64,000 nt of DNA, taken from Bryoerythrophyllum caledonicum (lineage: Eukaryota; Streptophyta; Bryopsida; Pottiales; Pottiaceae). A model generated the notes under the pieces. It saw only the letters and a list, made by a program, of their open reading frames with translations, was not told the DNA's origin and made no database searches. The stretch lies in the NCBI GenBank assembly GCA_963971425.1, contig OZ020521.1, positions 13,223,519-13,287,518 on the forward strand. The letters run 5' to 3'. Below are positions 1 through 64,000 of this stretch, in pieces. A program made the translations under genes and the position numbers. The stretch's first letter is position 1. Each line of letters starts with the position of its first letter.

Positions 1-244
1 ATTCAGAACTTTTCTTTTTCGGGTAGTTTGACATTGCACGTGCAGTCTAAATAATGAGAAAGAGTCATATGCATTATTAGTCAGAGGAATGTCTAGAAGA
101 TTTTACGCGAATAGCATTGGATACTCCATTCCAAATATCCTATGCGCTTGGAAACATATGAAGAATAAAACTTGTGAACAGTGGTTCTACTTAAAATAAA
201 CTACATAAGAAATGTTGATTCATTTTCTTCCTTTACTAACCACA

Positions 245-1160
245 AGCATATTGGAATGGCCGACCGCCAGGCCGTCCGCTCGGCGGTCGGTTTTTGCCAT
301 TTGGACGTCCTTCCTGCCGTCTGCCTTGCCAACCACACATCGTTCGGTCCTAAGGCGTTCGCTCCGCAGACTACAAAGCCGACCGCCGTTCGGTCGGCCC
401 TTGGGCGTCCGCCCCACCGACAGCCTGGCCGACCGCCGTGAAGTCGGCCTTTGGGCGTCCGCTGCGCGCTTTATACCATTGAAAGCGTGTTTTTAAGACG
501 CTTTCAATGGTATACTACACTTTCAAAAACTTTAAAAAATGAGGGAGTTATGGCCAAACAACCCAGGACAACCCAATTTAGAAACAATGTTGACTGTTTC
601 GATAGCGGGGTCAAATGAACGGCAACTCCAAATCGAGTGCGGTTTTTTTTCTCAGTTTTGTACTAGTGCAGGGGGGCGCTCAAATGGCAAAGACCGATCG
701 CCGTGCGGACGTGAAGTGAGGCTCTATGTGATGTTTTATTTATATTCACGGTGATTATGATCGTTAGGAGACGGGAGGATGTCAATCTACCGACGGACAA
801 GGTTAGGGAGCGGTCGGCGGGGCGGATGGCAAAACGGCGACCGCTGGACAGTCTGCCGCGGCGGCCGGTGGTCGCCCTAAGCGGTCGGTCCAAGCGGGCG
901 GCCGTGCAGTCGCTCTTGCGGACGAAATGGCCGTACGCAACGCGGTTGCCTCCAACGGTGGACGCCCGGCGCCGTCTGCCAGGCGATTGGCCAGGGTAGC
1001 GGACGGCTATTTACCCCCGGGTAAACTGACCAAAGTTGTTATGTCACCGGACGTCCTCCATCTAGACGACCGGACGTCATGGACGTCCAGCGTCCTGACA
1101 ACTCTGGCCCTAGCTGACCAACTCATGGTAGAAAGCTCTTCAAGTGGAGTGAGCCATGGA
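245..1160. repeat. GC-rich palindromic repeat block
   Basis: This stretch is far richer in GC than the DNA around it. It is built from many variants of GACCGCC and its complement GGCGGTC, often in inverted pairs, plus a repeated TTGGGCGTCCGC motif spaced about 60 bases apart near 396-463. Short ORFs run through it on both strands, but they only reflect the lack of AT-rich stop codons; none resembles a protein. It may be the end of a GC-rich transposon or a satellite-like relic. No clean terminal repeats or target duplication were found. Bases 1-244 show nothing recognisable. Confidence 0.4.
472..514. repeat. perfect 17-bp inverted repeat (hairpin)
   Basis: The arms 472-488 and 498-514 (TATACCATTGAAAGCGT and its complement) are perfectly complementary around a 9-base loop. 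The hairpin sits at the edge of the GC-rich block and could be a transposon end or junction. No function is implied by position. Confidence 0.75.
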
Positions 1161-1634
1161 GGGTAGAAGGAGAAGACTCCAATCAAGGCAAGGACAAAGC
1201 CAAAGAGAACAACTTCAAAAGAAAGTTTGACAATGAAGACCGCAAGAGCAAGGACTCAAGTGGTATAGACAAGAAGGGGCGTTTGACAATGACATCTGCT
1301 ACAGCTTCCAATAGCTCGGTTAGATGGCTATGGATTGTAAGAATGAAGCAACACGATGAGCATTCAAGGATAAAAAGATATTAGCCACTATCATGGAGGT
1401 CACGCCTTCAGAACCTAGATTGGGTGTTTTGCTAAGGGATCATATTTAGGAGCTAGAAGTATAATCATCCTTGAAGAAGAGCACTAAATTGATGAAGAAC
1501 TTCACCTCCGAGCCATGGTGCTGAGGAGTGGCTTTGAGGCCAAGTTGAATGTTATCAATCATCACAAAGGCTTAGTCTATTTAAAAGGTAAATTAAAATG
1601 AAGTAATATTTCTTTGTTGCTTTATTTAGAAGCC

Positions 1635-1915
1635 ACAAAGTTGTTTGTGAGTACAAGTTGTGTTAAACGGCTAGAGTTGAAGATGGAGCCAACCAAAGAA
1701 GTTGTGAAGGTAGTATTTGCTGAAGGAAGTAGTCTAGCAACACAAGTAATGTCAGGCTTAAGTTTTGAAGTAAGCAACACTAAATTAATAGAAGATTTCA
1801 TAGTATGTAATCTTAGTGGTCTTGATTTTGTGTTAGGCAATACCTAGGCTTGACTTTTATGGAGTCCAGATTAGAAGGAGGCCTAAGTTAGAATTGGTGA
1901 TGGTGGATATGATGG
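1635..1915 (+). pseudogene. gypsy retropepsin-like protease relic
   Basis: The frame contains a retropepsin-like core: a segment reading FVSTSCVKRLELKM, a flap region, and LSGLDFVLGNT where the family has the D/G-[IV]-[IL]-G-M/N-x-[WF] element. In the position where active enzymes have D-[ST]-G-A-T this copy has L-E-A-T, so the catalytic aspartate is lost. A stop follows LGNT at about 1847. It belongs to the Ty3/gypsy relic and lies upstream of the reverse transcriptase as expected. Confidence 0.65.
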
Positions 1916-2149
1916 AAAGCCAAAAGTCCTTAGCCACATATGAGAGCCCAACTTTGATGGTTTGGGCATCCACTTAGTAAGTCAAAGACAACTTAGTGGT
2001 GATATTTTTTGCTTGTTGGCTTTAAAATTTGCAATAATAAACAAAGAGTTAGTATAAAATCCCAAGTGTCTACTTGAGAGCATTTTGAATGTTTTGAAAA
2101 AGTTCAAGGATGTGGTGGCTAATGAGTTACCAAATGAATTGTCACCAAG

Positions 2150-2960
2150 AAGGATAGTGGATCATAAGATTGAATTGATGCTAGGTTCTTCGACACATAG
2201 CAAAGTCCTTTGTAGACTCAATTAAAAAGAATTGGAAGAGTTGAAGAGACAACTCACTGAGTTGCTAGCAAGGAGTTACATAAAGCCATATGAATCACCA
2301 TTTGGAGCACCAATCTTGTTTGTAAGCAAAAATAATGATAAGCTCCAGATGTATGTAGACTACAAAACACACAATAAAGCCACTGTGACGAACAATTATC
2401 CACTCTCAAGAATAAATGATTTAATAGATAGATTGGCTGGAGCCAAGTACTTACTAGAATAGACCTCAAGTCATGCTACTATTAAATAAGAGTGGCTGAA
2501 GAAAATATTGAAAAGACTACTTATTGAATTCGGTATGGATCTTATGAGTTTGTGGTATGCCTTTTGGGTAGTGCAATGCGTCAGTCACTTTTATCACAAT
2601 GATGAACTCAATTTTCCATCAAAAAACCGATGAATATGTGATTATTTACATTGATGACATTTTAATATACTCTTGAAGAAGAACATGCAAAATATGTGGA
2701 GGCAATGTTAAAGAAGTTAAAGGACAACAAACTCTATGCTAATGCAGAAAAGAGTGAGTTTGCACTCTAAGAGATTGAGTATTTTGGTCAAATTTGCAAC
2801 AGTGAAGGATTTCAAGGAGATCCTAGAAAGCTGAAGGCAATCAAAGAGTAGGAAGTGCCTCTAATCCAAAGGTGAGTGAAAACATTCTTGGTGCTAGCAA
2901 ATTATTATAAGAAGTTTATAAGGGGCTTCTCCAAAATTGTTGGACCCCTCTCTGATTTAT
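2150..2960 (+). pseudogene. gypsy reverse transcriptase relic
   Basis: The 5' part (open frame 2232-2462) carries fingers/palm motifs: the segment SPFGAPILFVSKNN, then a degraded YVDYK where the family has R-[MV]-C-[VI]-D-Y-R, and NNYPLSRINDLIDRLAGAKY. After frameshifts the active site appears as YIDDILIYS at about 2650-2676, the Y-x-D-D catalytic motif of reverse transcriptases. Several stops (for example 2460-2462 and just after the active site) make this non-functional. Confidence 0.85.
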
Positions 2961-3039
2961 TGACTAAGTACAATAAGAAGTTCTAATGGGACATCAAGTG
3001 CCAAGAAGCATTTAGGTGAACTCAAATTGGCCTTAACAA

Positions 3040-3480
3040 ATTTTTGGGTACTCAAGTATCGAGATTTTGAAATAAAATTTGGGGTCTACACTTATGCTAA
3101 TGGCTTTGTCATTGAGGAAGTGCTATTGTAAGAGAGAAGGTTCATTGCATTTGAGAGTAGAAAACTCATTGGGAGCCAACTAAAATGGCCCACGCATGAA
3201 AAGGAACTCTTTGCAATTGTCCATTGTCTCAAAGTATGGAGACTCTATTTAGATGGTCAGGAAACCAAGGTTTTTGCTGACAACATGTCATTGAAGTATT
3301 TTGAGACTAAGGCATAGGCCACGCCTAATGAGTTGAGGTGGGTAGATGTGATTGCCTTAATGAACTTGGTCCTTGAACATAAACTCGGGCATGAGAATTT
3401 AGTGATAAATGCACTGAGTAGAAAGGAAGAAGTCATGGTGTTGATGATCATGGCTCTAAGTCAGAATGACACTCCATTGG
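3040..3480 (+). pseudogene. gypsy RNase H relic
   Basis: Fragmented frames match the retroelement RNase H domain, including FIAFESRKL, THEKELFAIVHCLKVWRLYL and, near 3370-3430, LEHKLGHENLVINALSRKEE. The latter corresponds to the conserved K-P-G-x-x-N-x-V-A-D-A-L-S-R-K end of the domain, with the D-A replaced by N-A. Stops and a frame change near 3316 show decay. Confidence 0.75.
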
Positions 3481-3639
3481 AGTTAGAAGCCAAAGAGGGT
3501 TACAAGGAGGATGATGAGGCAATTGAGTTTAACAAGATGCTTGACTATAAGCCGGTGCCAAAGAATGGCCTATCTTCCAAGTTTCTAAGGCTTCAGATCG
3601 TTAAAAGAGTCAAATGATTGATCTATTATAAACAAAGTC

Positions 3640-4326
3640 GATTGTATCTTCATAAATTAAACTTGAGAAAGAGAATGATAAGTGAGCCCCATAATACGCC
3701 ATCAACAGGACACCGCGGAATACTAGAGACAAACAAAGAATTGTGTAAGAAGTAGTACTGGTGAAATTTCAAAGGAGATGTGGAGAAGTATGTTTCTACA
3801 TGTGCAAGTGCTGAATGAAAATGGCAAGTATTCAAAGGACCATGGGAATGCTAAATCCCTTGTTAATATCAAAGCAGCCTTATAGATGTTTGTCAATGGA
3901 ATTTATGACATCCCTGCCAATGGTACAATGATATGATGCCATTTATGTAGTGGTGGATAGGTTTAGTGAGCAAGCAAGGTTCATTTCAACTAAGTGGAGT
4001 GATATTGCTGAGAGAATAACACAATTGTTCTATGATCATTGAATTTGCCAAAAGGGCTATCTAGAAGCCATAGTAAGTGATAGGGACGCGCAGTTTCTAA
4101 CGGCCTTTTGGAAACATTTGATAAGAAGGTCAAGAGCCAAGCTCATCTTGACTACTACGTTTCATCCCCAAGGTGATGGTCAAACCAAAAGGGCCAATGC
4201 TATCCTCAACATGTATTTGAAGAATTAGATAACAACTAATTATGGTGTTTTGGTGGATGTGTTGCCACGGGCGGAGTTTTGCTACAACACCACTTATTCT
4301 ACAAGTATTAGAATGAGAGTACTTAA
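3640..4326 (+). pseudogene. gypsy integrase relic
   Basis: The zinc-binding N-terminal region is visible (SEPHNTPSTGHRGILETNKE, then DVEKYVSTCAS). The core domain follows, with a D-x-I/Y-V-V-V-D-R-F-S segment, IVSDRDAQFLTAFWKHL near 4070-4110 and FHPQGDGQTKRANA near 4160-4200, the usual H-P-x-x-D-G-Q-[ST] motif. Frameshifts are present. The domain is cut at 4327 by the CACTA-ended insert. Confidence 0.8.
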
Positions 4327-4800
4327 CACTATAAGAAAACAAGGGTTTCTAGGATGTCAAAATGAACGTGCATTTTATTGAAATGGACGTCAAAAGGGGC
4401 ATTAACTAAAATCCGGGGTGTTTACGTGCCCTCGACATCCAAGAAAATCCGTGTGATGTCCCAAGAAACGTGTAAAAGTTTTTGTCAAGACTAGTGGGAA
4501 CAGTCCCCTGTGCTGACGTGGCAGGGGCGCGTTTTCTGAGACATCCTTTTTGACGTCTCAAGTGTCACGACGTTTTCGTGGATGTCCTTTTTGATGTCTC
4601 AAGTGTCAGGACGTTTTCGTGGATGTCTACGTGGATCTGGCTACGTCCTCACTTGTTCAGCTTGATGTCCCAAAAAAACAAGGAATCTGGGCCGGGTCCC
4701 CCCTCTTTTTTGACGTCATGTGAGACGTCCAAAAATACGCAGGGGCGTCTCAAAAGTATGCGGAGACGACAACATGGATTTCTAAGAGAGACTATGTCAA
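4327..4800. mobile_element. CACTA-ended insertion inside the gypsy relic
   Basis: The gypsy homology breaks at CACTATAAGAAAACAAGG, which resembles the CACTA[CT]AAGAAAA terminus of plant CACTA (CMC) transposons. Gypsy homology resumes around 4800 (frame with KKYKKAVDKH). The insert contains an imperfect ~42-bp tandem repeat at about 4546-4632 (units around GTCTCAAGTGTCA..CGTTTTCGTGGATGTC). I could not see the complementary right terminus, so the right border is approximate and the element may be truncated. No transposase is encoded. Confidence 0.45.
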
Positions 4801-5390
4801 AAAGATGGCAAGACACTTTTTAGAGCGCGCTTAGAAAAAATACAAGAAGGCTGTAGATAAGCATTGCCGTGTAGTTGTGCATGAGATCGGAGAGCTAGTA
4901 TGGTTAGACACCACTAAGTTGTTAATTCCTAATTTCTTGTCATACAAATGGGTGCAAAGATGGGTTAAACCATATAAGGTATTGAAGGAAATATACAAAG
5001 ATGTGTTTCTCATTGAGATTCCAAATAAATGAAGGTTACACCTTATATTCCATGTTTTGGTGTTGAAGAAGTTTAATCCGGACAACAAAGGTTTTCACCC
5101 TCAACAAATATTGAGGCCCCAGGCATCATATGACATTTGGAATAAGAAGTTAGGACAAGTTAATGGAATAGTAGGGAAGAAATGACTAAGCCAAGGCTTT
5201 GTGTATCAATGTACCTTTAAAGGGTTTCCAATAACAAAATACCAACCGGTTTCTCTCAATTATCTAGGGCACGTGAAGCCACTAATTAAGGCCTATGAGG
5301 CAAGGGTGGGTGACATGGAAATAGAGAAGAGGGGCATTAAGAGGAAAGCTCCAAAACAACGAGGTCATTGTTCCCTCTAGGTGGGGGACA
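4800..5390 (+). pseudogene. gypsy integrase C-terminal/chromodomain-like tail relic
   Basis: The frame reads EIGELVWLDTTKLLIPNF, FLSYKWVQRWVKPYKVL and VFLIEIPNK then HLIFHVLVLKKFNPDN. This matches the GPY/F-type integrase C-terminus of Ty3/gypsy elements (G-D-x-V-W-L ... K-L-x-P-x-x-x-G-P-[YF] ... F-H-V-S-x-L-K). In this copy the G-P-[FY] triplet is altered. Downstream text near 5200-5300 (QGFVYQCTFKGFP) may be a degraded chromodomain. An in-frame stop follows EIPNK. Confidence 0.6.
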
Positions 5391-5399
5391 ATATGCAAC

Positions 5400-7335
5400 A
5401 AAGTAAAGGCTAACAATGTGAAATCTAGTTCCCAGTTGGAAATGAGGTCAAGTAGAAGAAGCCAAAGTAGTGGAGTAACCAGAAGGAAGGGTGCCGCAAA
5501 GCTAGCTTCAATAAGAAACTTAAGAATCCCACTCGAGATAGAGGTGGGGCCGTCTTTCTGGCCTTACAAGGATTGACTTGTGTTTTTGTGAAAACAAAGT
5601 GTAGAGGTTACTCTCCGTGGCCGAATGGAACACAACGACCAAGGCAGGGTGAATCTTGGCGCAAATTTGGCGGTCAACAATCACCCATTGTACATCCAGT
5701 TGGATCAGGGCTCTAAAAAGGAAGCAAAGCTATGGACACCAAAGGAGTAAAGGAAAAGTGACAACATATGATTTTCTTAAGTCAAGACGCTAGTGTGGAG
5801 TGGCGACTATACCCAATCAGACAAAAGAGTGGTCCAATGGGAAGGACGTCACAAAGAAAAAAACCATCATTGAATACGAATGTTAATGCGGACATTAATA
5901 CTTAAAGTGAGGGAGAATATCACCTAACTAAGTGATGGAAGGAGGTGACAACAAGGGGGGACACATCCACCAAGAGGTGGAGGCTTGAAGTTATAGGACC
6001 TTGGAGTAACCAAGTCCTTAGGCGCCGTCAAGTGGCGCTTGCAAGGATGACTTGTAGGTAGGCCATATGGAGCAAAGGCCTCATGGGGACTCCCTTGGCC
6101 CCGTCATGGTGCAAAGACACCATAGGCGTTGTAGTGGCTCACAGCACTAAAGAGACACCATCCCCAAGCAAAGGCTTAGAGAGGACCCTTGTGTTAAGGG
6201 GGTTTGAGAAAAGTTCCTCCTTACTAAAAAAAAAGTTGTTATGGGGTCTAAGGTGGGACAGCCTTGGCCCCTAGCCCAATGGATCACTAGGAGAATTTAG
6301 TAGCGTGGTCGCTAAGTAAAAGTAAGTGAGGCTGTGACTAACACTAAAAGGGTGTTGGGTGCAGGTAGAAGGGTGTCACTAATCTAAGGGTCTATTCGCA
6401 TCTGGAGGTACATACCTGCCATTGGTGGTTCCTATTTTCATTTTATCTCGAAACTTGTAGACCTATTCACACTAGTTAACAGAGAGTTGGTTTGAGTAGT
6501 TTCCATCCATTATTGTGAGGGGTAGTAGGAATGAAGGCATTCGCACTCCAACCACTATTTGCATAGTCATTAGCTATTTCCTTATGACACATTGAAGAGG
6601 AGACTTGGGGATGGATCTAAAATTGTGGGAATTGTTTACACATGCACCATGTGTAAACACATACATGTACAAACAAAACCTATATTTGACACTTTAAGTT
6701 GCTACAATGTTCACAAATATCTTAAGGTCACCTTCAAGGCTGAAATTGGTACCTCTCACCTACTTGCAATGATTGGTAGATTTTGTTCTACAGAATGTTC
6801 ATTTTACGAAGATTTAAAAAACACTTATATCCCCTCCACTAAATCCAAACCACCACCTTACCTTTGCTCTACCTCCACTATCCAACTCATTCTTTCATCC
6901 TTGCCATGTCAGTTCTACATCTAACACCATTTCTGGTGCGAAACCACATTTTCCTAACACCGCCTTAACACCCCATGTACCTCCAACGTCAATGAAAGGT
7001 GAACGATGCGTAAGCAAAGATGACAATTATTCACCAACATGGTCTTAGCGAAAGAGGACACTGCTACAATCTCAAAGCCAGCACAACACTGCATCAATTG
7101 TAAACTTGCCTTTGTCTATAAGATGCAATGAATCCATATACAGTGTAGCTTTCCGGACACCATAGAAAGCAGCTGCTTAACACAATCCCCACGGCACTTT
7201 TGTTTGTAAACCCATCTAGATACTGCCAAGCAAAAATACAAATACTCTACTGAATTGAAGCGTTGAGGACTTTCCTTCACGTCTAGGAAAGATGTCGGCG
7301 AATTTAGTTTATTTACAATATCATATCGGTGGTGC
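5400..7335. other. no gene recognised (gypsy 3' flank and intergenic)
   Basis: Bases 5400 to about 6590 probably include the 3' untranslated/LTR remains of the gypsy relic, but no LTR partner could be matched. A 110-codon plus ORF at 6592-6924 has no recognisable motif and is not supported. The end of this stretch is the 3' flank of the J-domain gene. Confidence 0.4.
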
Positions 7336-8606
7336 TTAGAAGCTGTAAGCAGGGTTGATGTGGGAAGAGTAGTCATAAATGCCAGCACCTTCCCAGCCCA
7401 TCCATTCCTCCCAATCCTCCCAGGAATCGTCAGTGGCTCCCATAAACCCCTCCAGACGATCATCACCAACATCAGCAACTCCTTGCTCTTGCGCCACTAA
7501 AGCACCCTGACAACTCAAACGATAGGGCATGTCAGAGTTCACATTATCACCTGTAAATTTCACCCAATCCTATGCTAACTCTACTCCACAACTATAGATA
7601 AGGAATCTTATCAAGCATTTCTAACACCCTCGGATTACAACCATAGTCACGAATATCATTATCAGACATTGTGCGGCATGATTTCATTCCATCTCCGCAA
7701 TAGCGTACTACACTCACATCCATATTGTACTATCTTCAAACCATCCTGACATGCACCAAAACTCGGTGGCTATGTGAGATAGCATACTCATGACATGTAG
7801 CAAGTGGGGCTCGTGCAACCTACTTGGATTCAGTAGGGCGCACGAGCCACATCTGTGTATCCAGTAGAATGCATGAAGTGCCATTATCAGCTAGCTGCAA
7901 ACTGAGACGAGGAAAATATTACAGAAAGTAAGGTACCTCGTAGGCGTTGTTCACTTGCTTGAACATGACGGCGCAATGGTCTCCCTTGCACACGTCCGGG
8001 TGATACTACAGACATCAATGATTGTATCATAGTTAAAAAAGGAGCACCGAAAGGATCCACCATCTGATCTCATCAGTGTCCAAGAAATCGAAGTAAAAAT
8101 GCTTAGGAAAGAACCACAGAAAAGACCAAAGACATACTATCATCGTTCACCGTTTGATCTCATTGGTGTTCGATGTTCCAAAACAAGAAAATATGTTGAG
8201 TGATTACGAGAGTGGGAGAATTGGACGCATTAGTTTCACATCATTTCGAGTCAAACTATCCTTGCCCTAATACAAATGCACACGCAATGGAGAGGACGAG
8301 CACCTGGAGAGCGAGCATGCGGTACGCTTGCTTGATTTCTCGTTTGGAGGCGGCGGCGCTTAACCCTAACGTTGCGAAATGCTCACGGTAATCGCCGAAT
8401 ACTTCGCTCGACGCGCGTATCGACGAGCCTCCCGATCTGCGAACCCGCTCCTCCAGCTTGAATGCCTTCGGCGGACTCGCGGAGCTCACGCAGCTATGCG
8501 ACACGGCGTCGGCGTGCAGGGAGCTCTGCAGGATCACGCGCTCCACGTTGTTGTCCGCGAAAGCCCGCGTGATGCTCACCTGACCTCCCCGCAATAGCTT
8601 CCTCAT
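7336..8606 (-). CDS. plastid-type DnaJ (J-domain) protein, three exons
   Basis: J-proteins stimulate the ATPase of Hsp70 partners; this one resembles the small chloroplast J8-type proteins. Exons (minus): 8606-8304, 8005-7937 and about 7569-7336, about 201 residues. The start at 8606 gives a basic, Ser/Arg-containing N-terminus of about 70 residues, consistent with a plastid transit peptide; an upstream in-frame Met also exists. Exon 1 ends YRMLALQ at a GTGCTC donor. Exon 2 continues [11 protein letters not shown], so the invariant HPD lies at residues 103-105, after an intact helix II. Both junctions around exon 2 are phase 0 with AG/GT borders. Exon 3 ends in a Trp-rich [17 protein letters not shown] and DYSSHINP, typical of this plant family. 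The exon 3 acceptor is uncertain: TAG|GAT (7569) keeps the frame, while ACAG|GTGATAATG (7550) looks closer to family sequence but meets a stop. Confidence 0.85.
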
Positions 8607-9537
8607 CGCGCCCCGACCCAAAGAAAATTCGTGTTCTTTTAAAAGCACACGATCACCGGAGTTCAAGTTCAGAACACGTTGATCGATAGCTATGGCAGAC
8701 GACAGGACATAGCTACTCTGATTCTGCACAAAAATAGTGAAGCATTTGTAGTCGAGCTCGGGAGATATTTTGCCTGCAATTTCGAATCGGAAAGCGGAAG
8801 CTCGATCAACGACGGCAGCGAAAAGGTGACGATGGCCGGCTACTCACGCTACCTCTGCACACATTCCAGATCCAGATCTGACTTCTACAGTAGTGAAGAT
8901 CCTCCTCCGAACTACTTCACGCCTTCATTGGATCCTTGCAACGTCTTAAAAAACAAACACAAAACCCTCCAACTTCCTTTACAACAAAGGATAGTTGTTT
9001 GCGTTGGAAGCTCAGAAAGGTGGCCCTTTCATGTCATCCCAAAGGTCGGACGTTTAATCTTATCCTCATTTCATTGTAGATTCTGCACCTGATCTTTACC
9101 GATTACCAAGTTATGTTACCCTTAAACATGAATGAACTCTTTTGAAGCTCTCACCATGCTGACTCTGATCAGGTACACGGTCCAAGTTGCGTGTTTTTAC
9201 CTGCAATCTCAAAGCTAAAAGAAATGTAGGCGTGTCATGATCCATCACTGTAGCTTGGACATCAGAAAGACCACCAGAAAAAGTGAAAATCATTCATGGT
9301 ATCATTGTATCATGGCGACGTACGAGGTGATACTGGTCTGATACCGGTCAGATATCCGGTAAACATTCTTTCGATACTCCTGTGATATTCATGTGATCGT
9401 GGGCAGAATTACCGCGGGGATCATCAATATTTTCCTTCGCATTGGTCAGTTTCGAACATATTGATTCACAAAGGAGAATGTCTTAAATTTTGGGAGATTA
9501 AGGAGATTTGTCCATGTGATACCCGTTGTGTCCGAAA
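8607..9537. other. upstream region of the J-domain gene, no second gene supported
   Basis: This should hold the promoter and 5' UTR of the J-domain gene. A 137-codon plus-strand ORF at 8679-9092 runs divergently, but it has no recognisable domain and its composition does not stand out. Near 9310-9400 there are several short GATAC/GATATC-like repeats. Nothing else is supported. Confidence 0.4.
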
Positions 9538-9580
9538 TACTGTGATCTAGAAAATCAAATAATTTGGTAGGGAGGTGTTG
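9538..9580. repeat. 43-bp direct repeat flanking the TA-MITE, left copy
   Basis: This sequence, starting TACTGTGATCTAGAAAAT, recurs at 10101-10143 with only a few mismatches. The right copy begins exactly at the end of the MITE. It is much longer than a normal target duplication, so it suggests a local duplication around the insertion, perhaps by repair. Confidence 0.7.
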
Positions 9581-9589
9581 TCCAAACTA

Positions 9590-10100
9590 CACTAAAAATG
9601 ATGTTTAGCATAGTATACACTAAAGTCATACCCATACACTAATTGCAAACTACGTATTTAGTGTAGTGATGAAACCGTACACTAAATGCCAACTAATACA
9701 CTATTTGTCAATTCTAGTAAAGATTGCAATATAATTTTTTTTACTTATAGACTTTTAGTGTACCAATAGTAGAAGGGAAAAAAAAGGTCTAGAAGGCAAG
9801 AGTTGTCAGAGTATCTTATCAGCAATCTTCTGAAGAACATAAAATCACTCAAATTTTATCCGAATTGGACATATGGGGTGTGTTATGGCATTTACATTTT
9901 TTGTAGATGTCAAAAAAACACCTCATATGCCCTATTCATACAAAATTTGGAAGTTGCCAATGATGAGAAACATAGGCTCACCACCTACATGAAATTATAG
10001 TTTGTTACTATAAAAAAACACTAATTGTCAACTTATTCACAAATAGAGTACTAGAGTAAGTACACTATTTGTACCACTACACTAAACATCATTTTTAGTG
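9590..10100. mobile_element. MITE with perfect 19-bp TIRs and TA flanks (mariner-like)
   Basis: The ends are perfect inverted repeats, CACTAAAAATGATGTTTAG at 9590-9608 and its complement at 10082-10100, and each is flanked by TA (9588-9589, 10101-10102). A 511-bp element with a TA duplication fits Tc1/mariner-type MITEs. The CACTA start suggests CACTA transposons instead, but no 3-bp duplication is seen. It encodes no protein. Its interior has several variants of ACTAAATG / CACTATTTGT. Confidence 0.75.
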
Positions 10101-10143
10101 TACTGTGATCTAGAAAATTAAATATTTCGGTAGGGAGGTGCTG
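10101..10143. repeat. 43-bp direct repeat flanking the TA-MITE, right copy
   Basis: Near-identical to 9538-9580, differing mainly by C/T and A/T substitutions around the AAATCAAATAATTTGG segment. It abuts the right terminus of the MITE. Confidence 0.7.
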
Positions 10144-12276
10144 AAACGTGCGGTATGCTAAGGACTACCTTCTTTAATTACGTAAGAATGAGATAAATGT
10201 ACAAGACAAGAAAAGGAAGTGAAATACATATTATTTGGGAAATCCTGGCAACATACTGGAGTCCGATCGAGGTGATAATGGTGTTATACCCGTCTTATAT
10301 ATGGGTGAAACCCGATGAGCATGGGCATGGTTCCGACGCAGTGAACTTGGAAAGATAAATTTAGCGCTGGCCAGCAACGAAAGAGATGAGATAAATACGT
10401 CATGTTCTTGTGTTTACCTCCAGCCTAGAGCTAGAGGTTGCGTGAGAGGGGTGTGGGGCCAATCCGATCGTTGCTGAGGTACAGTAGTGCGATTCAGGCA
10501 TCGGAGCCGTGACTGGATGGACGGTTCAGATGGATAGTTACGACGTGATGCACATCCACGTTTCTTGGAGAGTGACGTTTTGGCTTATATCCGCAATCTC
10601 CGGGCCCGGTGTATCGTCATGACGTCGAAGTTTTCCTCAAAGTGGAAAGCCAGGATGCACAATTTATGCACCGTAATAGTTTCGATAAAACTCATGCTCC
10701 CTTTTTTGGCACCGATGAAATGCTTGAGTGGTACTGATAATCAATGCTCTTGGGCCCTATACCATGTAAAGCTAAAGCTCCCTCATAGTACTCCAAGTTC
10801 CCAATATGTTGATTGATGGTTCCTCCACACCTTTTTCAAGCCAAGTCATCATGTGCTTGTGGTTCTAGTTAAGAACGTTAGACCATAAAGCCGTTACCAC
10901 ATGGCAGGCAGGCCAAATCTCCTTGCAGGCTATAGTTTAGCCTAGGTCGCTTGGGCCACGTCATGGTCTGGTGCTTCACCTCCACCACACGGGTGGCAGA
11001 GAGGGCCCCACGGCAAAGCTCTCTGCTAGCAGAGAGTCGAGGTCGCGAGGGAGGAGGAGGAGCGGGGACCATGTCGATGGTGGACCCGATGATGCCGAGG
11101 TGGACCAAAAAGTTCCCAGAGGATTGTCCTTGGTAGTGTCACCCTGCCGGAGCGACGAGCCACCTCGGATTGCCGACCAGCTCCTTGCCACTCGTGTAGT
11201 GTGTGGCAGGTTGGCTCGGCCAATTAGAGGCAGCAGGCCGAGCTGCCTGCCCCATGTGTGGCACCGCCCTAAGATTCAAGGTGACATGCAACGTCACCTC
11301 CCTTTATTTTCAGAAAAATTCTAATGCCTAATAAACCAAAAATTGGTTTCTCGGATGATATATGAGGATGATAATTGATCATTTGATTATTTTTCATCCA
11401 ATTCTTTTTGTGGAAAGTTCATTGAATGTGGAAGCATCAGGTGAAACTTGCCTCATCGATACTTAGGTGATGCTCATAGATACTTAGCTGATGAAGCAGA
11501 AAGGGCAAAAGTTTTTAACTTGATGGAATAGACTTTACCAAATTACAAAGAATTATGGTAAGGGTTCTTACAAATTAAGTACGATGTACGGCGACTTATT
11601 GGATTACCACCTCCGGCATAACAATAATATTTTTGGGCACGGTGACTACAGTTAACTATTTGCAAGAGTGGTATAGATGTCATGCCTAGAAAATCAAGTA
11701 GCTCAATTTAGGTATAAATTAAATTAATCGGAAGCTGGGGCTGATAGCTTTAAGTGCAACCGTTTAGTTAAGGTAGAGGTTGATATTCCCGTCCGAATTT
11801 CAGGTTTGCATATTTAGACTTGTGAAAGAAAAAATTTATGATTCTTGGATGCTTCGCAAAGCTATTGCAAAGGCATCCCCAAAAAAAAAACATTTTTTGA
11901 GCATTTCTACAATTTTCTATGAATTTTTAAGAACGAAGGCCTAGAGTGGCCAATAACCGCTCATAGAGTCATGGTGTTCATGAGAGGTTGGATTCTGAAA
12001 ATAGAGCACTTGTGCACCAATTCGAACCAATCAGAAGTTCTCAATTTTCCCAAGCATGGGCGGAATTAGAACAAGCTTGGACACTTTCTGAAGCCAGGCT
12101 AGTTGGTTTCTGACACACAGCCCTGGAATGTAGGGTGCGGCAATTGGAACTGCACGGAATTATCAACCGCTACCTTAGCTGTTCAGTAACTGGCTCTGGA
12201 AGGAGGAAGCGGTCTTTGGGCTCAAAAAAAGAGGGGGCAGACAATTAGACATGTGAGAGTTTGTGAGATAAGCTAA
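10144..12276. other. no gene recognised; GC-rich patch with an 18-bp palindrome
   Basis: No ORF here resembles a protein. A GC-rich patch at about 10920-11290 gives overlapping ORFs on both strands, which look like composition artefacts. It contains the perfect palindrome CTCTCTGCTAGCAGAGAG at 11019-11036. A poly-A-like run lies at about 11879-11890. Confidence 0.4.
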
Positions 12277-13061
12277 GGGCCGCTTCACACTGGGCCGAGT
12301 CAAGAGTCCGTCCGTCAAAATTTCTGCCTCAACTATGACAAGAGTCCAAACTTTTGGATTACAAAACATTAAAATATACATATTGAAGCCTTTGGGCAGT
12401 TGTGGTGTGAAGCCCCAAAGCCCAAGTCCAAAGTCCAAATTCCATATCATTTGCCAAAATTCCACTCACTTCTTACTACGTGAATGGGTTAATCTTCTAA
12501 AATCAAGGAAGGAAGTAGGGCTTGGTAGAGAGTGTTGGTTGAATTGGGGAAGACTAGGGCTCAATTTCCAACGCCGATGGCCTTCATGCCCTTGCAATGG
12601 GGGAAAGGGGGCCATGGTGGTCGGGCACCTTTGCCGAAGGCAATGACCTTTTGGCCTCAAATCGGGCCTCCAATTGACCTCACAATTATCAAACCTTTTG
12701 CAAAATTCAGGGTTTAGGATTTGAAAATTTTACTTATGCCAAAAAACCAGCCCAAAAATTTGGCCTCTTTCATCGAATGGTCCAAATCTTGTTAGATTTT
12801 GATTATTTTATTGAAAAAATCAACGGACTCTCGAAGGAAGTTTGGGTTGATTGAAAAATGGCGACCTAAGTTTTGCTCAAGACTCCGTTGCCTTGGCGCC
12901 AAAACTCTCCAAAAGTATTGCCATGCAGGCACATTGGAAGACGACGACTTTGGACTTTGGCCTTTGGTGTGAAGGCTGAGAGGCTGGACTTTGGCCATTC
13001 AAGCAATTTCATTGGTGGAAATCGACAGACTCTCGACCTTGGATTTGGTATGAAGCGGTCC
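12277..13061 (+). mobile_element. Harbinger/Tourist-like MITE, copy A
   Basis: The left end GGGCCGCTTCACAC and the right end (ATGAAGCGGTCC) are imperfect inverted repeats, flanked on both sides by TAA (12274-12276 and 13062-13064). A 3-bp T-N-A duplication with a GG-rich TIR fits PIF/Harbinger (Tourist-like) MITEs. The 785-bp interior has repeated AAGTCCAAAGTCC and GGCCAAA words and no coding capacity. Three related copies lie at 13509, 21969 and 31233. Confidence 0.8.
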
Positions 13062-13508
13062 TAAGTAAATGTGATCTATAAATGCAACGATACTAGTGTA
13101 CCGACTCGTTGTCTCCAAAGGGTAGTGTAAGTTTAGATTAGGTAACTAAAACTCTATCAATAAAGGAAAAAGAAAAAGAAATAAATGCCACATATTGTTG
13201 CCTCCTACGGAGGTATCACCTAGGCATCGCCGGTTCCATTGTCCGGTATGTCCCTTCTACTTTTACCTAGCTATTGCCACGTGTCAAGGAAGGCCATATT
13301 GGGGTAAATCGGGTCTCACCACGTGGCGCAACGGATTGCTTCGCTACCGACAGTGTATTGGGCCTTCCTCTATTATTATATGTCTAGAGATTTTATGTTA
13401 CAATGTGTATCTTTGGTGTGAAGTCATGATGTGCATGTTTGCATGTGGTGATTCTAATATGTAATTCAGAGGGGCAGTAATGGAAGTTTGTGAGGAGATC
13501 ACAAGTCA

Positions 13509-14068
13509 GGGCCGCTTCACACCTAACGCCCAAGTCGAGAGTCTGTAAGTTTCCACCAATGAAATTGCTTGAATGGCCAAAGTCCAGCCTCTCGGCCTTC
13601 ACACCAAAGGCCAAAGTCCAAAGGTTGTCGTCTTCCAATGCGCCTACATGGCAGTACTTTTAGAGAATTTTGGCGCCAAGGCGACGGAGTCTTGAGCAAA
13701 ACTTGGGTCGACCCAAACTTCCTTCGAGAGTCCATCAATTTTTTCAATAAAATAATCAATATTTGACAAGATCTGGACTGTTAGATGAAAGAGGCCAAAT
13801 TTTTGGTTGATTTTTTTTGGCTGATTCTTTTGGTTGATTTATATTGGCTGAATTATTTTGGGTAAATTTTTTTGGGTGATTTTTTTTGGCGTAATGATAT
13901 GGGGTTTGGACTTTGGACTTGGGCTTTGGGGCTTCACACAACAGCCGCCCAAAGGCTTCAATATATATATTTTAATGTTTTTTTATATCCAAAAGTTTGG
14001 ACTCTTGCCATAGTTTGGACAAAAAATTCGATAGACGGACTCGGACTCAGCTTTGTGTGAAGCGGCCC
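13509..14068 (-). mobile_element. Harbinger/Tourist-like MITE, copy B (inverted relative to A)
   Basis: It starts GGGCCGCTTCACAC and ends GTGTGAAGCGGCCC, a perfect 14-bp terminal inverted repeat, flanked by TCA at 13506-13508 and 14069-14071. Its left half is the reverse complement of the right half of copy A (shared words such as CCAAAGTCCAGCCTCTC), so the two copies face each other across about 450 bp. It encodes no protein. Confidence 0.85.
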
Positions 14069-14623
14069 TCAGTATGAGCAATGAGGTTTGGTCCAGGCTG
14101 AAATAAATATTTGACGGGCACCTAAAATATTTCAAGTACCAATACCCAGCGATTCAAAATTTGTGTGCAACAAGTGGCAAGACTAAGAAGTTATGTTCAA
14201 GAATCTCACCAATTATCACAAAATTGCAACCCGATTAATCGATCAATTTTCTAGTGTAATGATCAATCATATTCCTATGATGTCAAACTAAAAGACAAAA
14301 TGCTCTTGCAAAACTTGCAAATAAATAAATTGTTATCCATCCTAATCAATACCTTTGGATCCCCCACTAATATTGTTTAATTGTAATTTAGATCCTTGAT
14401 TGTTCAATACCTTCCAACATTATGTAATTTAAATTATGTTATATGAACTATGTGATATGAATTATGTAATTTAATTTGAATATACATAATCATATTAATT
14501 TTGTTGAGTCATGTCCATAAAATTTATGTTTATTGAAGTCATGTATAAATAAATTTTTAACACCAAATGCTCATTTTGGAGCTTGATATTGATCATTTTG
14601 TAGGTCCTTCATATTGATTTTAA

Positions 14624-15487
14624 CCCCTAAAGGGCCAAGCCTTGTGCCTCACCAAAACCATCCCCAAAACTGCCACTTTGAGATGAGATATTATTAGACT
14701 TCTTCAATTTGTTTTACTTATTCCAATTGTTGGATCTTCAAGCTAACTATTACAATAGAACATCTTGAAATTCTTATAAACTTTGACCATACGGATTGAA
14801 AGAAATATGCATTTGAAGAGTGAAAAATTGTTTTTTTCTACTGTGCCCGAATAGATTCAACGTACTTTGGCTCAAGATCAGGGCAAATTTATGCACTACA
14901 CATTGCATAAACTCAATGGATCTATGTTCTACCTCATGGTAGGTCATTGCGCACCAAAAATCACAAGTAATGGAGGTGTTTACAATAAGAAAAATGGACG
15001 TGCAATGATTGGGGGTTTAGAAAGTGGCTCTTTACTCAAGATTTTTTTTAAAATTTTCAAATGAAGAAACAATTGTTGGATCTTATATCCAAACAATGAT
15101 TTTTTTTAATTATGACTTATTCTAACAATAGAGAAATCTATTTAAAAAAATCCCTAATTTCTATGCATTTTAAAGTGAAAACAATGAAGGTTGCCAAGAA
15201 CTTTACTTCTCTACTACCCGCCTCCAAAAAGTGCAATTGTCAACTCTACACCAACGCTACTCATCTCTATAGTACCCTGCTTGGCTGCCTAAAGAGTTGG
15301 GCTTTTTATGTTTGAAGCACCATAACTTTTCCCCTATAAGTCCAAAAAAAGAAAGAAAAATTTCCCCGCAAAGATAACCTATATTCCTATTCTCACTAAA
15401 AATTTCAAAAAGTTATCTTCCAAAATGAATTTTTAGAAATCTACCCAATCGATTTGTCCCCCACAGGGACAAATTGTCCTTTAGCCG
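14624..15487 (-). mobile_element. piggyBac-like MITE P1 (TTAA-flanked)
   Basis: TTAA at 14620-14623 precedes CCCCTAAAGGGCCAAG, and the other end reads GTCCTTTAGCCG followed by TTAA at 15488-15491. Its interior matches, in reverse orientation, the MITE at 45484-46216 (for example the segments around ACGGATTGAAAG and TTTGAAGCACCATAACTTTT). TTAA flanks plus CCC..-starting inverted ends are the hallmark of the piggyBac superfamily. The ORFs inside are not recognisable proteins. Confidence 0.7.
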
Positions 15488-15499
15488 TTAAAGTTGCGG

Positions 15500-17111
15500 A
15501 GTTGGCCCAAAACGTCACTACACTAAAATTGATAATTAAATGTTTGCAACACTAATGACAAACTCGATCAATAAATGTCAATAACACTACTAAATGTAAC
15601 AAACATTAAATGTCAACTTGAATACCAATTGTCAACAACAAGATGTTTTGGCCGTTGTTAAATTTTACATGCTGAGATTTAGTGTTGAACAAGAACATCC
15701 ATTGAATACAGAATGCTATATGCAAACGTCACTTTTGGCACTTTCTTGACAAAGTATTAATTTTTCTAAATGGCAATGGTTTTGACACAATGGACATCGC
15801 CTAGATATCACATGGATATCATCTAGGTATTACCTGAATATTATATAGGTATTACACCATCTAAATGCAAGGAAATGCAGGAAATACCTTGCGAATCTTG
15901 AGCTTCTTCCTGCTCACAATATTTCCATAAAATGTAATCCTGGACCTCGTTTGCTTCACTTTTCGTCATCGGATTGGCATTAAGTTCGATCTTGCCTCAA
16001 CTATTGTTGTAGTGCAAAATCAAGGAACGGACTCTGTAAATTCTTACCATTATCCAAAACCCGCATGTGCTAAATTTAGTGGCGAGTAATGTGCACAAGA
16101 GTGAAATTTCATATCATGACTCTAAACCTCAGACACACTGTTAAAGGGAGATTTTAGATTAGTTTCTCGATAATCCAATTGAATCTTGTTAATTTCCGAA
16201 GGTCTAGAGGGTCAGAAGTAGGTCCAACACCTAGACCTTACCCGGACCCGGGCCGGGACTTTTAGGGTTTTATTCTTAGATTCATTAATTGTTTGTACAA
16301 GAGGTCGGATACTATTGTGTTGATTTCCGGATCTTTAGGCACATAAAACATCGGTTTCCGGACGTTCACACTCTCTATCCACTTAATGTGAAGTAGGGCT
16401 GATAGATCAGGCTAGGTCAAGATGAGATCTAGCCATGTTTAAAGGCTAAAGGCTATATAACCACTAAAGGCTAGTGTTATACCTCTCTTTAAGGCCGATT
16501 GACCATATATGGGTTGTTTTGGAACAAAACCTTTATGGAAAGTGCTACATGCTATCTCAAAGGAAAAACTAGACCATGATTACAGGTGGACGAAGACAAG
16601 CATCTGTTGAGACCATTGCCACTGCAATTGGTGCAAGCATCGGCGAGCAACAATGATTTCTATGAAACGAGCTCATAGATTTTTGTGCTGAAATGTATAC
16701 ACTACGTAGATGCCATTCTACACGATCTAGTACGATTGTAGATCCTCACATGCCAAAAAAGCTCATTGGCCTTAAAGGGTTAATTGTTAAATTCTCAACA
16801 TGCCAAAGTTTGTGTAAAACCGTCAAAGTTTCCATTGTCACAAAACACTGACTTGATTCTTATATCTCTACTCAAGTTCAAAAAAGCACAAAAAAAAACA
16901 CTTGAAATAGCTCAACTTGTATAAAAAATCACTTTTTATCTCAAACTTGTACTTGAAAACTTTTATCTGGAAACAGTTCAACTTGTATTGAAAATTTGTA
17001 CTTACATTGATAACCCCTCAAAACAACCCCTTAAAACAACACCACAAATGCTAATCAATGAACAAATGTTTGTGAACACCCTGTTTGTGACAAAGAAGAC
17101 CATATTGCCAA
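15500..17111. other. no gene recognised
   Basis: The DNA is AT-rich. At 15514-15660 words such as ACTAAATGTCAA recur and resemble the interior of the TA-MITE at 9590. At 15790-15860 a short degenerate tandem repeat of about 17 bp (units like CTAGATATCACATGGAT) is present. A possible isolated piggyBac-like end (GGCCTTAAAGGG then TTAA) lies at 16769-16783. No coding region is supported. Confidence 0.35.
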
Positions 17112-17179
17112 GGTACTGATTGGATGAATTCTAGTTTTCATTAGGAGCGCAACGAGGGGATGCGGTTCCTCAACCTCCC

Positions 17180-17447
17180 TGTTAAGATAGGATGATAATC
17201 CAACTCCCAATTCATCCTCCTACGTTACAACCGAGGTTTAGGTACTGTAAAGTGTTTCTATTTCCGCTCAAAGTAAAGTGGGCTTGTGTTAACTCTAAGT
17301 TAACTCCACCTTCTATGGTGGGAGGAGAGTATAAAAGGCAACTCTTCCACAGAGTTGCACACACTTCTCCATAGCTATATATATTCATGTTATTTGCTCT
17401 CTCTCTATGGCATCCCCTCATATGTTCTTCTTCCCTTTCTCTTAACA
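17180..17447 (+). repeat. 5' LTR of the copia element
   Basis: It starts TG and ends CA with short inverted TGTTAAG/CTTAACA ends. It contains a clear TATA box (GTATAAAAGG, about 17330-17339), expected to drive transcription of the element. Confidence 0.92.
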
Positions 17448-17462
17448 CGTTATCAGCACGTA
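17448..17462 (+). promoter_or_regulatory. probable primer-binding site of the copia element
   Basis: Directly after the 5' LTR the sequence reads CGTTATCAGCACG. A TTATCAGCACG block right after the LTR is common in plant copia elements and is thought to pair with an initiator-Met tRNA; the match itself was not tested. Confidence 0.5.
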
Positions 17463-17707
17463 TCTCACGCTCTCTTGCTGATTTTTACTTTTCTCTCTTC
17501 CTTCAATCACGTAGTAGTGATCGCAGTAGGGAGTGAGGAACGGTGAAGGGGTGCTTCACGAACCCAATCACGTCCAATACACGAGGCTGTCTTGCAGGGA
17601 ACTTACCGGGCTCCCTGACCCGGCAACTTTGTTGAGGATTGATGGTTTAAGTTCATGAGTGCAATCCCCCGAGCAGTCTCGAGAGCACCCAGCGTTAAAG
17701 AGTAGCC

Positions 17708-18381
17708 ATGTCCACACAAACACACAGCAACAAGGAAAGCAGAATAACGCCGCTTATCTTTGATCAGTTAGAGCCGAATGGGTCGAACTACACCAACTGG
17801 AGTTTCAACATCCGTGCCACCTTTTCTGCAGATAAGCTTGACCCTACGCTCGAGCTTCACGCGGCGGAGCAGATCCCGACTCCATACGTGTGGCAGGCCA
17901 TACTCATGATGCGGCGCCATATGGACTCAAGCCTCCCGATGTAGTATATTGCGGAAGAGAGTCCCGCTCGCCTGTGGGCTGCCCTAGAGGACAGGTTCAA
18001 GCACGAAGAAACAATCTTTTTACCTCGCGCGCAAGCGGACTGAGCGCTCTCCGCGTTCTGGACTTCCCGAACTTCACCACCTATGACTCGGAGCTCCACT
18101 GGATCGTTGCTCAACTCAAGCTATGTGGCATCCCCATCACCGAAGCCGAGCTCATCAACAAAACTCTGAACTCATTTCCTCCTGCTTGTGCCATATTATC
18201 TATTCAGCACCGGAACATGAAGTTCACAAAATACTCTAAATTGATGAAATACCTGCAGGTCGGGGAGCAGCAGCAGCAGATCCTACTACAGACAGCAGAA
18301 AAGAGATCAGCTAAGGAGATATACAACACCGAAGTGTCTCCAGCAATCATACAACTCGGAGGCGCCACGACGCACACCTAA
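17708..18381 (+). pseudogene. copia gag-like region (UBN2-type)
   Basis: The ATG at 17708 opens a gag-like frame: LEPNGSNYTNWSFNIRATF resembles the L-x-G-x-N-Y-x-x-W start of copia gag proteins. The frame stops at 17942-17944; after it come ESPARLWAALEDRFKHEET in the same frame and, following a frameshift, the C-terminal gag portion up to 18381. At least one stop and one frameshift break it, so the gag product would be truncated. Confidence 0.75.
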
Positions 18382-18391
18382 AAACAACTCA

Positions 18392-19360
18392 GTGAAACCG
18401 CGAAATCAGTGGAATAAGTCCATCTCTAGAAACCCCAGGTACGCGGGCAAAACCCGGTCTGACCAAGCGTCTCAATCTTCCACTAGGTCAGTCAAGGGCA
18501 ACTGCCACAAATGTGACAGACCCGGGTATTATGCCAAGGATTGCGGTGCATCCGAATACATCACTAACATGTACGAGGAGTTGCAAGCTCTGAAGGGGAC
18601 AAAGAGAGAATCTCACACTCTCGATGCCCCCTCCCTCACACTAACTGAGATAGATCCAGAGAATTACATGGTAAACAGTGGAGAAACCGCTAATCAGGCC
18701 AATATTGCCTTGCTTGACAGTGCCTCCACCCACACCATTCTTCAAGACCAAGCGTTCTTTGAGTTCAAAACTCGGAACGAGCCTTGGCAAATTTGTGACC
18801 TAGTCACAATCGCAGGGAAACATAGTTTCTGATTTCGTGAGGGCCGGGCACACCTAGTGCTGCCCGGGGGAGCCCCCCTCACCTGCGAACGGGCTATGTA
18901 TGCCTTTGGCGCCCCCCGTAGCCTGATCAGCTATCGGGACTTGAGGGCCAGCAAAATCCATATCTCCACTGCCCATGAGAAGGGAGGAGAATTCCTGGAA
19001 CGTAGGCGAGGGCCCAACCTTCTTGCCTTAGCCCGTGCAGGTCCTAACGGATTGTACGAGCTCCCAATTTGAGGAGGAGTTACTGACCCCATCCAGCCCA
19101 TTAGACAAGGGAGCGCAGGCCACTCCACCAGCATGTCCCAGGCCTCATTTCTCACCTCGAATCACCGTGCCGACCTCTCGCACCACCGATTGGGCCACCC
19201 GGGGACCACGATGATGCGCCGCATCATACCACTTCTATGAGGCCACGACATGTGCTCAAGTGATGCGGAGCATGTCCAGGACTGCAGCGCGTGCATCCAA
19301 GGGAAGCTGATACGCCAACCCTCGCGCTGGAAACTTCCAACGGAAATGCCGGCACCACTG
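18392..19360 (+). pseudogene. copia zinc knuckle, protease and pre-integrase relic
   Basis: The first part (to 18832) carries a zinc knuckle read as CHKCDRPGYYAKDC, in which the usual His is Tyr, and a protease active site LLDSASTHTIL, where the family has D-[ST]-G/A-[AS]-[ST]. A stop follows at 18832. Further frames read to about 19360 and include HRLGHPGTTMMRRI and DCSACIQGKL, the H-x-R-x-G-H ... C-x-x-C pattern of the GAG-pre-integrase domain. The integrase core is missing. Confidence 0.75.
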
Positions 19361-19379
19361 TTCCGACTTCAAGGGGGCT

Positions 19380-19830
19380 GGTGCGGCTCAATCACACCAG
19401 AGTCATATGGAAGCCTTCTCCTCCACCAACAGACTTATACTCGCAAGCTGCTTCGAACCTTCAACATGGACAATGCAAACGCTCTCTCAGCGCCCATGAT
19501 TGGCAAGTCCAAAATTGAGGACGATCCCTATCGTCCAGGTGAACCCGAGGAGGAGGAGATCGAGAAGCGGCAGTACTTGGCCGCTGTGGGCGCGCTGCTT
19601 TATCTCGCCACCAACACGCGCCCCGACATCAGTTTCGCAGTGAGCATACTGGCGCGCCACAGCCAACGACCCACGACCCGTCACTGACAGGGTGTCGAAC
19701 ACCTGCTGCGTTACCTAAGAGGAACTGAAGACCTCGGATTACACTTCAAGCGCGGTCCTGGTGAGATCATTGGTTATGCAAATTTAGGATTTAAAACAGA
19801 TCCCACATCCGGAAAGTCACAGACTGGCTG
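19380..19830 (+). pseudogene. copia reverse transcriptase C-terminus/RNase H relic
   Basis: The frame reads LLHQQTYTRKLLRTFNMDNA, then RQYLAAVGALLYLATNTRPD and ISFAVSILARHSQRPTTRH, the typical copia RT tail before RNase H (Y-x-x-x-V-G-x-L-x-Y-x-x-x-x-T-R-P-D). A stop occurs where a Trp is expected after the RH pair (19685-19687). The fusion to the pre-integrase remains at about 19370 shows a large internal deletion. Confidence 0.8.
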
Positions 19831-19913
19831 AAATCCTTAGCTGAATTATCGAGCGAGTAATGGTTGTTACTCTTTTTCCTTCAAACTTGAGGTTTTTAAT
19901 GAGAACAACCATC

Positions 19914-19926
19914 CCTCGAGGAGGAG
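19914..19926 (+). promoter_or_regulatory. polypurine tract of the copia element
   Basis: The purine run GAGGAGGAG immediately before the 3' LTR is where plus-strand DNA synthesis would be primed. Confidence 0.7.
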
Positions 19927-20194
19927 TGTTAAGATAGGATGATAATCCAACTCCCAGTTCATCCTCCTACGTTACAACCGAGGTTTAGGTACTGTAAAGT
20001 GTTTCTATTTCCGCTCAAAGTAAAGTGGGCTTGTGTTAACTCTAAGTTAACTCCACCTTCTATGGTGGGAGGAGAGTATAAAAGGCAACTCTTCCACAGA
20101 GTTGCACACACTTCTCCATAGCTATATATATTCATGTTATTTGCTCTCTCTCTCTGGCATCCCCTCACATGTTCTTCTTCCCTTTCTCTTAACA
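19927..20194 (+). repeat. 3' LTR of the copia element
   Basis: It matches the 5' LTR except for three substitutions: A/G at LTR position 31, A/C in the CTCTCT run and T/C in CATATG/CACATG. Confidence 0.92.
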
Positions 20195-20590
20195 CTCCGA
20201 ACCAACCAGCGAAGCACCATCGGTCACAACAAAACCAAGAGGAGCATCAACCAAACCCGGGCGGAGGAGAGGAATGAGCAAGAGGAGATTAGGAGCGATT
20301 GGAATCATACATATCCGAAATTCTTCGTGGTTGATTAGCCACGAGAACACACAAACGCAATTATACAATTTCATCTTTAATAATAAATTATTATGCAATT
20401 TCATCCGGTTCCGTTGTCGAATAGCGCGTTGATGGTCGATTTGGTTATTTACGGAATGTCTTGTTCGTTGCTCTTGCTCATTTAGAAAATGCGATCACAG
20501 CTCGTCTTCGAATGCAGTTGTCAAAGCTTGTTCCCTTTCTGAATTAAACCTGAGGTGCATGTGTTTGGGCGGCAAATCAAGCTCACGGTT

Positions 20591-20990
20591 TCATGTACGC
20601 CAGATTTTTGCTGCAGCATCTGCTTCCTGATTCATGGATCGTGGAACATGCTCGATCTCAATTAAGCCGAAGGTTTGCTTCAGTTCAATCATAGCTTGGT
20701 GATAAGATATTAAATTCTCGGACCGCACCTCCCAATTACCGCTTACTTGATTGCAGACCAATTTGGAATCACCTTGTGTCTTTATTTTCCGGATCTCTTT
20801 TCCTTTTGCAATCTCTAATCTAGTGATCAAAGCTATGTATTCCGACTCGTTACAAGTAAGTCCTTTCTCCAAATATTATTGGAAAACTTCTCGATTTCCA
20901 ATAGGATCTTTCAGTACTACTCCAACACCTGCTCCATGTATTTTAGAACAAGACTCATGAAAATTTAATTTCCATGATTCCATAACTTAA
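20591..20990 (-). pseudogene. captured RNase H-like domain relic
   Basis: On the minus strand from about 20985 the frame reads IHGAGVGVVLKDPIGNREVF, a stop (TAA), then CNESEYIALITRLEIAKG, KIKTQGDSKLVCNQVSG and IEIEHVPRSMNQEADAAAKI. These match the plant RNase H (RVT_3) pattern G-x-G-x-V-L, N-x-A-E-Y-x-A-L, G-D-S-x-L-V and H-V-x-R-x-x-N-x-x-A-D; the first catalytic Asp position is altered. The part after the stop is an intact 93-codon frame. It lies in the centre of the long-TIR element, which suggests capture from a host gene or retroelement. Confidence 0.7.
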
Positions 20991-21122
20991 CATTTTTATT
21001 TTTATTTCTTTTTAAATATTTAATTATTATTATTTTATAAAATAAAAATTACTTTATAAATTTATAAATTTATTTTAAAAATTGTAAATTTATAAATAAA
21101 TTTATAAATTTATTTTAAGATC

Positions 21123-21490
21123 TCAGCAAATTTGATTGAATGCAAGCTGTTGGACTGGTAACCAATTGCGCGTCAATTCACTTTGTCGCAAAATCTCAAT
21201 CTGGTGATAAATCAAATTAATTGTATGTTGTCGGCAACGAAAACCGGCGTCGAATTCTTCTATGTATCTTATGAAATCAATTAATTCTCTAATATTGGTC
21301 GGAGAAGGCAGGTATTTGCAGACCATCTTTCAACATAAGTGATAATATTGAGCATCAGAATTGAATTGTTAGCGGCTTTGATAAACGTTCTCAACAGCGG
21401 CGCATACGGCGGCAGATGATTGTAGAAGTGTTCCGATTTTAGAGTCTAACTTGTTTGTGGAATCTTCTCTTTCCCAGCACAAAAATCAGT
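21123..21490 (-). other. unrecognised coding-like segment in the long-TIR element
   Basis: A 67-codon minus-strand frame (21326-21123) reads SPTNIRELIDFIRYIEEFDA and HQIEILRQSELTRNWLPVQQ. It looks protein-like, but I do not recognise it. It may be part of the same captured sequence as the RNase H relic upstream. The intervening 20997-21120 is almost pure A/T. Confidence 0.3.
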
Positions 21491-21968
21491 TTACTTTAGA
21501 TGCCGCAATTATACCTTGACGTTGATAACAGTGACAAAATAATGATTCAACAGGACTGAACGATATTCTTCAACTTTCCTTCAAACACTTTTTTGCTCTC
21601 ACAACTTCTCAATAATTCGCATAGGCTTTTCCGAAATCTTAGCTCTCACCCTTCAACAAGTAATCTCAAGTCTTGGCAACGGAACTAGATGAAATTGCAT
21701 AATAATTTATTATTAAAGATGAAATTGTATAATTGTGTTTGTATGTTCTCGCGGCTAATAATCAACCACGAAGAATTACGGATGTGTATGATTCCAGTCG
21801 CTCCTAATCTCCTCCTGCTCATTCCTCTCCTCCGCCCGGGTTTGGTTGATGCTCTTCTTGGTTTTGTTGTGACCGATGGTGCTTTGCTGGTTGGTTGGAA
21901 GGTTGAGGAATGACATCCCCTCGTTACGCTCCTGATGAAAACCAGAATTCATCCAAATAGTACCATCA

Positions 21969-22503
21969 GGGCCGCTTCACAACATGCCCAAGTCTAGTGA
22001 CCGTTCGTCAAAATGAGTGGCCAAACTATGGCAAGAGGCCAAACATTTTTGCCAAAAAAATACATTAAATAATATAGATTGAAGGTTTGGCCGGCCGTGG
22101 TGTGAAGAGCCAAAGGCCAAGTCCAAAGTCCAAACCCCATATCATTACGCCAAAAAAATCAACCAAAAAAATCAGCCAAAAAAAATCAGCAAAAAAGAAT
22201 CAGCCAAAAGATTCGGCCTCTTTCATGTACGGTCCGGATCTTTTCAAATTTTGATTATTTTACTAAAAAATTCGACGGGCTCTTGATTGTAGTTTAGGTC
22301 TGCTATAATGGACGACCTAAGTTTTGCTCGAGAGGTCGTCGCTTTGGTGCCAAAACAACCCAAAAGTGCTGCCATGTAGGACAACGGCCTTTGGAGTTTG
22401 GGCACAAGTGTGAAGGCCCAAAGTCCGGACTTTGGCCATTCTAGCTATCTCATTGGTGGAAATTGACGACCACTCGACTTGGTCACCAAGTGTGAAGCGA
22501 CCC
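21969..22503 (+). mobile_element. Harbinger/Tourist-like MITE, copy C
   Basis: The ends are GGGCCGCTTCACA and TGTGAAGCGACCC, flanked by TCA at 21966-21968 and 22504-22506. It abuts the right end of the long-TIR element. Its interior (GTCCAAAGTCCAAACCCCATATCATTACG split over shared words) matches copies A and D. Length 535 bp, non-coding. Confidence 0.85.
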
Positions 22504-22822
22504 TCAGTTTTAGAATGAGGCATATGCAACCTTGTTTTCAATCACAAATCATCTTCTTGGTGAATGTATAGATAGATTCTACTTCCATTCTATACTCCAT
22601 ATACATTACAACTGATTGCGTCCAAAAACTAAGGTGCTTCAAATACAAAACTCTTGATCACACTCCTAGAATTCTCTTGAAGAAGAGAAGAAGAAGAAGA
22701 ACGCCGCTCTCCAAAGGGGGCCCGACGTGAATGAAGTGTCTGTTCATTCCACTCCTAAGACCATGCCCACCAGGCATCTCTTGAGGAGACAAATTAATAT
22801 GAAAGTGTGCGTAACCCTTTAA

Positions 22823-23368
22823 CCCTTTACTACCGAGGTCATGAATATCCAAAAGCAAGATATGTGCTGATGTTTTTCTTTGAACTAACTTTGATGAAAA
22901 TACAATACCTAATTTAAGTATCTAACCTTACAAAATGGAGCTCAAACCATGATTCATGACATAAACTTAAATTTGGGAAAATTTGCACAACATCCAAGAG
23001 TTGATGGAATAGATTATAGTGTTCAAAGTTACCGTACATTGGTAATAAAAATTGTGGACTTTGGACGGTTCACTACTTTATTCATCAATAGATTCTTGCA
23101 AGAATTTTTGTACTTTGAATGAAAGAGGTTCACATGTGCACTAGAGTCAATAGCTTTGCATTGACATATCATATGTGAAGAAAACATTTATACACGATTA
23201 TTGATAAATTTTTTACTTTTGTCTATTTGATTGTATACAAAAATGTTCCAAACTTATATGAACTAACCCTTTCAGTACGATGACCAAATCTGGTCCTCAT
23301 GTGTCATAGATTATGTTGACCAAATCTGCGACATATATGGACCACATTTGGCCATTGTCCTTAAAGGG
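22823..23368. mobile_element. piggyBac-like MITE P5 (perfect TTAA duplication)
   Basis: TTAA at 22819-22822 precedes CCCTTTACTACCGAGG; the right end reads GTCCTTAAAGGG followed by TTAA at 23369-23372. CCCTTTA is the shared inverted end. The 546-bp interior is AT-rich and non-coding. Confidence 0.7.
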
Positions 23369-23372
23369 TTAA

Positions 23373-25112
23373 AACCAAAGTTTTGTATGCATTGAAAGAG
23401 ATTGACAATTACAAATCAATGAAGAATCTTTTAAAGACAAATTTCAACCAAAATTCATAACCAAAATCATTTTGCATGTGTATGAAATACAACATAGTAT
23501 GCGGCTGGTATTGACTGCAGTTTAGTGTATTTGATGTATTTCTGTTGTATCCCTAGCTTTTCCATGAGTTCTATAACTCCAAATCATGATCTAATTTTTG
23601 CAAAGTGTTCTTGAAATGAATGTGCAAATCTAATTTCAAATTTCACAACCTAATTCCTCATGGATTTCATCGAAATTGAGTTTTAACACCTCCATAGTCC
23701 CATTTTGGGTCTCGTGGGCACAAAAGGGTTATGGCCATTGAGCTCATGAAGCCTCGGAAGAATCTATAAGTGTAATAGATCATGTAGAACATCATCTATG
23801 GAGGGGGCACATTTCATTGCAACCCCACTTCATGAAAAGCAAGCTGACCACCAATGCCTCGCGCCGATTTTGCGCCACCTGTCTCATTAGAATTGTCATA
23901 ACCTACTGCACGTCCGTTGCAAAGACTATTTTGGCCCATGTTCCCTCAATTCACTACTACGCTACGATCGGACGATCCCAAAAAAGGGCCTTCAAGGGTT
24001 AACAAGCCAACGTCTACCAAAGGATGTACACACAGATATCAAATATAATGTGACAGAATCTCCTTCACGCATCAATTACTGAGCATTCTATTATCCTGGA
24101 AGTGAGTATTCTAAAGCAGCCTGTGTACGCAACGACTTCGACCAGTTCTAGCCAGACTCGAAAATGAAGAAACAAAACCTTTGAAAACCTCTAAAACCAG
24201 GCTGAACCGAGTGCGACAGTTTAATTAGCTCTAAAAATAAAAATAATCCGAAAGTCTGGTGCTTTTCTAGACCAAGAACCCTTTTTTTTTCGGCATTTGG
24301 AAAACTGCAATAAAATAAATGTCTTCATGAAGGTAGTTAACCTACGAAACTGAAGACCAGAGCTCCCAAGTTTGAAACATGCATGTCTAAAATGGGAAAT
24401 TACACTCCAGCTCGATTCAGCGAATTAAGATTTGTAGTGTCAGGTGCACAGAGAAAAATTATTCATCTGTGGAGGGTCACACGAGATTAGATCTTCGCGT
24501 TAAACTTGAAGCTCTTCTATCCCAGTGGCCTTGACTTCGAAAGGATCAAGGTGTTGTATGATACAATATAATATCTGACATGTTTTTTATAGGAGATTTT
24601 TGAAATGGGAAAAAGAAGAAAAACATCAAATGAAAAATAAAAGGATCCCATCCTTCAATCTACAGAGTCATGTCAACAAGATCCAAGGGTTATAAACAAA
24701 GAACTCAAGAAAATTTCAGTTTCAGCACCTCAGGGCCCAGGCGGCAAAATCATTAAATCTCCAAAGCACTGATTCAAGGAAAATCACATAAAATTCTTGC
24801 AAGGTTCGTCTTTAGTCCGTCAATGTCGAACAGAAATCGAGCCCGCAAAATTAGAAGGAGTCATCCCTCAGCTACAATTACACACCAAATTGTAGCGGTG
24901 GAACCGACCCTTCCAACCATGCATGAAATTGCATGGTGTTATTGGGATACATATTATGTTGCTGTATATAAAGCTAGCATGATACACAGTATAGTTACGC
25001 ATATCTATTAACGTGATCTGTAACTCTATTGGTTGGCACAAGTCAAATGAGCTGTAGCCTCTCTCTCCACGCACTCATGCAGCAAAACAAACATTTAATC
25101 CGCTACACGGAG
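23373..25112. other. no gene recognised
   Basis: A further piggyBac-like right end (GGGCCTTCAAGGG then TTAA at 23999-24002) is present, with no certain left partner; TTAA at about 23675 is one candidate. No ORF over 70 codons looks coding. Confidence 0.35.
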
Positions 25113-25134
25113 ACACACACACACACACACACAC
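25113..25134. repeat. (AC)11 microsatellite
   Basis: Eleven uninterrupted AC units lie just downstream of the small Cys-cluster gene. Confidence 0.95.
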
Positions 25135-25162
25135 TAGATACTGTCTTCGGCCGTGACACGAA

Positions 25163-25420
25163 TTATGGATATTGGTCGGCATCCCGGTTGTAGTTCGGGC
25201 AGTTGGGATCCGTGCAACCATAGCCTGGGCATGAGTGAGGTGGATCTCCTTCAAAGCCTGAGAAGCATAATTCTAGCGCCATGCAACTGATCTCATTCTC
25301 ATGTGTCATCTCCAGCAAATTGAGGTCATGGCTTGAGATGATTGAAAAATGAGGTCCTCGCTGGTGGCAATTGCCACCAAGTCTCAGATCCTCCGTTCCG
25401 GAGCGGTCCATGAGTTCCAA
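25163..25420 (-). CDS. small Cys-cluster protein (85 aa), gene C of the shared-motif set
   Basis: The protein is not recognised. It has six Cys residues; the last three form H62-S-C64-PGYG-C69-TDPN-C74-P, followed by NYNRD near the C-terminus. The H-x-C-x4-C spacing matches the motif in the genes at 39965 and 43596, although the third Cys is two residues further on. The ATG at 25420 follows an in-frame stop a few codons upstream, so this start is the longest possible in a single exon. A TATA box (CTATAAAAG, 25540-25548 on the minus strand) stands about 120 bp upstream, giving room for a ~90-nt 5' UTR. No signal peptide or membrane segment is evident. A zinc-binding role is possible but unproven. 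Confidence 0.45.
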   Translation of the reverse strand: MELMDRSGTEDLRLGGNCHQRGPHFSIISSHDLNLLEMTHENEISCMALELCFSGFEGDPPHSCPGYGCTDPNCPNYNRDADQYP

Positions 25421-25539
25421 CTAGATGGCAGTGACTTGAATGGATTGAAGGCAGAGTAGTGGTCAGCACTACGCACTGAATCGGCTGAACCGGGTGGAGC
25501 GAGCTTAGTTTGTGAACTTTCTGATGAGCAGATATCATG

Positions 25540-25548
25540 CTTTTATAG
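25540..25548 (-). promoter_or_regulatory. TATA box upstream of the small Cys-cluster gene
   Basis: On the minus strand the sequence reads GCCTATAAAAGC, a strong plant TATA consensus. It is placed to start a transcript about 90 nt before the ATG at 25420. Confidence 0.5.
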
Positions 25549-25559
25549 GCCCTCGGCCA

Positions 25560-27262
25560 GTCCATGGTCACTGAGTGTAGTACTAGGACGTTGAGGTTAC
25601 GTAAGAAGATGGAGTTGTCTGAATAGAATGCTTCCGGATGTCTTAATTAGTTCTTGAATTGATCACTATGTCTTGGCTCCATGTTCTTAGCACCAGTATC
25701 AGCTTCTTTGTACTTGGAGAGTCCAACACGTACGATACTCTACCTAGTCTAACCTAGTATCCGCATAACTTCTCAGTTATATAAAAGCAGTAATCTTGCG
25801 CTTACAGTGTTACTTTACCAAGAACTACAAGAACGATTCACTATCTTGGCAGTTTCTTGGAACTCTGGCGATGTAGGAAGCCCTCTGTAAACATGAAATT
25901 GAACTGTACTCTGAACCCATTTCGAACCTCAAACTCTAGTTTTGGCAAACATAAATCTGCCAAAGGAACGATTAGAGTCTCCGCAAAAGGGGTATAGCAG
26001 GGTGGCAAAAAGCTCCCCCGTGTTTGAATGTTTGGAAGAGCCCTCAAAACTCGTCACCTTTAAATTGCTTCACTGGCGCGCCTGGTGCTTGTTTTTGGTC
26101 CCGTTTTTGCAATTCAAACTCGTTTTGTTTTTGTGCCAAATAAAAAATAAAAAATAAAAAATTGCTTCACTGTTTTCATGTCGAAGAAGCCAGTCATCAT
26201 TCGGTGTGCCAAGGAGTAATATGCGGCAGCTTCCCAACGTACCCTACCTACTCTGAGAGAATATCTTGTACCCTTTCAAGTGCAAATCGTTCTTGTTCAT
26301 TCTAAATTTGGCATCTTGAGCATTCTTTCACCAGACATGTCTTGACATCTGTGCACCCAGCTCATCCTTCCGTACCGGATTCTAAGACACTTTGATCAGT
26401 GATATTGTAATTGAGATGTCAAACGAAATTCAAAGTGTTCAGAAGTCGAGTCTGGATCGAGTGCGATAATCTAGCTTCCGACGAATCAGTCGAGCACTTG
26501 TCCACGGACATTGTACTAGACAGTTTAAACACATCTTACCCCAAAATGATCAATTCCATGACCACGATCGCATCCCAGAACCTTTCTTCATTCCTTGGCA
26601 GCTTGAAGCGGTCCCTTGCATCAGACATTTTCAATATGGGTGGGGTCGTAGAGGTGGCATCCTGGCCAAGTTGCAGTTTCCTTTCGGGATAGAAGCTAAC
26701 GTGATGTGGAATCTGAATCTTATCTTCAAGTAGCCATATTGATGGCTATCACGGCAACATTCTCACACAATTTGTCACATTCGAGCCTGTTTCCCGGTGA
26801 GATCCTACCCCATCTTTTCAGGAGAGGCCAGGGCTTGCATTTAAAGTAGTTGTCTAACTTGTTAATATCTCACGCAGCTAGCATTTGCCTCTGTTGCATG
26901 TTCTGATTGGTAGGTCCGAGGCTGCAAACCCACTACGTTTTGCAAATTCTCAGTTAGTTGGAAGTACGATGTTCTATTGGTCTAGATATAGAAATGTTAA
27001 AATGTTTTCACTCCACTTTATTAAAGCATGCCACCTACTTGCTAACAAGCATATGATTTGATTAGATTTCTATACTGAACCTGGGGAAAAAGGTCCAGAA
27101 AAAATGGTCGTATTCATTTTGACCATAACTTCTATGATCACAAGTGTGTACTTTGATTTTCAGTAATTTTGAATTCTCTAATTTAACCTTTTAGCACCGA
27201 GCCAACATGCCTTCCTGCAACCTTGCGGAAACAGTCCACAACCGGTGCCTGCAACAATCTAG
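25560..27262. other. no gene recognised
   Basis: This includes a plus-strand TATATAAAAGC at about 25778-25788 with no obvious gene behind it, and a 93-codon ORF at 26411-26692 without motifs. A piggyBac-like end (TTAA then CCTTTTAGCACCGAG) lies at 27183-27201. Confidence 0.35.
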
Positions 27263-27274
27263 AAATACAATGAC

Positions 27275-28552
27275 ATGTTTGTATGCGGCAAGTTGGCAAT
27301 TGTGGACGACCTCATCCGTGCTTTCATGCAGATCACCATGTATCGGACATGGTTGAAGGGTCGCACATCTGGAAAAGGTCCGGACAAAGGTACGCTTCGT
27401 TTGCGGTCTGCGTAACGTTCAGGTGACCCTAAACTCATTGCTGAGGTTGTTAGGAACTTTCCTGGGACTGAAGATCTACTAACTAGGACGGACGGCTTAA
27501 AAGGAGCAGGAATTTTTTGGTCCACCATGCGCAAGTTTGACATGCCACCTAGGTCTGCCCATGATACCCACATATCTGATACGGTAAATTACTCTATCCC
27601 CCATAATGGCCAAAGGGTGACTCGAGCGCGTATTGAAGAAGCCTTCACCAGACAAGACTTTGGAGTCCAGCATACAACATCCGTCTTGGAATCAGATTGT
27701 GATCCATTGAGGTGGCACATTGCCCGCCTCTCAAAAAAGTCTGCTCGAAAATGCCAAGCCTTGCAAGCTCACACTGGTCAGCAGTGCAATGCTAAGGTTG
27801 GACGTGGCAGTCATGGGACTCCAGCCCCTACATATGCCTCTTTGAAGAAAAATTACAGATCACCACAGAATGTCGTATCTGAATTCTGGTTTTGTCCCGA
27901 TGACATTAGTCGTTGTGTGAAGGGGTCGGAAAAACCGTTTGTGGTTGATTGGCCAACAATTCCAATGACGTGGCCTCTAAAGCTTGGCACTAATTTAACA
28001 GTGTAGGAGGTACTAGCGTTGGAAGAAGCAGGTTTCCAGTTGCAGTAGCATGGAGTTCTTTCACCACAAAGACAATTCCAAGTGTCTATGGACATGCTCC
28101 TTCTGCGGTCGCACTTCCCTGTTCTAGAAAATCCAAATTCTTACAACACCTTTCGAAATGGCTATGCAATTCGTAGAACAACAGATGTTCCAACGACTGA
28201 GCAACGCAACAAGTGGTCAAGCGCCGCTTTTATGAATAATTGTTACGTCTCCAACCTCTATGCCATACCGTATCCCGGATGGGGATGTGTTATCACTCTT
28301 CATACAAGAAAGGGCAAGTCCTATTGCATCACCTTCACGGACCTTCCGGGGTATTCATGCCCTTATTTTTTGAAGATGCAATCGGAGGCGTTGTTGGGAA
28401 AGAAGGGACAATGGAAGTATTGCAAGCATGTCTATTACATCTTACGTTACCTTTGTAAAATGGATTACAAAGAGGACTTGTTCATACATGCTCCAAGCTA
28501 CAGCTTCAACGAAGTCATGCGGATTCTAGAGCTTGTGAACATTGTCGAATAA
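27275..28552 (+). pseudogene. degenerate single-frame protein with a SWIM-like zinc finger
   Basis: One reading frame stays protein-like over 426 codons but is broken by three stops: TAA at 27413, TAG at 28004 and TAG at 28046. Removing only those would leave a continuous frame, so decay is recent and no frameshift is needed. Near the C-terminus LPGYSCPYF is followed about 18 residues later by WKYCKHVYYI. This fits the SWIM zinc-finger pattern C-x-C-x(n)-C-x-H, except that the first Cys appears to be Tyr. SWIM domains occur in MuDR-type transposases and FAR1-like proteins, but the rest is not recognised as either. After the finger, IHAPSYSFNEVMRILELV closes the protein. Confidence 0.6.
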
Positions 28553-28848
28553 GAGTGAGAAAGGTAATGATGTCGTATTTCTCAAAAAGATTTACGATCT
28601 TAGATTGCTCAGATGTAGAGTTGTAGAGTCGTAGACGTGAATTTAGTTCATGTACTTATTGAGTGTTATGATTTGTTAATTGGTGTATTTCATATATACT
28701 ACTGTACGCAATAGAGAGTTTTGTACTAGTTGAATTCAAAGTGGAGACTATCAACATTTTCCAAAAATCCCTTTGGATTTATATAGGTGATTCCATTTAC
28801 TGCCCATGTGATGACCTTGTAATACATGGATGATATCCAAGTAATGCC

Positions 28849-28965
28849 TATGTGATACCCGTTATAAACCTAGGCAATGTCCTTTTGATACCTATGTGAT
28901 ACCCCTTATAAACCTAGGCAATGTCTTTTGATACATATGTGATACCCTACAGTATACCTTGTATC
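28849..28965. repeat. short tandem repeat, about 44-bp unit, ~2.7 copies
   Basis: Units begin TATGTGATACCC at 28849, 28893 and 28936 and share TATAAACCTAGGCAATGTC. It is AT-rich and non-coding. Confidence 0.7.
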
Positions 28966-29199
28966 CAAATTAGTGGATATTAATAAATAATAAATTTTGT
29001 CGTGCCTAAATCAAAATTTTAAATCTGAAGTACAAGATTTGAATGTGATCATTCTAAATTTAAAAATATTAGACGTACGTTATAACCAAAGCACCGGAAG
29101 AGAAGAAGGCCCAATAGTCCAAAAAAATTGTGCCACAAGTGACCACGGTTATAGGCTATTTACTTAATTTAGTAATTAGAAAAGAAAAATGCTCCAAAA

Positions 29200-30780
29200 T
29201 TTATAGTTTTGCCCAAATTGCCGACATTTTCACATTTAAAAAAAAACTGTGATTTTTTTCCAGTTTTCAAAGTTTTGTACGCTCGCCGCTCGGCGCTTAC
29301 CGCTCACAAGATAGCGTCATTGATCTGGGACTTTGGCACCGAGAAAAAGCCGGCTATGGAATATATAACCCTACCAAACAAATTAAACTTTCCAAAAGGC
29401 TACATGGGTCACTCCAAAATATCCTTAGAGCCAAAATGATGGCTATCTACAAAACCTTCAAGATAATTACCGTGCAATACCCCAACGAACCGGCCCACAT
29501 TTTCACGGATTGCATCAATGTATTATACCTCCTAAACACACACATAAACACCCCGCTCAACACAATAGTCATCCGACCAAACCATCCTAACATCCATGGT
29601 TAAACTGCTCTGAAATTGCACACAAATCACCACACTACATAAAGTTTGAGCACATGCTAACATAGACGGCAACGAACAAGCCAACAAACTAGCTAAAGAA
29701 GGACGTGAAAAAGCATACCGAGATGCCAAACACCCATACGAACACTCCATACTACTTTCATAGATATTAATGGCCCTCTATGGGCGAGACCCCCGACAAA
29801 GACCCCATAAGATTTTTGGATAAATACCTCAAAAAACATGACCTAAAAATTAATTTGGAAATAGTCATGAAAAAATTCCCTAATATTGAAAAATGGACCG
29901 ATAATACAAACATTGACAAAGAACTCTCCACCAATTTTTGGAAAAAAAACCCATTATCACGGATTCACAAAAAACTTGCCTAGTCAAATTCCGCACCCGA
30001 CAATACATAGGAAATGCCTGCAAACAACTCTTCTTTGGCATAGAAAGATTCCCCTCCACAACATGCTCAATATGCACCTCTACGGACCCGGACACATGGC
30101 TACATGTACTCCTCAGATGCCATAACCCTCATATACATGCTCTAATTGTTAAACGCCACAACAAAGCGGTGTGGGCAATTCGTAAATTAATTGTGTAATC
30201 AAATAAATCCCGTTGTTTCATAAATGCTGGAACCTTCAATGACAACCCGCAAGAAAATACAGTCCCCCCATGGCTGTTACCATGCACATGAGGTACACAA
30301 AGATGTCATTGTAATGCCAGATTTAAACTTGACCTATTATATGTTAGAGGGTTGTCATACAAAGACTCCCCACCAACCCACATTGACCCAAATCTCACCA
30401 TTCAGTTTATTGAATTCAAATATTGTAATGATAGATTCTCACCGGAAGCTATTGTTAACAAAATAAATAAATACCAACCACTCCTCAATGATATCCAAGC
30501 ACTTGGATGGAAAGTAAACCCCCTCATTGTCATCACCGTGGGTGCTAGAGCCACCACCTTTATCCCCTCAATGACAACCCTTGAAGAAACATTCAAAATC
30601 CCCATGACCACAATAATAACCACCTTACAAATATTAACACTATTGCTTTCCAACATGCTATGTCCATACTCCTACACAAAAGGAAACTTGAAAACAACCA
30701 ACCCATACATGACACGCTTGACCCCCCTCTTGGGAATCTACTTAGCATTTCATCGCATTTAGCCCCCCTGGCGGCATTGG
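29200..30780 (+). mobile_element. 3' part of a non-LTR retrotransposon with RNase H, CCHC finger and restriction-like endonuclease
   Basis: Three domains follow one another on the plus strand, all broken by stops and frameshifts. RNase H: EPAHIFTDCINVLYLLNTH near 29490-29550 and AHANIDGNEQANKLAKEG near 29649-29702. A CCHC finger: C-SI-C-x9-H-x4-C at about 30063-30120, followed by KRHNKAVWAIRKL. A PD-(D/E)XK-like domain: FKLDLL (Asp at 30331) and, 27 residues on, IEFKYC (Glu at 30412, Lys at 30418), with a stop at about 30289 between finger and nuclease. CCHC plus K/R-H-N/D plus PD..ExK is the layout of restriction-like endonucleases of R2/CRE-type elements. Joining it to RNase H recalls Dualen/RandI elements. 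The reverse transcriptase itself was not found. Confidence 0.65.
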
Positions 30781-31232
30781 TTCCTTGTTCCTCGTTACTT
30801 GTTATGTGGTACATAGTGTCTATCCTCGAGAGGGGGAAGTAGTTCCATACTGCTAACCCATGTCTGGTGGGCATGGACTTGGTGGTGGTACAAACAGACA
30901 CTTTATTCACGCCGGCCTCCTCCCTGAGACCGGAGTTCTTGTTCTTTTCTGAGGAGCCAAAACTGCCACGCCTTTGAAACCCTTGCAGCCACTGTGGCAA
31001 ACCCAGATAAGTTAAGCCCTCTAAAACCGACAAGTTAAGGAATGTGCATGTATGGAGAGAGGAGATAATTATACTATTATTTTCAGTGATAGCCAATAGA
31101 ATTACAATTCCAACCCAAGTGATTTCATATATTTTTGATGAAAACTGAATTAGTTATGAATTTTCAAACTCTGCAGCCATGTTTAGTGGGTGGTCAGCAG
31201 TAGCTACCCCCCATAACCAACGACCAAAAGTA

Positions 31233-31590
31233 TAGGCCGCTTCACACTATGCCCAAGTCGAGTGACCGTCCGTCAAAATGAGTGGCCAAACTATGACAAG
31301 AGGCCAAACTTTTTTGCCAAAAAAATACATTAAATAATATAGATTGAAGGTTTGGCCGGTCGTGGTGTGAAGCTCAAAGGCCAAGTCCGAAGTCCAAATC
31401 CCATATCAATACGCCAAAAAAAATCAGCCAAAAAATTTGGCCTCTTTCATCTAACGGTCTAGATCTTGTCAATTTTTGATTATTTTATTAAAAAATTCGA
31501 CGGACTCTCGATTGTAGTTTGGGTCGACTAGAATGGGTGACCCAAGTTTTGCTCGAGAGGCCAAATTTTTGCTCGAGAGGCCAAATGGGT
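31233..31590 (+). mobile_element. Harbinger/Tourist-like MITE, copy D (truncated)
   Basis: It starts GCCGCTTCACACTATGCCC and matches copy C closely over its left part (GTGGCCAAACTATG, AAGGTTTGGCCGG). The right terminus is missing; the copy dissolves near 31590 into a duplicated GCTCGAGAGGCCAAA and GGTTTCTGTTGGTTATG. Non-coding. Confidence 0.75.
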
Positions 31591-31973
31591 TTCTGTTGGT
31601 TATGGGTTTCTGTTGGTTATGGGGAGGCTTACCTTAATTTTTAAAAAATAAAAAATAAAGGCTGCTTGTAACTGTTGGGCATGCACTCAGATCGCCTCGT
31701 TCCCCTAAATTATTGTCAGGCTCTGATGTTAAAATTAACTTACCAAAAGTGCAGGCACAAATATGACCATCCCAGGACTGCATACTTTTGTGTGGCAGAA
31801 GATACACTTGGTTTTCAGCGGGCACAACTTGGTCCAATCAAATTATATGGTAAGACAGCCAATGTTGAGTGGCACAGAATCAGGCAAAATATGGTATGTA
31901 AGTTATGGCAAATGACACAGTACCCATACATTTTGGGCAGTGCTCCCTCACAGACAGCAATAGTATAAGTTAA

Positions 31974-32902
31974 CCCCTAAATTTCCAACAGTCCCTCCAG
32001 TGTGGGCAGGTCCTAGGTGTCAATTTATAACAATTTTCTTTGAAAGAATTACTGTTGATGGGTATTACTAAAAGCTTTGTGTGTCCAATTTTTTCCTAAA
32101 TTTGACATTGAATGGAAAAGTTACTGAGTTTTGAAATTCAAATGGGGAGAGTGGGCACATGGGGCAATTCCAAAACTTTTGCTAGGGCACTCTCTTGAAT
32201 GTGAGATTTTCAATAGCAGCAAATAATATTATTTCCCTTCATATTGTCAAAAAAACCTCATGTCTATAGTGAAAAATAGCATAACAATCCAAGTCAAACA
32301 TTTTCACACATTGATGCACATTGTCGGGCAAGTACAATAAAAAAAACTTATTCTTTTCAACATAAACTTACAGATCTTCATATTTTTCTACATCTTATTT
32401 CTCCCACAACATTATGTGGTGTAGACCTTCTTAATGACCATTCAAATTCTCATTCTAAAACACATTTAGTTCACATAAAAAAAATTAAGTGAATTGACAA
32501 TTTTTGAACCTCCACTCTTTGCACAATTTTTTGAATAAGGTGCACCTTTTTTCTACCTTTAAAAATTGGTGTACAAGGAACTAATATCATGCTTTACATG
32601 ATGGTAATGACGTTAGACCTTGTGTAGTGCAAAAATTGGACACCAAGTGAAGTCAAAGTGTGTTGATCCACTAAACACAGGGAAGAAAATGAATCCTTAT
32701 CTCCACTTCAAACAATATAATTTTTCAATCCATGAGGTCAAAGTTTATGAAATTTTGTGAATATGTTACTTAATAAGTCTTAATAGAGATCCTATGATTA
32801 AAACTAGAAATAAAAAGTTATTGTTTTCCCTCCTTACTCATTGCACTAAAACATGCAGTTTTGAAGTGTTTTTGGTGTGACATTGTCAAATAAAATTAGG
32901 GG
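31974..32902 (+). mobile_element. piggyBac-like MITE P2
   Basis: TTAA at 31970-31973 precedes CCCCTAAATTTCC; the right end reads AATTAGGGG followed by TTGA (one base off TTAA). The interior closely matches P3 (shared GTCCAATTTTTTCCTAAAT and AATAATATTATTTCC). Non-coding. Confidence 0.7.
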
Positions 32903-32906
32903 TTGA

Positions 32907-33583
32907 AACTCCCACCAAACAACAAAGGGGTAGTGTGTACTATCATACAGAAATAAAGAAAAGCTTCAAATCATTCTATAATAGGTCACAGTTCATTCTT
33001 CATTGCATATATTGTGGATCAGACTATTTCAAAATCCTACACTAATTTCAGTATACGCAAATTACAATACAATTCTCAATCCACATCAAAAAATGTATTT
33101 CAAAAAATGATGTGGGATGACACAAAACTAATGTGGATTGATGGAGTGGTGGTGGTGAGCGGTGGCTAGGACTGGAAGATATTTGGTGGTGAGTGGTGGT
33201 AAGGTAACCGGGTAACAATGAGCTTTATGACACATGTATGATGTGTTGAAATGTATCTACGTGAATTTTGTTCCAAAACCAAAATTGAAGTGGTCCACAT
33301 TATTTTTTACCCACACTACCAATGCATCCACACTATATTCAATGAATGGTCAAGTGGATTTTTTTCTAAAAGTCCAATCCAAAGAGAAAAGAAAAGGGAA
33401 AGGTGGGATAATATTAAGAGCACAAGGAATTTCATGCTCTATTTTTTTGCATCAATGGAATGTATGGCAATCAACTCCTAAGGTAGTTACTCCACGCCTT
33501 TTCCAAGGTGGTGTTGAGAGCTACCCAGCTGATCACGTGGCCAAATCTCCTAGCTTGTTGCACTATCACGGAAAGACCAACCT
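32907..33583. other. no gene recognised; target region of the LINE
   Basis: A 166-codon plus ORF begins at 33234 and runs through the poly-T of the LINE; it has no family resemblance and is probably chance. Confidence 0.35.
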
Positions 33584-33600
33584 CGTTGCCAAAAAGTGTT
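33584..33600. repeat. target-site duplication of the LINE, left copy
   Basis: CGTTGCCAAAAAGTGTT is repeated exactly at 35145-35161. The two copies bracket the LINE and adjoin its poly(A) end. Confidence 0.9.
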
Positions 33601-35144
33601 TTTTTTTTTTTTTTTTTTTTGTTGGGCACAAAAAGAAAACGAAGTTTGAATTGCAAAAGAAACCGAGGGAAACAATACACAAACAAGAAGCATGCCGAGG
33701 CTGGCAGTGCAGAGCCAAGAGAACAGGAACCTAATGAAACTCTCTAACCCACCTAACCTGATTACCCTGTCTCAAAGACAAGGCCTTGTTGCAGCCCTAC
33801 TTAGAGTCGAAATCGGTCGCGGCTTTGGCCCTGTTCATCTCCGAGTTCGCCGTCCGAATCATGTCCCACGCGATCCTGCCGTAGTCAGTGAAGCCTTGCT
33901 AGATCACATTCTCAATTCTGTACGGAGCCCACGAGTGTTGATTAAACACCCAGTCGTTGCGAGTAATCCACAGAGTCCAAATGGTGATGCCACGTCGGAG
34001 CAGCAGCCAGAACCTGCTGAGTTTCCCAACTTTCCGGGGAGGGCGAGAGGCAAACAAAGCCTGCTGGAGAGTACGGAGTCCCCATCTCTGATTGGGGGTG
34101 ATAGTCGACTAAGGTGGTACGAATAAACTGTTACAAACCATTTTTTGCCATGTCACAACTGCTCTTTCGCGTCACATGCCCTATTTGTTTTTGATTTCAG
34201 ATGTTGGTCTCCAAAATGTGAGTCTTGACTTCCATGCCATCACATATATCATAAATTTTCACCGAATCGGTCTACAGTTCAATGAGAAGAAGTATATTTG
34301 TAATTACTATATACTTGTCATGGTTTAAAAATATACTTCTTGTAGGAGTTCATAAGTTCACAATTCTACAAAACTTTTAGTTTACATCCAAAACATGTTC
34401 TTTTCAATCATTCCAGATGAAAAATTATGATCCAAGACTTTAATTTGCTTGTAACAACAAAAAATGGGTTGATTGTCAAAAATGTTTAAAATGAGGGTTA
34501 AATGTTGATTTTTGCTCCAAATTCTTATCGAACCTTCTTAAGCATACAAAAATCTATGTTATAATATAAAGGGTTTTCAAAAAAAAATTCCATCATTTTC
34601 TTCAAAACCTAGTTTTTGGTGCCTTGAAAAAATTGAAATACTGCGTAGTATTTTTGGTATATTTTAGTCTCTGTAGTATGTAGTATTTTCATCTCAGGAA
34701 AGGGTTTGGCCACTTATAAAGCAACATGTGTTATGACAACACAAAGTCCCAAAAATCAGCACTTTGTTTAAGAGATTTTCGATTCACCTAACATTTTGTT
34801 GGCCATGATTTCTCCACACCTAAAAAATGGATGGTTGGCATTCAGCATCAATTTAACAAAGGGCTTCAAAACTAACATACTATGAAGCATATTATTTTTG
34901 CCCATTTTGTACCCCCCTTAGCATACTTATGCCCAATGTGCTGAAGGACTTTGACCACGTAGAGCCAAGTGGAGCGTGCCTGAGGGCAAGACCAAAATCT
35001 GTGCACGATACTCTTCGTCTCCCCACGGTCGCAGACAATACAGCTAACATCAATATTAGGCAAAGCACGGCTTCTCTATTGATTAACCGCGATAGCCTTA
35101 TGCCAAAGTTGCCAGATCAAGCCCGCTTCTTTACCAATTCTCTC
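33601..35144 (-). mobile_element. 5'-truncated L1-type LINE with poly(A) tail
   Basis: On the minus strand the element opens with reverse-transcriptase 3' sequence, GKEAGLIWQLWHKAIAVNQ then a stop. It continues with a zf-RVT-type region, IDVSCIVCDRG..IVHRFWSC followed by PQARSTW, at 34990-35060. It resumes at about 34090-33790 with FWLLLRRGITIWTLWITRND, IENVI (stop) and GFTDYGRIAWDM, typical of the C-terminus of plant L1-like LINEs. It ends in a 22-T run on the plus strand (33599-33620), the poly(A) tail. A perfect 17-bp target duplication flanks it. Repeat R3a (about 34130-34915) is nested inside. Confidence 0.85.
34130..34915 (+). mobile_element. repeat R3, copy a, nested in the LINE
   Basis: This AT-rich block separates the two halves of the LINE C-terminal domain and matches, in reverse orientation, the block at about 35500-36170. 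Shared words include CATCATTTTCTTCAAAACCTAG, split here as CATCATTTTC and TTCAAAACCTAG, and GGCCATGATTTCT. Borders are approximate; no terminal inverted repeats were resolved. Non-coding. Confidence 0.6.
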
Positions 35145-35161
35145 CGTTGCCAAAAAGTGTT
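35145..35161. repeat. target-site duplication of the LINE, right copy
   Basis: It is identical to 33584-33600 and marks the 5' (truncated) end of the LINE. Confidence 0.9.
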
Positions 35162-35499
35162 GCAGAAAGCTGGCCATGTGACTGTCGCCCAGTGGTTGGG
35201 CTGGACCACTAACCCACAACCTAGCCATGACAAATGGCATGGAAATGGCGGGGAAACTTGGTCGTACGTGCTCTCCATCTAACGAAGGTGCCAAGCCCAA
35301 CTAGCGGGTGGGCCGCCCCCCCTTCTCAATCTCATGTCGTTGATGCAGGAGGCTAGAAACTTTTTTCAGTCTGCCACTTGGTGGTGGGGATGCTCTAAGG
35401 AAAACTTGAGAAATTATAAGATTTTGGCTTATTTCTACACAAATTAGTGTTGTGGAAGTACCTACAAAGAGCTTCTAGCCATCTATTACCTAGCACTTC

Positions 35500-36170
35500 A
35501 AGGTAGAAGTCCACTAAGATTACTCACTTTTGGGCAAAAAATTATACTCCATAGTATATTTGTTTTGGAGCCCTTTGTAAAATTGTTGTTGAATGTTAAC
35601 CGTTCATTGAAAAAATCTGAAGAAATCATGGCCAATAAAATTTTAGGTGAACTGAAGATATCTTGGACAAGGTGTTGATTTTTTGGACTTTGTGTTGATT
35701 GAACATGTGTCGTTTAATAGGTGGCCCAACTCAAAATTGAGACATAGTACATTGTATACTTTGTAGGCTCAAAAAAATATACCATACATATTGCGTAGTA
35801 TATATGTTGAATTAAAGCATCCAAAACTAGGTTTTGAAGAAAATGATGGAAAAATTAAGTATATTTAGAAACATTTCATGTGTCAAGATAGAATTTTGTA
35901 TGGTGTAGAAGGTTGAATAAAAGTTTGGAGAAAAAACCAACATTAATCCCTAATTTAGGAGTTGTAAAAAAATAACATGGTTTTTACCAATAAAAGTCAA
36001 TTTAAGTTTCCAATCTAGAATCTTCAATCATAATGTATGAGAACATTACGATATCAATGTGTCTCAATATTTTCAAAGTATTTTACCTTGTGAACCTTCC
36101 AAAAGAAGAATGTTTGTCCAATTTGAGATACATGTGACCAGTATGTAGTGATGACAGATACACTTCTCAT
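35500..36170 (-). mobile_element. repeat R3, copy b (inverted relative to copy a)
   Basis: Its reverse complement aligns along most of its length with 34190-34910, in the same order of shared words. Two inverted copies within 2 kb could form a long hairpin. Non-coding and AT-rich. Confidence 0.6.
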
Positions 36171-36174
36171 GATC

Positions 36175-37146
36175 AAACCATAAAGCGGAATTCTAAAAAT
36201 TTAAGAGTCTCGTAATATTGACGAAGTCAACAATCACATTCCATCATAACAAATCCAAAATCAAAGCCAGGTTAGCACTCGGCAACAAGGGAACACTCGT
36301 GACTACGGCCCCAAACCCTTTGACAAATTTTTCATACTAGCCTAGTTGACTATCACCGTTCAACTCAAACCGTTGAATTCGTGACCAACAAATCAAGCAA
36401 TTCTTATCCACTTTATTTTTGTGCATATTTTTGTTAGAAGATTGACTTTATTATTGTAGTGGAGAAAGAGATTAAGCCTTTGCAAGGAAATAAAGTTTTT
36501 TAAAGATTCATAACTTATTGTGAAAAATTGGATACGGTGATACCTATATTGTTTGACAATACTTGTGTCATGTGACATAGTAAGTTTAAGAAATATTATC
36601 ATTTTTTCACCATAAGCACAAATTGCAATGATGAACATTAAGTTGATGAACGAGAATCATCTCTACCATTGAAATTTGATATCAAAGTTTTCCTAAAAGT
36701 AAAGGGAGGTGACCTGCATGTCACTCCGGATCATATATTAATAATTGCCAATTGGGACCACATGCACATGGTGACTTGGCTTGTGAAAGGTGTGGGGAAC
36801 CACTAGTCAACTTTTTAGGAACTTGGAGTACTACAAAGAGCTTTAGCTTGGATGGGGATGGGCCAAGAGCACTGGTTACCATTACTACTCATACATTTCA
36901 TTGGTGCAGAAAAATAGAATATGAGATTTTTGACTATCTATTCTGGTGCATAACTAAATCTCACCTCAATGTCTAACATGTCTAACATCCTTTCTTTCCT
37001 CTTCACAAAGCACTTTCAAAAAAAATCTTCATCCTCATTTTTCTTCTAGACATAATGCAATGATGATGATCCATAAATATGAGTTATCTCAATTGAAACA
37101 AAACGGATGATAATGATCAATGGAATCTCTCAATTCCATCGTGATT
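36175..37146. other. no gene recognised
   Basis: AT-rich. A short plus ORF at 36752-36976 (74 codons) has no recognisable motif. Confidence 0.35.
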
Positions 37147-37150
37147 TTAA

Positions 37151-37366
37151 TCCCCTAAAGGACTAAGTGTCTGTTTGGGGGACACAAAATTTCATTGTCA
37201 CTGCAATATCTTTCAATCCATTCGTTTAGAATTCACAAAATTCTCACTACAACATTTCATATAAGTTTAGAAAAAGATCCTACAATTACATTCCCAAAAA
37301 ATTGGTCTTGACGGTTTTTAATCAATGGAGCAGAGAATCCTCTAAAATGCCTTGGTCCTTCAAGGG
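37151..37366. mobile_element. short piggyBac-like MITE P7
   Basis: TTAA at 37147-37150 precedes TCCCCTAAAGGAC; the right end reads GGTCCTTCAAGGG followed by TTAA at 37367-37370. At 216 bp it is the shortest copy in the window. Confidence 0.6.
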
Positions 37367-37370
37367 TTAA

Positions 37371-39964
37371 CCTTTGCAGGATGATGGGACGAGCTTTGGA
37401 TCTTGAAAATCAAAGTAATTTCTAGCCATGTTCTGTCCATCGATACGCCTAGTCCATTCAATCCAAGATACCTTTACAGGTAAGAGAAATTCACAAGGAT
37501 ATAACAGTATTGCATATATTGGTAACTTCGGCAGCATTCATAAACTTTGGCATGTTGGAAATCTGAAGAATCTACCAAAGTGTGTGAATTACCTGAAAAG
37601 TTACCATTATTGTCAAGCTACAGGTCAAGGTTAGTCCAAGTCTAGTGTAAGTTACAGACTACCTCTTATGAATGAGTGGAAGGCTGGCCAGCACCATATT
37701 GGTAACTCTTACCCACGCCTGGTCGTTGTGTGTAGTGACGCCAACATAAACTGCTTTTCGTTAATCCTCCAAAGGTGTTAAATCTCCAAAATGGACTCTG
37801 CAGAAGTTGCTGGACTCACAAGATTTCGCCGGTGGACTACCAAACCGAGTTAAAACAGTGCACCCACTTCGCAAGTACTGTAACTGAACATGTGAAGTTA
37901 ATCTCTGTGAACGGACTCGGGGATCGGAAACCTCCAAGGTCAGTTTTGAATTCCAAAAGCGTCTTATTAATCGGTAGCTACAAGATTGATCAAGGTCTAT
38001 CAGGCTTCAAATCTAACACTTGTCACTCCTTCATTGTCTGCCTGCAAACATGCATGCTGATCCTTCAACCAGTTCGATTCAACTGCCATCTAGAATATTT
38101 GTACCTTTTTCCACATACGTAAGTTACGGGACAAGTTGGGCTGTAGTTCATACAGTCGGGGCACCGAAGTGAACATTTGAATACGTTGACAGCAGCGAAA
38201 TCTAACCACCGGAACATGGCTGTTTAAGAAGAGTCTCGTTACAGTTCAGATGCGAAGAAATGCACCCAACTGTGGTTAAAAACCGTACGGTACTTTCGGG
38301 GAGAATGAATTGAAATGTGAAAAGATGACATTGTTTCTACCAAGATGAAGATCTTAGATGATGTCATACTCGTTCAAATTGAATATTAGGCAACGGGAGA
38401 ATGATAATATATGGTAGGGTTGGCATATCATGTGATGGTGCATGTTAAAAGGATTAAGGTGCTAGATGAGCATCACATGATTGATGTGTACAAATTTCAA
38501 CTGTTTCACGTGATGCGTACGTTTCACATGGCACGCAGATCGTGTGATTGTAGGCTAGTGGCAGGGCATCCTTTCCACCACTCAATAAGTGCAAGGTCGC
38601 AGAATCGCTGCATCACAGATCGTGGAAAAATTAGAACGAAAGCGCTTTTCTAATCCTACCGGCAAAGTGAAAGTCGGTAGTGACATGTGCTCAACAGTGC
38701 TCGGTGGGGACACAAATTTGTGCCAATTCCATTTTTCCAAAATTGGTGTTGCTAATACTGATTTTACTCCCGTTTCTGGTAAGTGGATATCTATAGATTA
38801 AACTGATGTCAAGAGGCACCACAATTAATTGACATGAGATTGTTCTGTGCCTTTGTCCCCTGAAGCTAGGGTGCTTGAAACGGTCGTTAAGACTTGTTTA
38901 CACTTGTTTTAGTTACACAATGATATTCGCTTACAAGCTATGAAGGTGATTATGTGTCGTTTGAGGGATTTGATGATGTGATCAAGTAAGTTTGCATTTT
39001 CTTTTAATATGCAGTAGAAATCCTGCTCTTGCCTTCCTGCAGACGTTTCGGAGTCCATAAACTTAGTGTTATGTATATAACTTGCGTCTTGTGGACATCA
39101 GGAATGATCAGGTATTCAACCAGAATCCGATTGATAACAATCTAGTGACTGGTCTCTGAAGTGGTCCAACCTGGTACACACGAATAATAAATCCATTTAC
39201 GGAAAAGGGTTGAATGAACTTTGTTCTTCTCAGGCTTGATAAGCCTATCAGTGTCACTGAATAACTTACAGTATGATCAACACAGCCGCAGATGATCCAA
39301 CTCGAGATTCTACGAAAGTGATGGACAGCCCAGTACTTTTTGAGATATATCTTTGGTGCAAACAGACCGCGGACCCAATTCTAAGGCTGGGTCAACAAAA
39401 GCACCTGCAATGCTTGCTTGAAACCGTGCAGCACTGTATAAAGAATAATTGTTCAGAAGCTACAACGCGAACGCAGTCTAGGGTGTAGGCTCCGACTGCG
39501 GTTGAAACGTGTCCCTCCCGCCAGCTTCAGCCGCGGAGCTTACCGGATATATGAGATGCTGTCATGGCATGCGTCGGTCATTCCTCATTCCTTCCTTGCG
39601 AGCGGGGCAATACATATCTGGTGACCGTGAACCGCCTTCTCTGCAGGACGATAAAGTAGCATTCCATATTCTACGCCTGCCGCGCGCACCGCAGTGTCGA
39701 CCTTAGCTTTTCCAGGCTCGAGAGTCGAGTCACACCCACCAGCATGCAGATAATCCCTCCACAGCGAAGTCAGCCACGCCTTCACTGAAAACCTCTCTAA
39801 TGTGAGCAGTCATTGCGATAGTGTGCCGCTGGACACGCTATAGATCCTGGTATCGTCGTTAGATAAAAATAGGGCAAATATCGGTGAATCGTGTGATCTT
39901 GTTCGAGGTTTGCTTGCACTATCTTCCCGAGGCTTTGGTTAGGTGACTTCAGTGTTCGCCAGCG
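37371..39964. other. no gene firmly recognised
   Basis: Base composition is more balanced than in the AT-rich regions, and ORFs of 60-115 codons exist (37775-38122, 39273-39488, 39509-39706). None has a recognisable domain. The segment 38942-38990 reads YEGDYVSFEGFDDVIK before a GTAAGT-like site (AAG|TAAGT) and could be an exon, but nothing supports it further. Confidence 0.3.
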
Positions 39965-40417
39965 ATGTTGCGCAAGGAGTCCGTGTCTACGAAAGGCTTA
40001 CATCAGGAGGTTAGTGAAATGGCAGGGACAGAATCCAGTGAGCATGCCTCAGGGTCCCTGGTCACAAGCTCGCTTAGAGGCGGAGCCGGTGGTGCTACAG
40101 TAGAGAGCGGTAACACAAGCAGCACTGCTACTCACGCCGAGTGTTGGTCGGATGAAGAACCGGAGCTAGACCCTCATATCTGCAAACAGTGGCCCTGCCC
40201 ACAGTGCCACAAGCCCCGGGACGCTCCAGACGACGAGATGTCTCCAAAGATCGCACAATACTCCGCCGAGGCTGCAACCAGTACGCAGTCCTTCTTTGAG
40301 TCGAGTCTGCAGATGAAACAAGCTGAGGACTCCGATAATGATGATGATATGGTAGTGGATATCATTGGACCTAGTGCAGCTCATGTTACTCAGAACCATA
40401 AGCGTCACTGCAAGTAG
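39965..40417 (+). CDS. acidic protein with one H-x-C-x4-C-P-x-C-H motif (150 aa), gene B of the shared-motif set
   Basis: The function is unknown. The only recognisable structure is H71-I-C73-KQWP-C78-P-Q-C81-H82-K, identical in spacing to the three copies in the protein at 43596-44288. The rest is Ser/Thr/Glu-rich, has a DSDNDDD acidic run near residue 122 and looks disordered; the C-terminus is basic (HKRHCK). A second Met (residue 19, MAGTESS) could be the true start. The stop at 40415-40417 immediately precedes the first homology to the SOD pseudogene. Compact Cys/His spacing suggests metal binding, which is inference only. No signal peptide or membrane helix is seen. Confidence 0.5.
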   Translation: MLRKESVSTKGLHQEVSEMAGTESSEHASGSLVTSSLRGGAGGATVESGNTSSTATHAECWSDEEPELDPHICKQWPCPQCHKPRDAPDDEMSPKIAQYSAEAATSTQSFFESSLQMKQAEDSDNDDDMVVDIIGPSAAHVTQNHKRHCK

Positions 40418-41968
40418 CTCCTGGCGCCGTTCCAGGGTGTGGCGGTGCGCGTGAGCGCCCTGACCATGCTGGCCGCGCCCAAGGCCCCGTGCGCTCACCA
40501 TTACGGCTGCCACCAAGAAGGCCGTGGTTGTTCTCAAGGGCACCTCCAACGTCGAGGGCGTCGTCATGCTCCTCCGGGAAGACGATGGTGATTATTAAGC
40601 TCTATTCATATCTTGTTTTGATGTGAATAGGAGTAATCATGTCTAGTGGAGTAATCACTCTATTTTGTGTTTCTTGATGTGCAGGTTTCTCGGCGAAGGT
40701 GAATGTGAAGATCACTGGCCTGACTCCTGGCAAGCACGGGTTCCATCTTGTACGTCATCTTTCTCTGAGCTTCTTGTTGTTAAGATCTGCACATGGGAAT
40801 CTTGTCAGGGCAATGTAACAATTTTAGAAAGAGAATCCGTAACAATCCCATAGGGCGAACGACTAGGGAACATCTTGGTCATGTGTTTGCTTTTTGTGAG
40901 ATTACGTAGGGGGTGTGAAAACTGAGTTTTGGACACTGTCATTATTCGCTGGCATCTTTCCTTACTACCTTTCTTTCTGATGATTCTTTCTGATGATTCT
41001 CTCTGGTTACTGCCATTTGTGTGATTACGCTGACGAGATCTGTGTGACGATGTTATGCTGCAGCACGAGTTCAGTGACACAACCGATGGTTGCATGTCGA
41101 CTGGTACGTCGATGACCTGTTCGTTCTCATTTGGAATGCTAGTTAATTCTTACCTGGTGCTTGTTGAAGCGGTTTGCTTCTTATGGTTCGAATCAGACTA
41201 CAATATTGATATCGTCTTCATTTCGAGGGTTGCAGTTCCTCACTTCAATCGTGGAGGCAAGACCCACGGCGCTCCCGAGGACAGCAACCGCCACGCCGGA
41301 GACTTGGGCAACATCGTGGCTGGTGACCATGGTAATATCTGCAACATACATCGATGTGCTTGAAAATATCTACTTATGCACAGAATATTCATAAGCTGCA
41401 GATGACTTACGTCTTGCTATTTGAACTTCCTGCAGGTGTTGTGGAGGTTGAGCTCCTCGATTCGCAGATTCCTCTGGCTGGTCCCAACTCCGTAGTAGGA
41501 AGGGCATTCGTCATCCACAAAGTGGAAGACAATCTTGGAAAGGGTAAATTAGTGCTCCACTCGCATTAGAATCCTCCTGTTCAGATGTGAGTCTGATTAA
41601 TTAGATTGTTGCTTAAAGAAGGTCCATTAATGAAATCACCAGTGTCTCCAGATTTTTCCTGAGTATTGACGTTGTAACAGGATCGATCCTGCCATAAAGG
41701 ACAACGTCAGAGATGGTCATTTATCATTGTGGACCATAATGAAAAGGGCAATCTCTAATAGTTTCATATTGTGATTCACAGGTGGTCCACGACAGGAAAT
41801 GCTGGAGGCTGTCTGGCTTGCGGTACGACTTCTCACATCATTTACTTCAATTTTCTCTCTACATTTAGAATACAGGATTTTGCATCTTTGACATTCGTAT
41901 TTTCCATTCGGGAAATGAACTTTCCCTTTTGTGACATGTGCAGGTGTTGTGGACTGACACCACTGTAA
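40418..41968 (+). pseudogene. plastid Cu/Zn superoxide dismutase pseudogene, seven exons
   Basis: Cu/Zn SOD converts superoxide to hydrogen peroxide and oxygen. Exons: 40418-40587, 40685-40749, 41064-41103, 41236-41331, 41436-41543, 41782-41822, 41944-41968, all with GT/AG borders. Exon 1 has a transit-like segment, then [18 protein letters not shown]. Metal ligands are all present: [23 protein letters not shown] and FVIHK. Lesions: no start codon seen; a frameshift between the transit-like part and LTITAATKK; a short out-of-frame deletion in exon 6 that removes the expected HELS segment before STTGNAGG; one base missing in exon 7 (GTGGACTG for GTGGGACTG); Arg to Cys in AGG[R]LACG; and Gly to Val at the exon 3/4 junction. 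Introns are retained, so it arose by DNA duplication, not retroposition. Confidence 0.88.
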
Positions 41969-41969
41969 G

Positions 41970-43378
41970 TAGTTAAGTTTGCAAGGGTCTACTTCATCTC
42001 AAATACATCTGAATGGGGAGTTCCGTGGTCGAGATAATTTCTAGAGGTACTTTCTGCTAGAATCGCTCTGAAGCTACTTTAGTGAGGTATGCAACATTCC
42101 TGATTCTGGCTCTACTACTGTGAGGAAATCGTGCATACCAGGATGAAGCTCGTGTTTGGTAAGGGTTTGCTTCTTCTAGTAGGTGCTCTAGTACTTACCA
42201 GTAGCAATTTTGGGAGGAATCATACTCAAAGTATCTTCGGAAGTTTTAGCCTTCTTTATTCTGTAGGCTCACCCATATATATCAATAGACATTTTTTTAC
42301 ACGGGCAGAGTCCTCTGTCCTAGTTGTGTCGTGTCCTTTTAGTGACTAGACTGCGCTATAAATTTTACTACAAAGATGTGTATAAATAAGGCAGTTTGTA
42401 TTACGTCTAATGGCAGTTGGATTGTTTTTCAGTCTAGACGTGAAAGCAGAATCGGTCCAGCTTCTTTCTGAACAAGAACAGTAGAAGCTCTTGTAGCGTC
42501 ATTTTTTTTCATGTATATTTAGGAGGGTGGTAGCGAACGAAGATCTATACCAGTTATAAACATACAAAGGTCCAATGTATCTCTTCTAACAATCAATAAG
42601 TACATTTTCAATGAGATAATAGTGATGTTGTACTGCACAAGAGCACATTGACATATTCAGTCTTAATGTACCTTATCTCATGTGGAGTTTGCAGGGTGAA
42701 TTCAGTAGTGTCTTGTACAGACTGTTATGGACTACAGCAGAAATGCTGCCGAATACATATCAGTCAAGTAGCAATTCTTGGGGTACGTCAAATCAAAGCT
42801 GGCAACTTGAAAGACTTGGACAAAGTGTACATACACTGTCTTAATCTTCAGTAATGGTAGAAGAATACCCGAAAATATACTTCAAAGCTGAAGGATAGCG
42901 AATGAAAGATCCATAGGCACCAACTTAACACCAATCATGCTCAGATTCTCAGAAGTAATGATAATTTATTAAATGATTTATGGATCCAAAACAACAAAGA
43001 GTACGAAACTGTAGTACCGACTACGGGTGTCAAGAGCTACTGTGACCCAAGCCTACATCACTGACGTTGAAGCAACTCTTCCTCGGAAAAATCTGCATGC
43101 AGCATTAAGCTTTCTGTGGCCAAAAAGAAATCCTTTCATCTGGTGATCTAGCGAACTAATCTGGATGTTCTACTTAAAACTGTTGAACCTTCTAATAACA
43201 GCAAAAAAAACGAATCGGTTTCATCGTACGAATCCTTCGTCGAACATCTGCAGCACGTGACATCGGAGCCATCTTCAGCTTTGTCTCGAAGCTTGATGTA
43301 ACAAGTAACGTGAACCTTGATCTGAAACAATATGAACACCATCTGTGGGACTCTGACCTAAACAGTACAGTCTGTACG
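41970..43378. other. no gene recognised
   Basis: A minus-strand ORF at 43342-43148 follows a good acceptor (TTGTTTCAG) and reads IKVHVTCYIKLRDKAEDG then DVTCCRCSTKDSYDE. It could be a 3' exon of an unrecognised gene, but no partner exon was identified. Confidence 0.3.
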
Positions 43379-43428
43379 GTGTTCGTATATATTAAGATAT
43401 ACGAACACCATATATCTTAATATATACG
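43377..43428. repeat. compound palindrome with two alternative hairpins
   Basis: One perfect inverted repeat pairs 43384-43400 (CGTATATATTAAGATAT) with 43412-43428. A second, overlapping one pairs GTGTTCGTATAT (43379-43390) with ATATACGAACAC (43397-43408). The two hairpins share bases and exclude one another. Confidence 0.8.
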
Positions 43429-43595
43429 TCACCGTCTTTCGGCGGGCCAAATGGAGATTAAATCTCTAGGATTAACTAGTGTCACATGTGTAACTTTACA
43501 TGTAACACCCGGAAAAAGACAAGCTCTCCAAGTAAAAGAGCTCTTGATGCTTCCACTGCCGTTCATGCGTATCAAAGATATCAATGAATTGCGAT

Positions 43596-44288
43596 TCATC
43601 TATCCCGATGGCAGATGGGGCATGGGAAATATGGGCATGTGTGCCCTTTATCAGGGCATTCCAGAACTGGGACGCTGTTTTCATTATCATCAATGATTAT
43701 CATGGGATAAAAATCCTCATGAGCGTGAGAAATCGACTGCAAGTCCTCGTTCAGAGAGTCAGGTTTGGGGACGAAAATGCTCCTGCTGCGATGGCAATAT
43801 GGGCAGGGGAAGTAGGGGCACCTATGCCCACCATCGCCCTCACCATCACATGTCAGAAAGCTGTCGTTTTTTACCGATCTATGCAAGAGAACATCCCTGT
43901 CATTGGCATCATCTGCCAACAGAGTCTCTTGACGAACCACGTCGTCTTCTGAGCATATCATAAGTGCAGTCTTGCTCTCAGGAATGAAAATGCTCCTGCT
44001 CCGATGGCAGTTCGGGCAAGGGAAGTAGGGGCACCTATGTCCACCATCGCCCTCGCCATCGCACCCCACAACAGGCACTTCACTTTGGGAATCCACACCC
44101 TGACTGCTTGCATTCTTCACAGTGTACAATAGGATCCTCAACACGCGATCAATCTCGTTGCGAAGGTCCTCACCGGTTTGGCATTGATCAATGCCTTCAG
44201 CACGCTCATGACTGTTGCTGAAAAGATTTAGTTCTCCATTGCCAGCCGATGCAGACTCAATGAATGCCAAAAGTGAAGCCACAGCCAT
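43596..44288 (-). CDS. protein with three H-x-C-PYFP-C-P-x-C-H-R repeats (230 aa), gene A of the shared-motif set
   Basis: Not a family I recognise. The motif occurs at residues H84-C86-C91-C94-H95, H154-C156-C161-C164-H165 and H216-C218-C223-C226-H227, each as HxCPYFPCPxCHR. The first two are each preceded by CDGEGDGG. Repeats 1 and 2 are also nearly identical as DNA over about 85 bases (43780-43865 and 43990-44075), so they arose by recent internal duplication; repeat 3 lacks the CDGEGDGG lead and ends the protein. I chose the Met at 44288; an in-frame Met at 44315 is also possible. The N-terminus MAVASLLAFIESASAG is mildly hydrophobic and could be a weak targeting signal. A TTTATA element lies about 55 bp upstream. 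A zinc-binding or redox role is inference. Confidence 0.6.
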   Translation of the reverse strand: MAVASLLAFIESASAGNGELNLFSNSHERAEGIDQCQTGEDLRNEIDRVLRILLYTVKNASSQGVDSQSEVPVVGCDGEGDGGHRCPYFPCPNCHRSRSIFIPESKTALMICSEDDVVRQETLLADDANDRDVLLHRSVKNDSFLTCDGEGDGGHRCPYFPCPYCHRSRSIFVPKPDSLNEDLQSISHAHEDFYPMIIIDDNENSVPVLECPDKGHTCPYFPCPICHRDR

Positions 44289-44457
44289 CTGGAATAACAG
44301 AGAAGTAGCCTGCACACAGCACCGGAAGAGGCTAGAGTATAAATCGACCTCGTTCGTCGTCGGATGAAAGGGATTTCTCTGGCCGTGAGACTCTGTTTGA
44401 GGAAAGAGAAAGCCTTGTTCAGGTACGAGACTTTACAAGAGAAGGGCCAAGGAAGAC

Positions 44458-44913
44458 TTAATCCACTATCGGGATCGCGGCGTGCAAGAGAATGCAACAA
44501 GTGGCTTCAACGGAGATGTCAAGGCTCCAGCTAGTGACAAGGTGTGCGCCTTTGAGCGTGACTTCACGATATATATTTTCTTCAACTTGTCGGGTTTGGT
44601 CACCGTTGAACTCGGAGAGAATTTTAGTCTGCACGGTTTTTGATGAGACTTTCCTTGCAAAGGAATTCACTTGCACGGAAAACATTTCCAGATCTCTCTC
44701 TGCGCTTACTCTGGGTCCTCCGGGGCGGTGCCGGAGATACGGGAATCCAGCGGCTTCCCCGAAACCAATTCGAACACTGCGCTTGAGGCAAGCTTGAAGG
44801 GAATGAAGAGGCTCATTGCAGACACGCTCGCTCTTCAATATTAGAATATTACCGACTGGCTTTAGTGGGGTTCGAATTTGTGCAATCCAAAAATAGGGAG
44901 CACGGGGTTCCAT
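44458..44913 (-). CDS. unsupported hypothetical ORF (151 aa)
   Basis: This open frame lies upstream of and on the same strand as the three-repeat protein. It has a basic, Pro/Arg-rich first half and a segment SSKTVQTKILSEFNGDQTRQ that looks protein-like. No domain is recognised. It might be a first exon or chance. Confidence 0.25.
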   Translation of the reverse strand: MEPRAPYFWIAQIRTPLKPVGNILILKSERVCNEPLHSLQACLKRSVRIGFGEAAGFPYLRHRPGGPRVSAERDLEMFSVQVNSFARKVSSKTVQTKILSEFNGDQTRQVEENIYREVTLKGAHLVTSWSLDISVEATCCILLHAAIPIVD

Positions 44914-45479
44914 GCTGCCAAAGTGTCGGAGAACTATGTCAGACTGGAGGCGGATGCGACAAATCGGAGAGCCTGCAGGCCTCCAAGTTCTAGTTGGAAT
45001 GATTTCGAGAAAACTGCGGCTACGGCAACGGTTTCTCTAATCGGCGCAAAATGAAAGTCGATTACATTGTTGATCACTCTTTAACTGATACAATGTGTGC
45101 CACCGAATCGGATATCACCAGTTTACTTGATTTATTTTCAGTTGACAGCATGTGTGCTTCTTTTGAGCTAGATTTCAGTACGCAACACGCTCTCGCTGTT
45201 GTCATCACGCTTCACGATGTTTTCCTGCATTGTGATTTGCACTGAATTCAATTGGTGCTAGCTAGTAGGACTAGAAGCAATAATGCAAGATATCGTTTCA
45301 AAAAATAAACACAATATCCCTGCTCCAGTGACATCTATCAAAAGCTTTTATTGAAGCATAAATATAAACACACACATAGGTGGAAACATAAAGAGAGAGA
45401 CCGCACAGCGGACACAGCACCAATCATAAACATCTAAAAGGTAATTAACTGATCAACATTGTCACTTTTCTAAATGTAT
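44914..45479. other. no gene recognised
   Basis: A 64-codon ORF at 45051 has no motif. Nothing else is visible. Confidence 0.35.
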
Positions 45480-45483
45480 TTAA

Positions 45484-46216
45484 CCCCCTAAAGGCCCAAG
45501 AGTCCCCTCCGGAGACTCTTGAAGGTTTCGGCAGATTCCTATGGTGTCAATTTGCTGTAGATGAGACATTGCTAAAAGCTTTGTGAGTCCAATTTTTTCC
45601 TAAATCCGACATTTTATGAAAAAGTTATAGGGTTTTGAACTTCAAACAAGGAGAATGCACATTGCACACATCAGGCACCTTCAAAAACTTTTGCTAGGAT
45701 ACTCTATTATATGTGAGATTTTCAATACTAGCAAATAATATTATTTCCTTTCATATTGTTGAGAAAAATTTCACACATTGTCACACTTATTTGGACAAGG
45801 TACCAAAAAAACTTCTTCTTTTCCACATAAAACTATGTGATTTTCATACTTCTTACATTAATACAAGATGTGGTCTAAACCTTCATATTGACCATTCATA
45901 TTATCATTCTAAAACATATTTAGTTCAAAAAATATATAATGTGAATTGCCAATTATTGAACCTCCAATGATCCAATCCTTGCACATTTGTTTAGAATACA
46001 CTACACCCCTTCTCTACCTCTAAAAATGGTGTACATCTTCAAACAGTATAAGCTTTTAATCCGTGCGGTCGAAGTGTTATGAAACTTTGTGAGGATGTTA
46101 ATCAACAAGTCTTGATTTAGATCCTATGGTTAGACGTAGAAATAAAACATTTTTGTTGCCTAGAAGGAGCAGTTTCGAAGTGTTTTTGGTGTGAAAATGC
46201 CTTGGGCCTTTAGGGG
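45484..46216 (+). mobile_element. piggyBac-like MITE P3
   Basis: TTAA at 45480-45483 precedes CCCCCTAAAGGCCCAAGAG; the right end reads CCTTGGGCCTTTAGGGG followed by TTAG. The termini are good inverted repeats (CCCCTAAAGGCCCAAG). The interior matches P2 and, inverted, P1. Non-coding. Confidence 0.75.
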
Positions 46217-46220
46217 TTAG

Positions 46221-47950
<1,730 letters not shown>

Positions 47951-47953
<3 letters not shown>

Positions 47954-49036
47954 TTTATGACTCGGCAGTGCACGCACTTAGTAGAAGGATTCTTGTCACA
48001 TCAGTACCGTATTGAGGTTGCAAGGGCCGCGATAGGTTATTCCCATGCTCGTACCATCAATTGATGCAGATGGATGCCTTTGTCATCAACGTCAACAATA
48101 GAAGTGTCACCCATTTACGACAATCTTTTCGAAAGCCATTCAAGGAAGGGCGTGTCATGTGCTCTCGGTTGTAGCCATAATAGGTAATGGAGCTCTTAAT
48201 GCACCATCTTCTACGAGTTGAAGGCTTCCAAGATCATCATGCATGAAAAAGGATATGCTTAAGCTACCGTTATAGATCAAAGTAATAAAATTGCTAGCTA
48301 AGGTATAATAAGGAGGAGTATCTTATCATAATTTATGAAAAACCCATACCAATATTTGTGTGAAAGGCCTTCTAAATTGGCACCAAACAATTCCATGAGT
48401 ATTGTTCATACACTTGAAGCTATGACTTGTTAACACTTTTTGAACAAAGCCTCTATTGTACAAAGAATACTCTTCCAATCCAAACAATCTATTTATTTTA
48501 CTTGTTGGCAAAGCGGTTAACAAACACTAACCCCTCTCTATGTCATTGGTGAAAATAAAAGTTCTTCATTGTTACTTTGTGACATTTCATGGTCTAAGGA
48601 GACACTTTGACGGCCACCTGTAGTTTAACCAAAGCAGGAGAAAACGGGCACAAGTATAGATCTAGACTTTCCGCCGTCGAACAAATTTTTAGACTTCAAG
48701 AACACTACAAGCTCTGCATTGGAAAACGTGAACCCAGATACTGTTGTAATAGCCTCCAAATAGAGGCTTACACTCCTGCAAAAGGAAACTACATTGCCAT
48801 CCAAACTACATTCTAAATCCTCCAAACAGGGGGTAAGAAAAATGGCAAGAATTCCAAAGTCACTACCAGACAGGAACTGCAAGGCTATCTATGAAGCAGA
48901 CACCTTCTCAAAGTGTTCTGAGCTGTTACAAAAAGTGAGGTTTTTCAAAGACTAATTTACAAAAGCAGGTGACTAGCTGTAAGGCTGGAAAACTTGATCC
49001 AAGTCTTGAGAGCAAGGCTACAGGTCGTGTAACTAC
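47951..49036. other. no gene recognised; 3' flank of eIF4A-III
   Basis: ORFs here (48326-48523, 48607-48816, 48625-48882) lack motifs. The 3' UTR of the helicase gene must lie just below 49037. Confidence 0.4.
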
Positions 49037-52130
<3,094 letters not shown>

Positions 52131-52424
52131 TGTGACTCCACCTCAAATCCCAACGCCAGCCCTAACTCCCCCACCAACCAAGCCCTAGCCAACGTCAAGC
52201 GCAAAGCTCCAAAACTCGTTCCACCTCTATCACAAAACTCACCAAAACAACACCAACCTCACCTGACAACACCAGACCTTAGACCATAAAATCTTAGAAA
52301 AGGACCGGAAAACAAAGACTGATCAGTTCGCCCCATACCCTAGCCAACGCCAAACTCAAAACTCTCTTCACGTCTCAATCAACACGCAACTAAACCCATA
52401 CGAAACACAAAACGCCAAACCGCC

Positions 52425-52753
52425 AAACCCTAGACCATGAACCCTTACAAAAGAGCGAAAAATGCGGATACTGATAAGTTGGCCTCAAACCCTAGCCGAA
52501 GAACTCCCTCCGCCACGGAATCACAACAAACCGCAACAGAATGAAAAGAAAACCGTACAACCCAGGGGAATAAACCCTAGAGCAATGAGAGTTGGTTGCG
52601 AAAGGCATAAGAACACACGGCGATCACAGGAGAGAAGAGACGCGGATAAAGATAAGGATATAATCACCGAAAGCCAAGCTCCAGAACTCCCTCCGCCACG
52701 AAACCACAGGAAACCGCTAAGAAAACCGTACGGCGAGGGGGAATAAAACCCTA
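52425..52753. promoter_or_regulatory. four telo-box (AAACCCTA) motifs upstream of eIF4A-III
   Basis: AAACCCTA occurs at 52425-52432, 52487-52494, 52572-52579 and 52746-52753, all in the same orientation, 295-620 bp upstream of the start codon. Telo-boxes are known from promoters and leaders of plant translation-related genes, which fits this neighbour. Two of the four lie in the tandem duplication. Confidence 0.6.
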
Positions 52754-52838
52754 GAGCAATGAGAGTTGGTTGCGAAAGGAATAAAAACACACGGCGATCA
52801 GAAGAGGATGAAGGGAAGGGAAGGAAAGGAAATATATT
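52491..52838. repeat. imperfect tandem duplication (about 174-bp unit) upstream of eIF4A-III
   Basis: Two adjacent units share AACTCCCTCCGCCACG, GAAAACCGTAC, CCTAGAGCAATGAGAG and ACACACGGCGATCA; for example GTTGGTTGCGAAAGG begins at 52591 and again at 52765. The duplicated DNA should be part of the promoter or 5' UTR. Confidence 0.8.
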
Positions 52839-52869
52839 TACCGGAGTAGAGAAGTCGGGAAGCGGAGCG

Positions 52870-54044
52870 AGAGCTTCAGTGTCGTCGTCTAGGGTGCTAG
52901 GCAACTTCACTGAAGAGAAACACGACAGGCAGGGAAGTGAAAGCGAACTGCACTACTCGCGGACTGCGTCTGGGGACGACGATACATCAACCCGTTATCG
53001 AGTCTAAAACCGACGCTATCTGTAACTCCTATAGATTTTTGATACTGTCTTTTACGGATTTGGTAGGTAGAGATGGTTTTGGAATGTGGTGTTGGTTTTG
53101 GGGTATGCAGAGGTTGGGCGGGATAGAGTTGTGCACTATGGTGTGTATTTATTTATTTTTGGTTTGTTATTTACTCAAATAAGAGAAATAACAAACCAAA
53201 AAGAATTCAGGAATTTAAGAGAAGAATTCTTTTTTTTTCAAATTAGAACCTACCAAAAAATAAATGAGAAGCAGAAAAGAATTTATAAAAGAAGAGTTTG
53301 TAAATAAACAATTAATTCAAATAAATGAAGAAAAAAAAATGCAAATCATGAATTAGAGAAGACAATTTCAAAAAAGTGAATTGGAGAATTATTAGAAATC
53401 GAATCAAATTAAATTTAGAGCTTGGAAAACAGAATAAAAAACACAAAACTTACAATCATAAAAGAAATTTAAAATTAGTGAAAATTTATAGAAATTAGTA
53501 AAAGAAATAGAAAAATACAACAAACTTATAAATGGTTAATTAAAGATGAGTACTGTTAGTATTTCATAAACTGAATCTATGCATTTTGACATACTTAAAG
53601 ATATGAAGAACCTTGTCTCCATGTAGTGATTGGTTATAATTTATTTAGAATTTGAACTATGTCCAAAACGAATTAATATTTTATTATAGGTTGAAACATA
53701 AAATACCATAATCTAAAAGGCGTCGTATAAACACATTTGAGAATAGAAATTTTATGAATGACTAGCAATTGGCGCTCGCTTTGCAACGCACCAGTCCAAA
53801 CATTTTAATGTATTTTTTATATTACAAACTATAAATATAAAAAGGTAACATGATTCACTGCACGGTTGACTGTGCAATTAACTACTCGGTTGACTATGTA
53901 GTTGATCGCTGCGTGGTTCACTACGTAGATTGTGATTTTAGTAGTACAAAAATAAATCAGCCACCAAACGTATAATTTTCTTTTAATTTGAAACATTAAT
54001 GAAATAATTACTTTTTTGTTCCTTTCAAGGTTTGATTACACTTA
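52870..54044. other. no gene recognised; AT-rich beyond 53020
   Basis: After the GC-richer upstream region of eIF4A-III (to about 53010) the sequence becomes strongly A-rich on the plus strand to about 53560. No gene seen. Confidence 0.4.
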
Positions 54045-54048
54045 TTAA

Positions 54049-54859
54049 CCCCTAAAGGCCCAATGTCTCCTCGAAGGACATTTTGAGTTTGGATAGGATA
54101 CCACGTTCTCAAATTTAGGCATGATTTTCTGAGATTTTTTATTGGTGGGCAACTTTATATTAGCTTCCCGTAGACATAATTTATTTTTTTGTTGAAATTT
54201 GACTTACGGTTAAAAGGTTACAATTTTTTTTAGTAACATATACAAATAGTGTAATGGTTTAGTGTCACATATAACAAATAGTGTAGCAAAACTTTGATTA
54301 ATTCTAAATTCAATAGAAATTTGAGTTTTTGCCATCTAAAAAAAGAATAATTCCTCTTGAAAAGGAAACGGAAATATTTGCATTTACCGTACGGATTTTT
54401 GAATTTCAAAAATATGAGAAGGATATGATATATGCAAAACCTAAAGTGTATTGTTAATTCTTAGTACATAGTTGCATTGCAAGATTTTTAAGGACATTTT
54501 CTACCCCTATTCTACTTCTAAAATTTGGTGCACATGTGCCTAATATGATCCTTTAAAAGTTTAAACTAGAAAAATCACATATAGTAGTGCAAAAAGTTGC
54601 CATAGAAGGTGGTCAAAGTTCGATGAAGGTGTTTAGTATGACCTTAGGTAGAGTTTATGTCTCACTTCAAAGGCTGATATCTTTCAATCTGTGCAGTCAA
54701 ACTAACCAAAACTTTTACCACATACACTTCTACAATCCTAGTACAGGATTCTATGGTTAGATATGTAAAAAGTGTGTCGACTTGCGTTTTGTGTTGAATG
54801 CATTGAAACTGGCAGTTTTCTGTGAGTTAAGGTGCTAAAATGCCTTGGGCCTTTAGGGA
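54049..54859 (+). mobile_element. piggyBac-like MITE P4
   Basis: TTAA at 54045-54048 precedes CCCCTAAAGGCCCAATG; the right end reads CCTTGGGCCTTTAGGGA followed by TTAA at 54860-54863. The inverted ends match over about 17 bases. Non-coding. Confidence 0.75.
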
Positions 54860-54863
54860 TTAA

Positions 54864-55784
54864 AATTTGTTCTCAAACTATAGTGTATGCCCTCTTTTTT
54901 TAATATGTATAATATTCTCTACTGAGTCCTTAAAAGACAAACCACATTTTAGCGACACATTGCTACCAACCTCAAAAATAGCAAGTCTAGACCTACATTG
55001 TATTCATCATCCAATACCAATTTGTATGAGATGCAACAATCAAATATATTGTCTACAATTATATTCATGGACCATTGTTAAAATGAGTAATAAATGATTG
55101 CAACACAAATCTGCAACATTACAAATTATGCCCAACATCCTTCCGAACTTCCTCATGCCTCTTTACACAATACACTCTTTTCTTATTTATAGCTCATGGA
55201 TGATTTATTTGAAGCAACTCCATTGCAAATAAATGCCATTGGCAGTTATAAGTAGTACCAAATATCACTATACTATTTTTTCCACCCAATGTAACATTTA
55301 CAATTTAGCCTTTGGAACAAGGAATCATTGTTATATTAAAAATGAATTAGAAGCACAAATTTGTTCCTTGGACCTTATAACAATCTCATAGCACTTCTCT
55401 TGAAGATTTGTAGAAGGTAAATGTTGACTTGTTCAAGCTATACTCTTGTGTATGGCCACATTACATAAATTGGATGATCATGCTATTAGAAAAGGTTGAA
55501 GAAAGTCTGACATTTTGTCCTTTGGTACGCATATGTTACTTTAATTTGAGCAGTGTCTACCTCTGATCCAATGTTGTTGATGGTACGCAAGTTGTCACGT
55601 TTTTGTGCTCAGTGTATGGATGGTGATTAGGCAACGCGCAAGAAATTTTCACACGTTCAGCCTTGCAGTGTCGTGACGTTTTCGTCGTCTTCTTTTATGT
55701 TTATAGAGGAGATGATGCAACAAAGACAACTTCATGATGGAAACAAAGATGCATGTGATTCTGCCATGAACAGCAACCTTTGAG
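54864..55784. other. no gene recognised
   Basis: AT-rich; a 76-codon plus ORF (54867-55097) shows no motif. Confidence 0.35.
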
Positions 55785-56035
55785 ACTTGGTCGAAGTTGG
55801 GGATAATATAGCCATTCCAACGGATAAAGGAAATGAGGAGGACACATTCCCTAGTGCAAATGGAAAAAATCATGGTCAAGGAAAAGTTCATGTATGTTTG
55901 GGAGGTGAGTTTGACGTTGATCAACATGTTATCATTGGAACATACTATTAGAAATGGAGGACAAGTGCATATTCATATGTTTTATTTTATAAATTTGAGA
56001 GTTGCGGGCCTATGTGCCGGACTTTTGCCCTCTCT
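55785..56035 (+). pseudogene. unrecognised decayed coding segment
   Basis: The plus frame reads DLVEVGDNIAIPTDKGNEED, then GEFDVDQHVIIGTYY, a stop (TAG at about 55949), KWRTSAYSYVLFYKFESCGP and MCRTFALSWT. The composition, with alternating acidic and beta-like stretches continuing past the stop in the same frame, looks like a real protein relic. I do not recognise the family. A longer ORF in another frame across the same bases (55833-56078) is less protein-like. Confidence 0.35.
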
Positions 56036-56039
56036 TGGA

Positions 56040-56830
56040 CTAGCAATCCATGCCATTTTTAATAGTGTAGTTGAGTGAGATAGGTTTATGATTCAGGATT
56101 TACGGTGCACTTGAAGCAAATTACTGACTCACACATAGTTTTTTTCAATAATTTTTTTTCTTTTATTTATTTTCTTTGGCTTTAATAGTTTGCACTTTTA
56201 TGCCTTCATTTTTTCATTTCTTTTTCTTTGTCTTTCCATTCTTATATTTTCTTCCGATTCTTCCCTTTTTCTTTCTATGGTTTTTACCTTAATATTTTAG
56301 GGATGGCTAAATTATTTCCTTCTACACCCAAATTATGAAATGAAGCAATTAATTAAACTTTTTTGGAAAAGTTATAGGTTTCATATTCATTATTTAGGCG
56401 CCAAATGTACCATTAAAATGTGAGCATATTGTACATACCATAAGTATATGAAATTTATGTTAAAGATAAGTAGTTTCCACCAGCATATGAAACATACCAT
56501 GAGTACATAAAACATATCATCACCACATGAAATATACTAGAAATGTTCCATGAAATTGTTAATTACACAAAAAAAATTATAGTTGGTAACAACACATGAT
56601 AGCGGACAAATATAAATATTTACAGCTGCAACAAAATTTGCATTTGTAAAACATACAAAAAACGTAAAAGTGGAACCTACAAATCACATGTGTATGAAAA
56701 ACCAAAAACTTACTACTTAAGATCTATCAAGTCATCCGGCAATTTGTACACATGGTCAATACCTTTAACTTGTGTACAATAGGAACCATACTTCTAATAG
56801 TCTAATGTTACATGATGACCAACGTCAATC
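56040..56830. other. no gene recognised
   Basis: AT-rich DNA; T-rich at 56145-56300, with repeated CATATGAAA/CATACCA words at 56420-56540. Confidence 0.35.
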
Positions 56831-59593
56831 TCACATCCCCAAACGCACGTGAACTTCTCCCTCACAAACAATTTTTTCTGTTTGCATTAGAAAGTATAGA
56901 ATTCCACAACCTCCTTGAGGTACAAAAACCCTCCCCTTAGGTCCAACATGTTGGAAAATCCTCTGGGAATTGTCAACCACTACCACACGAGATGTAATGG
57001 ATGACTTTTCAATTGCAAGTCTGGCGGCCATGGTCTGGACACGCATGGTTGTTGAAAGGAACCCCTCCGCGTTGTTTTCATGACTCGTATCCGCCTCTTT
57101 CCTAACCACTTCCGTCTTCAACGCATTGACGCCCATGGATTATCCAACTCACACATCATGGCCACCATCTTGAAGTTTGATGCTAAATTGAAGCCTTTCT
57201 TTGACATTTGCTTCGCAAAAAAATAGTGAAGCCTGACAAACCATATTTGCCGCTTTGGTTACCACCGCACATGTTGGCTCTTCAACCCTAATTGTAGGAC
57301 GTGTTAAAGGCGCCCCCCATAAATTTGGAGGTACCATGGAAGATGTTGGGACCATCTCCTCCAATGTGAAAGACTCAAGCAACCGCGCCTGCCAATTGTC
57401 TTTCCCATGTTGAGGATCTAAGGTTGGGCTTGCTCCACCTCGTGTTTCCTTGATCACCGGTGTTTGACTTTGTGTAGGAGCATAAGCCTCCCGCAAGCCA
57501 TTCGTGGTAGCAAGTGCCATGCCACTCAACATGTAATCCTGTAATTCATCATCATCGGGTCTTAATCCGCCCTCAACATGAAAACTAGGAGTTACTTAAG
57601 GCTTATTATTCACTGAAGCAGCGTTCGCACTCATGGCCTCTATCTGGCATCTAGTTCCGCGAACATGGCCTTCCAACTCTTCTTCTCCCGTCTAGAGGCC
57701 TTTGACTACTTGTCTTTGCCTCCTGTCTTGCCTCATGTCTTGCCTCCTTTTCCTTTAGAAGGCTTCAACTCAAGGTGAAGCTTCTAATACATAGCTTTGG
57801 AGTGCCCATTGGCACCGCAATTGGAGCAAAACCCACCAGCTTGGGGGGAAGAGGAATTGTTTTCCTTGCAATCCTTCCTCAAATGCCTTGGCTTGCCACC
57901 ACCAAAGGATAACGCCTCAGTGTCAGTGGCATAGGAGGGAATGGCGGCCTGGACAATTGTTGCCTTCTCGGGGATCTTTTCTTTGAGTTTGAGAAATCCC
58001 ATAGCCGCGTTCTCCTCCAACAAATTGATCTTGATTCTCTCTAAAGTCTTGACTACAAATCGCAAGGTCGGTGGCTCACCTAATCGCAATGCCTCATTGT
58101 GAACTAAGGTTTTCAACTCCTTCTCTAGGATGTTGTATCAATGTTGCACCCCCTGTTGCTCCGTGATTCCATGAGTAGCAGAGGTTAGTCTCCGCAATTT
58201 TGCATGAGCTTCTCGCAAGGATTCATCACCTCCTTGCGCAAATGACCTCAACGCCTTCGTCTTGTTTGCCCATTTACCGGGTAGTCTTGACAAAGCTGTA
58301 TGAAGAGTGTGACTATAGGATTAAATAGAAGTGGGGCAACCACCATCTCTACTAGTTGACTCAACTCCTCGGTACCACATATGCCCTCTTCCAATTTCCC
58401 CTTGTCCACAAGTGAAGGCACTCTTAGTGCCCCACCGAAAACATCCGCGTAATTTGGTGCGTAGAAATCCCTCCAAGCCATGACTTCTGCAAGGTGAGCC
58501 TCCTATAACTCTCCATAATCCGCTAACAGAGCTCCCTCCAGACATCCAAACAAGGCCCTCCAAACCATGTATGGGTTGAGATTGGGATTACGGGACTTCT
58601 GGAGTTCACACCACATGGTGAATTCTCTCTTGAAGTCATTGACCTCGATGGTGCACATGGCACCCAAAATCTCCGTACGCCACGCTCTCTACTTCCATAT
58701 GATGAAGCCATGACTTCCTAATCAAAATATAATTAATGTAGCCTCTTGAGTAGATTTGATTCTACAACACCCATGTCAGACTCGCCAAGAAGTTCTTTTT
58801 CTTCCACTACTATTTGGACTCTATCCTCTTCCTTTTCCGGTTGACTGACGACTTCCTCCACTACTCTTTCGCAAGCGCCTACTACAAAAGGAGTGTTTCT
58901 TCTAGTAAAACCAGACCTTTTACGTCTCCAGATTGATAATTGGGTGGCTCAATCAAAGAAGCGCCATGCTTCATGTGTGCCCTTCATCTCCGAGGCTTAA
59001 ATGGTGGGTGGTACTTCCTATTCGAGTAGCTCTAAGGTGAATGTGCCCCACACACTACAGGCACGCTCTTGCCACGTACCTCCTTCCCTCTACCACATAG
59101 TATGAAAGAGGAAGCCCTCACTCTCAAACTCTGTGAAGATGAGAGAAAATGTGGGCAAGTGGTTACCCTGGCGGAAATCCTCCACCTCCACGGCGTACCT
59201 TGATCCAACATTCTACAAGCCAAAGGCCTTCTCTCCAACCACAAGATCCACGGCTTCAACTTTGCCCCGTGCACTACAAAGAGATGCTCGCACATCCTCC
59301 TTGGCCCAAACATTGCGCACACCACCAAATGAGGTCGAATACTTTATGGAGTCCTCACTTAGCACCTTTGTGCTTGGCTTCCGCAAATCCTGGCGCCCAA
59401 ATCGAGACTTGGCTATGGGAGATAGTTCAAAATCCCTACCACTAGAGCTGGCTTTGGAAGGTGAGGCTTTCATTTGCAAATCTTGGAGGCAAGAAATCAA
59501 ATGACTAAGTGTCTCAGTTCTAATCTCTACCATAGACGCATTGGACCCCTCTGATTTTTCCTTGTTACCACCACTATCCATGTCCCATATCAT
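56831..59593 (-). mobile_element. LTR retrotransposon gag/pol-start relic
   Basis: The minus strand from 59593 carries a chain of gag-like fragments. The start MIWDMDSGG opens a 126-codon hydrophilic frame to 59213. Later frames read MAWRDFYAPNYADVFGGALR, FAQGGDESLREAHAKLRRLT and LGEPPTLRFVVKTLERIKIN. The last two resemble the capsid-like region of retrotransposon gag. A zinc knuckle follows at about 57790: CSNCGANGHSKAMY, C-x2-C-x4-H-x4 with the last Cys replaced by Tyr, then a stop. Further frames (57532-57149, 57136-56831) may be the start of pol. Many stops and shifts show it is dead. No LTR pair was matched; gypsy or copia membership is undecided. Confidence 0.55.
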
Positions 59594-59815
59594 TGATACA
59601 ATCCATTCTTTTTACGTGGATGTAACAAGTGAACTTACAATAGGTGATAACAGTGATTCAAGGAAAAATCTCTAATCTAATCGTTTTCCACTATAAGATT
59701 GCAACATCCAATTGCATGTAGTACAAGACAATGCCAATTTGGACAATCGTTAAAATGAAAACAATTATAATTCTTAATCATTCATCCCATAACTCAACTA
59801 GACATGACAAGCCAC

Positions 59816-60008
59816 TAGAAGGGTAGTAGGTGAAATCTTCACCAGTGAAACCTCCTATCACAGCTAACATACAAGACAACTAGAAGGAACAATAGGTAAA
59901 ATCTTCACCACTAAAACCTTTTATCACGTCCCACATACAAGAGAACATGAAGGAGCAGTAGGTGAACTCTTCACCACTGAGACCTTCTATCACGTTCTAC
60001 ATATACAA
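59816..60008. repeat. minisatellite, about 65-bp unit, three copies
   Basis: Three imperfect units share GTAGGTGAAATCTTCACCA, CCTATCAC and ACATACAAGA. It lies upstream of the minus-strand gag relic, where a leader or LTR would be expected. Confidence 0.75.
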
Positions 60009-63000
60009 TTTACTATTCCATTAACTCCAAACACATACCTTGTTGAAGTCGTCCTGGGACCTTCAGAAAAGGGTAATCCACCGCCATTGGGCTATAAATA
60101 GGACCCTACTCCCACTTCAAGCCTCATAATCCCTCGTGCAATAGGCTGGCTTTTTTCTAAAACTAACAAGTTCTAGGATAACACACTATGATTCTTAAGT
60201 GGTTTTCTTTAAAATCACCACTTAAGATGTACAACTTTTGCACTTAAATGTGCAGAAAGCTATCCTATGCTCAAGCATGCATCCTTCACACTAACAATAC
60301 TTGGGCAACCTTAATACAATCACACCTTGCAATTCTAACATAATTTTGGCAACACTTCCGCATAACTGAAAGCACCGAAAAATTCACAATACGCCGCAAG
60401 TGAATTCCATCACATCCGGGTTTGGCATGCACAAGTAAATTTACCTCTCTCCGCGCTTCGCTCAAATCACTGCACAATGTGCTCGAGCTATGCCTTCACT
60501 GTCGCTCACAATGGATAAGAATAACAAGCTTCTGCAGCTGTAGAGCTTTGACAAACCGCCTGGGTTGTCGTCACAGGTTGCTTGGAATTTTCTGCTAACC
60601 TTCCTATGCACACGAGTTCCTTCTCTATGTCACAAAAAAACTCGGCATTTCATGTAGGTCCTCACACATTTAGAAGTCGCTTTGATCTCATATCCTTTGA
60701 TATGAAACAAAAGTTATCGGAGCCGCTTCAGCAAAGCTTTGGCTCCATCTGCTGAGCTCGGAAAGTCCGCTCCGGAATCAATCGCACCGTATACTTCTAT
60801 TGTGTGCACAAATTATACCTCCAAGAGCATACAATTGCTTCTACATGCTAGGCCAAAATGCCTATCACCCAAAGCATCCACTACTGCAAGTACTTCGGCA
60901 ATTCTCTACGGCGTCCATCGATCCGTATGTAGCGGCACACTCAATAAAGTGCCCATTGTTATTTCCTTTGTTGATGAATAAAAGCTAGGATTTCCTAGGT
61001 CCAAGGAGCTCCGCACACCTCCTCCCCGCACCGGAACCCGTGCAGCCAACAGTAACAATGACGCAGCTCTCGACAATGGCACCACGTTCCGAGAGCTGTT
61101 TGTTTCTTCTCTGCAACGTCTCCACCCATAACGGCGGCACCCCGCCCAACAAGATTCACACAACCACTCCAGCACTCCACGCATCCGTCTCGAGCCCATA
61201 GCTCTTCTTCAAAACCTTGTTCATTGCATCACGCATGCGGCCTCACGCCTTCATGAGCATGTGCTACTTCTCGCGCTTCGTCTAGAACTCATAGCCACAA
61301 ATTCTCATGTCGTTCGTCCAGTTTGTTTGAACACCTCTCCCGCTTCCAGAGCTCTACTTGCTCTCTATTAAGTGTGTGTCTTTCTTGGCACCACTAGATA
61401 TCGGCCTCTTGGATTTAAGATAAACCTGAACTTCCACGAAAGACTTCCACCTCTAGGGCAGTCAAATTGGAGCAAATGCGGCACTTTAGCTGTAGCAAAC
61501 CCTAGTGCTCCAAACCTTGGACAATCCTAGATCCTCTCAAAATCTAGTGCTGGCACTGACACAACAAATCGATGTTTCAACCCTCTTTGCACACTCTACA
61601 CCGGCCGAAGCTGGACTTACCATAGCACTCTCGCTCTTGTGACTGCTGTTGGTCCCCGTGCTCGCATCTGTCTGGGCGATGAGCTCCCAAAACTGAGCCG
61701 ATTGTTTCACCTCCAGCCTTCTCCGTTCAACCAATTGGGGAATTAGATCCACTAGAATCAGGAGAGGTCGCCACTTCAAGCACCGCAAAGATCACTTGTT
61801 GGTTCCTAAGTTGACAATACAAGTCGGCAACTTCAATATTCCAGCACTTCAGCGCCCTAGTTTACACTCCAAACCTTGCAAGTGCACTTCGCTCAGGTTT
61901 TCATGTTCAGCCGCCAGCTCTAGTTCCTACCTCTGGAAATTGTATTATTCAGACTTGGATTTTGAGTAACGTCCCAAAATCCCATTAGATGTACAATCAT
62001 GCCGCGATTACACCCACTTCTGCAACATGATCTTCTTCAAGTAACAAACAAGTACAAAATACTTGTAACTTACATGATAGTCAAGTCCATGCTACTCTTG
62101 AAGGGTTGAAGCATGATAACGATAAGATTGTGGTGTGTAACACCCTCACCTCATCATGTGGAAGACTCAACCTTGAGAAAGATGAGTCTCCCTCAACCAC
62201 AGATGGAGGTCATTTGGGCTCTAAGTTCCAAATGAAGTGTCAAAAGACACCACCGTCGACCTAGCTATCGCACGACACTACTCCTAACCCTAGTAACTAA
62301 TTAGGGCTGAGTTCTCCACCTTCCGATAACTCCACAACTCCCTAGGTGGTTCCTAACCAAAAACCATCTACACAGACACCTCCATGCACCAATCTTGACA
62401 TTGTAGACAAAATGCTAAAAGGTCTGTCAAGTGGTTGCCATACCTTTCCATCCATGCAATGGATCTTTTCCTTAGGTGGGCCATTGTCTTTCCAAAGGCT
62501 GAAGGAATCTCCACATCTTCTCACATGTGCATTTTTACCAACAAATGACTCAGAGCTCAACACCTGGTTCAAGCATCACGAAAGATATTGCTAGAAAGTG
62601 TGAGCCTACTACAAATGCAAAGAAGCCATACTTCTGAAAGTTCTTGAATAAGGCGATGTCATCAAATTTGCTACACATGTCTAGAGGATATGGAGTGCCC
62701 TCAATGATGGTGGAAGGTTTCACTTACAACAAGGTGAAGTCCAAATTTGCACAATAACATAAAAATCACAAAATTAGTTGAACTAGTAGAAGGCAATGCA
62801 AAAATAAGGATCCAAAGCCTTATTTTATGTCTAATACTGGTATGTGGACTGCAATTAGGTAGTTATTGTAAAAACACACTGAAGACAACTTTGATGAAAT
62901 CTTTGATCTTGGTACGAACATGGGCACATCAAAACAACATCTGCAAATTTTAACGTTATCTTAGACACAAAACAAACATGTGACAAATTTTTATAAAACC

Positions 63001-63450
63001 AATACTAAAATGGGAAAAGGATATGTGAGTGGTTTGCAATGTCTCCAAGAAAACACAAAGCTGAAATTTTATGAAATATAAGGGGTTTTATTGTCCTCAA
63101 GATTTTTTAGTCACATGACAAAGTCTGAACTAATACTTACACTGGAAGTGTAGAGACCAAGGGAACATACAACTTACTCGTGAGGGTCGCTTACTTGGTA
63201 GGAACAAAGATAGACTTCACGTAGGGTGTATCACTCTTTTTTGACATGTTTATGTATTCTTTGTTATATTTGAGAGTGAGGTTTTTTGTTTGTGGACATG
63301 TTTCTACGTCCAGTACGTAGGGTTTTGTTTTCTTGAGAATTTGCCACTAGGTGCACAATTGAGTTGAAGATTGTAAGAATATGTGATGAGCATTGGTTTA
63401 ATTATATGTGATAGTGCATTTGGACAAGTATTGATATGTTTTCGGCAAAC
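60009..63450. other. no gene recognised
   Basis: A plus-strand TATA-like CTATAAATAGG lies at 60094-60104, without a gene attached. The region is GC-balanced to about 61900 and then AT-rich. ORFs of 60-97 codons (for example 60906-61199 minus, 62346-62594 plus) show no recognisable motifs. Confidence 0.35.
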
Positions 63451-63940
63451 TTTGTGGTGGCAGAGAAGGAGCTCGGGAGCGAGAGCGGCAATGCCATGGC
63501 GGAGTGACGACGTCGTGCAATGAACCGTAAGTTTGTGTCAAATTTAGGGTTTTGTGTGTTGGGGGTTAAATCACATGGGTTCCTTTGCACCAAAAGTGTT
63601 AGGCTTTCATGTTTCTCTTTTAGGAGGAACTGTGATTGCTCTCGCAAGAAAAAGTTGTGTCATTGTGCTCCATTTGATGATGTTTTTTGTTGTGTTGTCG
63701 CGGGCGGTGAAGGTGAAGGTGGCGGTGAAGGTGGTGGCACATGCTGCACCGAGACGAACGCAGTTTCAATGGACTTTGTGGTGGCGGAGAAGAGGTGCAG
63801 GATCAAGAGAAGGGGCGCAGGAGCAAGAGTAGCGGCGCCATGGCAAAGTGACAATGTTACGCAACTAAGTTGTAAGTTCTCGTCATATTTGGGGTTTTGT
63901 GTGCAAGTGGTTTTGTTACCAGGGGAGGGTTGTGTGCTCT
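63451..63940. repeat. imperfect tandem duplication, 324-bp spacing
   Basis: The segment beginning TTTGTGGTGGCAGAGAAGG at 63451 recurs as TTTGTGGTGGCGGAGAAGA at 63775. Both are followed by a GCCATGGC..AGTGAC block, a GTAAGTT-like site and TAGGGTTTTGTGTG / TGGGGTTTTGTGTG. It may be a duplicated exon/intron junction of a gene that extends beyond the window, but no protein family is recognised. Confidence 0.5.
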
Positions 63941-64000
63941 AGTTGCAAGAATTCAAAATTACAATTGTTCATCAAGGACAAGTTAGCATTTGCATCGACT

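What the first reader, a model, noticed from the sequence alone, without database searches (positions are those of the whole stretch)
39965..44288. Possible new small-protein family with H-x-C-x4-C-P-x-C-H-[KR] motifs flanking the SOD pseudogene
Two ORFs about 3 kb apart on opposite strands (gene B plus, gene A minus) encode the same unusual compact motif: once as HICKQWPCPQCHK and three times as HxCPYFPCPxCHR. Spacing is identical in all four copies (His, +2 Cys, +7 Cys, +10 Cys, +11 His). The remaining sequence is unrelated and low-complexity, so the motif is the likely functional part. The set of Cys/His ligands is enough to bind one metal ion per copy. I know no named domain with this exact spacing.
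Basis: partly seen in the sequence, partly recalled or inferred. Interest (0 to 1): 0.75.

Follow-up and report, generated by a model that had tools for sequence, protein, structure and literature searches.

The report
Small plant HxCxxxPCPxC motif protein family
Two small candidate genes in this plant-like DNA share a short histidine/cysteine motif that also occurs in several other places of the same genome, so it is probably a real, unnamed, metal-binding protein tail, although nothing about its function has been shown.

Summary
The four motif copies lie where stated, with identical spacing, and are the only ones in six frames of the window; the core pattern arose in 0 of 200 simulated windows. 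The motif recurs in the same 437-Mb genome: a three-copy gene cluster (C), a C-terminal single copy (D), two frame-broken copies (E) and one doubtful case (F). With A and B that is 9 loci, 16 places, 10 distinct instances.

His, Cys, Cys, Cys and CP are kept in 10 of 10 instances, but the last His in only 4 (A and B); it is N, Q, R or S elsewhere. The better signature is H-x-C-x3-P-C-P-x-C-x3-R, the C-terminus in A, C and D, with H-C-C-C as likely ligands.

No Pfam or NCBIfam model reached its cut-off for the proteins scanned, and the best PDB sequence match is E 0.11. A is well supported as a gene; B is only plausible. The SOD pseudogene looks like a chance neighbour. Best reading: a small family of mostly disordered proteins with one to three minimal zinc-knuckle-like tails. 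Zinc binding and function are inferred. No other plant genome could be searched, so novelty is provisional.

The parts
43596..44288 (-). Gene A, 230-aa ORF from ATG 44288 to TGA; three motif copies, the last ending the protein (...CHRDR*)
   Evidence: longest open frame of the window, 0 of 200 simulated windows reach it; coding-like GC by codon position 0.554/0.429/0.515
44001..44039 (-). motif copy A1 HRCPYFPCPNCHR
43788..43826 (-). motif copy A2 HRCPYFPCPYCHR; with A1 part of an 83-nt direct repeat, 88% identical
43605..43643 (-). motif copy A3 HTCPYFPCPICHR, C-terminal; the copy that best matches gene D
40019..40417 (+). Gene B, candidate ORF (second ATG, ATGGCA, preferred by me; first in-frame ATG at 39965), one internal motif copy and an acidic stretch after it
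   Evidence: length alone not significant; no relative in own genome beyond itself
40175..40213 (+). motif copy B HICKQWPCPQCHK
44289..44310 (-). pyrimidine-rich stretch ending in CAG directly before the A start codon: possible 3' splice site of a 5'-UTR intron (inference)
   Evidence: sequence, read by eye

Best explanation
A and B carry a short motif, H-x-C-x3-P-C-P-x-C-x3-R, shared by a small gene family of this plant-like genome. Each copy most likely binds one zinc ion through His and three Cys (H-x-C as one ligand pair, C-P-x-C as the other), so that about 15 residues of an otherwise mostly disordered protein become a tiny knuckle. The knuckle is the C-terminus in A, C and D and is multiplied in A (three) and C (two). 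The likely use is as a docking element for a protein or nucleic-acid partner, the basic residues after the last Cys making contact. Shown: the motif, its recurrence, the shared positions and some bias to silent change. Inferred: metal binding, knuckle fold, disorder of the rest, docking role.
For: Recurrence in 9 loci and 16 places of the own genome, A, B and doubtful F included. H, C, C, C and CP in 10 of 10 distinct instances while the other positions vary. One reversed-peptide control gave 0 matches at E<=10. A tail and D tail align over the motif plus residues upstream (E 5e-8 for that single comparison; 0 of 2000 shuffles). Gene C, three copies, 258 nt: silent/replacing codon changes 2/1, 1/1 and 1/0 per pair. 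Differences by codon position: A1/A2 3/0/10 over 29 codons (P 0.0017 against one third at position 3), A1/A3 core 0/2/6 (P 0.02), C motif 1/E motif 1 core 0/1/5 (P 0.018). AlphaFold2 on A: mostly unstructured, with two three-residue strands and a short helix over motif A3, at low confidence.
Against: Members were found by similarity to the motif, so conservation of its fixed residues is partly circular. Codon-position test: of nine motif pairs, two have P<0.05 in both the 11-codon core and the longer stretch (A1/A3, Cm1/E1), four in only one of the two (A1/A2, A2/A3, Cm1/Cm2, A1/Cm2), three in neither (A3/D, Cm2/E2, E1/E2); pairs are not independent and nothing was corrected. The A-D similarity upstream of the motif alone is modest (41 of 5000 shuffles as good; 67 of 5000 against all of D upstream); C shows none to A or D there (1859 and 1321 of 5000). 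C copies 2 and 3 differ more in the CDS (12 of 309) than 300-700 nt from the ATG (5 of 400), so the contrast of CDS with flank holds only for pairs with copy 1. AlphaFold2 confidence is low (mean pLDDT 45.0 for A, 42.6 for C). B has no paralogue. No transcript data.
Confidence: 0.5

Rival explanations
1. The motif is a shortened remnant of a known zinc ribbon or finger (for example the C-x4-C-P-x-C-x3-R part of rolling-circle Rep or IS91-type transposase zinc domains, or the first half of a C2HC finger), taken up by small plant proteins.
For: Weak, sub-threshold Pfam matches fall on the motif: Rep_1 E 0.00041 (20.3 bits, cut-off 33.2) and Zn_Tnp_IS91 E 0.3 for gene C, Rep_1 also in 2 of 8 motif pieces, best E 0.01, zf-C2HC_2 E 0.016 (15.3 bits, cut-off 27) in three stretches for gene A. 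The shared C-x4-C-P-x-C spacing with Rep_1 and IS91 proteins is recalled, not taken from a call.
Against: No match reaches its curated cut-off; the best stretches cover 10 of 25 profile positions of zf-C2HC_2 and 31 of 253 of Rep_1; the hits differ from member to member. CPxC knuckles are usual in other zinc folds too (PMC4999995, passages seen).
Confidence: 0.2
2. The motif holds another cofactor or chemistry: an Fe-S cluster, copper, or a redox dithiol (CPYC as in glutaredoxin).
For: A2 contains CPYC; weak hits to glutaredoxins (PDB 2klx E 0.44; NCBIfam PRK10638.1 E 0.083 for A).
Against: CPYC is in 1 of 10 instances only; His and the first Cys are kept in 10 of 10, which a redox CxxC would not need (inference); the hits are not significant.
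Confidence: 0.15
3. Only A, C and D are genes; B is a non-coding frame in which the motif arose by chance or is a decayed remnant, cut off by the SOD pseudogene that begins right after its stop.
For: B length is ordinary for this window (131 of 200 simulations); no paralogue; SOD-like sequence starts about where B stops (by eye).
Against: The H.C...PCP.C pattern arose in 0 of 200 simulated windows; B against C is matched by 0 of 2000 shuffles, against A by 2 and against D by 13; a second ATG in ATGGCA context gives an MA- start like A and C, and like the second ATG of D.
Confidence: 0.3
4. The motif marks a secreted disulfide-bonded peptide rather than a metal site.
For: A begins MAVASLLAFIESASAG, mildly hydrophobic (sequence; no signal-peptide program was run).
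Against: Three Cys per copy is odd for disulfides (inference); His is invariant in 10 of 10 instances; B, C and D have no hydrophobic N-terminus by eye.
Confidence: 0.07

Closest known systems
Retroviral-type CCHC zinc knuckle (C-x2-C-x4-H-x4-C; spacing recalled)
   Same: About 15 residues, three Cys and one His, probably one metal ion, often repeated in one protein
   Different: Order and spacing differ: H-x-C-x4-C-P-x-C; no CCHC knuckle model is in the Pfam listings
zf-C2HC_2 (PF13913)
   Same: Short half matches in gene A, three stretches, the best at residues 159-168
   Different: 15.3 bits against a cut-off of 27; only profile positions 2-11 of 25 matched; the conserved His lies before, not after, the CPxC
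Rep_1 (PF01446) and Zn_Tnp_IS91 (PF14319) zinc-binding stretches
   Same: Sub-threshold similarity over motif 1 of gene C
   Different: 20.3 bits against 33.2 and 11.5 against 26.3; 31 of 253 Rep_1 positions matched; gene C is about 102 residues long
Treble-clef zinc fingers with CPXCG knuckle (PMC4999995, passages only)
   Same: Short CPxC turn as one of two ligand pairs
   Different: Treble clef core is knuckle, loop, hairpin and helix with the CPxC knuckle first; here the motif is about 15 residues and the CPxC comes second

Membership tests
zf-C2HC_2 (PF13913) | Profile score at or above gathering cut-off | tested here: not met
   A: 15.3 bits against 27, profile positions 2-11 of 25 only
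Rep_1 (PF01446) | Profile score at or above gathering cut-off over the Rep domain | tested here: not met
   gene C: 20.3 bits against 33.2, positions 7-37 of 253
CCHC zinc knuckle | C-x2-C-x4-H-x4-C order of ligands (recalled) | tested here: not met
   All 10 distinct instances read H-x-C-x4-C-x2-C; no CCHC knuckle model in the listings
Glutaredoxin | CPYC active site within a thioredoxin fold | tested here: not met
   CPYC in 1 of 10 instances; NCBIfam PRK10638.1 at 13 bits against a cut-off of 129
HxCxxxPCPxC family described here | H, C, C, C at 0, +2, +7, +10 with CP before the last Cys | tested here: met
   10 of 10 distinct instances, including the four of the window; selection by similarity makes this partly circular
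   4 of 10 instances, all from A and B
HxCxxxPCPxC family described here | Binds zinc | not testable with these tools
   needs purified peptide
HxCxxxPCPxC family described here | Homologues in other plant species | not testable with these tools
   No plant collection is held; viral contigs gave none confirmed with gene A or the motif profile and genome contigs none with the motif profile. The profile scans used one peptide pattern that D and F, for example, would themselves not fit.

The most novel reading that the evidence does not exclude
A previously unnamed, lineage-specific minimal metal-binding module of about 15 residues (H-x-C-x3-P-C-P-x-C-x3-R, ligands H-C-C-C), which works without a surrounding fold as a C-terminal or repeated tail, and has spread over at least eight loci of one plant genome (two of them frame-broken) on otherwise dissimilar, mostly disordered proteins.
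Probability: 0.35. Interest if true: 0.55.

Novelty: new variant of a known kind. Interest (0 to 1): 0.42.

Why it matters
If the motif binds one zinc ion on its own, it would be a very short such module with a ligand order that the libraries searched here do not name. It would also give a handle on a set of proteins that otherwise look like anonymous disordered open frames. Because the same tail sits on proteins with little or no other detectable similarity, it could also show how a very small motif spreads or re-arises in a plant lineage. If it proves to be a known plant orthogroup, the finding is ordinary.

Tried and rejected
Rejected or not supported: (1) HCCCH as the ligand set: the final His is absent from C, D, E and F. 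(2) A common N-terminal helix of A and D (T-x-E-D-L stretch): 333 of 2000 shuffles align as well. (3) An upstream Cys as a further ligand: present before the A copies at varying distance and before B, not seen close before the motif in C and D (by eye). (4) A link between the motif genes and SOD: one SOD exon as query gave, beside itself, two matches, both on C12; motif genes lie on C8, C9, C10 and C14. (5) A transposon family: A, B and D found no full-length second copy; C is a local array; E is a two-copy 98% duplicate. (6) Fold search: not run, because both AlphaFold2 models are of low confidence. (7) Literature, full-text searches of the held library of which I saw listings only: six written forms of the spacing gave 0 papers; one search gave 0 papers; 332 papers, 10 listed; 1,322 papers, 12 listed; 15 papers, 8 listed. 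No listed title or abstract start describes this motif. Of PMC4999995 I saw passages. Searches for the genome by clade or size did not identify the organism.

F (C9:20693902) is kept in the counts but is doubtful: E 0.19 and 0.082 in the two searches that link it to D. One further weak match (C8:5474342, E 1.31, one stop inside) was dropped before the count. The other rows are all places of A to F.
Full report
Observation. H-x-C-x4-C-x2-C-H occurs four times in six frames of the 64-kb window and nowhere else in it. H.C...PCP.C appeared 0 times in 200 first-order Markov simulations of the window. ORF A is the longest open frame of the window (278 codons stop to stop; 0 of 200 simulations reach it); ORF B is of ordinary length (131 of 200 simulations have a longest frame at least as long). 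Copies A1 and A2 are part of an 83-nt direct repeat, 88% identical, and a 42-nt repeat family covers all three A copies.

Where it lies. The window is part of an unnamed 437,360,962-base assembly of 894 contigs. Interrupted Cu/Zn SOD-like exons between A and B, of the chloroplast type as I recall it, suggest a land plant (inference); the species could not be named.

Relatives in the same genome. Gene A as query gave itself plus two loci on C10. Shorter queries with the motif added a third C10 locus, one on C14, one more on C9, one on C8 and a weak one on C9; searches added none that I kept. Gene C: three copies at C10:2.714, 2.733 and 2.744 Mb, encoding 101-102 residues with two motifs, GDGHRCKRFPCPICNQGRS and, as the last residues, GDGGHTCRKFPCPVCQQGR. 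Gene D: C14:12.344 Mb, 130 or 135 residues by choice of ATG, ending WPDPAHRCETIPCPVCRRR; its frame is the only one of 120 codons or more in the 9 kb fetched around it. Locus E: two copies (C9:11.725 Mb and C8:1.545 Mb), 98% identical over 2.8 kb, in which a first motif (HRCTRFPCPIC) and a second (HRCRKFLCPVC) lie in different frames; an inverted repeat with perfect 20-bp arms (read by eye) lies between them. E shares with gene C a 28-nt stretch (86%) that in C lies in the presumed 5' leader. F: C9:20.694 Mb, SHYCLTYPCPVCSNRW near the start of a 591-codon frame, doubtful at E 0.19 and 0.082. B finds only itself. One control query, the A tail reversed, gave no match at E<=10; the tool warns that an empty answer alone shows little. 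In the window and the fetched loci given to one script (236,758 codon positions, six frames) H.C....C..C occurs 16 times, each time at one of these places.

What is conserved. Over 10 distinct instances (A three, B one, C two, D one, E two, F one), H, C, C, C and the Pro of CP are kept in 10, the Pro before the second Cys in 9, an aromatic residue or Ile before that in 10 (F 7, W 1, Y 1, I 1), and Arg four places after the last Cys in 8. Less circular evidence: (a) the A and D tails align beyond the motif (E 5e-8 for that single comparison; 0 of 2000 shuffles for the whole proteins), although the part upstream of the motif alone is modest (41 of 5000 shuffles) and C shows no such likeness to A or D (1859 and 1321 of 5000); (b) over 258 nt of the three C copies the pairwise codon changes are 2 silent and 1 replacing, 1 and 1, 1 and 0; (c) third-position bias between motif copies: of nine related pairs, two reach P<0.05 in both stretches tested (A1/A3, Cm1/E1), four in one of them (A1/A2, A2/A3, Cm1/Cm2, A1/Cm2) and three in neither (A3/D, Cm2/E2, E1/E2), uncorrected. 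For C copies 1 and 2 the CDS differs at 5 of 306 sites against 53 of 394 at 300-700 nt from the ATG (the first 9 nt of that stretch are still CDS), and copies 1 and 3 at 9 of 306 against 53 of 396, which fits constraint. For copies 2 and 3 it is the reverse (12 of 309 against 5 of 400), with 11 of the 12 in the first 100 nt, so the array looks like a mosaic and the flank contrast is not general.

Gene models. In gene C a TATAAAT (L003:1212-1218) is followed closely by two ATGs (1227 and 1231) and then by none until the ATGGCG of MAHYTV at 1432 (sequence, by eye). If transcription starts some 30 nt after the TATA box, the protein starting MAHYTV is the product (inference). Gene A starts ATGGCT directly after a pyrimidine-rich stretch ending CAG, like a 3' splice site; B has ATGGCA as its second ATG. 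GC by codon position is higher at positions 1 and 3 than at 2 in A, B and C, and nearly flat in D.

Known families. Pfam: for A zf-C2HC_2 15.3 bits (cut-off 27); for B nothing better than E 0.11; for C Rep_1 20.3 bits (cut-off 33.2); for D nothing better than E 0.12; for F (536 residues) CapR 15.2 bits (cut-off 24.2). NCBIfam, A to D: nothing better than E 0.08. PHROGs, A to D: phrog_2834, unknown function, E 0.00085 for gene C over 18 residues; the rest E 0.021 or worse. PDB by sequence: nothing better than E 0.89 for A, 1.3 for B and 0.11 for the motif profile. Viral contigs gave no confirmed relative with A (21 pattern matches) or the motif profile (35), GTDB genomes none with the profile (91); the profile scans used a single peptide pattern and would miss members like D. 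AlphaFold2 models are of low confidence (mean pLDDT 45.0 and 42.6). For A the best-scored part is a helix at 39-62; over the last motif there are two three-residue strands and a short helix, in blocks of mean pLDDT 48-61. Gene C shows only a five-residue helix over its last motif, with 101 of 102 residues under pLDDT 50. They neither support nor refute a zinc site.

Reading. The likeliest account is a small family whose main shared part is a minimal H-C-C-C metal-binding tail, carried once to three times by short, mostly disordered proteins, and acting as a docking element. Metal, fold and partner are all inferred. A is well supported as a gene, C and D fairly well, B is plausible, E looks broken in its second half, F is uncertain. 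The SOD pseudogene looks like a neighbour by chance.

Novelty. None of the libraries searched names it, and six written forms of the spacing are in none of the papers searched. But no plant protein or genome collection other than this genome could be searched, so it may be an uncharacterised orthogroup already present in plant databases. I therefore call it a new variant of a known kind (short zinc-binding motifs) with moderate interest.

Noticed in passing
window 43384-43428: AT-rich inverted repeat (20 bp) about 170-210 nt downstream of the gene A stop; the stretch 43375-43430 folds as single-stranded DNA at -15 kcal/mol, z -6.1, 0 of 200 shuffles as good.
   Followed up: partly
L024:1440-1497 and the same place in L025: Inverted repeat with perfect 20-bp arms (by eye) between the two motif copies of locus E, where the second copy falls into another frame.
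   Followed up: partly
window 40418-41970: SOD-like exons on the + strand starting about where ORF B stops, with frame breaks by eye; one exon has two other matches in the genome, C12:5515316 and C12:5582437, both 83% identical over 36 residues.
   Followed up: partly
window 47608-47950: 343-bp CT microsatellite, 98% matches.
   Followed up: no
window 17842-19684: Open frames that look like Ty1/copia fragments (by eye and from memory).
   Followed up: no
L043:3852-5624: 591-codon frame with Glu/Arg-rich repeats (ERAQENSER...) and the HYCLTYPCPVC motif near its start; no Pfam family at cut-off for the 536 residues scanned.
   Followed up: partly
L003:1227-1469: A second open frame (MDEFDYIRSLQF...) upstream of and overlapping the gene C start, separate in copies 2 and 3 and fused to the C frame by a 7-nt difference in copy 1.
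   Followed up: partly
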